Shown piece by piece: positions 1 through 64,000 of a DNA stretch of 64,000 nucleotides. The notes under the pieces were generated by a model, which saw only the letters and a list, made by a program, of their open reading frames with translations, was not told where the DNA came from and did no database searches. This DNA is from Malania oleifera (taxonomy: Eukaryota; Streptophyta; Magnoliopsida; Santalales; Ximeniaceae). Each line of letters opens with the position of its first letter. Positions within the stretch are counted from its first letter, which is position 1. The DNA is taken from positions 34,398,214-34,462,213 of the forward strand of contig NC_080417.1 of NCBI RefSeq assembly GCF_029873635.1, written 5' to 3'. The translations under genes were made by a program, and so were the position numbers.

Positions 1-188
1 AAAAGGGAAAAAGAATTTTGTATGCAAATCAAACAAAAGTTTGAATGGGTTGAAGCAAGCACCATGGAGATGGTAAAAGAAATTTTATTCTTTCATTAAT
101 GATCATGGTTTCTCAAAAACCTCTTCGGATGATTGTGTGTTTGTGAAAAAATTTTCGAATGGTACTTATATTATTCTCTTACTTTATG

Positions 189-378
189 TTTTTTTTTTTT
201 TGGATTACACACTGGGTATCCACGCGTCCGTTTTACGGTCCACATGACTGATCCTGCGCTCCTTGAAGTTGACCCCACAACTCCAAAGGGAGGGTAAATT
301 TAGGAGTCCAGGGGCGGAAACGAGTCCAAGAGGGTTTGAACACCTGACCTCGTGAAAGGCACTCTTGCAACCCGCACT
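189..378 (-). mobile_element. tRNA-derived SINE (family 1), inserted in copia RT
   Basis: The stretch interrupts the copia reading and is bounded by near-identical 8-bp duplications, actttatg (181-188) and actctatg (379-386). Read on the minus strand it ends in a poly-A run (T-run at 189-201). Its 3' half shares GTAAAACGGACGCG, TGGATACCC and CACGAGGT with the SINE at 16154-16392, which shows they are one family. The tRNA head is short here and box B is degenerate (GTGTTCAAACCC). Minus-strand orientation follows from the poly-A and the shared 3' tail. Confidence 0.8.
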
Positions 379-1359
379 ACTCTATGTTGATGATATGTTT
401 GTTGTAGGACAAGACTCCTCCAAGATTGACAAGTTGAAGTTAGAGTTGAGCAATTCTTTTGCTACGTAGGACTTGGGACCGGCAAAGCAAATTCTTGGCA
501 TGAGAAATATTCGTGATCGTGAAAATGGGCAAATTTGATTGTCTCAAGAAAGGTACATTGAAAAAGTGCTTGAGAGTTTCAATATGGATAAAGCAAAACC
601 GATTGGTTGCCCACTTGCTAGTCACTTCAAGCTAAAGTCCAATAAGTGAGAAAGACAAGGAAGAGATGAAGAAAATTCCTTATACTTCGGCCATTGGTTC
701 TTTAATGTATATAATGGTTTGTACAAGACTAGATTTAGCTCATGTCGTTAAAGTTGTTAGTTAGTATCTCTCTAATCCGGGAAAGGAGCATTGGTTAGCA
801 GTAAAATGGATTCTTCGATACCTTAGAGGCACTTCGAAGGTGTGTTTGTGCTTTGGAAATAGTAAATCTATGCTCCATGGATTCACAGATGTCGATATGG
901 TTGGTGATGTTGATTCTAGAAAATTTATATCGGGTTATTTGATGACTTTTGTAGGGGGAGCTGTGGCATGACAATCAAAATTACAAAAATGTGTTGCTCT
1001 ATTTACTACAGAAGCCGAGTTTATTTCCATTACCAAAGCTTGCAAAGAATTGCTTTGGTGGAAGAGATTCTTAAAAGAGTTGGCATGGAACAAGAAAGGT
1101 ATGTTCTTTATTGTGATAACCAAAGTACAATTTATTTGAGTAAGAATTCTATCTTCCATTTAAAGTCAAAACATATTGATGTTAGATATCATTGGATTCA
1201 GGATGTGTTAGATAAGAAATTGTTGCAGTTTGATAAAATTCATACTGATGATAATGGTTCGGATATGATGACAAAAGTATTGTTTAAAGACAAGCATGTG
1301 AAGTGTTGAATTTTGGCCGAACTGATAGAGTTGCCCCCATAAGTCGGGAGGGGGATATT

Positions 1360-2047
1360 TGTCATGTGTCCCTCCTTTTATGGGGGACATGCATTTAATA
1401 TGGGTCAATTTTTTAATTGGTGTTTGGCTTCTCAAGAAGCATGCTTGCATGCTTGGTCTCCCACTTAATTCTCCATCAGTTGAGCTTCTCCCAGGCTGTG
1501 CATTAAGCGCACAAAACAGCAGTGGAGCAGCCCCTTCATTCATATATTCCACTCACAGCAGAAAGCCACTTTCTAAATCCCTCCATTCCGAATTTTTCCC
1601 ACACAACACTTCACAACTCCTCACGCCTGCAACAATCCTTTTGCCTGCAGCGGCTCCTCACGCCTGTAGAGCTGCCAGTCTTCTTCTCCAGCAAGCTGCC
1701 GCCCTCTCTCCTGCATTTCGGCTGAGTGTTATTATCAGCTTATTGAAATTTCTCTAGTCATGCTATTTTGGTTGGTTGTTTGGAGTTTTGTTCACAATAT
1801 TTGGTGAGACTTTTTTCATCTTGCTGCATTTGTTATACATTATTGTGTATTTATAAGGCTTGTGCCTTTTGTACCCACTTCATACAATTTTGGTGATAGT
1901 GGATTTGGACCACTGTGCCCCGTGGACGTACCTCAATATTTGAGGGAACCACTTTAAATTTCGTGTGTCTCTTTGTTTATTTTTTATTTGCATTACTCCA
2001 TCGATTTACTTGTGAGAATTGTTCGCATATATAATTTTTTCCCAACA
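1360..2047 (+). repeat. 3' LTR of the copia element
   Basis: The LTR runs from TGTCATGTG just after the purine tract to CCCAACA, giving the usual TG...CA ends and about 688 bp. A 3' target duplication cannot be tested because the left end of the element is outside the window. The right boundary is the less certain one. Confidence 0.7.
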
Positions 2048-2065
2048 TTAAGACGGCTGTAATGG

Positions 2066-2275
2066 GTGTGCTGGGCAAGAACTCTGCAAAAACTGGCCAC
2101 TGAAAAGAATTTAGAGGAGTTGAGATCCGAGGAGCACAAGTCTGGATTGCTTCTTCTAATCGGAACTTTATTAATCAATTCAAAAGCTCCAGCACTTGAT
2201 CTGTCTCCTTTCCTCTGTAAATTGTCGGCAAGAGTTCAATCCAGTCTTCCTGTCTATTTCGGACTTCTTTCCTGA
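2066..2275 (+). other. Unrecognised exon-like open frame next to the copia LTR
   Basis: An open frame of about 69 codons begins just downstream of the copia LTR and ends in a stop after SLPVYFGLLS. Its composition looks protein-like (LATEKNLEELRSEEHKSG, then LLLLIGTLLINSKAPALDLS), with mixed charged and hydrophobic residues rather than the low-complexity shadows seen elsewhere. It has no ATG start and no clear splice signals. I do not recognise the protein. It may be a fragment of a host exon that the retroelement landed in or beside, or simply a chance open frame. Confidence 0.25.
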
Positions 2276-3724
2276 CTTTCACGGCTATCTCCTTGCTTTT
2301 ATCTATGCTTTTTCCACAATTTAGCCTTAATTTCAGTTATTTGCAAGTTTTACTCGTTTGCTTGTAGGGTGATGGTGGTTTTTAGATTGGGAAGTGTTCT
2401 ATTGTATTTTCATTGATGTGGGAGGTTATTTTATCCTTGCTTTTTTTGTAAGTTTGTTTGGAGTTTCCAAGTATCTTACTTGACTTCTCCTTTGGTAATG
2501 ATATTACCTTTTCAAAAAAACAAAAAACAAAAACAAAAACATTATCTGTATCTTGACCATTGCCTGCTGCTTCCCGTCCATATATATATATATATATATT
2601 CCCATATATGAATGCATGCATGAAATCTAGAACTGTAGAAGCTATAGGGCATGCATATGAGATTTCTTTTTCTTTTTCTTTTTTTGCTCTAAGTTCTGAA
2701 AATAAAGCCATTTTTTTGTTTAACGGTAAAAGATAAAGCAATTTACCGAGCAGCAGTGTGGGGGATTAATATTAATCCATGCATCCCTCTCTCCCTCCAT
2801 CCTCCTTCGCTTTTTGACTTTTAATTTAAATGCACTTCCTTTGCTTTTGCCGCGGCCTGGGAATACTTAGGACGTAGAGAGCTAGCTCCCACACACTGCA
2901 ATAATTAATTCAACAAATTAATATATGTGCTTTTGGAAATCTGTAAAAGGGAGGAAGAGAAGAATTGCAGAAACTGTGGAACAAAATGGAGCCCATATGT
3001 TATCCATATTAATATCCTCTCAATTATTTAAATGGTATCAATGGACCTGTTTGCAAATTAATTAAGTGAATGATGTATGCATGAGTATTTTATTGGTTAT
3101 TATGTAAGTTCTAAGTGTCTTTTTATTTTCATGGTATTCCTCCACCATAAGTGAGGATTATAAATAAACTTAGGACTAGACCGTTATGTGGGTGACTTTC
3201 GGCTCTTTTAAAAAAAAAAAGAGAATTATTTGATTCCAATAAGATATATATCCACTATTTTGAATTTTCCCATAATTTTTATGAAGCCCATTTAATATAA
3301 TAATATTTTTGTTCTCCTTTCGGGCTTAGACCCGATTTGGAACTCAGAAAATGTTATAGAAAGGAAAAGAAAATATCATGTAATCCTCATTTTTATTTTT
3401 GATTATCAAAGGAAAAAAAAAAAGTATACTAAATTTATAAACAAAAATTTGATCTTACACATCATTAGTATTTAGTTTTTTCTAATTTTTAGTCATATTA
3501 AAACATACTTTTATTTTTGATAGTTTTTATTAGAGAAGAAAAACATAAGGAAAAATGAGTTTTCTCCTCATTTTCCTTAATTTCCTTTTTCCATATAAAA
3601 TCCTTGAACCAAAGAGACCCTTAGGAAAAGTTAAAACCTGTTTACTAAGGTCTCAACAAAAAAAATAAAAAATAAAAAAATAAAAGAATAATGGATGAGA
3701 AGGAAAAATTAAAACTTGTTTATT
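2276..3724. other. AT-rich intergenic DNA
   Basis: No convincing coding sequence was seen on either strand. The stretch holds an A-rich run at about 2514-2540, a (TA)n microsatellite at 2581-2599 and a low-complexity dispersed repeat at about 3325-3630, which is listed separately. A TATA-like or promoter role cannot be supported. Confidence 0.5.
3325..3630. repeat. MITE-like dispersed repeat, copy 1
   Basis: This AT-rich block resembles 37420-37720: both hold a TTTGATTATCAA stretch, AACAAAAATTTGAT with T/C then TTRCACAT, a degenerate TTTTTAATCAT-like stretch, and matching TTTTCCT...AAATCCTT ends. The outer parts are roughly inverted (AAAATGT/GAAAAGGA against TTTCCTTTTTCC), as expected for a small non-autonomous DNA element. 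Ends and target duplication are not resolved. Confidence 0.45.
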
Positions 3725-3729
3725 TTCTC

Positions 3730-3829
3730 CCTTGAGGCATTACACTGATGAATTACCAGGAATGTATCGATGGGCGAGCGGCTTTTACCCCCTGGATTTG
3801 GTACCGCACTGGAGTCCCCGGATTATAAG
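3730..3829 (+). mobile_element. SINE (family 2), 5'-truncated copy
   Basis: The text CCTTGAGGCATTAC, GAATTACCAGG, GGGCGAGCGGCTTTTACCCC and GAGTCCCCGGATTAT matches the 3' body of the SINE at 38350-38576, but the tRNA-like head with boxes A and B is missing. A truncated, diverged copy is the simplest reading. Confidence 0.7.
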
Positions 3830-5681
3830 AGCTTCATCTATTCTTGATCCAAATACAACGTTAGCTAGCCGAGCAAAAAATAAATAAAAAAATTTGAACT
3901 GAAGAAATTTCTTTAATTTTTTTATGATCAAACTCCAAATGAATGCAATAGATTAAAGCAAATTAATTAACAAGCAATACAAAATTATAACAAAAAGAAA
4001 ACGCCCAAATTTATGTACATGGTGCATCAATATTTGGAACCCTACCCCTATAGAAGAGGAAGGCAAGAATTTCGTTCACTATAAATTAAAAAAAAATACG
4101 ATAAAGATCATAGTCACTTAACATTCAAATCCTAATAACTTGTGCTTGTGTGAAAGAAAAGAGTGTCAAAATATTTCATACGCATGACAAATTTATGTCT
4201 GACCATAAAATACACAGGCCAATCGCCATGATGCATATATAAAAAACAAAAATAAAGGGAAGACTTCAAATAATCACAAAACAAACTCATACAAAAGATT
4301 TTAAGACATTTCGTTACTAGACACTACTTTAATTTCAGAATTAATTGTGTATCATGTATGCCTTTTTAACCTTCCTCTGAATTTAAAATTTACTGGTTTG
4401 TAATAGGCCGATGCGGATACATACCAACATATAAAAGTGTGTATCATAGAATACTCCTAGATTTTATAACACTAAATTAAAGGGCATGTTTGGTTGTGGA
4501 TCATTTCACAATTTCAATTAATTATAAAAATGACATCTTATCTTTAAATTTTTCAAGATTTATATAGAAAAATTTTAAAAGATAATAAAAATATATTTTA
4601 CAAATTTTTAATTATAGAAAATTTTAAAGCTAATACAATGTGATGAAATTTTGTAATTATTTCAAAAATTAAAGATGAAAAATAAAACTGTTTTTTAGTA
4701 AGTATTAAATACTAATTATAAGGCCTAAAGAACTCTAGACAGAAGTTCCAAGCAAAAGTCTTCAAAGTATCTCATAAAAATTATAAATACAAGATGAATA
4801 ATTGAAATTGACCATTCAAAGTAGTTATTTTATTTTCATGAATTGGTTAAATAATGTAGTAAGATTGCAAATCGTTTAGATAAATGAAGCAACTGATTCA
4901 TAAATCAATTGTCTAATTTACAAAAAACAAGTAGTTTATGCTTTTTTATTTCTCGACAATAGTTTAAACTTTCATGCATGTGCGCACACACACAGATGTA
5001 GAAAAGATCATATCAGTGCAATTAACTGTCCTATATAATTGATAATGCCATATATACATATACAAAATTTGACCACTATAGCGTGCACAAAGTAGAAATT
5101 GCACTCCAAAATTTATGTCCATGCCTAATATTAGAAATATAAATCTGAAATCCAGAAGTGATCGAATCGTCTAGCTTGTGGTTTAGCTCATGTTTCATCA
5201 ACGATGGTGATTTGCTTCTTCTTCTTCTTCTTTAGAAAAATCCAAAATCCAGAATTACATGATATTCTGGATTTGCTTCTTCTTCTTCTTCTTCTTCTTC
5301 TTCTTCTTCAGTAGAATTCATTTTTTATCACCTAATACACCGATCTCCTTAATGTATCTTTGTTTGTTGTCTAGAAATAAGACATACGGGTGGACCTCTC
5401 ACTTGCCTTCAATTATTGTGTAAGAGTAAAATCTCATTTGTCACATGTCTCATGTCTAAATAATTAATAAGCTTATGGACAACATGGAGGGATAAGTTTA
5501 GTTTATAATTTCTCAAAGTAGAAAGCTCCCATAAAGAATAAATAATAATAAAAAAATATGAGGCCAATAATTTTTCCTTATGATATGTCCTAAATATATC
5601 AGCTTATAAAAGGAAGTCAAAACCATCAATCATTACCCAAGTCAAATGTTTTGGCAGAAGCAATTAGCTTTAACCTAATAA
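3830..5681. other. AT-rich intergenic DNA
   Basis: There is no supported gene. A region near 4480-4740 has the flavour of a MITE (GGGCATGTTTGGTTGTGGATC at its left side) but I could not match a right-hand inverted end. A trinucleotide repeat lies at 5215-5309 and is listed separately. Confidence 0.5.
5215..5309. repeat. (CTT)n blocks flanking a short palindrome
   Basis: Two (CTT)n runs, at about 5215-5233 and 5275-5309, flank an imperfect palindrome at about 5244-5274 whose arms are AAATCCAGAAT and ATTCTGGATTT. The arrangement could come from a duplication of the microsatellite or a small hairpin insertion. Confidence 0.8.
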
Positions 5682-7539
5682 TGAAGGGAGAGATCCACGC
5701 TGGCGTCTTAAACCTCTGGAGCGATCCACGCCCCCATGTTATAATGTTGGATCACCGCAAGGGTCAAACCTCGCCACTATAAAGAAGGGTAACGCAAACA
5801 AGCATAGGTAACTCACTCTTAACTCAACCTTACTGTTGCGTTCAACCTCTTTGAAGCATTCCCTTACTTAGGCATCAGAGTATTCCCTTGGAGTACACCC
5901 CGGGTCCTCCAAGCCTGCTTTGTTTTCATCATTTTCAGGTCATCGGAAGTCAGAGAGCAACTTCGTAGGTCGTCACTATTTTTATCTAGCAACAATTGGT
6001 GTCGTCTGTGGGAAGCGCTTCTGAAAGGTGCTCATTTTGCTTCTAACCTCCGATTCTCGAATAATGACAACAACCCACGGCTTAAGCTCTGGCCCTGCTG
6101 CTGGTAAAGAATCACCCAAGTCTGTTTACTCCAAGCCTGGAAATCGTTCGGGGGTCACTAGGGAGGAATTTCTCACATTCCAAAGGAGAATGGAAGCCTC
6201 CAAGAAGAAGATGGAGGATATGTTCAACCTACTCTTGTAGCAAAAGGGTCAGGAAGAAAATGTCCTCTGCCAACAACAGGTTAGCCCCAACTCACCCAAG
6301 AAAGCAGAGAACCCAAAGGAGAGTGAGGGAAAAACTAACCTCACTAAAAAGGTGGAAGACACGAACAGCGTAGGAGTCAACGAGTAAAGATCAAATGAGT
6401 TAGAGGAGAGGATAAAAAAGATAGATCAAATAGAGAAAATGATGAAAGAGGGTCGAACCAACCCCTCTTACGAGGAAACCTGTATTGACCTCATTTTTCA
6501 TGCCATTTTTTTTCCCTTAATAATAATGCTAACTGGTAAGAAACCCGTCCTCTAGTATCCTACAACGTAATCATATACCTAGGTAGCGAAAAAACATAAA
6601 GTGAACAATCAGAAACACAATAGTAGAATTTCTCAATACTTATAGACATCACTCTAGTTTTAGATACTAGATCCTCTAGGATCTATACAACATACATATC
6701 TCCCAAAATAACTTACCCTATAGACAGGGCAATACTAATAACTCCTCTATCTACGAGCCTGTTTTGCTCCTTCAATTAGATCACCTGAAAAATATTAAAT
6801 CACTAGGATGAGAAAACGTTCAGTAAGACGAAACATGCTATTACTAGTGTGTGGCATAAGAGTTTCTGCAAAGTATACAAATACTATAAACCTGATCTAT
6901 TTCTAGAAGTACTCACATCTTAAAGGAAAGCATAAATCTCTCAAATTTTCAATCCTTATAGCAATTATATTGGAAATTTGAAAAGAAAGAAACTCGAGAA
7001 CATTTTAAGAAAAATCCTCTGAGGCTTGTATAGTATTGAATAAAATTCTACAAGTTATTTTTCACTAATCAAAATGTGTTTTGTTTTCTGTAATTTATCT
7101 TGGGAGGAATTTGTTCTATTGTTCTCTAAGTTGGAATTGTAATTATGTTTCTTCTGTTGCTCCCTAATCTAAGATTATGATTTTCTTCTCTGTTTTCTCT
7201 TTTGGTTATCAAGCGGCTTGCTTATTTAATTAGTTTTCTTTGAATTTGTAGTTAATAAAATTTTTCTTTTACCCTTAAAATAAAAAAATAAATTAAGTGA
7301 ATAAATGTGACCAAACATAATTAACATATATATAATTAAGTTACTATAAAGGTTTAATAGTAATGTAGAAATTTTTATGAGACATTTTATATATAAGTAA
7401 GCGTTCCCTTACTTATGCATCACAGTGACCCCCCAGAGTACACCTCGCTTCCTCCAAACCTACTTTGTTTTCATCTTTTTCAGGTCATCGGAAGTCGGAA
7501 AGCAACGTCGTAGGTCATATCCATTTTTATCCCGCAACA
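5682..7539 (+). mobile_element. Ty3/gypsy (Tat/Ogre-like) remnant
   Basis: A 5' LTR of about 313 bp ends in CTAGCAACA at 5994 and is followed at once by TTGGTGTCGTCTGTGGGAA, which is very close to the primer-binding stretch typical of Tat/Ogre/Retand elements (ATTGGCGCCGTCTGTGGGAA). A short gag start (MTTTHGLSSGPAAGKESPKS, from the ATG at 6064) follows. The right part of a second LTR, matching 5858-5994, lies at 7402-7539. Almost the whole internal coding region is gone, and part of a different gypsy LTR occupies 6481 onward. It is an old, heavily reduced fossil. The LTR start at 5682 is tentative, since no target duplication was found. Confidence 0.7.
6481..6900 (-). repeat. Partial gypsy LTR, inserted in the Tat-like remnant
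   Basis: The stretch starts TGTATTGACCTC and then follows the left part of the solo LTR at 8269-10405: a CTCCTCTATCTACGAGCCTG-like segment, the CACCTGAAAAAT acceptor-like string and TGCTATTACTAGTGTGTG occur in the same order and spacing as at 8480-8600. It stops part way, so only the end of an LTR (minus orientation) remains. The right limit is approximate. Confidence 0.65.
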
Positions 7540-7780
7540 CCTTACAATATACATGTGTGCTTATATACAATAATATAATTTCACACTATATAGTTATTAC
7601 TTTATTTGAGAAAAGAAAAAAAAAAAAAGAAGGAAATTAATTTTTCATTTCTTTTTTGTTCTATATCAATTATTATTAAAAATGAAAATTAATTTTGATG
7701 TACTAATTAATCATTAAGAATAAAAATCAAACATTAATAACATGTAAAAATTAAAATTTAATTTATTGATTTTTTGTATG

Positions 7781-7995
7781 TTTTTTTTTTTTAATAACCC
7801 GAAAACTTCAAGTACCATTGCGTTACTTTGAAGACTATGGTGCGACACCAAACTCGAGGGGTGAAAGTCGCCCACCAATTGACACACCATTGGTAATTCA
7901 CCGGGGTAAACTTTCAAGGGAAAATCAAATCTGTGATTTTGGGGTCACCAAAGTTACAAGTCACCTTTACCACTTGAGCCAACCTAACTAAGCGA
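7781..7995 (-). mobile_element. SINE (family 2), nearly full-length copy
   Basis: Read on the minus strand it starts GGTTGGCTCAAGTGGTAAAG (box A-like), continues GACTTGTAACTTTGGTGACC, carries a degenerate box B at 7919-7933, then GAATTACCAATGGTGTG and GGGCGACTTTCACCCC, and ends in a poly-A run (T-run at 7781-7792). The same order is seen at 38350-38576. The target duplication is unclear, which fits an older copy. Confidence 0.8.
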
Positions 7996-8268
7996 TTTGT
8001 AGCAACATAAAAAAATTGATTCATTCATATATGTATATATATAATTTTCTTTTTCTTAATATTTTCCATAGAAGTTTCATATTATGACTTAGACAAGGTA
8101 GAAAGATTATATGTAGAGACCCAAAAAATAAAAATGATAAGGAAAATAGAAGAAAAGAGGAAAATGGTTTGGTGAGGACAAAATCGACGACAATTTTCTG
8201 GAGTGCTAAGAAAACCGTCGACGGTTATATTTTTACCGCGGCCAAGTTAAGGGTAAGTAGTGAAAACT

Positions 8269-8767
8269 TGTAACGACCTCCAAATTCTAATCTTTTTTTT
8301 TATATGTATACAATAAACATTCCTACGCAACGGAAACATATATCATGAAACCATTTATACATAAACTGTACAATACCAGATTCTAGAATATATAGACCAT
8401 ATACAAAAATGCCACTTCAGTATTATCTATCCCAAAAACATACACATCTCTACCAAAAACTCACCCTATAACCAGGGTGACCAAACACTCTCTCTATCCG
8501 CGAGCCTGATCTGCTTGCCTATCTAGCTCACCTGAAAAATGTGAGAATAAAGGGGTGAGTCGACGCTAAGTAAGTGGAAATATGCTATTACTAGTGTGTG
8601 ACAACTAAGTTAAGGATACTTTTAAAATAATGACTGAACTGTAATGCAATAAATCATCTATAAATCATATCTTTCAAGCATATCTTTCTTTCTTTATTTA
8701 AAACATATTGTATCATCTGTTTTCTACTTTTCATACTGGTAATATCATACTATACTGTAAAACTGTA

Positions 8768-8802
<35 letters not shown>

Positions 8803-10405
8803 CTGTGCTTTTATCCCTAGGATTCTGTACGTCATGATTTGACTCCTCATGACAGGGTTGTGCGATCCGTAGGCGGGACTCTATCTGGTCGGCCCTCCAG
8901 ATAGGTCATTATACTCTACACTACCTCAGTCCAACCAAATTGCATCCTCCCCTAAGCTCGGGACTAGCTACTACCTCGTCAAACCGGCCTCCTCAACCCA
9001 GTGTACTGGGGAGCTGCATACTCTCCGAACACGGCTGACAGTACCCACATACAATCTGAGCTATGTGGTTGCACTCTATCTGTATCTAGCAATGGTACCG
9101 TGCTCTGTAATCTGTATCTGTTTGTGTAACTTTCCTCAGGGATCTGATACTGTATACATATATATATACTCTTTTACTGTTTTCATCGTGTTTCCAAAAT
9201 TACCATAACTCTGTCTTTCTGTACTGTAAACACTATATCTGTAGCATCTTGATGCTACCTCTGTATATCTATCTGTGTATTCTGTATATATACTCTATCT
9301 GTGTTCTTTATGTTTTGGTAATAGGAAAAACATGGCATGTTAAACTCTGTATTTACTGTTCTGTATAAGCTGTGATATAAATACTGTTCTGAATAACACT
9401 GTATACATGTATATGTATGTATATTTCTCTGTGAATATAAATCTATATCTGTATATTCTGTGTAAGTCCACATACTGAAAAAAAGCTTTATAAACTGCAT
9501 ATACTGTTATTAACTATGTACTCAGCATAGTATGATACATCACAAAACTATATAAATTCTTTATCTCATGAAAATCTACTCAGGCCACACAAGCATTTAA
9601 TTCATATTCTGTATAAACTAAATAATAATCTGGTATGAATCTATGTCTATAAAATCTCTGAATACTTTATAAAAATTCCTAGCATAGCATATTTCCCTTA
9701 CCTCAACTTTGAAAAGCCCCTATAAAAATCTGGTTGTATACCCGCAGGATTCCTAACCCGACATCCTGAAAACGCAATCCTCCAGAACAAAACATCAGTA
9801 TTTCCTAGTCTACATCATTTTCTATAACTGTCAGGGAGTAAAAAACTCAATAAAAGACCTTACTCAGAATCTGGGATGAAATCCAATTTCGTTTTCTCGA
9901 TGATCTGCTCCGGCAGATTTGTGGAGAACTCCACCAGGAGCGTCGTGGTAGCTTCGGATCGTTGATCCGGCGACTGGTGGGGCCAAAAATGAAGAGAGAA
10001 GGGAGAGAGAGTCGTAGAGAGAGAGAGAGAGAGAGAGAGAGCTCGGAGGAAAATGATAAATATCCTGGATTTCAACTATTTATAGAACAGGGGATTTCGT
10101 CGACGAGTCCTTCACAGATTTCGTCGACGAGACCCTGTATTTATCGATGAAATTCAGGCTACCTCAGAACCCCTCTCGGTATTTTCTCGTCGACGAAGCT
10201 CTGTGTTCGTCGACGAAATTTATAAACCACTCGTCGACGAATCCCTGTATTCGTTGACGAGTCCTTGTAATTTCTTGAATTTCTTGAATTTCTTTTATTC
10301 TCCAAAATGTAATGTCGTCGACGAAATCTACAGTCTCCTTCTGTTTATGTATCTATTTTCCTCTCTCTTTAATATTTGAATATGGATATTTTCTGGGTCG
10401 TTACA
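8269..10405 (-). mobile_element. Nested solo Ty3/gypsy LTR
   Basis: The stretch runs TGTAACGACCTCC ... GGGTCGTTACA and is flanked by exact AAACT duplications (8264-8268 and 10406-10410). Read on the minus strand it has the standard order of this LTR type: TGTAACGACCC end, a palindrome array (10324 down to 10097), a TATA box CTATAAATAG (about 10083-10074), CT-rich leader, AG|GTAAGG (donor-like, near 9701), and CATTTTTCAG|GTG (acceptor-like, near 8532). It is about 2.14 kb long with no coding region. A (TA)n microsatellite lies at 8771-8800 and a (GA)n at 10016-10041. Confidence 0.9.
10097..10324 (-). promoter_or_regulatory. Phased TCGTCGACGA palindrome array upstream of LTR TATA box
   Basis: Six exact TCGTCGACGA palindromes start at 10097, 10121, 10187, 10207, 10231 and 10315, and two degenerate ones at 10141 and 10251. 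Steps are 24, 20, 46, 20, 24, 20 and 64 bp. The array lies directly upstream (on the minus strand) of CTATAAATAG. The spacing closely matches the arrays at 29038-29202, 32765-32950 and 61036-61199. The function is unknown; a repeated binding site for a dimeric factor is the natural guess. Confidence 0.75.
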
Positions 10406-11232
10406 AAACTGGTTTGGCTAAAGATAAAACCGGCGACGATTTTCTAGGAGCCTAAGAAAACCGTCGACGGTTTTTCTCTGGGAGAGAATAGTATATATGG
10501 GCTGCATGTCATTTTCTTTGAAAATTACAAAACTTCCTCTCTCTTTCTCTCTCTCTTCATTTTCTCACTCTAAACTCGCCCCATTGACGATCAGACTCCG
10601 TATTTAAGGCTTAGCGGCAATCCTCATCAATTTGATGGGAACAAAATTATGTTTTAATGATCCCAAATACCACTCCAAAGTTGAGATAAGGGTGTTAAAT
10701 GTCGGTATTTGATTTATTAAATGAAGGATGTGGGTTTAGAGATATTCAAATGATTATAATTGTGGGGGTTAAAGTTGATTGAACGGGGAAAAATGTAAAT
10801 TTCAGGATTTTGGTGCGGATGCCGCAGGCACGGGTTTAGAGTCCCTGCGGGCGTTTCCTCAGGGAATGAGCTAAGAATAATAAATAGTTGGTTGTTTGAT
10901 GTTTCATTAATTAAATGGAGTATGTGGGTTCGAGAAAATGTGAATGTGATATTATTCTGGAGGATACATAATTTCAGGGTTTTTGAGTTCTGAACGTTGC
11001 GGGCGTGAGTATAAAATTTTAGCAGACCTCTTGAGAATCTGGTAAGGGGAATAAGTTAAGCTAGATAAATTCAGAAATTTTATCAATTAAAGTACAACAT
11101 GTGTTTATGAGATTTTAACATATGATTTACTGAATATTATAGAATATAAATTTAGAGTATGAAATTTGGATTTTACATCTGTTGTATATTTATGAAAATT
11201 CAAAAATTTGGGTTACAGGAAAGTTTTACAAA

Positions 11233-11273
<41 letters not shown>

Positions 11274-12506
11274 TTTTTATATATAAAAGGAAAATACATT
11301 TTTTTGTTGTACAAATTATAGTATAAGAATTTCATTTAAAAATTGTGTGACATAAGAAATATTAGATATAGTACAGAGATTTAATATAGAGTTTTATACA
11401 GCTGTTATCGAACCATAATATTATAACTTTTATAGAACCATGATTTATAATTATTATAGAGCCATGATATATAGTTATTACAGAGCTATGATTTATAGTT
11501 ATTATACATAATTATGGTTATTTCATTTTATACAGAATCATGGTAAAACAGTAATATACAAACATAGTATTATATAGTATCAGATCCCTGATAGAACCGA
11601 ATAGATTACAGAGCACAGTACCGTAACTATACAGTATAGATAGTGTAACCACACATCTCAAATAGGGTGCAGAATTGACAGTTGATTGTGCCAAGAGGAG
11701 AAACGAAGGCTCCTTGATAGTCAAGTCCAAGTTGAGGAGGCCAATAGTACTACAGAAGTTTATAGTTTGACTTAGCCTGGTAGGCCAGTTAGAGTTAAGT
11801 CCCGTCCACGGGCCGCACAACTCGAGCATGCGAGGTTAATTCATGCATACAGTTATCAATCCAGGGAAGCTTTCACAGTTATATAAATAAATGTATACAG
11901 CTTTAAAGAAAACAGGAACTATCTATTACACTTAAAAGTATGTTCAAATAGAAAACTTATTTTAAAAAGGCATAGGTGTGAGTGATGATATGTTTTACAT
12001 TGAAATGTTATCACAATTATAGTTGAATTAATAATTATGTTATTCAAGTAAAACTCATTTGCCACACACTGATTGTAATTTATTCCGTTTTACTGAGAGG
12101 TGTCTCACCTCAGAATTCCAAACATTTCAGGTGATCCAGATAGGCTTGCGGAGCAAGCTCCGAGATATAGGAGACTTTAGTACTGTCCTCGCTGAAGGGT
12201 AAGAGTTGTTTTAGGAGATGTATTTTTTAGTAGTCCCTAGAAGTTTTTGTGGATATTTTGTTGAGATTTATATGTATGTTTGGGGAAATACTGAAACTCT
12301 AGTATTGTAAATAAGGTTAATATATTTTTTTTATATTTTTCCGCTACATAGGTGGTACGTTTTGTGAACAGGTATCCTCGGTTTCACTTGAGGTCTAAGA
12401 CGTTGTATGAATAGTATTATGAGTATCAAAGTAATAGTATATATATATATATATATATAAAGAATTCCAAACAAAATGGTAATAATTTTGCGGTCGTTAC
12501 ATTATA

Positions 12507-12604
12507 AGTATGAGATGGAGACGATTTTTAATTGTCCAATACTAAGTGTGCTTCTAATATATTTAAAATAAATAGATAAATTAATTATTGTATGAAATTA
12601 GAGA

Positions 12605-12659
<55 letters not shown>

Positions 12660-12800
12660 CAGTTAACGGCGTGTTTGGTACATAAAAAATAGAATGAAAT
12701 TGGATAAAATGAAATACACCTTATTACTTGATTTTATTATATTTTCATTTAAAATTTAAAATTTTCATTATTACAACATTTTTGAAAACCAAATTTGATA
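12507..12800. other. AT-rich spacer with long (TA)n
   Basis: The spacer between the solo LTR and the TRIM holds a (TA)n run of about 50 bp at 12608-12658. After it, CGGCGTGTTTGGTACATAA and AAAACCAAATTTGATA are roughly inverted and might be the ends of a small MITE (about 12668-12800), but the match is too weak to call. Confidence 0.5.
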
Positions 12801-13612
12801 TTACTAATAACTGACCACCAAGCCCCTTTCACAACCGATGTGGGACAAACCCCAACAATCTCCCCTTCACACATCGGACTCCAAACTCTTCATGAATTGG
12901 GATCGGGCTCCAAACTCCTCACGAATTGAGCTCACCAAATTGGCAGCACCACATGCCCGACATCCCAGAAAGAAATCATGGGCTCTGATATCAGTGTTGC
13001 GTGGTCTCGGACCTTTTCAATCCAAAAAATTAGCTCATGGGATGAGATTTTCCCTCACACTTAATAACTGACCACTAATTCCTTTCACAACTGATGTGGG
13101 TAGGGGTGTACAAAAATTATCGAAAAATCGAAAACCGAACCGAAACCAAACCAAAACCATAAATGATTCGGTTTTTCAATTCTCAATTTCGGTTGCGGTT
13201 TTCAAAAATAAAAATGTTTGGTTTTGGTTTTGGTTTTATGTTGAAACCGAACAGAAAAAAAACTGAAAAACTGATTTATTTTGTTAAAGGTTATTTTTGT
13301 TAAAAGTGTCCAACATATTTTATTTTTGTTAAAATTATGAGTCCCTATAAAAAATTAAAATGTTCAATAAATTTTCAACAACTTTATGAAAAGTAAAGGT
13401 TATTTTTTTTTGTAAAAAAAATCAGTTTAAAACCAAAAAATCGCAACCGAACTGCCACATTTTCGGTTTCCAATTATAGCATAATTTCAGCTCGATTTCA
13501 GTTTCGGTTCGAAAATCCCAAAAATAAAAATTTCGGTTTGGTTTTTGGTTCTGACCAAAACCAAACCGTACCGTACCGAGCCGTGTACAGTCCTAGATGT
13601 GGGACAAACCCC

Positions 13613-13616
<4 letters not shown>
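12801..13616 (-). mobile_element. TRIM (small LTR element) carrying a hAT-like MITE
   Basis: A ~55-bp stretch ending in GATGTGGGACAAACCCCAACA (about 12801-12857) is repeated at the right end (about 13062-13100 continued at 13604-13616). The right LTR starts TGTTGCGTGG at 12995 and is preceded by GGGCTCTGATATCAG, the reverse complement of an initiator-Met tRNA type primer site. The left LTR is followed by ATCTCCCCTT, a reverse-complement purine tract. LTRs are about 120 bp and the internal part about 137 bp, with no coding capacity. The left LTR is incomplete and no target duplication was found, so this is a moderately confident reading. Confidence 0.6.
13101..13595. mobile_element. hAT-like MITE with 8-bp target duplication
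   Basis: The element starts TAGGGGTGTACA and ends TGTACAGTCCTA, giving 12-bp inverted ends with two mismatches, and is flanked by exact 8-bp GATGTGGG duplications (13093-13100 and 13596-13603). Eight-bp duplications and TAGGG-type ends are typical of hAT elements. The interior is made of sub-terminal CCGAAACC/GGTTTCGG stretches on opposite strands, giving a long imperfect hairpin. It has no coding capacity and is non-autonomous. Confidence 0.92.

Positions 13617-13672
<56 letters not shown>
13617..13672. repeat. (GA)n microsatellite, about 56 bp
   Basis: An uninterrupted GA/CT run directly abuts the right end of the TRIM. Confidence 0.98.
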
Positions 13673-13674
<2 letters not shown>

Positions 13675-13874
13675 TATTGAAACTTTGAATGGTTGGAAAA
13701 GAAAATGAAGTGAAAGTAAATAGAGGTACGTACAGAGGCATGTATTTATAGAATGTATTGTGCAGGCAAGCTATATAGGGAGGAAGACCTACTCATGGAT
13801 TGCGTGTCTGACCCATCCCTGTCTTTGCCTCTGCACCATCTTTCTTCTTTCTTTCTCACTTTCAATTCCGACCA

Positions 13875-13922
<48 letters not shown>

Positions 13923-14300
13923 TGAAGATTTGATTAATTGATTTGAAATGGTCGTACGACACACTAACCCCCCCTCTGCTCCCCTGAAGATCCAGCGTAC
14001 GTTCCAACATTGTTTTGCATGGGGATGCAATGCATGCACCAGATACCAAACACACACACACACACACACACAGAGAAAGGGGGTCCTTCCTGCCAATGCC
14101 CTACCCCTGCAGGCCTCTATGTATATGTTACTATTGCTCATCTGAACCAGAATTGTGCAAAGCCGAAAAGTACAATATGGATCTCAAATCCCACGACGCT
14201 GCTGCCCTTCCATCTGCCCTTTGAATGCTTCTAATGGATTCACAGCCAGCTAGCTGCATCCATGCATGCATGCCCCCTCCATGTGCTTGCGTACGGCTGT

Positions 14301-14349
<49 letters not shown>

Positions 14350-15840
14350 GGGGGGGGGGGGGGGTATGCATTAGGTAAATGTATTGGGGGATTTGAGTTA
14401 TATGTATATATACACATACATACTTTCGTACATAATTTGAAATCTATAAAGTTTAACAAAAAGTTAGAGACTTTCCTAAAGTTTCGAATATTTTATTGAC
14501 CTCCGGTAATTTCAAAAGTATCACATATCTCTCTTAAAATTTGTTAAAAAGACACAAGTTTTCACTAAAAAACTTATCTTTTTTTGTAAAATAAAAATTA
14601 GTTTTGTATCTTTTTAACAAATCTCTGAATAAGTCCCTAGAATTCTTGAAATCTAAAGAAAGATCTTTGAAATTTTAAAATTAATCTGAAAAGAGGTTAG
14701 TGTCTTTTAACTTAATTTTTATATACGTAAAATGATAATTAAGTGTTATATAACACGACAAATGTAACCATACTTGTGTGCCTATATATGTGTTATACAT
14801 CTACTATAATTTATTTCATTATATATAATTGAGTTGTTGATGGACCAAATTAGACGATTGTTGTATAAGAATATTATATGTTGCATGGTTTTAACTAATT
14901 GCAAAATTAGCTGATTAATTTGGCCTCATATTGAAGAAAAATCAATTTTAAAACTCATAGCTCAATTTTAATAATCAAATTAAAGAACAAAATATTTGTA
15001 CTCACATTAAGTGATACATACACGGCAAAAACTCTCTTGATATTTTAATTAGTTTAAAAAGACATCTATTTTTGGTATATATCGGTTCGCAAATTAACTT
15101 GGTCAAAACTTTCAACAAGCATCTCTCTTCAGAGTGAATAGTACTATCTTGGGAAGGAGATTTTCATTTTTAATATTAACTTATATAAACTTTAATTATC
15201 TTGGATACTTGGAATTAAACAAACACAAATTACCATTTGGACAGACAAAATTAAATGACCTATAAAGTCTCATAATGCTTTGTTAATTTTCATTGTGATC
15301 AAAATCGCAACCTAGTTTTAAATTAATTTTCAGAAATCATAATTACGAAAGATATCTTTAGTTGTTTAAAATAGCCGTAAAAGGGATTAAAATGTCATAT
15401 TATTTTTTATTTTTTCTATATCGGTATAAGAGTTGCAATTAAAACATATTTATTTTTTCAAATCTTCACATAAATATTAGAAAATGTGTAAAGATAACAA
15501 GATATTTTTGTTGTAGAAAATTCTAAATAAAAATAATTTTCCACAACTAAATGTATTCAAATAATTTTATTTGAAGTGAAAAAAATTACGAGACTAAAGT
15601 AATTATTTTTTATATATTTAAATATAGTATTTGTAAGCATAATTTTTGGAATTTGGTTTAAATTTGGGTGAATTTTTTTTGAAAAAAATACTCAATAATT
15701 TTTTAAAATATTTTATTAAAATCTACATAAATTCAAAAATAAAATGAAAATTCCATACTTACAAACACACATTAATAATCTTTTTAAATTAAAAAATTCA
15801 AATTTAATAAATTATGAGAATTACTGCGCTCTTTAGAATA
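13673..15840. other. Intergenic DNA rich in microsatellites
   Basis: No coding sequence is supported; the open frames here come from simple repeats. It contains (TA)n at 13878-13918, (CA)n at 14051-14072 and a compound (TA)n-(GT)n-(G)n run at 14302-14363. From 14430 to 15830 it is AT-rich. The segment at about 14430-14700 shares a theme with 24400-24600 (GACACAAATTTT, TTTTTAACAAA and similar phrases in both orientations) and may be a diverged fold-back repeat. Confidence 0.55.
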
Positions 15841-16742
15841 GAATGGCAGCATGGTATTGGTACCCACCAAAACCCCCACAAGTCAAAATATTTGATGACT
15901 CAACTCACGTGAACTGCCACGACCCGCTACCACGCAAAACAGGAACAGCCATCTTCTGTCCCTTGTCCCAAATCATCCACGTGTCGAGTGCCCTTGAGGG
16001 GCCCCACCAAAACTGCAAATGGCTGAAAGACGAAGTCAGTATCCCTTCAAGACTAGGTCGCCTTGAGTCCTTTAATCCCAGCTAAGCTTAATTAAGACTT
16101 CACATAATCCTAACATTTAATTTGTTTTTAGTTCATTAATTTTTATCCTTCTTTTTTTTTTTTTTTTTTGAGTAACACCGGGTATCCACAGCCGTCAACG
16201 CGCGTCCGTTTTACGATCTGCACGCACCAGCATGTGACTAATCCCACGCCCTGTAGCAGGAGCCCCACCCACCACAGAGAAGTAATTCAGGCGCCTGCTG
16301 CAGGAATCGAACCCGGGATGCCAGGATTAGGCTCACCTCGTGAAAGGAAATCCCGGAGTCCGCCCTTGCCAACTGAGCTCAGCCCTGGGGGCTAATTTTT
16401 ATCCTTCTTATTTTCAAAACAAAATGCTCAATTAGTACATCCGGTGGAGGCTATACCTATATATACAAACGCACGAGCGGTCCTCACGCAAGGTTCACTG
16501 CTCTTCTCCATACACAGCACTACTACTCCACACTTTCCCTCTTCTCTCTTCTCTGCTCTGCTCTGCTCCTCCACTCGGCAGATTCGATTTTCACTCTTCT
16601 TTTTTTTTTTAACCCAGGGAGATCTGCAGCCAAACACACCCTCTTCTGTGTTCCTATTCTTCTTCCTTTCTTTTTCTTCCTGATTTCTTAGATCTTCCCG
16701 CCGTTTCGCTGTTTCTCGCTTTTTCTTTTTGGTTTCCTGCAC
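15841..16742 (+). promoter_or_regulatory. Promoter and 5' leader of the DUF761-type gene
   Basis: A GC-richer island begins abruptly at about 15830. It holds two CACGTG G-boxes, at 15906-15911 and 15978-15983 (the second in the ABRE-like setting CCACGTGTC), then a SINE (16154-16392), then a TATA box TATATATA at 16458-16465. Transcription would start near 16490, giving a leader of about 250 nt that is strongly CT-rich. G-boxes are bound by bZIP and bHLH factors in plants, which makes light- or ABA-related control possible but unproven. Confidence 0.65.
16154..16392 (-). mobile_element. tRNA-derived SINE (family 1), full length with perfect target duplication
   Basis: Exact 17-bp copies of TAATTTTTATCCTTCTT flank it at 16137-16153 and 16393-16409. 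On the minus strand it starts GCCCCCAGGGCTGAGCTCAG with a box A-like GCTCAGTTGGCAAGGGC, has a box B GGGTTCGATTCC near 16303-16314, and ends CGGGTGTTACTC followed by poly-A (T-run 16154-16170). The perfect duplication and intact Pol III boxes suggest a fairly recent insertion, about 65 bp upstream of the predicted TATA box of the gene at 16743. Confidence 0.95.
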
Positions 16743-17435
16743 ATGGATTCCTTCGATTTTGATATCGTGAAGGCGGAGAAGGCCGACGCTATGCTAAGGT
16801 ACCGTGTTTTTGGTAACCTCGCCAAAGTTTTCCGAGTCGGAGAAGTGTGCGTCGTTTTGCTCTTCCTCTTCTGGATTTCGCCCCGCGTGCCTTCCGCCGT
16901 GAAGATCTCCGGAGAGTACCTTCGGCAGCTCTCCGCAGTCGCCGTCAGTCCGTCCTTCATTTTTCTGCTCGGCAACGCGATCATCGTTGTTCTCCTCGCC
17001 AAATCCGGGCAGTTTTCCGCCCAAAATTCGGCTGGCATTAGTGCCGGAACTGTTATCTGCGAAGAGTTTCTGAGCAGCGCCAACGGCGGCAAAATCGGAT
17101 CCGAAAGCCCTCCGCTGTCGCACGAGCCCGAGGAAATCATGTACGAAGATAAACAGATAATAAGTCAGAGGAACGAGGATTCATCCGGCACCGGTAGCAT
17201 TTTCGCTGTGAAAAAGGTATATCAGAGGACCCAGTCGGAGAAATTGAAGTCATGTTCGGAAAATCAAAGTGGCGTGCTCCGCCGGTCGGAGACAGAGATA
17301 TACCTGAAAACGGTAGGGCAGACGGATCATCTAAGCAACGAAGAGTTCCGGCGCACGGTGGAGGCATTCATCGCGAAACAGCTAAAATTTCACAGGCAAG
17401 AATCGGTGTCGATTGTTCCGCTCAACCATAGCTGA
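16743..17435 (+). CDS. DUF4408/DUF761-type membrane-anchored protein
   Basis: This is an intact single-exon gene of 230 residues. The ATG at 16743 sits after a CT-rich leader about 280 bp downstream of a TATA box. Two hydrophobic segments lie at about residues 33-52 (VGEVCVVLLFLFWI region) and 70-87 (PSFIFLLGNAIIVVLL), matching the N-terminal DUF4408-like part of this plant family. The C-terminal motif LSNEEFRRTVEAFIAKQ (about 196-212), followed by LKFHRQES, is a clear DUF761 signature, whose usual core is an E-F-x(4)-E-x-F-I. Between them is a polar linker of about 100 residues. The coding sequence is much richer in GC than its surroundings, as plant exons usually are. An AATAAA lies just after the stop at 17442-17447. 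The family is plant-specific; biochemical function is not established, and membrane location is inferred from the hydrophobic segments. Confidence 0.9.
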   Translation: MDSFDFDIVKAEKADAMLRYRVFGNLAKVFRVGEVCVVLLFLFWISPRVPSAVKISGEYLRQLSAVAVSPSFIFLLGNAIIVVLLAKSGQFSAQNSAGISAGTVICEEFLSSANGGKIGSESPPLSHEPEEIMYEDKQIISQRNEDSSGTGSIFAVKKVYQRTQSEKLKSCSENQSGVLRRSETEIYLKTVGQTDHLSNEEFRRTVEAFIAKQLKFHRQESVSIVPLNHS

Positions 17436-18233
17436 TTGGGAAATAAAAAATTTTAAAAATAGCGCTAAGACTGAAATTTCAAATAGAATCACAGATGCTT
17501 AGTGTGTACAGCAGTACAGGGCTATGTCCAGGGGAGGAAATTTACAGAACTAGGGTAAGAGCATGCTCAAACTGGTTAGATTACGGAAATCTCTATGAGC
17601 GGAAGATCATGAATGTGTAGCAGCCGATTAGGAAATTTTAAATAGAATGTATTATTTATTTCCTGGAGGGATGCTACAGTCACCTAGAAGCCTGCAAAAA
17701 TTCCCTCTATACTTCCAATTATGAATTATATTAATTTTCTTCTTATATTTCCTTGTGAATTTCATTTTATTATTATTTTTAGAGCTCATTTTTTGTAGCA
17801 ATAAACAATGTCATAAAATAATTCGCATGCAGAACTTTACCAAAAATAAATTTTTACTTAAGAAAATTTTTGTTAAGTGAAAAAAGATACTAGCTTGTGT
17901 TGAGTTAGAAATATATCTCTTCTTAATAATATAATGATTATAATATATGATCTAATAATTTACACAAGAAAGTGTTATTATTGTAATTTGTATGAACCCT
18001 TTATAAGAAATAAATACTAAATAATTATTTATAAATTTTACTATGAGACTGTTTATATTGGATGAAATAATTTTCTTTTAAGTGAGAAAGGAGAAGATGA
18101 ACTACCATGACCAAAGAGTGATTTCAATCTTAAATTGTACATGAAAAATTTTGATTAGTTGATTTAGAAAATGTGTTCTTTAATCTAAAGAAACTTGTAG
18201 TCATAAGATGGAGGAGGTGCATTTGTCACTTGG

Positions 18234-18268
<35 letters not shown>

Positions 18269-18602
18269 ATAGGAATTTCAGCCATTAACAAGCCCTTCAG
18301 ATCCCTTGGTGTGGCATCAAATCTACGTGAGTAATATTATTATATAACCTATAAGTGACCAGATTTGTATTTATTTTGAGTTGTACGATGTACACTTTAA
18401 AAATGAGAATAGGAAACAAAACGAGATTAAAATGAAAGATAAAATTAAATGAAATTAAATAAAATCATGTAATAAATTTCATTTGATCATATTTGAATAT
18501 ACTAAATGTATAATTAATTTTACTTCACTTAGGAAAGAAAAATAAAGGAAAAATTCATAAAAATCTCAAAGAGATAGGTAGTTAAACTATCAACTCAAGG
18601 TT
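17436..18602. other. 3' flank of the DUF761-type gene and intergenic DNA
   Basis: A near poly-A signal AATAAA lies at 17442-17447 and further AT-rich candidates follow. A (TTA)n microsatellite occupies 18236-18266. No other gene was seen. Confidence 0.6.
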
Positions 18603-18956
18603 ATGGATGTAACCCCCCGAACCCAAAATTGGGGTCCGGAGTGTTATTTAAAATAAATTTCTAATACCATATAATAAAATTTCCATAACAATTACCAGAG
18701 TAACTAAAATATCCCAATATAACATTAAATCCATCCCAGTATCTCAATGAAGTTCCCAACCCATCAAAACCTAAATAAAATATCAATAATATCTATAATA
18801 TCAATTTAATACATTCTTAGGAATTTCAAAATAAATCATAAATAAAAAATTTAATAATTAATCTAAATTACTATTTCTGTTAGCTTTACTGTAATCTCAA
18901 GAGGGGGGTGAATTAGTATTTTCAAATTTTATCCCCTAGGTCAATCCTCTAACAGT

Positions 18957-19222
18957 AGTAAATCAATATAAATATACAGTGAAAATTAAACTGCACAATT
19001 AATTTAGCTAAGCATGCACTGCAAAATAGTAAATAGAAATGACACCCAGAAATATTATCGAGGTTCAGAAAACTGCCTACGTCTCCGCCTAGTAAATCAA
19101 TATAAATATATAGTGAAAATTAAACTACACAATTAATTTAGCTAAGCATGCACTGCAAAATAGTAAATAGAAATGACACCCAGAAATATTATTGAGGTTC
19201 GGCAAACTGCCTACGTCCCCGC
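18957..19222. repeat. 134-bp tandem duplication inside the copia LTR
   Basis: Copy 1 (18957-19090) and copy 2 (19091-19222) both start AGTAAATCAATATAAATATA and end in ...CTACGTC(T/C)CCGCC, with only a few differences. The second copy runs on into unique LTR sequence. The closeness suggests the duplication is recent relative to the LTR family. Confidence 0.93.
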
Positions 19223-20279
19223 CTTGACTAACAAGCACAAGGATTACCACTATAAGCTCACTTAACAAGTGGAGCGACACCTAAACAATCAAGTAAATTA
19301 GCACATGACTGGTCTCAACCTTTACAATCAGGTCAAATTAACACAGGATTAACCTCAACCTTTAGCAACTGATCCTTACCGGGCTGGATCACCGTCCCCT
19401 CAGGTCACACCAAAAATACAATAGATTTCTCAATAAAATTTGCGCACAACAAATATGCTTATTATCTAAACAGATTATGTACCAATGTAATTAATACACT
19501 ATCGAATGATATGATAAGATAAGTTCAGTGTAGCCTTAGTGTCTATTCTCAAGATTAATGCAAATAATAAAATCAGTACGTGAGAGTGTAAGTGATAAGA
19601 TCTTTGTGTCAAAATAATATTCTCAATCACAAAGTAACAACAAAGATCACAAATATATACTTCAAATATCTCAACAAATGTTTTTCTTAAAATAAACCAC
19701 AAGAAATATTCAAAAATGATTTGTAGAACTTTATTTGATCTTTGTATTCAAATGATAATCTCAATCAAAAGGTATAGCAACAAAAATCTTTAGCACTTAA
19801 GCAAATATCTCAAAATATATTTCTCAAAAATATATTGCAATGACAATGCAAAACTCAAAAGCTCAATGAAGTATTCTTAGAGAAGACTTATTAACAAAGT
19901 CTCCTAAAGACACTTAGGACTTACTCTCAAGATAAAGAAATTTCAATCAATCACTAAACAAGTGAGAGTGTAAGTCTTATGAGAAGAACACTCAAGCACA
20001 CTTACAAAGAGATTTTAGTAATAAAAGTGAGTAAGAATAAGTGTAGGAGGCTTAAAGATGGAAGTAGGAATTTTTGAATTTTAGAGAATTTTTGCTAATT
20101 AAGATTGCTAATCATTGACTAATTTTTGCAAATGAGGAGGTATATATAGAATTCTTCAAAATTATAACCGTTCAGGACATATTAGTCATTTTAGGAAAAG
20201 TTTAACTAAGGTTAATAAATTTTAACCGTGTTTTAGCCTCGGTAATTCTCACCAACCCGAGAGCACCTGTTGACTGAAC

Positions 20280-20660
20280 TTAAGGTTCGGTCAACCAAGT
20301 GTTTAGGTTCGTTCAACCGAGAGAAATTTGAACTAGAAGGATGATCGACCGTATTTGAGGATTTCAAAGGCGATTTTCCAAATTCGCGCAATTCGGTCAA
20401 TCGGGTCAATTTGAATTACGAGATTCGGTTGTCTGGGCAATTGACATTTCCCACATGGGGGGTTCGGTCGACCAGGGCGTTGCCCATATGTTTTTGGTCG
20501 ATCGACCGGGCGGTGAACTTGTTGACCCAGGAAGGTTCGGTCAATCAAAGCTTGCCTATATACTTTTGGTTGGTCGACCGAGCGGTCAACTTGTGACCTG
20601 ATGGGGGTTTGTTTGACCAAAGATCTTAGTGTAACTGAGTTCGGTCGATCAAACATGCCA
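20280..20660 (-). promoter_or_regulatory. GTCGAC-type palindrome array in copia LTR
   Basis: About ten degenerate copies of a TCGGTCGACCGA-like dyad lie here, for example TTCGGTCGACCAGG near 20462, GGTCGATCGACCGGGCGG near 20495, GGTTGGTCGACCGAGCGG near 20568 and TTCGGTCGATCAAAC near 20640. They lie upstream, in LTR orientation, of a TATATATA box near 20142-20151. Confidence 0.65.
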
Positions 20661-22779
20661 TCTTTGGGCATTTAGGTCATTTTCTCTCTAAAAAGTTGTC
20701 CCTATTCATATGATGATTAACTTACTTTTAATAGGACACATTTTTATGAAGTATAGGGAGTCATAAGGACAGTCTAGGTCTTTTGAGCATATACCCTAAA
20801 AAATTCGTTGTTGATCAACCGAAGGCTGATCCCTAAGGTTCTATGGCCCCCTATGGTCAGTTTATGGTCATCACTGAGCTTTTATTCATATCATGTATGC
20901 AATGCATTAATTATTACAGACTATTACCTAATTATAATTACAGACCTGAATAGAGCAATAATTTAAATTACAACAAAGGAAAAGTTTCAGGGTCTTTAGA
21001 CTTTGAGTCCTCATGTGTTATCAATTGATCTGCTAATATAGACCTGCACACAAACTTGATAGCCATCAATTACTAGTATTTGTCATTATCAAAATCTGGT
21101 GTGACCAATAAGGTCAACAATTTCAAACCCCACCCACGCTTTCGCTGCGCTACATTCTTGTCATACTTTACAGGGCATTTGAAAAACATTTGATATTAAT
21201 GGGGTGAGACACTTCTTAGTAAGGATGAAATAAATTATCATCAGTGTGTGGTAGATGAGTTTTAGTGCATACAAAATATAATCATTAGTTAAACGACAAC
21301 AACTGTTAAAACACTTATAAACTATATTCATACATGCAACATTATTTTAAAAGCGAGAGTTTCCGATGATTGGGGAGATTACACGCCCATACATGTAACG
21401 TCCCTTTACTCTAACACCTTATGTAACCTTGCCCATTCAGTTTGGGTATGCGTATAACTGATACCTATCAATGTACTCGCTTTACTCAGTAAGCCTTCGG
21501 GCAAAGAGTCTTATCTCGCTGTAATTTGTTTATGCATTTTAATTCACATACATGTACTCACACACATTCATCATCAATCATACTACAGAATCCGCATACA
21601 CGAACTTTTCATAATAACACAGCATATCCAAAATCATAATGTAATCAATTCACCTATACATACTCACATCCATCAAGGTTAATGCACAAGTACTTCAGTA
21701 TTAATTATTCTCACTGCGTACCGAGCATATCTCAATACGTGGCCCACACAAGAACTTTCACCGATACAATACACATAATACCATTCATAGCACATCGACA
21801 AAAATGAACTCCTCATCCATCCTGCAACCGTTTTGGTCCCATTTATATAAATGACAATATAACGAACTCCTCATAATCATGTCAACGTTATATCGCAACT
21901 TATATCATGTACAATATAACGAGCTCCTCTTTTGCCTGCCAACGTTGTATTCCAATATGCATGAAGGATATTAAATCACACAAACATATACTTACACCAT
22001 GACAATCACAATCGGTTTATTAAAATAAAATATTAATACGATTTATGTATTTAACCAAACTTTACTAAACTGCCTGTAAATAATAAATCATTCTTTATTA
22101 ACCCAAGACCATTAATTTATTCCGTTTAATTTATTCAGAAAGTCCATTATAATCATTTAGAAATCAAATATTTTAATTCAATCGGTTCAACTTTAAAATA
22201 ATAATTATTATAAAATCCCTAGACTCACAAACACCAATTTAATCAATTCGTAATAATACTAATAATAATAATCTAAAATCCAATTCTCATACGCCAGAAT
22301 ATTCAGAAAAACGTGTATATAATTCATGTAATCTTATATTGTAATTTGATCGGTTAATGTATAAAAATTTTTAACATAATTTATTCCCTTTATCTCATCT
22401 CAAGAGTGGTGTCTACGACACTTTTACGATAAATCCATTCCAGTTAAAATGTTGGTGGTCGAATTTGGAACCCAATGACATTTTCTGTTCTTCGATCGAC
22501 GCACATTTGATTGAGAAAATTAAGGAGAGAGAAAGAGGTTGAGGAGAGAGAGAGAGAGATAGGTGAAAGAGACGGTGGGGGAGGATGAGAGATACAGTTG
22601 GGGGTTGATTGAAATTAATTTCAATTAAGGAGATATATAATATCACTACTTTATTATATAAAATTATATTATTTAATTAATAACTATTAATTAATTAATT
22701 TTAATTTTAGTTCAATTTAATTTTTTTTTTAATTTTTTTTATCCTTCCATCCTATTATTCTTAGGATGGTTATAATGGA

Positions 22780-24676
22780 TCACTTTTCCCGTCATCTTAT
22801 GGCCTCCTTTTGGATATTGAAGCCCATCTGATTAGCAAACTTTATTTTTACTTTTATTTTTTTTGTTGTTTGTATGATGAGAAAGATATATATATATATA
22901 TAGAAGTCTTAGTTATGAAAGTACCAAATTGGTTCTTAATGGATTGATTGACCAATCCATTCTATCACACTCCCCAGTTAGCCTTCTCCGTGGTACCATT
23001 TAGCCACTGAACCGTCCACAGTCCCCACCCCAAGCAGGAGAAATCATTTCAAGGCAATGATCATTAAATTAATTATATGGTAATAATTCCTTCCCTCCCA
23101 CTTCATAGTGTTCTTCACTCTCTCTCTCTCTTAGAAAACCAAAAAGAAAAAAAAAGTTGCCTTTACTTTCCCAAAAAGTAATGGGATTTTTTTAAAAATG
23201 GGATGAACTTTCATTAGTACCGTCTCTCTAATAATATTTATTGTCAAATATATAAATCTAAATACAAGGGCAAGAGCCGTTCACTTTTTTTAGTTTAACA
23301 AAAAAATATGAATCATCACCAATACTTTGGTACATCAATTTTTCGTTGGGTATAATTTCAAAAAATTAAATATTTTGTTGTGTTTTTTTGTCTTGTACAA
23401 ACATGAAATTTCTTATTATCTTATCTCAATTGATAAATAATAGTCTCTTGAAATTTAAATGCTGACCTTTAATTAAGTAATTATTGAATTTTATTAATTT
23501 AATAAGTTTTTTTTTTTTTTTTAAAAAAATGACTGCACCTTCATTTATTTATTAATATACCCTCACTTTTGACGAAAGAATACCGTGATTACAAGACAAA
23601 CAATGAGAGATAACACATAGAAAAAAAATTAAAGATCTCCCAAAATTAATACCAACATGCAATTAAAATAGGACTACAAATCCAAACAAATTCAAACAAA
23701 AACCTACTAACCAATAAAACATCTTACGCATCAAACCGAATAAAAGAAAAAAATATATATCAAAACAATAAAAGAAAATAAGTTAAACATATCTTATATA
23801 AATCGTACCCATCTTATCCAGTTTATACAAATCATTAATAATTTTAAAAAATTAGTTATTATCTGTAAACAAATTATTATCCAACTAATGTATCTGTTAC
23901 TTTAATTTAATAAGCCTTCAAAAGTAACAACAAAATTTAGAAGTTGTAGAGCACGCAGTAGTGTGCATATTGTGTGTGCGCGTGTTTGGCCACGAAGGTA
24001 ATGATGAAAACCACCAAAAAATGAGGATAGGTGGGGTTGAACTAAATTGATTTCAATTGTGGTGGACTCGTGAAAAAAGTGATATTATCAAACTTGGACG
24101 CTACTTCTCTCTCTCTCTCTCCAAAATGTTATTTGGAAAGGAAGGAAGTGACGTTGGCAGCCTTGAGGGATTTTTGTTTGCCATCTGTTTTAAAATATCA
24201 ATTGTGATGAAGTAGGGGGGGTGAGGGAGGAAATGAAAATTAATGCAGTGGGCGGGCAGACGTCTTCAGGAATCAGGGGACGTTTGGTTTTAGTGGTGGG
24301 TGCCAGCAGCCAGGCCCTGGAATGTATATTCTTTAAAGTGCTCCTTCCTCTTTTATTCTTGACAAAATACACAAACTTGCAGAAGTTTGACGAAAAGATA
24401 ATAATTTTCTTAAGATTTCAAAAATTTTAGAAATTTTTTCTAAAATTTTAAGAATTTTAAAAACATCCATTCAGATTTTTCAAAAAGACACAAATTTTCT
24501 CTTCTATCTTAGACAAAGACAAATTTTTAAAGAAAAATTCCATCTCTTTTTGACAAACCTAGAAGATATATCTATCTTTTTATCAAACCTTATGAGAGGT
24601 GGATATCTTTACTCTTTATTTTTTTAATCAATCAAAATAGGACATTTCTTGGATAAATCTCTCCAATTAAAGCTTA

Positions 24677-24722
<46 letters not shown>

Positions 24723-25417
24723 AAGCTTGACTTGATTAAATTTATTTATGTTTTAGTCTATTATGAACACTTCAGTGAAATTAATACCCCTAAATGAGGC
24801 ATTTGGGCGTCAATTGCATATCATTTAGTGATTAATTAACTTTTTTTGTCATAAATGTAACCTTCATTTATTATGATTTTTTTAAGATTTAGGAACCATT
24901 GAATTGGGGGTGGGTTAACCTTTATAATTAATCCAACCATGCATCTCCATTTCTTCTTCGACTATGACTCAATTATATTTCATCCATTAATAACTATTAC
25001 ATACTTTCATGTGCATTTTCTTTTTGTAGTTGTAGACATTTTCATTACCAATTGTCTCCATTTCTTTGTGCAAATTATAAGTCATGTTTTCTCTTGTACA
25101 TTTGAAAAATTTTGAGTTAGAACCTTAAATTTATGTTAGTGTAGATCATATTGATAAAATGTAATACAAAATTGTATTAAATTTTATTCAGATTTGCATA
25201 AATTCAAACATCAAAACCAAAATTCATATACTCAAACACGTAATAAGAATAATTTTTGAAATAATAATCATTTGGTGAGAATTCCCTGATTTAAAAAATA
25301 ATTAACGAACTTGGCATGTCCAATACATTTTCTTTTTCAGGATTACCGAGACATATTTCACATCAATGGTTGATGCTTATCTTTTTTTGTTAGAGAATTC
25401 ATCCTCAAAACCTAGGT
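22780..25417. other. AT-rich intergenic DNA
   Basis: No gene is supported. It contains (TA)n at about 22888-22901 and 24679-24719, short CT runs at 23118-23130 and 24105-24121, and an AT-rich stretch at about 24400-24600 with self-inverted phrases (GAAATTTTTTCTAAAATTTTAAG). A GC-richer island at about 24210-24320 shows no open coding pattern I trust. Confidence 0.5.
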
Positions 25418-25736
25418 GTTAAGGAGAGAGAGTTAAAAGAATTTTATACTGGCCTTAGAACTGCTCACAGAGACGACGTGAGACTGGACAAAGATTAATA
25501 CTCGCCCTCGAGCCCTTGGGGGAAATGAGGCAACGAGAGCCCATAGGGAGAAATGAGGCGAGGAGAAGTCCAGCCCACGAAGGAACTAAGCAGCAAGGAG
25601 AAGTCCAACTCACGGAGGAGTCAAACAGCCTAAGACCCAGTTCTGATACCATGTTAGAGGAGAGAGAGTTAAGAGGATCTTATACTGGCCTTGGAAATGC
25701 TCATAAAGACAATGTGGGACTGGACGAAAATTAATA
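25418..25736 (-). mobile_element. TRIM (small LTR element) with PBS
   Basis: Direct repeats of about 85 bp, TGTTAAGGAGAGAGAG...GATTAATA (25418-25500) and TGTTAGAGGAGAGAG...AATTAATA (25651-25735), flank about 150 bp of internal DNA. The internal part ends CAGTTCTGATACCATGTTA, the reverse complement of an initiator-Met tRNA primer site next to the right-hand repeat. That places the 5' LTR on the right and the element on the minus strand. It has no coding capacity. The LTR ends are not clean TG...CA, so limits are within a few bases. Confidence 0.75.
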
Positions 25737-26972
25737 TTTTTCTATTAGAGAGTCAAGAGATCTATGAAGCAAATGTAGACCACCTTATTTTAAAAAGTAA
25801 TATAAAAAAAAAAATTACAAGTCATTCACTCCCACATTTTATCTTTTAAGGTTTCACTACTAAACTTTCATAAGATAAAGATATGATGAAGAGCATAAAT
25901 TAAAATATATACGTTAAAGGTGTTTTGCATCATTTAAAAAATCAATTTATGTAAATATTTTAAACTTAGTTAATTTTATTTAAGTTATTAACTCATTTAT
26001 GAGGTCCCATTAACTAGGAAAAGTAACTCATTCACTTATTGGCCTAACCCACTTCTCAAATTAAATCAACTCTAGTATAAAGCTACATATGAGGGGTCAT
26101 GACACATCCAACTTTTTTGTTTTGAATATTGATTTTTGTATTATCTAGAAGGCTTAGATGATACAAGTGTTAAGAGGGACTTCCGGAGAAAACCCCTTTC
26201 AATTCTTTAATTAAGAACCAATAAAACATAACATTGGATGTGGTGGCAAGAGACAAATCTAGCTTTAGAATTTTGGATACTTTTGCCCACCAAGCGTGAC
26301 AAAATCTAATTGATGTATGAAATAGTGGTGCCAAGTGAGTTTGACACTATGGTTCTACTGAGAACCCAAGACCAAAGAGGGCATGTATTCCCCCTAATTA
26401 TGATATGTATTATACACAATTATTCACAAATTATGCAAAGCAAGAAAAGAAGGCATTATTGCCCATTTTCTATTAGTAAAAAAATAAATTCTTTCCTTGG
26501 TATCAAATTCCAAGATCATGACCAAATACAAAACAAATATTTTTTGTGCATATATAATCTTAAATGCCATTGATTTAGACTATTTGTGTAGGGGTAAGTT
26601 AATTTTTGCAACATAATTTTCTTTCATTCTAACCAAACATTATAATATTTTAATTTTTTCAAGAAAAAAAGGTAAGATGGGAAAAGATACAAGAGAACAC
26701 TTAAAGGATCAATATATACAATAGAGACAAAAAAAAAAAAAAAAAAAAACATTAATTTTTAACTCTATATTATAGACACCCCATTTTGTCCAACTATTAT
26801 ATAGAAAAAAATTGGATTTTCAAAATTGTTTTGATTATTTTATTTTTTTAGGTATAGGTGTCTTCTAAGGTCTTCACCCAATTGGGATCTCTCATTTTTC
26901 ACTTACTCAATCTCATTGCCTTGAAATAAAGATTCATTCATTGAGTTTGTACTACAAGGTGTTGTTTCATTC
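25737..26972. other. AT-rich intergenic DNA
   Basis: No gene is supported. There is a 20-nt poly-A run at about 26730-26749. The 87-codon frame at 26310-26573 lacks any recognisable pattern and is probably chance. Confidence 0.5.
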
Positions 26973-27340
26973 TGTTGACCTTATAAGTCATACCCTGTTT
27001 TGATTATGACAAATACTTGATCCAGTATTTAATGTATGTCAAGTTTGTGTGTAAGATCATATTGGCGAGATCATACGATGACATGAGGTGACTTGAAGAA
27101 GATAAAGACCCATAATATTTACTTTCTTTGTAATTTATATTCTCTTCAATTTAGGGTTTATAATATTTGCTTAGAAACGGTTTGTAATAATTGATGTATA
27201 TAATGCATGTAGGAACTGATAAGCTCAAAGACCTTAGAAAGACCCTAGGACCTTTCACATACACTTAGCATAAGTCCCCACTTTCAAATATGCAATTAGG
27301 GGAACATATACTATTTAGGTCCTAAAATAGTAAGGTTTCG

Positions 27341-27694
27341 GACGATCAAACCTTGGTGTTTAAAACACCTCGGTCGACCAAACATAAGAAAAGTTAGAGT
27401 GTTGACCTGACATTGGGCGACCGAACCAAAAATACCTTAGCGTCTTCAGTCAACCAAACATTTACCCAGACCTTTTCCAACAACAAGGGCGCCCGAACGT
27501 TTACATTCAAAATACCCTCGGGTGACTGAACATGCAAGTTCGGCAGACCAAACTTGAGGACGGATGACCAAACCTCGGATAGCTTGGAAAATCACCTTGT
27601 TCAGTCACCCCAACCATTTTTCAGGCACGCGAAATTTAAAAATTACTTTTCTTCATGTGTCTGTTCGGGCGACCAAACCTATGGCTCAGTCGAC
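27341..27694 (+). promoter_or_regulatory. GTCGAC-type palindrome array in copia LTR
   Basis: About eleven variants of GGTCGACCAAAC lie between 27341 and 27694. The best are CTCGGTCGACCAAAC (core 27373) and CTCAGTCGACCGAAAC (core 27689). Cores start near 27341, 27373, 27416, 27449, 27488, 27521, 27543, 27563, 27604, 27668 and 27689. A TATA box TATAAATATG follows near 27829, so the array occupies the promoter-proximal part of the LTR. Confidence 0.65.
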
Positions 27695-29037
27695 CGAAAC
27701 TCTCAGGTTGGCCTAATTTTTACCGAAGTTAATTGGGGTTAAACATGGTTAATTTTTTAAAACTCAATTAAAATAATTTTAATAATTCCCCTGGTGTCCC
27801 CAACGATTATAATTTTGGCTAAGTCTATAAATATGAGTTCATTTGTTCAATTAATTAGTGATTAACATTGTGATTAGCATTGAAACTCTTCGAAATTTTT
27901 CAAAGGTCAAAAAGCCTATACCCTCACATACTAATATTCCTTTGCTAAATCAAGCCTTGTGAGAGTACCTTGAGTGATTATACTTTATTCCCATTTTCTA
28001 GAAACTCTCATTGTGCTCATTGTTTGTTTGATTTTGGGATTGAGAGTTGTGCATAGGTTTTCCCCCAATTTAATCTAATAAATCTATTGTGCGGGAAACC
28101 TTAAAGCTTGTGGGTCTTGGGATTTGAATTGCAAGAAACCTTAGCTTGTGTTTTTTAGTATGCAAAAATCTTTTCACAAACTCATTTTTCGAATATCTCT
28201 TGTACTTGAATATTGAGAAAATATTTTTTAAAGATATTTTGATTACTCTTGGTGAAAATCTTTGAAACCCTAAATTGTTATTAAGATTTACATCTATACA
28301 TTGTTTCAAAGATTAGTTTGTTAATACACTGTTGTGCTTGATTAAATAAAGACATTATATTGAGTGTTGATTGCACACATATAGCACTGAGCTTATAGTT
28401 CTTATATCATTGATGCGCATTGATTAATACTGGTATAAATATGCTTGTCTAAGAAGCATAAATTTTGTACACATCTTGTATTGTGAATTGGTTGTATTCC
28501 AGGCATGGCCTGAGGGGGTGTTAATCCAGGTCGGAAAGATTGATTATAATGGTTGAGGTCAACCTTGTGTTAATTCGACCTAGTTGTATTTTGGCGCCGC
28601 TCCACCCGTGAAGTGAGCCTTAGTGGAATCCTTGTACTTGTGAGCCAAAGCGGTGATGTAGGCACATTTGTCGAACCTTGATAACATATCTGGTGTTATC
28701 TCTCTTTACTTGCTTTTCTGTGCATACATAATTAGTTTACTTGTGTAATTTAATTTTAGCTGAATATATTGATTTATTTTATATCTGCACTAGATTGACC
28801 ATAGGATTGTGTAATACTGCTGCTGGATAATTGACCTAGGGGAGAAATTTTTAAAATACCAATTCATCCCCCTCTCTTGGGATTACAGTAAAGTTAACAA
28901 TTAGTATTAGAGTTAGATTGCTTATGTAACGACCCAAAAAACTTAATTAATAAAAAAAATAAAAGAAGAGAAAAAGGGAAGAAAAAAGAAATATTTTAAA
29001 GGGTGTCAGCAAGAAATTGTTAATGAACCAACTGGTC

Positions 29038-29202
29038 TCGTCGACGAGTCTTCTACCTTGTCTTGTCGACAAGGGCACATATCTCGTCGATGAGGAGTTA
29101 CCGAGAGGGGTTTTCATATTACTGAAATTCATCGACGAGTTTCTAATTTCATCCATGAATGATGTTCTTGAACTTGTTGACGAGTCCACGTGTCTCGTCG
29201 AC
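29038..29202 (+). promoter_or_regulatory. Phased GTCGAC palindrome array, 5' LTR of the gypsy element
   Basis: Cores start at 29040, 29065, 29086, 29131, 29151, 29176 and 29197 (steps 25, 21, 45, 20, 25, 21 bp). The first and last sites are exact TCGTCGACGA and the middle ones are degenerate. The TATA box CTATAAATAG follows at about 29213-29222. Confidence 0.75.
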
Positions 29203-29463
29203 GAGTCACTACCTATAAATAGCGACTCCTTTCATATTTAGCAGAAAAATTCTACATGTTGTCTCTCTCTCTATCTCTCTCTCTCTCTCTCTCTCCCCCT
29301 CTCTCTAGAAAAATGACCCTCTCACTTTATCTCTAGGTTTCTGGCCCCATTTCTCCTCGATTTGACGATCGGAAGTTACCATGAGACTCTTGGGAAGATT
29401 CTCTGCAACATAGGCGGAGCAAAATTTCAATTTGAGAAGTTTGGGAAACATCCCAAAATCAAG

Positions 29464-30805
29464 GTAAGTGAGATAATTTAAGGGGTTTTTTTTTTATTAT
29501 TTTAAGATATATGGAACCTAGGAAGTATTAAATGAGTGTTTTTCTGAGATTTGAGAAAGTTGAGATTTTTGGAATACAAGGTCTCGTGTTTGTGCGATTT
29601 TAGACTGAATCCCGATGAGCTCGTAAAGGGAAATATTTTATAACAATATTTTTATTAATTTTAAAATGACCAATTTTGGGTATAAACTCTACATATTCAG
29701 GTATAATTTTCTGAACCGTGCAGGCATTGAAAATACTGCTTTTGAATATATAATATATTGGGTAAAATTGTGTGGCATGAAAATAGTTTTGAAAATTAAA
29801 TGGTTGCGAGTACTGTGGGATAATAATTTAATGTGATTGTGAATACTGTTTGGGTTGCGATTTTTGCTTGGTTGGAATGCTAGTTGGTTGTAAATACTGT
29901 TTGATTGTGTATACTGTGGTAGATGTGAGGATGTGTTTGAGTGGTTGGATTTGCTTTTGATTTGTGTTGTGGTTCATGTAAATTGCGATATAGCGTTAGC
30001 AGTGGTATAAGGAGGTCATTATATTGTACTTGATATAATCGTCATATAACGTTGGCAGTGGTTTGAGGAGATCCTTATATGGGCGTTTATATTGGGGGGT
30101 AAAACATTGGCAGTGGTATGAGGAGTTTGTTTTACCTATTTACCATGAACAGGGTGGTATGTGTTGTAATCTGTGTGATGATAAGTTCTGTGTGGACGTT
30201 GCGTTCTGTGTGAATATGGACTCTGTGTGGGTGAGAATGGATAATGTGAATATTCTGTGTGGATTGGTTGTGGTATGCATATATGTGTGGAACTCTGTGA
30301 AATGACTAGCATTGGTTGCGTGTAATTTTAATTACTTAAGTATTTATGATAAAGTAAAATATTCCGCCCGAGAGCTTGTTGAGGAAGACGAGTACTTTGG
30401 TAATTATTTGTGGATACTAGAGTAGAGGGAAGCCACTTGTATGGGTGAATGACCTTCCCTATTCTCAGAGAGTTTACTTGGATACATAACCCGAGGGTTT
30501 ACTGAGAAAGGTGAGTACCCTCGTGTTAGCACTAGAGTAGAGGGAATCTATTTGTATGAGCGGGTAGACTTTCCTATTCTCTGGAATTATCAGTAAAAAT
30601 AATTATGTATATGTGTATGTGATTGAGTGACAAAGAAGTTGACAATGGTGTGATTATGAATGCGTCTTCTTGGTTGCTATTGGTGGTGTAATACAACTGT
30701 ATGTATTTTGTAATTATATATTAAACACTTCAGTCAGACACTGTTGTAACTTATTTCTTCCTTACTGAGGTATATCTCACCCCTTCGATTTATCAATCTT
30801 TTCAG
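29464..30805 (+). other. Candidate intron inside the 5' gypsy LTR
   Basis: ATCAAG|GTAAGTGAG at 29458-29472 fits a strong 5' splice site about 240 bp past the TATA box. TTACTGAGGTATATCTCACC near 30762-30781 followed by a pyrimidine-rich stretch and CTTTTCAG|G (AG at 30804-30805) fits a branch-point and 3' splice site. The corresponding positions in the 3' LTR are donor 33178 and acceptor 34564. That a leader intron is removed is an inference from the signals only. Confidence 0.4.
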
Positions 30806-32764
30806 GTCTTTTAGGTGATTGAGCTTAGAAAGCTCTAGGGTGGGCTAGTTTTGTGAGTAAATAAAAAGAACGGATATGTATAGTTTTATGTTTAATTATT
30901 CTAGTCATGTAATGTGGAGAATGTGGTTGTACCTTATGGGTTTGCATATGTGAATATGGAACTCTGGTATTATGTTCGAGGTTATTTTATTATTTCTATT
31001 GCGTGAATGGTATCAGAGATGTTTGGATGGTCTCATAACACTCCGGGACCCACGTGGCGAGTTTGAAATGTTACAGTTGGTATCAAAGGGTAGATTAGGG
31101 TGTTGACAGGAATTTGAGTTTGTTTCCTAACTTGGAGATAGAAACCCCTTGGTGGACTTTTGTGATTTTCTGAATCAGTTAACGGTTTCATAAAACCACG
31201 GTAAATCTATTGACGATGATGTTTCCAAGTAGAGAAACTGAAATTTGGAATGAATTTGAAGGTTAAAATGATTGCGGATAATTGGATGTTGGATATTTAA
31301 TTGAGGATTTGGATATTAAATTGGTTTTATGTTTTATGTTTTATGAATATGTCAAACAAATATTAAGATGTGGAAATTCTAAATTGCCTCTGTTGTATAT
31401 TTATATTTAGGGATGGATCCTAGAGGAAAAGGTGTGGATGAAGGAAGAGGAAGCGAGCTAGGAGCTTCTAGAGGGGATGAGATTGACACCTCTTGACTGT
31501 TACGAGGAATAGCTCGTCAGGTTAGGGAAGAGATGAGACGAGATTTTGGGGGATCAAGTTACCCACCAATGCACTAGCGTTGCATGATTGATCAATTCAC
31601 CGGCTTGAAACCCTCATCTTTTGAGGGTGGCACTGACCTGGTTAAGGCTGAGATGTGGATGCAAGAGATGGAAAAGATACTCGCAGTGTTGAATTGCACC
31701 GAGAAGAAGAAGGTTCTTTTCACCACCTTTAAGCTGGTTGGAGAAGTTGAACGGCGGTGACATGCGATGAAGCTGTTAGAGGAACAGCGAGCAGTACCTA
31801 TGGCGATGACCTAGAGTCGATTCAAGTAGGTTTTCTACGACCGATATTTTCCCGCCACTACTAGAAATGCAAAGGAGGAAGAATTTTTCAACCTGACTCT
31901 GGGACGCTTTACTGTTCAACATTATGCTGCTAGGTTCCTTCAACTATCCGCTTTGCACCTTCTATGGTTCCAAATGAATACCAAAAAGTGAGGTGGTTTG
32001 AAAGGGGTCTGAATCAGAGAATTCATGAGTATATGGCGTGTTTACAGATCCAGTATTTCGCAGAATTGGTGGAGAAAGCTACTGTTGTAGAGTTGAGTCT
32101 GCAGAGAGGTGCAAAGGCTGAATGAAGGAAAAGGCCTACGTCTCCTCATTCCCAAGAAAATGTTAAACAAGGGTTGTGGAGGGGAGACAAAGATGTTGCA
32201 GGTTAGAGGTTAGAAAGAAATGATCGGGGATGACATAGTGATTCCTCACGCCCCCACTACCCTAGATGTAACCAGCGGCGTTGGGGAGAATGCCAAAGTA
32301 GGGGTGTTGTGTGCTATAGATGTGGAAAATATGGTCATATAGCTCGAGAATGTTGAGAACTACCAAACAATGCACTAGCTCCAAATCAGAACTAGAGGAA
32401 CAACCCGGTGCCTCGCGGCGGCTGTGCCCCGACACGTGTCTATATGTTGGGTACACCTAAGGAGAACAACACTAAAGGCCCAACTAATATGTTTATGTTA
32501 GCGTGTGTACTAATTTCATTTGACTTTGCATGATTCGGTGTTGTATATGTTTGAATTGGTTGAAATATATGAATGTGGTTAGTTAGTTTTTTAGTGTGTA
32601 AATGGGTGATTAACGAATTTTGAGGATGAAACTCCTTTAAGGAGGGGAGAATGTAATGACCCAAAAAATTTAATTAATAAAGATAATAAAAGAAGAGAAA
32701 AGGGGAAGAAAAAGGAAATATTTTAAAGGGTGTCAGCAAGAAATCATCGAAGAACCAACTGGTC

Positions 32765-32950
32765 CCATCGACGAGTGTTCCATCTTGGCTCGTTGATGAG
32801 GGCACATGTCTCGTCAATAAGGAGTTACCGAGAGGGGTTTTCATATTACTGAAATTTGTTGACGAGTTTTTGGTTTTGTCCACGAACGGTGTTCTTGAAC
32901 TCGTCGACGAGTCCATTTGTCTTGTCGAAGAGTCCACGTGTCTCGCCGAC
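32765..32950 (+). promoter_or_regulatory. Phased GTCGAC palindrome array, 3' LTR of the gypsy element
   Basis: Cores start at 32767, 32792, 32813, 32858, 32878, 32903, 32924 and 32945 (steps 25, 21, 45, 20, 25, 21, 21). The last step is one extra site compared with the 5' LTR. Several sites have drifted while spacing has not. A TATA-like CTATAACTA follows near 32960. Confidence 0.7.
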
Positions 32951-33842
32951 GAGTCCCTACCTATAACTACCGACTCCTTTCAGTTTTAGCGGAAAAATTC
33001 TACATGTTGTCTCTCTCTCTCTAGAAAAACTTCCTCTCACATTCTCTCTAGGTTTCTAGTCCCGTTTCTCCTTGGTTTGACGATCGGAAGCTACCACGAG
33101 ACTCCTAAGAAGATTCTCTGTAACATAGGTGGAGCAGAATTTCGATTTAAGAAGTTTGGGAATATCCAAAAATCAGGGTAAGTGAGATAATTTAAGGTTT
33201 TATTATTATTTTGAGATATATGGAACCTAGGAAGTAATAAATGAGCGTTTTTTTTTTTTTTTAGATTTGAAAAAGTTGGGAGTTTTGAAATATAGGGTCT
33301 CGTCTTTGTGTGATTTTAGACTGAATCCTAAGGAGCAGGTTGGGGAAAATATTTTATAGCAACCTTTTTATTAATTTTAAATCGGCTTATTTTGGGTATA
33401 AACTCTACATATTTAGGTATAATTTTCTGAACCATGCAGGCATTGAAAATACTGCTTTTGAATATATAATATATTGGGAAAAATTGTGTGGCATGAAAAT
33501 AGTTTTGAAAATTAAATGGTTGCAAGTACTGTGGGATAATAATTTATTGTGATTGCGAATACTGTTTGGGCTGCGATTTCTGCTTGGATGGAAATACTGG
33601 TTGGTTGTAGATACTATTTGATTGTGTATACTGTGGTAGATATGTGGATGTGTTTGAGTTGTTGGATTTGCTTTTGATTTGTGCCGTGGTTCATGTAAAT
33701 TGTGATATACCGTTGGTAGTGCTATAAGGAGGTCGTTATATGGGCGCTTATATTGAGGGATAAAACATTGGTAGTGGTATGAGGAGTTTGTTTTACCTAT
33801 TTACCATGAACAGGGTGGTATGTGTTGTAATTTTTGTGATGA

Positions 33843-33975
33843 TTAGTCTTGTGTGGACTAGTCTTGTGTGGAAATGTATGTTGTATGTATGATAGTCCTG
33901 TGTGGACCAGTCTTGTGTGGACGTGTATGTTGTGTGTCCTAGAGTCCTGTGTGGACGTTGCATTCTGTGTGAATA
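33843..33975. repeat. Short tandem repeat expanded in the 3' LTR
   Basis: Units related to AGTC(C/T)TGTGTGGAC occur about five times here. The matching part of the 5' LTR (about 30180-30230) has only about two. The two LTRs therefore differ by repeat-number change as well as by point changes. Confidence 0.75.
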
Positions 33976-35743
33976 TGGACCCTGTGTGGGTGAGAATGGA
34001 TAATGTGAATATCCTGTGTGGATTGGTTGTGGTATGCGTATATGTGTGGAACTCTGTGAAATGATTGGCATTGGTTGCATGTAATTTTAATTACTTAAGT
34101 ATTTATGGTAAAGTAGAATACTCCTCCCGAGGGCTTGTTGAGGAAGGCAAGTACTCTGGTAATTATTTGTGGATACTAGAATAGAGGAAAGCCACTTGTA
34201 TGGGTGGGTGACCTTCCCTATTTTCGAAGACTTTACCTGGATACATAACCCAAGGGCTTATTGAGAAAGGTGAGTGTCCTGGTGTTAGCACTAGAGCAGA
34301 GAGAATCTACTTGTATGGGCAGATATACTTCCCTATTCTCGAGAATTATCAGTAAAAATAATTATGTATATGTGTATGTGATTGGGTGACAGAGAAGTTG
34401 ACAATGGTGTAATTATGAATGCGTCTTCTTGGTTGCTATTGGTGGTGTAATACAACTGTATGTATTTTGTAATTATATATTAAACACTTTAGTCACACAC
34501 TGTTGTAACTTATTTCTTCCTTACTGAGAGGTGTCTCACCCTTTTGATTTATCAATCTTTTCAGGTCTTCCAGGTGATCGAGCTTAGAGAGCTCCAGGGC
34601 GGGGTAATTTTTGTGAGTAAATAAAAAGAACGGATATGTATAGTTTTATGTTTAATTATTCTGGTCATGTAATATGGAGAATGTGGTTGTACTTTAAGGG
34701 TTTGCATATGTGAATATAAAACTCTAGTATTATGTTGGAGGTTATTTTATTATTTCGGCTGCGTGAATGGTATCAGAGATGTATGAATGGTCTCATAATA
34801 CTCCGGGCCCCACGTGGCGGGTCTGGGGCGTTACAGCTTAGACTTGATCGTTAATTTGTATAAAGATCTAGATGGCTCATAACATGTAACCCCTTTCCCT
34901 AAGGGACCCTCTTCCTCACGTCCTTTTATTTTCAGTAGTGTCAATTACCCCTTTTGGAAACAAAGGATGCGCATTTACGTTCAGAACATTGACTGGAAGG
35001 TGTGGAGAGTATTCTCTAAGGGAAACTATGTTCCCATGAAAACTGAAGGTGAAATTAGAATTCCTAATACAGAAGATGAATATACTGATGAGGATATAAA
35101 AGTTGTTAGTTTAAATGCTACTGCCATGAATAATCTCTATTGTGGACTTGATGTTAATGAATTTAACATAGTTATGGCTTGTTCTTTAGCTAAGGAGATA
35201 TGGGATAAATTAGAGGTCACCTACGAGGGTACTAGGGACGTTAAGGATAGTAGGCTAGACATGTTGACCAGTGAGTATGAAGCATTTAGAATGAATACTG
35301 GTGAGTCCATTTAGAGCATGTACACTCGCTTCACACACATTATTAGTTCATTGCATGCATTAGGTAAGATATATCCCACATATGAAATGATTAGAAAAAT
35401 CCTTAGGATATTGCCACTGGTTTGGGAAGCAAAGGCTACGACCATATATGAGGGTAGAGATCTTAAAGTTATGTCACTAGATGAACTGATAGGTTTACTT
35501 ATCACGTATGAGGTAGCTATTAATGAGAGACTAAATTAGCATAATAGAATGAGAAAAGTGACTGCTTTAAAATCGTCTACTAATACTTCTAGTGAGTGCA
35601 ATGAACCTGAATCTGGAGATGACATGACTATACTTACTAGGAAGTTCAGTAGGTTCTTTAGAAAGAATAACAAGTCATATAGAAAATTTAGAGATTTAGG
35701 TCTCTTTTTTTTTTTTTTTTTCAAAGAGTTAAAAAAAAAAAAA

Positions 35744-36395
35744 TAGAAATGGCGAGACTTCTGCCTCGATTTTTCGTGTTGGATGACAAAATCACTGGGG
35801 GGACACTTTCCTATCATTTCAGACTACTTCAAATCATTCGGTATAGTTAGATTTAGTAGAAAAAGAATAAGAAATGACAAGGTCTTGTCTCGATCTATGT
35901 GCCCAAAGTGAAAATCACATTGATATCCCTTCTTACCATTTTGGATTGCATCAAATCAGTCGATGCATTCTAATTTGGTAAAAAAAAAAATGGTATAAAA
36001 GTACAAAACAAAAGGAGTTTCACCTAGATTTACATTCTCAAAGTTGAAATTATTATCATACCCCTTCTTACCAATTTAGATTACTCTGAGTCGCTAGTGT
36101 AGTCAAATTTGGCAAAAAGATGGCAGAAAAGCTTGGAATGATAGAGGTTTCACCTCATTTTGTGTTCTCGAAGTCAAAATCACTGTAATACCTCTTCTTA
36201 TCATTTTGTACTATTTTGAATCACCTAGTGCAGTTAGATTTAGTAAAAAGAGGACAAAAAAACTTAGAATGATAGGGGTTTTTGCCTCATTTTGTGTGTA
36301 TGAGGCCAAAATCGCTATTGGACCCCACCTTACCTCTTTAGACAGTCCCAAGTCATTTGACATAGTCAGAAATGAAAAATAAAAGTGAAAAAAAA
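35744..36395. repeat. Tandem array, about five units of ~130 bp
   Basis: Five degenerate units share, in order, a TTTxGCCTCATTTTGTGTxCTxGAAG phase, CAAAATCACTGxxATACC, CTTCTTACCATTTTGGACT and TTTGAATCAxxxxGTGCAGTTAGATTTAGT. The CCTCgATTTT-type landmark recurs at about 35764, 35889, 36024, 36152 and 36286 (steps 125, 135, 128, 134). It begins where the copia gag text ends and is not part of any copia element I recognise. Such arrays are common in untranslated parts of plant gypsy elements; the host element is not visible. Confidence 0.8.
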
Positions 36396-38336
36396 AAATC
36401 AAAAAGTGACCCTTAACTATCCTAACTTCTTAGTGAAAAACTTGCCCAGACAAAATGGGTATCGACACTAGCTAACCCTTTGCATAATTGTACTCTTGAA
36501 CCCAACTTGGTAATACAGATCATTGATCGCGAGTTTCCTTGGATCTTGATGTCGTTTGGTGATCAATGAACTAGTGATATATTAAATAAGTGTTCTAACT
36601 GTACCTAAGATAAAAATTGGTTTGTGTCAACATCATTGAATTATAAGTATCCCATTTCTCAATCCAACAATCTACACCATATTTCACACGATATCAAGTT
36701 TTCTACTCAGTCAAGATGATTTGAAGATTCATCCTCCCCTTCCTTGGGGAGTGGACTCCCTCTGAGAAAGTCATGACATATATCATTTTCCTTGAACATC
36801 AAGCCAAATGCTTTAAAAATTTCCTCTAAAAATATGTCCAACTCATTTGTTAGGCAAAATTGTTGACTTTTGACAAGTAATACACTATGATAGCCCAACA
36901 GAGTTTGATTTTACTGTTCAAGAATCCATTCTTCAAGGTAGAAAGCCATCAAATTTGCTCCTCCCAACTATAGATAGTTCTATTACAATTTTCTAGCTTC
37001 AAACCCTATAATAAATCTATTTTATGAAGTTACATTGCACTTTAAAATAGATGATTCATGTTCTCATTAAAATTGTTATACAAAATATGAATTAATCTTT
37101 TCTTATTTAATCAACTCATCAAGAGCAAAAGGCCTATTTAATATAACAAGCCAACATATCAAAACACATTGAAATATTTATCCCTCGTATGAATTAGACT
37201 TTAAATTTAGATTTGTGTGGATTTGAATAAAATGATATATCAAATTATATTAAATTTCATCTAAATTGACAAAAATTCAAATCTAAAACTTGAAATTCAT
37301 ATCCCTCAACTCAACCTTAAATGATTTGAGGCAAATGAGAAGGCATAACTTCCTTCAGGATTAAAAATTCAAGAGCTAATATATCTTGAATTTGATTTAA
37401 GAATCAAACTATTTAAGTCTTGTTTAGAACTTAGAAAATATTGGGAAAAGAACGGAAAGTACAAAGTAACCTATTCTTTTATGTTTGATTATCAAGTAAA
37501 ATGAGAAAAATATTTAAAACATAAATATTAAATCAATGAACAAAAATTTGATTTTGCACATTTGATATTTCATAATTTTTAATCATGATAAGGCGGAATT
37601 TCATTTATAGTAATATATGATATAGAAATAAAATATAATAGAAAAATGAATTTTCTTCTAAGTTTTCCTTCCTTTCCTATTAGAAATGAAATCCTTAATC
37701 CACAAACAAACACTTAATACAATAAACTTTGTTAGCACAGTATTTTAAAATATTTAGTTAGTTATTTAAATTTTTCCCAATGACACCCCCTAAGTTTTTT
37801 GCACCCTTTATATTTTCAAAGACTATCAAAGAACCCCTTGAGTTCTAATTTTATTGGGAAAAAAAAAAACGGAAAAGGAAGCCTTTCAATAGTTAACCAT
37901 TGAGAAACCGAGTGAAACCCAAAACTTTCATTTTTTTTCTAAATTATTTGTATTATTTATAAATTTTTCATAAATTTTAAATTTTTTAAAAAATAATAAT
38001 TTAATTATGTTGTTATGCTTAAGTCAATTGATTAACATGGTTTAGTCGTTGGGTGTCAATTCACTTATAAGTTTAATTTTTAAAATATATTGTAATTAAT
38101 TGACCAACTTTTCTAACTTAATTGATTAAATTAAGGTCATTTTCTTAATTTGTCTTGTCAAAAATGAGTAGAATGGTAAAATTGTTATTTACTAAGGATA
38201 AAATTTAACTTTTTTCACTAAACTTAATAATTAGTCAACTAACAAAAGGTTTATTCTACCACTAAAATTAAATCTCATAGGGTTTTAGGATAGTTTTCGA
38301 AAACAATGGGGTGGAGTATCATTTTCTAAAAAGTAA
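36396..38336. other. AT-rich intergenic DNA
   Basis: There is no supported gene. A 63-codon minus-strand frame at 36707-36898 (LTNELDIFLEEIFKAFG and so on) has balanced composition but no recognisable domain, ATG context or splice support. A second copy of the dispersed repeat of 3325-3630 lies at about 37420-37720. Confidence 0.5.
37420..37720. repeat. MITE-like dispersed repeat, copy 2
   Basis: It shares TTTGATTATCAA, AACAAAAATTTGATTTTGCA and TTCCTTCCTTTCCTATTAG-like text with 3325-3630, in the same order and orientation. The left part (AGTCTTGTTTAGAACTTAGA) and right part (CACAAACAAACACTT) are partly inverted. Ends are not resolved. Confidence 0.5.
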
Positions 38337-38349
38337 GGGGGTGTTGTTG

Positions 38350-38576
38350 TCCCACCGAACCAGTTCAAATGGTAAAGACGACTTGTGACTTTAGTGACCC
38401 CAAGGTTACGGATTCGATTCCCCCTTAAGACATTACGCCAGTAAATTACCAGTGGTGCATTAATGGACGAGCGGCTTTCATCCCCTGAGGGCTTTCATCC
38501 CCTGAGTTTGATGCGACATGATAGTGTCCAAAGTGACATAATAGTAACTAGAGCCACCGGATTATTCCAAAAAAAA
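38350..38576 (+). mobile_element. tRNA-derived SINE (family 2), full length
   Basis: It starts TCCCACCGAACCAGTTCAAA with a box A-like AGTTCAAATGGTAAAG, has a perfect box B GGATTCGATTCC (38410-38421), the family body GAATTACCAGTGG-like text (here AAATTACCAGTGGTGC), and ends CCGGATTATTCC plus poly-A. Imperfect 13-bp duplications GGGGGTGTTGTTG and GGGGGGGTTGTTG flank it. A local duplication of GGCTTTCATCCCCTGAG lies inside. Confidence 0.9.
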
Positions 38577-38589
38577 GGGGGGGTTGTTG

Positions 38590-38880
38590 CTGAATTTTAC
38601 CTTACAAATTTTCTATTCTGTATAAATACTGAAATTCATACAAAACTCAAATTTTAATTTATTCTTGCCATACTTAATTGAAAGGGTACCAGATTGCATG
38701 CTGGCTGTAAAAAATGGTATACCAAGAGAGAGGGAGAGGGTGGAGGGAGTTGGACAGGGCGCTTGGGACAAGAAATCCTAACTCATCCTATCATATCCCT
38801 CCCTATAACACCTCCACGGACTTCTTGCAGGACTCATTTGAGCATAAATTGCTTTAATATGAAAATGCAACCATTGGCAA

Positions 38881-38920
<40 letters not shown>

Positions 38921-40400
38921 TTCACTTTTACTAGCAGTGGCATAGAGCATATATGGTGCAGAGTCCACTTATTAATTATTTATGATCAGCCTCTGCCCTC
39001 TAGGCTCTAGCTCTAGCTTGTTTGGATTGCCCTTACCGATCATTTTAGGCTCTTCTGCAAATCAAGGAACAAACCCCAACTCTTGTGCTTAATTAAATGC
39101 TTCACGCCATTCCCCAAAATACAAAAAGGTCTTTTCCTGTTGCAGCAATTGCCTTTGGCGTTTACCAAACGATGCCGGACTTCATCCCCTCAAATTCAAC
39201 TTTCATTGCGCAAGTACCCATATGCACAAACGCAGAAAACCCGCTTTCTTAATTGCAGCCCCAGTTGGGCTTTGGGATTTCTCACACTCTCACTTTCTTC
39301 CTTCTTCTTTTCTTTCTTTCTTTCCTAGTTAAAGTTCAAATCAAATCAAATCAAACAAAAGATATAATTTAGCAGAGAACTTTTATTTTAGTTTTTGCTT
39401 TTTTGCAGGCTAAGTGATGAAAGATATCCAAATTAATCCCCTACATTTTTTATAAGACTTAACTTGCCTTTTGTAGTTGATAAGGTGTCGGCGCAAGTCT
39501 TTTATTATCTCAGAATATTATTCTTCTAATGAGCATGCCATCCTTGTATGCCAATGATTTTCATACTTTATCATCTAATGAGTTTCAACTTTCAACGTGT
39601 AAACTGTTCTTTACTCTCTCCCTGGATAGGGAGAGAAAAAGGCCTCATCTCTATTTGATTTATCCTTAATTATAGTGTGCGAAACTTTCTTTTCGTTTTT
39701 GTTCCGACTCTGAAACACGATAGACTTGAAAATTCAAAGAAAGTTTTACTTCATTTGAGTTCTATATTAGAGCATATCTGTTGGGTTTTAAAGTGTGTTG
39801 GGTTTTGTATTATGTATTGTATATTTTTTAAGTTACTCCTCTTCAAACAATTTATTTAATTTTTAAAAACTGCAGCTAAACCCACGTGTTGTAAAAACTG
39901 AAAATAATTGATTTTGGCATCTTCTGATTAAGGATTAGGTGAAGCTGTGGGTGCTTGTCAAGGGCTCTAAATATATAAGATGCCCTCATAGGCTGTAGCT
40001 GCCTTGTAGCTATATATAAGTAGATCAAAAACTGAAACTAGTCCTTCACCTACACTAAATAATAGCCAACTAATTCATTCATTAAATGCCTAATTGTTTA
40101 TAATTATAAATTAATCTTTTCATACGGGAGAATTCTCTCTTCTTTTTCCCTAGTATAAACAAATTTGATCTAATCAGTACTTCCATTCTTTTTCTTGTTT
40201 AGTGCAAAGACAGTCCTTCACACGTAAGTACTCTGTATTTCATCTGAGAGCTTCAATTTCGTTGCATTTGGAGTGAAAACCAATCCTCCCAACAATTCTC
40301 TCTCCTTCATAAGTGAATTTCCATTTCGACCGACCAGTAATGGAGTAAACTCACGCTTTGCTCAAAGAGTTCGTACAATGTTTAATCACATATCATAGTT
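38590..40400. other. Intergenic DNA
   Basis: No gene is supported. There is a (TA)n at 38887-38918. A TATA-like CTATATATAAG near 40010 has no coding sequence after it on the plus strand. CT-rich stretches near 39290-39330 resemble plant 5' leaders but no reading frame follows. Confidence 0.45.
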
Positions 40401-40762
40401 ATCAATGGGTGTTTAACTAAACACAGAATTGATCAAACAATAAAACCATTCCTACAAGCACCCAACAGTGTGGTCTACATTCCCTGTCAACAAACCAACG
40501 TTAAGTTGTACAAGCTCAGCTCCTCCAAAGTAAACAAGAAGACTTGAAAACAGCCATTAAGAGGCTCAACCTTTTATAAAACTAAATACACATATCCATG
40601 GTCAACCACATAATGTAAACCAGTGTATGACGCGGGAAAATTACAAGTCAAAACAAGACCAGCAACTAAAATTAAGTCCAGCAATACGACAGATGTTAGG
40701 TAACTTAGTAATTAATCTACGCCCATGCTCTGCCCATGCCTAAATGAAAAATCTAGAAAAGC

Positions 40763-41759
40763 CTAACGGATGAGCCTCCTCACGAGTGCCTCCCTCTGCC
40801 GACCTGTGAAACCCCAAAAGAGATGAACGTATTCGGTATGGTCCATCAACTTGATCCCTGCCTCTATTTGTTCATCCTCGGTTAGGTCCATTTTCTGAAG
40901 CTCACCTGCAATTCGAGCTTTTGCATCCCATGATACAATCTCATGCAAACGGCTTGCATTGATATCCAATTTGGCAATCACTTGAGTGATGTCATTTCCA
41001 GCAGCGGAAGCTCTCTGAAAGGCTTCTATAAACTTGTCAAACCTATCAGAATCCCTCGCCCTTTTTCTCTTGGATTGAACATTAGATTGTGAAGCTGCTG
41101 AGCTAGCTCCTACAGATGAAGGGGAACTAAGGGGCACATCATGCTCAATATTACCACCACCAATTTCTTCTTGATGGTCCAACTCTTCAACAACATCAGC
41201 TGGGACTATAGCAGCAGCCCCAGTCATACGATCCTTCCCAAACACAAACTGGAGACGATCAAATAGGGGGAACGCTTTGCCAACTATGTTCTGGTTTTTA
41301 GGGTTTTTCTACAATAAAAAAAAAAATTATGCATTAAAAAAAGTTTGAAAAACAAAGACAACTACTATCCAACTGAAAATGAAATAATGAATAAGTTGAT
41401 TTCAAAACCTTGAGGTAAGCTTCCAAGATGTCATTGCTATCAACTATCACACATTTGTTTGTATCACTCCAACCAAAACCAGGTTGGTTCATCACGTTAA
41501 CAGTAGTAACATATTTTTCCTTTAACTTCTTCATCTTGTTCTCAATGTGCTTAGCAATGATACTACATCCAGGAAATTTCTGGTTCATCTTTCTCACTAT
41601 TTCTTGAATTGTTCCCCCTCTAAAATTACCGTTATCACATTTTTGCCCTTGTGTAACTAGTTCCTCTAGTATCCCTACTAGACCATTTTCTTCCTCCACG
41701 GTCCAATTACGACGTTCCCTCTTTGCACATGGTTCATTGGCCTGATTCGCAATTTCCAT
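40763..41759 (-). CDS. Myb/SANT-like DNA-binding domain protein, two exons
   Basis: The gene is join(complement 41409-41759, 40763-41308), 298 residues. Exon 1 is 117 codons and ends in phase 0 at CTCAAG|GTTTTG (donor), and exon 2 resumes after TTGTAG|AAAAACCC. The N-terminal half (about residues 15-117) is a Myb_DNA-bind_3 / Myb-SANT-like domain, with RRNWTVEEE, FRGGTIQEIVRKMNQKFPG, AKHIENKMKKLKEKY and GFGWSDTNKCVIVDSND. Exon 2 continues the family's FGKDRMTG motif, then has an acidic linker, a basic KRKRARD patch (probable nuclear signal) and a conserved-looking C-terminal helix ending LFWGFTGRQREALVRRLI. It is probably a nuclear DNA-binding protein. The domain is also found in the first open frame of PIF/Harbinger (Pong-type) transposons, so a domesticated or transposon-derived origin is possible. 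No transposase was found beside it. Confidence 0.85.
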
Positions 41760-42330
41760 TTTTCTGTCTTAATCCACAATATTTCGACAATTACAATTAA
41801 GAAAATACACAACCATAAAAAACAATAGCCAGTATAGAAGATATTATCTTCTACAATTATGATACATGTTGGCAATGTGGTTAAGTCCATACATAATTCA
41901 AAGGCATGCAGCTAAGTTTTAATGTGAGCACAAGCAAAGTCACACACCAGGTAACACAATAGTCATACATGGTCATACATAAAATGTCATCCACAATACA
42001 CGAGTAATAACAACTATCTCACATTTGCTCTCCATTCATCAAACATGTTTTTGGCCAAATTATATCTCGACTCAATCTAGTTGTTATTTGCCCAGAAAGA
42101 ATAATAAATAAATAAATAAAAATAAAAATCTAGTGGTTCTTTGATTCAACAGATGTAAGCACAATAGTAGCATCTCCCATTGTAGGCATGTACTAACGTC
42201 AAACGTTTATATCTTCATGGCTGACATGCAATTGCATCCTAGCTCAAGAAATATAACATTTTTTCTTCTACACAGAAACGTAACATTGCTATCCAACCCT
42301 ATATTTTTGATTGGTAGAAGGATGGGCTCT
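41760..42330. promoter_or_regulatory. Upstream flank of the Myb/SANT-like gene
   Basis: This is the DNA upstream of the minus-strand start codon. It holds AT-rich and A-rich runs (AATAAATAAATAAAAATAAAAAT near 42105-42127), but I could not place a convincing TATA box or start site. The 42332-42425 MITE and the long (GA)n at 42488-42546, a (CT)n on the gene's strand, lie a little further upstream. Confidence 0.4.
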
Positions 42331-42331
42331 A

Positions 42332-42425
42332 AAAAAACAGCCTATTTGCTTCATATTAATGTATTTTTAATGGTTTCTTGAAGCCACTAAGAATGCTTTA
42401 ATATGAAACAAATAGGCTGTTTTTT
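42332..42425. mobile_element. Short hairpin MITE, 94 bp
   Basis: Arms of about 29 bp, AAAAAACAGCCTATTTGCTT... (42332-42360) and its near-perfect inverse ...ACAAATAGGCTGTTTTTT (42397-42425), differ at about two positions and enclose a 36-bp loop. No coding capacity. The flanking target duplication is not clear. Confidence 0.85.
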
Positions 42426-42483
42426 CAGAAACGATTGTAATTAAACTATAAATGACACGCACAAAAAAATAGAGAGATTTAAT

Positions 42484-42487
<4 letters not shown>

Positions 42488-42546
<59 letters not shown>
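42488..42546. repeat. (GA)n microsatellite, about 59 bp
   Basis: An uninterrupted GA/CT run, a (CT)n on the strand of the Myb/SANT-like gene and roughly 730 bp upstream of its start codon. Confidence 0.98.
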
Positions 42547-42547
<1 letters not shown>

Positions 42548-42940
42548 CAACATTAGAAAAAGAAGTGAGAAAGAGGGAATTTCCCCTCTCCGCAAATTCT
42601 GTGTAGATAAGATGCAGGGACCTTTATCATCAATTAAATTTGAGGAGCAATATGAACTTAGTGAGATGGAAGAGCAAAAGAAAGAAAAAAAATAGTAAAT
42701 TTCCCTTAAAATATTAAGGTTATGTTTGGGTGACGGAATGTCTAATCCTAAAATAGAATAAAATAACATGGGAATGTAATACAAACTGTATTAAAGATAG
42801 AATAATTTAGAAAAGTCACTCGTGCAAAAGTTTGTGTCATTCCATCCAACATAGAATTGGATAGAAATAGACATAACATTCCTTGTCTATTCCATGTTAT
42901 AAATTCATGAAAGATTTTGCATGATCATTTGCTCCTTTTT

Positions 42941-43076
42941 GATGGGTTGGTCATGGGTTCGAGTCCAAGGAAACAGCCTTCTTTGCATAAAAATAGGGGT
43001 AAGGCTGCATACACTGTTACAACCCTCTCCTTACCCTTGCAAAGCAGGGAGCTTTATGGCCCAGGGACGCCCCTTT
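42941..43076 (+). mobile_element. Au-like SINE, 5'-truncated
   Basis: It carries a Pol III box B GGTTCGAGTCC at 42956-42966, followed by GAAACAGCCTTCTTTGCA, GGGTAAGGCTGCATACA-like text (AGGGGTAAGGCTGCATACA), TTACCCTTGCAAAGCAGGGAGC and a terminal GGGACGCCCCTTT. The order and spelling match the widespread plant Au SINE (ending GGGCTGCCCTTT). The upstream half with box A is not recognisable. Confidence 0.85.
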
Positions 43077-43170
43077 TATTTGCTTTATGATGACACACAG
43101 CTTCCGAAAGCTTTCAGATTTTATTATTATGAATGTTTTATTCCTAAGAATAGACAATTTGTGAACCAAG

Positions 43171-43429
43171 GGGGGCGTTTGGTTCACAACATCTTTCAAG
43201 ATTCCCGTAAATTGAGTATGGGAATTTGGCATGGTCATCTTCAAATGCTGGCCAGGATTCCCATGTTGACCAAACCTATACGTGTGAATCCTATATAAAT
43301 TCCTAGGAATCTTACAACTCAAACCAAACAAAAAATATTCCCATGAGATAGGCATCCATTCCCAGGAAAGAGATTCTTGTGAATGTCACTCCATGAGAAT
43401 ATTTTTTATGTTGCAAACCAAAAGCCCCC
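43171..43429. mobile_element. MITE with GGGGGCGTTTGGTT-type inverted ends
   Basis: The left end GGGGGCGTTTGGTTCACAAC and the right end, whose reverse complement is GGGGGCTTTTGGTTTGCAAC, match over about 20 bp with few differences. The element is about 259 bp. GGGG...GTTTGGTT ends are usual for PIF/Harbinger (Tourist-like) or related MITEs. A TTA-type target duplication is not visible, so the superfamily is uncertain. Confidence 0.85.
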
Positions 43430-43953
43430 AAAATATAATCTAAATAGAGAAGTTTGTCATGTAGCATCATAAGAAAGAGGCAAAAGGCATGCTCTCTAAA
43501 ATATAGAATATGTTCAACTGCTTCAGTCTTATATTTATAATATATTAATACTGATTTCTCTTCAGGGGAAAAAGTCACCAAGAAGAGAGAAAATAAATAA
43601 CTTCTAAAGCAGTTGGTGGACAGAACAGGATAATTTTTAAAATATGCAAGAATTGAGAAGTTCATTTCCAAGTGTAATACTGCTTAAAAATTATTTAAAT
43701 ATCTAACATAGTCTCCTGCTATTTGCATATCTCATTGCAAGATCAGCTCCAACTATTCAAGTAGTTGATTATCAAAACTGATAATAAGTCCTGGAATAGT
43801 ACAAACATGTTGCAAGCAAGCAGCATCCTACAAAAAAAATGTTGCAACCTAATCCACAGTAACAGTTTTTTTTTTTTTTCACTAAGGTAGATTTGTGCAT
43901 GTTTATGTTTTTTTTGGGGCAGGAGGGGGGGGGGGCAGGGCAGCCTGGTTCCT

Positions 43954-45153
43954 GCAGAGGACGATCCATTGTCCTCTGCACACCCAGTTGCACAAAACAT
44001 GGCAACAAAAATCAACAGCCACAGTTGAAACAAACAAAATATCACTAATGCCATTAATGACCAACCATTCCCCACATTCATGAGGATTCCCAGAAACCAG
44101 AAACGAGCCATGCACAGTAAAACCGAAGTCTCATGCTATGTTCTTCATTGGCTTGGCTTTCCAGAAACCAATTGTGTGCAGTAGCAATTCCCCACCTTCC
44201 TGCACAGCTGCACATATTGCACAGCAGACTCCAGATCTCAATTGCAAATTGCACAGCAGATCATAATGAAGCAGACTCCGAACATATCTCAAATTGGCAG
44301 ATCGTAACAAAGCAAACAAGAACCAATTGTGTGCAGTAACCATTCCCAACCTTCCTGCGCAAATTGCTCAGCAGAGTCCTCATCTCAAATTGGCAGAATG
44401 CACAACAGAGCAGACTCCAAACACATCTCAAATTGGCAGATTGTAACAAAGCAAACCATAATGAAGAAGACCAGCAAACACAACTGACATTGAAATTGTT
44501 AAAAAAATGGATTTGCTCAGTATGTGATAAAGCATGGCTTTACTCTGGTAGTTTGTGGAATTGTTAATGAGGTTCCAACTTGACTTGGTGGACACATATG
44601 TAAAATTTTGTGATGTCAAATATGCTCAGTATGTGTTGAATGAATTGACTGTGAAGGAGTCAATAGCTGTGGATTAATATTAAAATCAGAAGACTGGATT
44701 CAACCCACTCTTTGAATCAACTACAAATTCAATTTCTTGGAGGATTTGTGTGACCTTGGCTCCAAGACTGAGCAATACTGTTTGGTTTAATTCATTCTTG
44801 CAGCAGAGCAGATTTCCCTCTTCTGCAGCAACTTGCAGAGAAATATTGACAGAATATTGCCCTGATTTCCTTCTTCTACAGCAGAGAAGATTTCCTTGGC
44901 TAACTGGAGATTGCAATTCTGTTTTAACGATTGCAGTAGCTTGCAGAGAGCTTGGCAATGGGAGATTGCAGAATATAATGATTGCATCATGCTGGGAAGA
45001 AGGAAAGAAATCTCTAGTTGGGCTTGGCTAACAGTGTTAGTGTGTCTTGAGGACCAAACAACCACATTTCAAAAAAAGTTAAATCTCAACCATTGATTTT
45101 TGTAGTTGCCACATGTTGCACAACTGGGCATGCGGAGGACGATGGTCCTCTGC
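43954..45153. mobile_element. 1.2-kb non-autonomous element with ~60-bp inverted ends
   Basis: The left arm (43954-44013) and the right arm (45093-45153) match as inverted copies: GCAGAGGACGATCC...GTTGCACAAAACATGGCAAC against GTTGCCACATGTTGCACAAC...GGACGATGGTCCTCTGC. Each end also holds its own palindrome GCAGAGGACGAT/ATTGTCCTCTGC. The interior is repetitive and non-coding, with a ~155-bp tandem duplication. No target duplication was found at these limits. Long inverted ends would fit Mutator-like or hAT elements. Confidence 0.75.
44167..44475. repeat. 155-bp tandem duplication in the TIR element
   Basis: Copy 1 starts ACCAATTGTGTGCAGTA at 44167 and copy 2 repeats it at 44322. Both continue CCTTCCTGC, CAGCAGA, ATCTCAAATTGGCAGA and TAACAAAGCAAAC with moderate divergence. 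Smaller sub-repeats (CAGCAGACTCC, CTCAAATTGGCAGA) recur inside. Confidence 0.85.
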
Positions 45154-45270
45154 CTCAGCCAAGGAGAGGATCCGAGCAGCCAGGGGGCTGTAGCAGGAAG
45201 CCACACAGGCGAGCTAATCTCAAACCCAGGTAAAGTGTTTTAACCTGGGGACATGCCAAAATATTTTTTT

Positions 45271-45530
45271 CCTGGTAGATCTATAAGGATGAATTTTGAA
45301 TCAATCTTTCAGATACAGATTTCGACGAAGCATGAAATCATAGCAATCAATTTTTCATGTAAAGCAGCACAAATCTACAATAAAAACCAGCAGAATTTTT
45401 TTTTACCTGGTAGATATATAGGGATGAATTTTGAATCAATCTTTCAGATATTTCAACAAAGCATGAAAGGATAGCAATCAATTTTTCACATAAACCAACA
45501 CAAAAGATTGCAACCAAAAAACAGCATTAG
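45271..45530. repeat. 135-bp tandem duplication
   Basis: CCTGGTAGATCTATAAGGAT (45271) recurs as CCTGGTAGATATATAGGGAT (45406). Both are followed by GATGAATTTTGAATCAATCT, CAAAGCATGAAA-like text and ATAGCAATCAATTTTTCA. It starts about 120 bp to the right of the TIR element. Confidence 0.9.
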
Positions 45531-48500
45531 TTTGATTTCGTCCAAGGGTTTCAAAGTCAAGGTTATGAAACCATAAATAGTGCCAACAAGACCACCACAA
45601 AAAAGTAACAGACACATTTCAGCACAAAAATCATAAACAAAAAATTCGAATACACATTTCCTAGACACTAGTCTTATATCATAGCTGCTATTTTATCAAC
45701 TGAATGGCACCTCCATCATAACCTAGAAATGAAAAGAACGAAAAAAAAAAAAAAAAAGAATGAAAATAATATAGTTAAAAGAAGGGAAAAAAAAAAACTA
45801 AAGGTCACCTACAAAGAGTACTACCCTTTCTTAAAATAAAATAAATAAATAAATAAAAACACTATACCAAATCAAGTTTCCAAATAAATCAGCTCTTAAC
45901 TCCTATGTTAGTACCATGCATTCAAATTCCCCTTCTCTATAGGCTATAGCCCTATCTCACTAGGTCATAAGACTTACTGGTTAAGATAGAGTGGAAGCTG
46001 TTGCTGCTCCAGTATGGGCACATCTGCCAGGAATCTTCATCACATTCCATTTTAAAGGGTTGGAATGAAACCATAAACCTCCCCAGTGAGCCATTTTCTT
46101 TCACCAAATAACCTTATTTGAGTTTCATCTTCTATTACTACATGAACTCATGTCTTCCACATGTCTTACTAACATTCTATTCCTTGGAACCTATGAATGT
46201 TAATAAACATCTGTTATTTCCCACTGATATACTATAAGAACAAATTTTCTTAAGACAACATTAGTAAAAATAAACAAGGAACTTGATTACCAACTTGATG
46301 GGTTCCTTCAACTAAATTCCTTTAATAAAAATCTGACATTCTTGGGTGATTTTAGCTATCCTAAATTACAATATATTGATTAAGAACTGCAGAGAGTACA
46401 ACCATTGAATATACCTCGACAGACTATAAAAATAAAATCATTACTAGCCTAATTAGGCTAATTCTTCATATAAAAATATTAAGCAACCCTACTTTGATCC
46501 CAAGAATTTAAGTATGCATGTATATTCCAAACACAATCCACAAGCAACTCAAGCAAGAAAATGGATGAATGCTTCAGGTTTTCAGGTAACCTTAAAATTA
46601 GCACTTCAAGCAAGGATCACCTTCTACTAATTTCGAACTATTATGAGATATGAAATATTCATCCTCCTTTTTTGTGTCTGCATTTAGCAGAACAAAGGGT
46701 GATTTTCTTCCTTCTTCCATGTTATACCCAAAATACCAGTTTTTTTCAAATTCAAAGCCTGCCTTTAGATTTAGAAAACATGACTCGGGTTAAAGCATGG
46801 AAACATTTTTTTCTAACCGGCCAAGGAGTAAAACCTATTGCATAGAAAAATGGAACACACAGCAAATAGTACTCACAAAAAATTAAGACCTCCAGATATG
46901 AGTCCACACCCTAACAAGACAAATGCAACTAAAAGATGCACATATACAAAATACACCCACACAAAAAATAATAATTAAAACTCAAAATAACACAGCTGAG
47001 ATACAGCAAAAGACAACAAAAATTAATCAAAACAATATCAATCAGCACTTATCCAACATTATCAGTGACAGGGCCAAGGGAATGAAATCATGTGGACAGA
47101 GAAAAAATAAGAAGATAAACCTACAAGAGCAGATTCACTTGCTGGAGAAACACTACTCATGTTTACAGGGCAATGAAATGAAGGAAAATGAAGAGAGAGA
47201 GAGAGAGTGTGATAGAAACTCTACATGATGCAAAACAGCAGCAAGATTTACTGCCAAACAAAGTATTGTCAAACTTCGCAGCCCACAAATCCCAAATTTG
47301 TTCCCATAAGAGGAAACTCATTAGGATATCCAAGATTTCCAAAAAGAAGCTGTTGTTTTTTTTGATTTTCTAAATTTTTTAATGAGCTGAACCTAAGTAA
47401 GACAAATCGATTCAGGGGCTGTTTGCTGTCTGGAACTATGTGCCCACGTAGCAAGTATACTGATGTGTTTGATGATGTGGTTCTGACATGCCAGGAAATG
47501 TTGGCTTACTTGTCTGCTGATGCAGTTGTGTTTAATGTGCATGGTGAAAGACAAGCCTGGCTGTTTAATGCATGGGTCAGTTTGCTTTTCTGAATTGGGC
47601 TTGCTAGGATAGAGAAAATGACTGGGCTTAGTTGGTTTTAAGAGTAATGTGGCAAGGTAATTCAAAGAAATTTTCTTTGCTTTCCCCAATCACCCCCCCC
47701 CCCCCACCCCCACCCTCTCTCCCCCTTCCCCTCCCTATTTTTGAGCTGGGTGTATTGGAAGAGAGCAAAACAGGCCTAGAGAAGAAAATATTAAGATTGG
47801 AGCTGGGCTATTCTCTTTAATATTAATTAATTAATTAATTATTATTATTATTATAAGTTTGGGATTTTCTTTAATGGATCATTGCATGCATAAAAGAAAG
47901 GGCCATCAAGGCCAAAAAAAGGGCGCAGGGGGATTGGGGTGGTTCATACTCCAGTGGTCCAGTTGCGGCAATCAGTGCATGCAGTGGTGACTTATATTGA
48001 TGATTTTTGGTGGCAACTGGCAAACAAGATGTAGTGTGCTCAGAAACCTTGGCAAGATGCACAACCAAGAGAAGCAGCATCAGGAGCGACTTGTAGCAGC
48101 ATGTGACGACACTTGGGGTGTTCTCCAGCAACAGAACTTCAGTGATGGTAGATCAGAGGTGGTGAGGGTGGTGGTGATATGATGAGAAAAGTACAGGATA
48201 TTGGGGATTCAAGAGGGATGACAGCTGGAAATTCTTCGCCATTGTGTGGGCCCACACTTTTTCAAATGATGATGAATTTTGGGAGGGGCCGATTGCCAGC
48301 AGAGTAATGGGGTCACAAAATGGTTCTTGGAAATAGTATTTGAAACCAAGGGGCAGCAGCTGTATTATTATTATTTGACATCTGGGACTAGTAACTGAAT
48401 ATTTGTCAATGGTGTGGATATGGGAGACTGACAAAAAGAAAGGGTGGTGACACAATAACAGTCTAAAGGGGTTTTCGCAGCAGCAGTAACGGTACTGCCC

Positions 48501-48687
48501 AGAGGGAAAATAGGGAGAGGGAAGGAGAAAGAGGAGGAAAGGAAGAAGCTCAAAGATGGAGAAGAGAATTTGGTTCGAAAATCTTGCTGGATTTAACAGA
48601 AAACAGAGAAGGAAGAAGAATGAGTGAGGGAATCTGGAGAATTGAAAATGGAAGAATGGAGGTTGCAATCGAGCTCTATTACCAAAT
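45531..48687. other. Intergenic DNA and presumed internal part of a minus-strand LTR element
   Basis: No gene is supported. Poly-A runs lie at about 45740-45758 and 45785-45800, and a poly-C run at about 47692-47706. The 186-codon minus-strand frame at 48153-48713 is Phe/Leu/Ser-rich and overlaps an LTR boundary, and I do not call it a gene. The right-hand end, read on the minus strand, follows the LTR at 48688 with TTTGGTAATAGAGCTCG, a primer-site-like text, so the last few hundred bases are probably the leader of a retroelement. Confidence 0.4.
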
Positions 48688-51600
48688 GATATAGAACAGC
48701 AATTTGGAACCACTGTTAAGAGAGAAACTGGAAGGGAAATAGATAGCAGAAGGGAAGAAGAAAAAGAAAGAGGAAAGAAGGAAGGAGTGTTGGAATTTTG
48801 TAAAAATAGTATTTCAAAAGCCTTTCCTACTCTCTTCTAATGGTTAATTAAAGTATTTATTTAATTTTATTAAAAGTTTAAAAAATGGTTATGACCATTA
48901 TGTGACTGTTGTAATTAAACGTTTTGTGATCATTTTATAACCACTTTGTGACTTTTTCAAAATTAATTAATTATATATATATATATATATATGTAGAGAT
49001 TTAGAAGTGCAAAAATGCTATAATTTCCTTCTTCCTGACAAAGTCTTTTATCTAAAAATTCTTTATTATTGGTTTAGTCGGTGATTTCTTTCATATGACG
49101 AATTATGTGTCTAGGTTAACTAAGTCGTGCTGCTCCTGTCTCCCGATTAGTGAGTGCACACCAATCAGAAGGTTTGTTGTATCCTAGAGGCAGAAGCCAA
49201 CAAGCCTTCTGCACCATATTGGAGGGGCAAAATCTTTCCAAAGGGCAATGCTATGCACGCCTCAACGAATAAGTTTTCTAAAATTTATTTTTCACAATCT
49301 ATTTTCAGATTCATTTTTCCAACAATCTTAGAGAAAAATTATGTATTTATTTATTCTTTTTTTTTTTTTTTCCCGATTATGATGGACGTTGCACTACTCA
49401 CTGCCACAATTTTTCCTAACAAATTTAAAATTGAGACGTCCAGTGACACATTTTTTTCAAATGTTCACAATCAATAACTTGTTTTGAGAAGATTTTGTAA
49501 TTTACAAATAACTTAATTATTTTTTGGGTCTAGTGCAGTACGTAGCTTGGATTTGTTGGTGTTAGTTGTATTGGGTGGGCAGTGTTGTTTTTTGTTTATC
49601 ATAGCTACACAACTAAAATTGCACTGCTTTAATTATATGCATGGTTTTCTGTATTTGGCACGGCACTCCAATGCAGATTTGTTTGATTGAGCACAAGGTC
49701 ACTCAGATAAACTCGATATTGCCATTGACCATTAATTTGATCAATCTTTGTTAGCTATGATATAACTACTTTGATTTATAAGTTGTAACAGTTTAATGTA
49801 TCTTGACTACATTGTTGATTATGTTGTTGTCATTTCAATTTACGAGCCATAGCTTGTAGTATCATTTTCATTTGATTTTCGGTTGTGCGTTCATATAAGA
49901 ACTGTTCTTCAAAAATAATAGGAAAAGGATTTGCTTTTCTAAGATGTCATCTTCAGGAAATAATCTAGAAATTATAGAATCATTGGCTTTGTTTGGATCA
50001 TGTTTATCAAACACTTCAATAACATACCTTAGAAATTTTACAATATTAGTTATACTGAAATGAATTTCAGCAGCATGCATTCTTTTCCCTATTATCCTTT
50101 TTAACATGTTTAATGAAGATTAATGCTCCATTTTGATTTGTAGACATCATTTGAAAAGAAAAAAAAAATAAGACACAAAGCTCAGGATAAGAATATTGTT
50201 ATTACTTGTTTATCTACTTAACTGTCAGGACGTAAGGCAAATACCTACTTGGATAAATAAATTTTGCTTACGGGGATTTCAAATTCAATATTTTTTAATT
50301 CTAAGATTAAAAAATCAAGGGATTTGAAAGCATAGAGTATACAATTTTCTTGAATTATTAAAATAATTTATTTGGGACTGTTGTCCATTTCTGCAATTGG
50401 CAATGTTGTAGATGGTCAACGTATATTTGGGCACATGAAATGGTTTCTACTTTCTATCATATAATCTATTGATGCATGGATACACACAAAGTGAAAAATA
50501 AGATAGTTTCTGAGAAAGTAATTAAAAGAGTTAATTTTTTCCAAAATTAAATTTCTAAATGTGATTATGCAAATGACTTAGCTATAAATCTTGGTAGCAC
50601 TAAAATAAATAACTTCAATGATTTGTTAATATTTGTAGTTGTAAATTATTGCTCAAGTCAAAGCCAAGTACATTATATGGATTATCTTTTATATTGCTAG
50701 AAGATTTTTGAATCCTCGGAATGTTATTCTTTGACCTTCTATTTTTATTTAAGAGTGAATGGCTGGTCTAGGTTCGAAACTATTTTCATCAGTGAGCATT
50801 GAGATTTTACTTTGTAAGTTCTCTTTCCCTCTTTTAGTGAACTGACTTATTAAAGGGATGTGTAGTCACAGATTAGAAAATACTACAGATTGTTGGAGGG
50901 CCTAAAAATTCCAGCTGCCTTTGTGGCTAAATGTCTCATTGAAAATTACCGAAATCATGGCATAGTTGTAAGTAGCATCTGAAATACAAAAGGAAAACAT
51001 ATGGCATTAGAGAACGTCATGGTGCACTTTATTATTGAGGGGAACTTGTTTTAATGTTTTAGGTTTATGCAAATTTACACTAGAAGAATAGAGGTCACAG
51101 TGTATCACAATCTAAATATGCTATTCATTGCCTTAGAGATGGCAAGATTTGAAGTTGAGTGGCTAAGAACTTTCCTAGTAGATACCCCTTTACAGATGAA
51201 ACCAGTTCCATTTATATTTATGTGTTGCGATTGCTAAGTTGCAATAACTTGTGCAAACAATAAAATTCATAATGGGAAAATCAAGCATATATGCCTAAGA
51301 CATAATTGTAAAGCAGTTGTTGAGTGAGGGGGTAATTTCCCTACATTATGTGAGCTCAAAGATGAATTTAGTAAATCCTCTTACTAAACCACTAGGTAGA
51401 AAGCTAGTGTGTGACTTATCAAGGGAAATTTGACTTATGCCTAAATTGTAGGTTAAAGATGATGGTAACCTAACCCATGTGATTGGAGATCCCATGAAGT
51501 AGGTTCATATGGGTGATAACAAGTCATCGGTTGCCCTCACGTACACTATCAATGAATTTATAAATGTTCATTACCATGGAGAGGATAGTGTAAGACTATA

Positions 51601-52807
51601 TTGTGTGAGGTTGAGCGCTTACTCTTTCATAGCCCTTATGGGCGGCGTGCCACACTTGATGGTTCACCTATATAAGCGTGGAGTGGGCTGCTCCTATGTA
51701 ACTTTAAGCAACATTGCTAGAGCACTCATGAAAACCAAGAAAGGCACATGACCTATTCGGGCCAATCTGCGTTGAATAGTTAAGCTTAAAATTGTAATGC
51801 AGATGGTAAGCTTGTTTGACTTACAATAGGAATTATGATTCATAGAAACTTAATGTTTCCCCATATTTTTGGGAGTCACGACGTGTCTTCCTAGGTCTAG
51901 TTCATAGCCCAAAAGGCACTAGATACGATACAATACATTCTAGTTGGTAAATCCAGATATTCTTTAGTCTTTTGAAATAAAGGGGGATTGTTGGTATTTA
52001 GTAAAAATAGTATTTCAAAAACCTGTACTACTCTCATCTAACGGTCGTTTAAATTATCCTTCTAATTTTATTAATAGTTATAAAAACAGTTATGATCGTT
52101 TTACGACCATTGTTATTAAGCATTTTTTGACCGTTTTTGGATCATTGTTATTAAACATTTTGTGACCGTTATAAAATTAATTGTTTATATATATCTATAT
52201 AAATCTTGAGGTAGAGATTTAGAAGTACGAAAATGCTATTTCCTTCTTCCTAACAAAGCCTTCTATCTAAAAATCCTTTTATCATTGTTCTAGTCGGTGA
52301 TTTCTTTCATATGATCATTTATATGTTTGGGTTAACTAAGTCGAATTGTTCTTGTCTCCCTATTAGTGAGTGCACACCAATCATAAGGGTTGTATCCTAG
52401 GGATAGATGCCAACGAACCTTCTGCACCATATTAGAGGGGTGGAATATTTCCTAAGGGCAGTGCATATGCCTCAACTGATAAGTTTTCTAAAATTTATTT
52501 TTCGCATCCTATTTTCAAATTCATTTTTACAATGAGGAGATACCATGGAGGAAAGCACACATTAACTTCTCATTTCATTTCACAAGAAACTAACTTTACA
52601 TGGCTTTCACACCCTATTTATTATAAAGTCTAAATACAAAAGAAAACTACAAATAATGTCCTAAAGGTGAAATAAATTACAAATGAACACCTCAAACACA
52701 CATATATTACAAACAAACCCCAAAATACACATTAGTCTACTAGTGACTAAACTACACACAAAAAAAAAACTAATTAACAAAACATATTTTGGTTTTGGAC
52801 CCAACAA
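48688..52807 (-). mobile_element. LTR (copia-like) holding a nested copia element
   Basis: On the minus strand it starts TGTTGGGTCCAAAACC (52807) and ends CTATATCA (48688). Removing the nested element leaves about 370 bp, a normal copia LTR size. On the left, a primer-site-like TTTGGTAATAGAGC follows (minus reading). On the right, AAGGTCAAGGGAT precedes it (minus reading), which resembles a purine tract. Both together suggest an LTR lying between two internal regions, or a 5' LTR with a chance purine tract. Superfamily is inferred from size and ends only. Confidence 0.6.
48788..52534 (+). mobile_element. Ty1/copia element with two LTRs, degraded
   Basis: Paired LTRs TGTTGGAATTTTGTAAAAAT (48788-49325) and TGTTGGTATTTAGTAAAAAT (51990-52534), each about 540 bp, share TTCCTTCTTCCT, AGTCGGTGATTTCTTTCATA and GTGAGTGCACACCAATCA. 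AGGAG flanks both sides (48783-48787 and 52535-52539). Near the 3' end are copia RNase H remnants (FEVEWLRTFLVDTPF near 51150, then KHICLRHNC-like text near 51285) and a purine tract AAATAAAGGGGGA. It is strongly degraded; gag and most of pol are not recognisable. Clear divergence between the LTRs indicates an old insertion. Confidence 0.85.
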
Positions 52808-54640
52808 TCCCTTGACCTTGTTCTTTGAAATTGGATCCAAATCGGGTTAGATTGATCCATCCAATAATCCAATCCACACGCTACACTAAAGGGCCATCAA
52901 TGGAAGATCTTTATTGAACCTTTAAAGTCTATTGTGGAATATGGGAGGTCAAGGCTTCCTTGGCAACAAGGAAGAAATCTGGCTTTTCGAAGAAGGGTGC
53001 AACTTGGATTGATTTGGTGAACTGAGTTGATTGTAGTTCAAATTGTGCTTATGTGAAGGAGTTCTAGAATAGTATGGGTTGAGAGGAGGAGGGTCAGCAA
53101 CTACAGTTTCCACCTTCAGTGACTTGGGCGAAGATACAAAGAACGGGGGTGGGGCTAGGGCAACAATTCTCTGGAGTGGGCTAGGACATTCTCACTTCTA
53201 ATTTTGATAGGCCAGCTGTTAAGGAGGGAGTTTATTCCAGTTGAAGACCAAAGTAGTTTTAGGGAAGTAGCCCATTTTCATTCCAAGCAGGATTTAATTG
53301 GGCAGGGTAGTTTTAAATCCCAGGTGAAGAATCAAGCCTGGAAGACAAATAATTGTAAGGTTTTGTCAAATATTTATGATAGAATTAATCCTTCAATGCA
53401 GCAGGGGCAGAATGCAAAAATCTTCCTTGTGTGGAATCTTTTAGTGCTCCAGCAATGAAAATCTTCTTCTCTGATGAGGTGTGATTTTCCCATTTTGAAG
53501 GAGATTTGTAGTCAAGGAAAGGGTTTTTTTTTTTTTTAGGGTCTCTCAACAAAGGGGTTGTAGTGGTAAGGATATGATTGTGGGTGTTGATGGCTGTCAT
53601 GATGAGGAGCAAGCCTCTTCATCCACCGTGGACCTCATGGGACTTGAGAGAAGCATAACAAATAGGATTGCCAACAGAATGGTTATTAATGGTTAGTTGG
53701 TGGGGATAAATAAAAAAAGTCATGATGGTTATGTTGTGCAGGGAGCTTTATCTTCTGAGGATGGAAAACAGAATTCTATAGATGAGTTAATAAAGGCTGA
53801 TCGTTGTTGAATGGTGTTGCAGTCAGGTTTTGAGATGCGCAAAGTTTTTAACAAACAGCATTCCAATTCGGGGATGCATAATGCAAAGAATTAAGTTTTA
53901 AGAAAAAAAGTTATGCAAGTTGTACTGTTGTGGAGAATCCACTACAGGTGTCGGGTTTAGGGAAAAAGACTAATGCACAGGATTTTTCAAAAAATAAAAA
54001 GAAATGAGGTGACAACTGGCAAGTTAAATGAGGAAAAAACGTGGAAAGTGAGTTTGTCTGTGATGGTCCTTTACTATTAGATGAATTCCGTAAACAATAT
54101 GAATGCTACTCAGACCAATCCAACTCTGTGGATGGCTGTTCTCATGTCTCAGCAATTCCTATTGAGGGGTTTGGAAAGAGTTCCTAATATTTGAGGATGA
54201 AAGACTGCTATTCTGCCAAAAAAAAAAAAAAACCCAAAGTTGACAAGAAACAAAACATATACAGAGAAATCGTACAAACATGCATAGAAGACCCTTCTTG
54301 TAACAAAATCCCCAAAGATCTCAAAACTAATTTAGGAAAATAGCAACATATAATTGTAGGGTAGGTAGACATCTACACTCAAACTAGAAACCCAAAGTTG
54401 ACAAGAAACACAACATATACAGAGAAATTGTACAAACATGCAAAGAAGACTCTTCTTGTAACAAAATCCCCAAAGATCTCAAAACTAGAGTCTTTGGAAT
54501 TAAGAAGTTCAGGTAGTGAAGTGGATGTTAAGCAGCAAACGTGTCCAACAAAACTAGAGATAATATATCTAAAAGTCTAAGACAAACCCAAATTGAAAAA
54601 GGCCGAGTGGACTATTAAGAGCAAACAACACCTTTAAAAA
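52808..54640. other. Unassigned stretch, low coding signal
   Basis: Plus-strand frames between about 53080 and 54170 have a protein-like composition interrupted many times (EQASSSTVDLMGLERSITN, IANRMVING and so on near 53600-53700), which may be a decayed transposon open frame such as a LINE ORF1. I cannot confirm this. A tandem duplication lies at 54233-54490. Confidence 0.3.
54233..54490. repeat. 158-bp tandem duplication
   Basis: CCCAAAGTTGACAAGAAACA at 54233 recurs at 54391. Both copies continue CATATACAGAGAAAT, GTACAAACATGCA, AAGA, CTTCTTGTAACAAAATCCCC and AAAGATCTCAAAACTA with a few differences; the copies are separated by about 55 bp of non-repeated text. Confidence 0.9.
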
Positions 54641-54651
54641 AAATAAATAAA

Positions 54652-54826
54652 TAACTAACCCCTTGAATGGTGCTTGTTACCAGAAGATCTAATTTTTGAC
54701 CAATAGTTAGTCTAGTGAAATTTTCATTTAAGCACAATTTCCCCTTCGTAAGGCAGCCAGAGAAAAGTTCAGAACTCCAGTTACCATCATTGCCCGAGAT
54801 ATCAACTTTAAAAGCTTCCAGCTTGA
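54652..54826 (-). pseudogene. Exon-like fragment of an unidentified gene
   Basis: On the minus strand, a candidate acceptor CCTTGTTCAAG precedes an open stretch reading LEAFKVDISGNDGNWSSE, then LFSGCLTKGKLCLNENFT and RLTIGQKLDLLVTSTIQG, which ends at a donor-like CAAGGG|GTTAGT. The residue mix is convincingly protein-like, but no other exon is certain. It could belong with the possible exon at 55457-55545. I do not recognise the protein, and it may be a gene fragment rather than a working gene. Confidence 0.3.
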
Positions 54827-55456
54827 ACAAGGTGCATGAAGGAAGACATTTTCAATGATAAGAATTAGAATAGGAAATGGAATATAGACCAACTCATAGT
54901 TATGACTAATCAAGATTTTGCACAAATCCAAATCCAACCTCAAGCACCCAAAAAACAGGATAAATATAAAAGATCAAGAATTCAGAACTGCGCATATGAT
55001 AGTGGATCACCAACCAACTGAAAGTACAAAGAATTAGGCAAACTCAAACAATTATACTCCAGTGGACCTCGCTGGATATTTGTTCACTTTCTCATATGTT
55101 TTAAGAGGATTTCGTCATGCAGCCGATATGCACAACATAAATTTGAGATCCTTGAGTTGTTAATTTGAGAAATTTTTTAATGGGTGTGTTTTTTTTTAAT
55201 TTTTTTTTCAAACAGTATAGGCGTTTCTCGGTTTAATTACTAGGTTTGAACAAGCAAAGAAGCTCGAGGCCATGGTGGCTGGACCATGAGGTCGACGGTG
55301 ACGGTGATGATTGCCAAACCAATAAAGATGCAGATGAGAAATCTTATGCCGATTACATTGCAAAATTTAAAATAAATTAAAAATTAAAAATCTGATTATT
55401 TCTCGAGGAAATTAGCAAAATTGAGGAAAGGAAAATAATAGAATTTGAAGCCTTAC

Positions 55457-55545
55457 CCGACCAACGAAGACACTCCCGTTGAAGGCGACCTCCGCAGTCT
55501 GCGTTTTGTCTTTCTCAACCCACCGTAAACTTTCAGCAACAGTTT
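55457..55545 (-). pseudogene. Possible small first exon or gene fragment
   Basis: On the minus strand, an open stretch reading KVKTVAESLRWVEKDKTQT then AEVAFNGSVFVGR ends at a good donor CGG|GTAAGG. Downstream, around 55260-55345, one frame gives a membrane-helix-like RFLICIFIGLAIITVTVDL followed by MVQPPWP. No ATG is in frame upstream of the first part and the intervening acceptor is weak. The upstream AACGACGTCG-like text (here AACGTCGTTTT) is often seen before plant genes. It may be the decayed start of a small membrane-protein gene. Confidence 0.25.
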
Positions 55546-55559
55546 TCACTTTTCCCAAA

Positions 55560-56431
55560 ACATTTTAAAACGACGTTGTTTAAAGAGTTGCCACAAATCA
55601 AACAATGCTAATTAGACTCCCCAGCTTTTGATAAGCTTAAATGAGTCCAAGTTACAAATTAGAATTTAAATTAATTGATTCTAAATTTTAATGTTTGATT
55701 TGTAAGAATTTTATTTTAATTTCTATTTTACAGATGACTGAGATTTTTACTTAGTTTATTTTTTAATTCTTACCTCCTCACTGAAAGAAAGAGTGAAATG
55801 ATAAGTTATTTTTTAAACTATTGATTCAAATTTATTTAAATCCTAATACTTTTAGTCAGTGTAATTAAAGATTTATATTTATTAATTTTGTTCAATTAAA
55901 TTAGTTATCTAAAATAATTTAATAATTATGAATTGGTGGGTAAAAGTATGGATAGACCCTCTCCCCGTAGGGGCCAATATATATATAAATTATTCTATTT
56001 TGTCATAAAATTTCTTGAGTTTTTTTTTTAAAAAAAGAAAAATTTGGGCTCCTAAAAATAATAGTGATAAAACGGGTAATGCTAATTCAACAATATTCTA
56101 TAAATGTAAAGGAAATTTATTAATTTTTTTATATTTAATTAGTACAATAAAAATAATTATAAAAAATTAGTCAATGTAAGTTCTTAATTATACTAATTAA
56201 AAGTAAACGCACTAAAATAGATTTTAATTAAAAAGTAGAGAAACTAATTTGATATTATCCTAACTGAAATAAAATTTTGATTTCACTTGTAACACACCCA
56301 TATAGGCATGTAACTAATATATACTAATGAATAATATGCATAACATAGCCATGGATATATGCATACACATATTGTAATTTGATGTCTTATATATCATAAT
56401 ATAAGCATCATAAAATATAATATGTCTTTAT

Positions 56432-56462
<31 letters not shown>

Positions 56463-57253
56463 ATGAAAAATAATTGTTTTTAAAATTTACAAGACTAATC
56501 TTGATATCAGTTTCTTGTAAAAGAAAACATAAATAGAAAATACTTAACTTACCTTCTAGATATTACCATTTTATTTACCCATTATATTTGGGTATTGTAT
56601 TATGTATATGGTACAATTATTTAAATAAGTAGGTAAGAAAAAAGTATAATGTTTGGTAAGTGTAGCATTACTCAAACATAAAAAGTTTATAGAAACAGGA
56701 TGTATTCTAGGGGCTCCTCTCCCCAAAAATCCTTTTTCTATAGATGAGAGACTCCTCAAGCATTCAATGTTCAGTATCTTTAAGTTGGAATGAGTTATAC
56801 AAGATTGATTCTAAAGGGTTATGTCCTTTTTATTTTTCCTCCTTTATTTGGGAGTTATGCCTCTTTATTTTTCTTTTTAATTAAGTCTTCAGATTACATC
56901 TTAAGGTAACTCTTCGTCTCTTTCTACTAAGCTCTTCACATAGGTATTATTTTTTTACTCATCCAATGCTCTTTACTACTTTTAAGATTTGAAATTACTT
57001 TCAAGTTTATGAATACTTGGGAACCACATTTCTTTTCAAAAGGAACAGTAGCTAAGGCAAAAGCTACAAGAGCTATCTAAGCCTTACTAGCTTCATCAAA
57101 CTAAGTCAAGTTGATATCTAGCACTCACTAAATTGACCTCCTACCCTTCATTGAGTTGTGCATCAAGCCCTTCACTAAGCCAACCTCCAGCTCTTCACAA
57201 AGCTAGCCTCCTAAACTTCACTGAGCTAACCTCTTGAACTTCATTTAAGTCAT
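55560..57253. other. AT-rich intergenic DNA
   Basis: There is no supported gene. It contains (TA)n runs near 55976-55989 and 56434-56456. A small minisatellite of ~25-bp units (CTTCACTAAGCCAACCTCC, CTTCACAAAGCTAGCCTCC, CTTCACTGAGCTAACCTC) lies at about 57165-57245, next to the copia remnant. Confidence 0.55.
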
Positions 57254-59829
57254 TGTTGTGCAACACGCCAACAATCACTTGGGTCTGATATCGATTGATG
57301 TTCTCAACAATGCCCTCGGAAACCAATTATCGGCGTCGAATGTGCGCAACGGAAGACCTCACACAAACTCTCACTAACAATCAATGTAACAAGCAAACAA
57401 GTACTTGATGATGAACTATACGAACCTAACAATCACTCAACAATGAGAATCAATGAAAGCAACAATCAAGACACAAGAATTTATGTGGTTTGACAATTTG
57501 CCTACATCAAGAGGAGTAGCGTCAATTTTCACTATCAATAATGAAGCTTACAAGCTCTGAAGCTTAATCTCATCCAGGGTTACATAATCTACTAATCTCG
57601 GATTCGAAAATCTGTAACTTGCACCAATTGAAACTGTCGACGATTTAACCAAACCATCGACGATTTTGAGCAGAAAGAAATACCTCGCAGCTACTGCCTG
57701 AAACCCTCGACGGTTACACCCCAAACTGACAACAGTTTGCCTTCAATGGCTACACCCTGCATCTCTCTCTTGGTCCCTCACTTCACAGTAATTTCCCTGA
57801 TACATGTGTTCCACTCAAAATATAAGCCACATCCCTAACAATCTCCACCTTGGCAAATATTCAACACCTAAGATAAATCTAAAAGCATAATCCCCCTGCT
57901 ACTCCACCCGAGCCAGTAGATTGGGAGCCACCTCCCTCTAACACCTAGAGGCATAAACCAAGTCCAAGCCATGCTTGAACTTGACCGTGGTAACAGGAAC
58001 TCCACCTAACTGAACACTCGACTCCTTGAACGATCTTATGAACCACAATGCTACCTTGGCAGCCTCTACCTCTGCCAAGAACTTTGATCCATTTGTAACC
58101 AACACACCTTGAGACTATACCCTGAACTTCAAATAATTAGGCCTTCCCACAACATACCCTATTACAAGCCTCCTGTCTTCCAAGTCCCCTGTGTAGCCTC
58201 CATCTGCGAACCTCACAACTGACAGATCCCTATGTTGCTCACCGGAGTACCCAATTGCACTGGTGTAGGAAACCTTTGACATGACCCCAACATCACCATT
58301 CGTCCGTGAGTACTGAGCGGTAGATTGTTTACTTAGTTTCACCAACAGGGTACCAGTCCGGTTTAGCATTAATCATGCTAAACCTCTCCAACACCTGATC
58401 TCTAAAACTACCTTGGGATAACCACAATCTCCATGTAGTTTTGTCCATACAGTCATCTTGAGATAACACTAATGTCCCTGCAACTATGACTACAAAGTCA
58501 CCCAGAGATAATCCCAATCTCCCTGTAACTTTAAACTTGTGAATCTCCAACTCAAGAATACTCTTGCTAGCACCCAATACCTTCATGTCAACTTCCTTTC
58601 TCAACAGAGTTGCCAACTGATTTACCTCAATTGAAACCTTCCCAACAATCGGCATGTCACTCATACAAAACAACAGAATATTGCCCACTTGCATCCTATC
58701 TCCCTCTCCCCATATGGGACCACCACCAACACCATTGTTTGATTCTTATATAATGCCTCCATCTCCTCCACCATGACACTTATCCACATACCCATTTCTT
58801 GGCTGTGCGCTGCCTCTTGAAAGGTAGTAGGATCCTTCCTAGTATTAATGGTTGCATAAGACATCAGATCATACTTGGGCGGTGGCCTGACAGTGCCTCT
58901 GAGCCCATTGTGATCCTACTGGTTTCCCGAGCTTAAACTCCCTGCATTACGACCAATGACATCTCTGCCTTGAGTCTTAAACTCCACCTGCATCACGATC
59001 TCCTTTTTGCTCTAATTTTTCCTATGATATTGCAAGTCTCCTAAATTAGAACTCCCTACACTCCTATCATGAGTCTCCAACTCACCCGCACAACATGTTC
59101 ATTATTGTTATTACAACTTTTTGACACTTGTTTCTCTTCATCTACCTAAGTACGTTGTCCCATGGCTTTAACACCTAAATTCATGTCTCCACCAATCGCC
59201 ACCCTGTTTTCCATTGGAGCACCTAGTTTGAACCCATTTTTCTTATATACCAAAAAGATGCACTTTTCGGATATAACACCAAGCCTAGATCCTACCTCAC
59301 TAGAAATGTGCATAGCTGGAGCCCCAAAGTCTATCGCATAACCAGTCCAAACCTCTCTTGCAACTCTCTCATCTAGTGATACCTTTGGCGATCGATTAAC
59401 CGAGAAACACGTCATACTCATTGACTTCACCAAGAAGTCCCTTACAAGCCTTACATACACCATGCTCTGCTCACAAAACTCCTTGAACACCAGCGTACTT
59501 AGAACCAATATCTGACCTAAGGAACTCTCTCCCAGTCTGGTACTTCACCTCAGCCACAAGTTACACCTAGCAAATAACTCCAACTTGTGTCGCATGAGAT
59601 ACCTCCAGACCTTTCGTGATAATCTCATGAAATACCCATGTCCAACCCATGATTATGCCCTCACCTGTCCCCAAACATCCACACCAATGTAGCTAAGAAT
59701 ACCCACCATTTTGTGTGTAGTTATTTTACACAAAACGGTATTATCTGACTCATAACTCTTAGTTGCAGCTCCACCTTACCTTGTAGTGCATAGAGATTCC
59801 CTGTTATCCTTTGTCCCTTCATTACTATC
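57254..59829 (-). mobile_element. Ty1/copia remnant (3' LTR, RNase H, RT, integrase)
   Basis: The left LTR (57254-57840, about 587 bp) ends CCTAACA and is followed by ATCTCCACCTTGGC, a reverse-complement purine tract. Moving right, the minus strand reads RNase H (GYTGDLEDRRLVIGYV near 58120-58210), then reverse transcriptase (VLGASKSILELEIHKF and VLERFSMINAKP near 58350-58620), then FQEAAHSQEMGMW (near 58800), then the integrase C-terminal region (RSPKVSLDERVAREVWTGYA and KCIFLVYKK, 59250-59400). The parts are in correct copia order for the minus strand. Gag and the 5' LTR are missing, and the coding part is broken in several places. A copia LTR in the opposite orientation abuts at 59830. Confidence 0.88.
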
Positions 59830-60244
59830 TGTTGACTTTTTGAGTCTGATCCCTGTTTTGATGCTAACAAAGCACTTGTCTTATGTGTGCATTTAGTATG
59901 TGAACAGGTTAAAATTTAGCATACACATAAGGTAAAATGGGAAATGGAAGTCATGAAGGACTTAAAGCGCATTTCGTCTGGCGTATTCCATGGAAGAATG
60001 AAGAGCAAAAGATGTGAAGACATTATTTGATTTGTAAATGCATTTAGTTTAGATTTGTTTGTAATAATGCATACCTTCCATGATATAATACTAAAGCTCA
60101 AATGACCATAGATTGACCCTAGGGAAACTAACCTTTCATGAAAAAAAATTTTTTTTTTCTAAAAATGCTTAAATCATATAAAGGTTTTTAAATGTTTTTG
60201 AAATCAAAATTTGGGCTAAAACAAAAATTCTCAAAGTGCTCAGT

Positions 60245-60600
60245 CAACCAACCATGTCATGGTTTATAAGGCCCAGTCGATTGACCTGTCCTTTTGGCTA
60301 GGGCTATATGTGCCTAGTTGACCAGCCCTGACATGCGTTATTATGCCCAGTCGACCAGCCAGTGCCTTTAGGCCAATTTAGTATACCCCAGTCGGCCGAC
60401 AATTTTTTGAACTAACAAACCCCAGTCGATCGGCCTTCAAAGGCCCAGTCAATCGGATCTTGGCCCGACTTGCTGTTTCGCACAATTTTGGAAATCGCCT
60501 TAAGGTCAGCTGACCGGCGGTCTCCCCAATCGACCAGACCTCTTTGAAATTTAATTTTTTTTGCCTAAGGCTAGCCGACCGGAACAGTCCCTAGTCAATT
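60245..60600 (+). promoter_or_regulatory. GTCGAC-type palindrome array in copia LTR
   Basis: About ten variants occur, such as CCCAGTCGATTGACC (near 60278), CTAGTTGACCAGCC (60316), CCCAGTCGACCAGCC (60350), CCAGTCGGCCGAC (60390), CCAGTCGATCGGCC (60423) and CAATCGACCAGACC (60527). They match the arrays in the copia LTRs at 20280-20660 and 27341-27694. Confidence 0.65.
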
Positions 60601-61035
60601 GAACCTCTTGAGTTGTCCAATTTTTCAGTGCAAAAACGTCATTAAGTTTGAAATAAACAAATTAATTATTTCCCATTAGGTCCCAAATGGTCATATTTTG
60701 GAGAAGTTTATCAATACCCCTCTCATAACTCATTTCTTAAGCTTTTGATCATTTTGAAAATCCTCTCAAATTATTTGTGCTTTATTTCTCAATTTCAAGC
60801 AAGCAATTTATACTCTTTTTATTATTCCTTTGAAAAATCATTTCTTAAGAGAGTATTGATTTCTTCTTACTCCCTTCACTTGCAAATTTATTGCATTTGA
60901 GGGTTGTTCAAGGATCATTATTGTGGGAATTTATTATATCATTTAAAGCACTTACTGTAATGACCCTAAGAATAATGATATTTAAATAAAAAGAGAGGAA
61001 ATGAAAATAGAAAGAAAAAGGGGTGGCAACAGACT

Positions 61036-61199
61036 TCATCGACGACGTGGCGTTATGGGCTCGTCGAGGAGGGTGTGCTTCGTTAATGAGAAGATACCGA
61101 AAGGATGTTTTGGCAATTCTAAATTTCGTCGACGAGGGGGAAAGTTCGTCAACGAATTGTCTTCTTGACCTCGTCGACGAGGTGACGTGACTCGTCGAC
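61036..61199 (+). promoter_or_regulatory. Phased GTCGAC palindrome array in solo gypsy LTR
   Basis: Cores start at 61038, 61063, 61082, 61128, 61148, 61173 and 61194 (steps 25, 19, 46, 20, 25, 21). Exact TCGTCGACGA occurs at three of them. The array ends about 12 bp before AATAAATAG. Confidence 0.75.
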
Positions 61200-61957
61200 G
61201 AAGGTCAGTGAATAAATAGTTCAAACTTCATTTTTTGGCTGAAACTCGATGCACCAAGCCCTCTCTCTCTCTCTCCTCCCTTCATTTTCCCTCCCTTCTC
61301 TCTAAGTTTCTGGGCTGAATTTATGCTGGTTCGATGATCTGAAGTCACCATGGCACTCTTGGGGAAGTTCTCTGCATATCTGCTAGAGTGGATCGTCGGT
61401 GGGGATAGTTTGAAATTCATCCCTGAATCAAGGTAAGGCTATTTATTCAAAATTTGGTCTTCCCATAGTTATAGGAAATGTTATTCAAAGAAAAATACTG
61501 AAGTTTAGTTCAAGGAGTTGTCGTTTTCAGGGTATTGACCGGGAAACCCTGCGAGTGCAGGACTAGTGAATTTTAAGGGGGTTTCTTTTTAGTAATCAGG
61601 TAAGGGAATAAACTAAAGCAATCATTTTCATGCAAATTATTATTATTTATCAGCTAATAAATTTTCAGGAAGTATGTATTATATATATGAGTAGATTAGT
61701 AAAAATACATACTTGGGAAAATACTGCTATTATGTTGAAATGTATATACATTATGAAATGCGAGAAAATATGATTTTAGAATGGAATGTATTGTTTTATT
61801 CAGCATTGTGTGGCATGAATATTATTTTACATGGAAAGTATTATGTTATGGCAATTCTACAAATAATGTATGTTTTCAGAGATTATAAAATGATGCAGTG
61901 CATTATGATTTCAAAATACATGATAAATGAATTATTTATTCAGGAAGATAAGTATGA

Positions 61958-62040
61958 AATGTTCGGCGCAAGGCCGTGTATTTATGTATGATTTTGGCAC
62001 AAGATCGTATTTATGAATGTTCGACGCAAGGTCGTATGAA
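61958..62040. repeat. ~36-bp minisatellite in solo gypsy LTR
   Basis: Variants of GTTCGGCGCAAGGCCGTATTTATGAAT recur about three times (GGCGCAAGGCCGTG, GGCACAAGATCGT, CGACGCAAGGTCGT). They lie in the intron-like part of the LTR. Confidence 0.7.
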
Positions 62041-63583
62041 TGCATGTATGTATGTATGTTATTACAGAAAATGCTATCAATCTATTTATGTTAGACAAGT
62101 ATATTATCATATATTATATGTTATCAGAACCCTGATGTTAGTTTAGTTCAGTTACAGGAGCACGGTAGCTATACAAATCATATTATTATGTTTAGACTTG
62201 TGCTAATCGCCCTTGCAAGTAGAGGGGGTGGGATATGGATAGTTGATGTGACTTTCAGTGTAAAGTTATAGACATCCACCTGGCAGTTCGGACCAGGGTG
62301 TGGCGGGTCCATCGTACTTATAGACATTTTTTACTAGGTAGTGGTCGGCCAGCCATTGTCGGGTCCCGCCTTCGAGCTGCATAACCCGTTATAGGGAGTA
62401 ATACATGACATCAACTAGCTATACATCCTGGGTAAATTTCTGTATTATTAGTTATATAAAACATTTCATGATCAATATGAATTATTAGAAATTATGAAAT
62501 TATATGCTTATTCCATTATGTTATGATGAATGTTTTTCTAGTATATGAAATGTACTGTATATGTATTATAGCACCAAATATTCATGTTGTCACACAGCTG
62601 TATTTAGTTTATTTTCCCTTACTGAGAGGTGTTTCACCCCTAACATTAATTAATTTTTTAGGAAACCCAGAAAGACTGGCGGGTCGAGGCCGCCATTGAG
62701 ATAGTGTGATATTACCCTGCTATGAGGGTAAGTTTTGATCTAGGGACAAGAAATTTATGTTGTGGGTTCCTAGATATGTAAATATTTTGTGTTTTTGGAG
62801 ATTGTACATAAACACGGTATTTTGGGAATGTTATTGACTCTGGTATTATGTATTTTATGGTTTGAAAAATGTGATTTTTATTTACTGCTGCTTAGATTTC
62901 CGCTGTGAATATCAGGTGTGTCCCCGTTACCCATGGGTTCGGGTTGACTTTATTACTAAATATGTTTTATTATATGACAAGATAGGCAGGTCGTTACACT
63001 TACTCTCACTCAATCATTATTTTTGAAAATCATTATAGAGAGTAAAGTTTGAGTTTCTCCACATATTTCTTTGATAAATATTTTCAAAGAAACTTTACAT
63101 AGCTTGTGAATCCTTCTGCATCTCCATTGCAAGATTAAAAGGTTCACATATTCTTTATTGAAAAAATCTTTTTAAGCAAAATCCTAAGCTTCTCCTACAT
63201 TTACTTTGAAATATATTTTTTGAGAAAGTATTTGGGTGGGTCAAGAGAACCTTGAGCATATATACATCTATATATCTTTGTTTGGAAGGTCTCTCATATT
63301 TTGTTCTTGAGAAAATTCTTTTGAAAGAAAAACCCTAAGTTCTCTTACATCTTTATTGAAAAATATTTTTGGGAGAAAATTTTCATTGGGGTTAAATCTT
63401 CGAAGTATTCGTCATAAATATTTTATTCAAAGATTTCAAAAAGTTTTATTGAGAAAATTACTATACTCTATTGAGCTTATTTCATATCATTTGAGAGTGC
63501 ATTTAGAACTTTATTGTGTACATCTTTGCTTAGTTTGCGAAGCACTTATTTGTACGAAAATTCTTATTGAATTTGGAACGGGG

Positions 63584-63800
63584 TTGGCTCCACCTGGTAA
63601 CTGAGCTAAGGATACTTTGCCCTGTAAGGAGAACCAGTTTGGCTCCACCCGGTAAGTGAGTTAGGGAGACTCTGCCTTGTAAGGAAAACTAGTTTGGCTC
63701 CACCTGATAAGTGAAGTAGGGAGACTCCACCCTATAAGGAGAAACTGTTTGGCTTCGTATGGTAAATGGGCTAGGGAGACTTCGCCTTTTTAGGAGATTT
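63584..63800. repeat. 55-bp minisatellite, about four units, in copia LTR
   Basis: TTGGCTCCACC(T/C)GGTAAGTGAG-like units start at 63584, 63639, 63694 and 63749, exactly 55 bp apart. Each continues AGGGAGACTCTGCCCTGTAAGGAGAAC with small changes. The related LTR at 26973-28899 has only a single such unit near 28590. Confidence 0.92.
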
Positions 63801-64000
63801 GTAAACGGCATTGCTCCGCCTAGTTAAGTGAGCAAGATAGTGGAATCCTCAAGCAGATTGGCTTGAGGCAGGGACGTAGGTAGGATTGGATGAACCTTAA
63901 TAACAAATATTGTGTCTACTCTTTATCTCTTGTGTCTATTTAATTTTCGCACTTCAATTTTTGCACATGTATGTTTAATTATTTATTGTCTTGATTGTTT

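Follow-up and report, generated by a model that had tools for sequence, protein, structure and literature searches.

Rows of short palindromes in plant LTR retrotransposons have been described for the Sireviruses, a Ty1/copia group, and their palindromic repeated motif (RM) is, on the excerpts of the papers cited here, the closest known kind to the arrays that we report. According to the excerpted text of PMC2829016, a Sirevirus carries at least eight RM palindromes when the linker is counted, most of the LTR copies lie upstream of the TATA box, and the motifs form CpG islands. The RM sequence varies between elements, a CGG-CCG signature is present in all but one of 13, and the authors regard the RM as Sirevirus-specific, as against classic Ty1/copia elements; they were unable, in this 2010 paper, to name a factor binding the arrays. 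For the palindromes of maize Sireviruses, a hairpin or small-RNA silencing role has been proposed. Host-factor sites in plant LTRs are known as well, among them the heat element of ONSEN and the W-box of EVADE, to which known factors bind (PMC12786077, excerpt).

The LTRs of Malania oleifera resemble the RM system in that one palindrome is clustered before the LTR TATA box, in up to eight or nine slots, and forms a CpG island; the Vitis Sirevirus RM, CGGTCGACCG, has a GTCGAC core in common with the Malania dyad (PMC2829016, in part). They differ from it in that the elements appear to be Ty3/gypsy, that neither the dyad (TCGTCGACGA) nor its sister class (CCGTCGACGG) has the CGG-CCG order, and that the sites form a ladder of set steps at a nearly fixed distance from the TATA box, a ladder not described in the excerpted text of PMC2829016. 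With ONSEN and EVADE the arrays have in common that short cis motifs of host type precede the start site within the LTR, whereas the excerpt of PMC12786077 mentions no ordered palindrome ladder and the word palindrome is absent from the paper. Among the titles and abstract openings listed from the open-licence literature, we recognised no such ladder in Ty3/gypsy LTRs. A reported insertion preference for palindromes (PMC6911290, excerpt) was considered and has no bearing on the ladder.

The ladder in the window and its carrier element

The window analysed is a stretch of 64,000 nt from Malania oleifera (NC_080417.1, positions 34,398,214 to 34,462,213). It contains an element of Ty3/gypsy type on the plus strand (28925-34835), flanked by a target site duplication, GCTTA, at 28920-28924 and 34836-34840. 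Its 5’ LTR (28925..31075) and 3’ LTR (32652..34835) are direct repeats 3.7 kb apart; duplication and LTR ends were read by eye. Between the LTRs lies only a broken gag (31578..32356), recognised by a Retrotrans_gag piece below the cut-off (E 2.8e-4) and a zinc knuckle above it (E 2.7e-7).

The first-pass annotation had reported seven palindromes in the 5’ LTR with steps of 25, 21, 45, 20, 25 and 21 bp, and we recovered exactly these, with starts at 29038, 29063, 29084, 29129, 29149, 29174 and 29195. Numbered outwards from the TATA box, motif matches place slot 1 at 29195..29204 (exact), slot 2 at 29174..29183, slot 4 at 29129..29138, slot 5 at 29084..29093, slot 6 at 29063..29072 and slot 7 at 29038..29047 (an exact TCGTCGACGA); slot 3, with three mismatches, was read from the sequence at 29149..29158. 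An eighth slot, decayed in this copy and absent from the earlier list, lies 21 bp upstream of slot 7 (29017..29026); it was placed from the sequence and from family copies, 9 of 40 of which have it with 0 mismatches. Slots 4 and 5 are separated by a 35-bp gap (29094..29128) with a block that is not a dyad, and is conserved in type A arrays (defined below) and family copies. Spacer 1 (29184..29194) contains CACGTG at 29187-29192. Slot 1 begins 19 bp, start to start, before the TATA box; the family alignment places TATAAATAG at 29214..29222. All of these features lie on the plus strand.

The 3’ LTR has nine dyad slots (32744-32952) and one extra step of 21 bp, its steps being 21, 25, 21, 45, 20, 25, 21 and 21 (slot starts 32744 to 32943). 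The extra step falls in a tandem array whose 21-bp unit comprises a dyad and an ACGT box and which adjoins the TATA box (TRF, 32900-32956, 2.7 copies, 80% matches). The last dyad likewise lies 19 bp before a TATA-like word.

Two further ladders, in the LTRs at 8269 (minus strand) and 60958, read as previously given. The first belongs to a solo LTR (8269..10405, minus strand; ladder at 10097-10324 by motif matches), with ends and target site duplication (AAACT, 8264-8268 and 10406-10410) read by eye; the second, on the plus strand, has its ladder at 61036-61201 in an LTR delimited as 60956..62900, where 62900 marks only the limit of reading. Overall, 38 matches to TCGTCGACGA at no more than two mismatches lie in the window, compared with 5.27 expected, and 0 of 100 shuffles reached 38. 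Other repeats were observed in the window. Six GGTCGACC-like sites (two exact) accompany a 72-bp tandem repeat at 20289-20655 and are reminiscent of the Vitis motif; two decayed dyads 20 bp apart (57634-57663) are perhaps the remnant of another LTR promoter; and an array of a 55-bp unit (63584-63797, 3.9 copies) lies close to the window end.

The element type was read from one pol-bearing copy, L128 (C1:16,895,500-16,905,300), which was found through an LTR-end and primer-site pattern. It carries dyads (212-391) before its TATA box, one slot not being found, and has a similar LTR end. Its Pfam matches run Retrotrans_gag (3057), RVP_2 (3836), RVT_1 (4844), Integrase_H2C2 (5792, below cut-off) and SH3_Tf2-1 (6829), so that the order is PR-RT-IN, which identifies this copy as Ty3/gypsy by domain order, and not the PR-IN-RT order of the Sireviruses. 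No Pfam match was obtained for 5 of the 10 ORF pieces scanned, including the piece after the integrase end, and no chromodomain was matched in the ten pieces of this broken copy. A Tekay/Del chromovirus label would presumably fit the LTR start and the integrase end. At another locus (L079, 1-9001), LTR-like direct repeats lie 5.5 kb apart and similar repeats again 1.8 kb apart; none of its six frames of at least 90 aa looked pol-like by eye.

Scale and step classes in the genome

We surveyed the Malania oleifera genome itself (1,494,336,490 bases in 510 contigs), using the same patterns read backwards as a control. Exact pairs of TCGTCGACGA separated by a gap of 5-35 bases occur 28,616 times, and 2,498 exact pairs have a step of 25; the reversed control gave 0 for both. 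Exact pairs of a dyad and TATAAATA, 3-33 bases apart, number 17,964 (9,608 + 8,356), a count in which the same promoter may appear twice, as against 4 (2 + 2) in the control. The original observation is thus real, and much larger than reported: a row of about eight palindromes before its own promoter is carried by thousands of mobile elements in this genome.

Steps are confined to few classes. Among 100 exact pairs listed from the start of contig C1, the centre steps were 19-21 (52), 24-26 (22) and 43-45 (26), and none fell outside these classes, the allowed range being 15-45. Dyad-to-TATA distances among 100 rows listed were 19 (38), 21-22 (11), 29-32 (14), 37-43 (36) and 15 (1); within the 37-43 rows the commonest distance, 40 (26), corresponds to one slot further out. 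Distances of 19 and 30-31 had suggested that the TATA distance is quantised by one helical turn, an idea dropped in view of the 11 rows at 21-22.

To compare whole ladders, we oriented arrays by their TATA box. Of 71 arrays found, 55 could be oriented; the other 16 were set aside because no TATA box was recognised (11) or because one lay on either side (5). Adding the two window LTRs brings the set to 57. Apart from the window arrays, all were taken from the initial 17 Mb of contig C1, with an exact pair as the criterion of choice; one such pair per array was omitted from mismatch counts but kept in pairwise identities. Slots were assigned to whichever position matched best, allowing a shift of a few bases. 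Two types were defined by TATA distance, A at 16-23 and B at 28-33, so only the concentration within each type is a result: the distance was 19 in 36 of the 43 type A arrays and 29-31 in all 14 of type B. Counted from the TATA box, type A arrays usually step by 21, 24-25, 20, 45-47, 19-21, 25 and 21, and type B arrays by 20, 25, 20, 50-51, 21, 24 and 19-21, with exceptions at most steps in both. The ladder reads nearly alike from either end.

Grouped at 80% identity over 200 bp, the arrays form 31 families when all alignments are used (22 of type A and 9 of type B), and 32 with best alignments only. For those type A families that could be used, stepping outwards from the TATA box gave 21 in 16/21, 24-25 in 18/21, 20-21 in 17/17, 44-47 in 16/17, 19-21 in 15/19, 24-25 in 16/18 and 20-21 in 11/13; the TATA distance was 19 in 17 of the 22. 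Under the loosest linking by flank homology all 57 arrays fall into a single component; therefore, the families are not independent and the constancy is partly descent. Step lengths were unequal in 2,336 of 4,584 type A comparisons; 1,311 of the unequal ones differed by 1 bp, and mis-slotted arrays are included in the count. Mis-slotting affects arrays that lack the first site or have an additional one (window_10096, window_32744 and others) and inflates step variation in the type A comparisons, the identity and per-spacer analyses included. Step differences amounted to 2.03 per 100 bp, compared with gap openings in the flanks of 5.05 (upstream) and 3.49 (downstream) per 100 aligned bp; these are different measures, and the steps are lower, but not by much.

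Conservation of dyads, spacing and spacers

We sampled the window’s own family without reference to the dyads, using a dyad-free probe of 531 bases downstream of the TATA box. It gave 5,248 candidates, and all 40 that were scored matched (two further short pieces were excluded). The aligned family set (n = 40) comprised the promoter stretches of 38 copies outside the window, on 13 contigs, and the two window LTRs. Modal steps were held in 39, 36, 38, 29, 37, 37 and 37 of the 40 copies and a TATA distance of 19 in 37. Aligning LTR copies of the family for their spacing, as had been suggested, thus showed the ladder to be conserved, each modal step in 29-39 copies.

Sequence conservation within the family was 0.912 at A/T positions of the dyads, 0.726 in spacer columns and 0.610 at CpG positions of the dyads. 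When bases were matched, the A/T dyad positions (0.912) still exceeded A/T-majority spacer columns (0.839, P = 0.008). This contrast is modest because most change inside one family is decay after insertion; the strong contrast between dyads and spacers is the one between families. For 899 of 903 type A pairs, dyad identity was 0.75-0.77, spacer identity 0.53-0.59 and shuffled-spacer identity 0.49, and the upstream flank of 150 bp gave 0.61-0.62, a value without a shuffled control. In the 4 closest pairs the spacers (0.848) exceeded the dyads (0.816). Best matches at spacer midpoints averaged 5.6 mismatches, those at the slots 1.0-3.0.

The earlier expectation that the DNA between the sites is less conserved than the sites held between families for most spacers, and failed for two. 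In 34 of the 43 type A arrays, the TATA-adjoining spacer reached 0.742 compared with 0.540 when shuffled, and the 45-gap 0.713 compared with 0.563, while the remaining five spacers were 0.04-0.10 above their shuffles. Spacer 1, between the last two dyads, often carries an ACGT core (32/43 type A arrays, 0.87 expected; 25/40 family copies), which occurs in spacer 5 in 4/43 and in the other spacers in 0/43. Among the matches listed, 14 rows lie 28-32 from the TATA box, and 9 of these contain GTCAA.

The 45-bp step had been taken for a 20 + 25 step from which a site was lost. This explanation was not supported: none of the 40 family copies has a match of three or fewer mismatches in the gap, where the best match averages 5.30 mismatches (4.91 shuffled), and the gap has its own conserved block. 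In the wider set of 57 arrays such a match was present in 11, with 3.2 expected; all 11 have at least one slot at 4-7 mismatches, a sign that their slots were mis-assigned.

A ladder of this kind could have arisen by duplication of units of 21, 25 or 45 bp and persist by descent without function. The extra 21-bp unit of the 3’ LTR relative to the 5’ LTR fits such an origin, as do the slight likeness of half-arrays in direct order (0.548, shuffled 0.500) and the homology of all flanks. Between families, however, most spacers are near-random and the dyads are not, and CpG-rich dyads should be the first to go under methylation, but 155 of the 456 slots remain intact (a figure that includes the pairs used to find the arrays). 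Since dyads and spacing are kept while spacers are near-random between arrays, we regard a relic of one duplication as quite unlikely. Of the alternatives to drift proposed from the window, a repeated site for one dimeric factor or a structured promoter, the former, as a predicted dimeric site, best fits the retention of dyads and spacing across type A arrays.

A candidate enhancer and a second dyad class

We consider it fairly probable that the ladder is a composite U3 enhancer of a large clade of Ty3/gypsy LTRs, bound by a dimeric protein. Each dyad would be recognised by one dimeric protein that binds DNA sequence-specifically. Sites paired 20-21 bp apart, or two helical turns, would present their proteins on the same face, where they could cooperate in activation; pairs set 24-25 bp apart would make up two groups of four around the conserved 35-bp gap. 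An ACGT box in type A, or a GTCAA stretch in many type B arrays, would complete the promoter together with a TATA box whose distance hardly varies. ACGT boxes bind bZIP and bHLH proteins.

Several observations count against an enhancer. The term phase-locked, used in the first-pass annotation, describes the near-constant spacing well but does not apply to helical phase, as steps of 24-25 and 45-46 bp are no whole turns. Double changes at mirror positions inside dyads were not in excess (19/74, null 15.4, P = 0.18), and compensatory change within dyads was rejected on this ground. Common descent, the 4 closest pairs, the low conservation of CpG columns, the variation of steps between arrays and RNA folding above controls also weigh on this side.

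The CpG content of the arrays is made by the dyads: observed/expected CpG is 1.77 in arrays, compared with 0.58 in their spacers, and is 0.73 upstream and 0.83 downstream, so the array is a CpG island of the dyads’ making. In dyads with four or fewer mismatches, 350 of 446 changes were C>T or G>A, an excess of the kind expected if the CpGs are methylated. Under the enhancer reading, CG methylation would be expected to switch off the array, eight intact dyads providing 24 CpGs in an island. The same decay and CpG ratio would also suit arrays that mainly attract DNA methylation and silencing, as an island seen by the host, rather than activation. The elements would gain nothing from keeping such sites, and the ACGT box and TATA distance point to a promoter; we hold this explanation to be very improbable.

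The main rival to an enhancer is RNA or single-strand structure, in which the self-complementary sites of the 3’ LTR part of the transcript would pair into hairpins that serve the element or small-RNA silencing. Any two sites can pair, and in 57 arrays the fold energy was below controls with shuffled spacers (mean z -0.98, se 0.17) and with re-dealt spacing (mean z -1.16, se 0.16); z was -0.60 (se 0.16) when 3 nt were kept on each side of every dyad. Palindrome regions of Sireviruses are small-RNA hotspots (PMC5311732, PMC10760457; excerpts). The effect on folding is small, however, and pairing needs neither the near-fixed TATA distance nor the ACGT box. Mirrored spacers of the half-arrays were not reverse-complementary (0.468, shuffled 0.500; 34 arrays), so no long hairpin is kept. 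We judge a structural role unlikely, though less so than duplication or silencing. The same comparison removed a mirror-symmetric inverted duplication of half-arrays from the candidates.

The protein that would bind the proposed enhancer is probably the host’s own, because we recognised no additional gene in the only pol-bearing copy read. It could instead be a dimeric regulator encoded by the elements, with an anti-silencing or autoregulatory role. Two dyad classes keep apart, with 37 mixed pairs, as if each lineage had its own factor; but 37 is not few relative to the small size of the second class. The window element has gag only, and the Pfam matches of L128 are gag, protease, RT and two integrase domains, with none after the integrase end; as a single decayed copy, L128 is a weak test of an extra gene. 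An element-encoded ligand seems to us distinctly improbable. This gypsy case has a single 10-bp core, exact site pairs in the tens of thousands and a tight ladder, and offers a sharp bait for a binding protein, which could reveal the factor driving a large group of Malania oleifera retrotransposons.

The second class (CCG) has 86 exact CCGTCGACGG pairs genome-wide, often in the form AAACCGTCGACGGTTT. In the first 50 of these 86 pairs, the steps were 20-22 (13), 27-31 (27) and 40-44 (10), near two, three and four turns. The 37 mixed TCG/CCG pairs compare with 28,616 TCG-TCG and 86 CCG-CCG pairs, and in 27 of them the flank is the TTT typical of CCG dyads. Alignments of about 67-77% over 200-660 bp connect some loci of the CCG type with TCG-type LTRs, a comparison confused in part by nesting. 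Beside an exact dyad, sites of the CCG class were exact in 172 cases (the 86 pairs counted both ways), changed on one side in 48 and 66, and changed on both in 37, roughly double the 18 that independent sides would give. We set this excess aside as a sign of compensation, because copies differing in age would produce it too and TCG-type flanks occur in a few of the 37.

A promoter grammar of the clade could be imagined, in which lineages switch the outer bases in every one of their dyads at once, from TCGTCGACGA to AAACCGTCGACGGTTT, together with the step set (20-21/24-25/46 to 21/30/42), each tied to a different dedicated dimeric factor that is possibly element-encoded to escape silencing; we think this doubtful. 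Two dyad classes with two step sets in seemingly related LTRs provide a natural experiment on the rules of site spacing. The minus-strand solo LTR of the window splits another LTR, which has AAACCGTCGACGGTTT-type dyads at 8215-8224 and 10461-10470.
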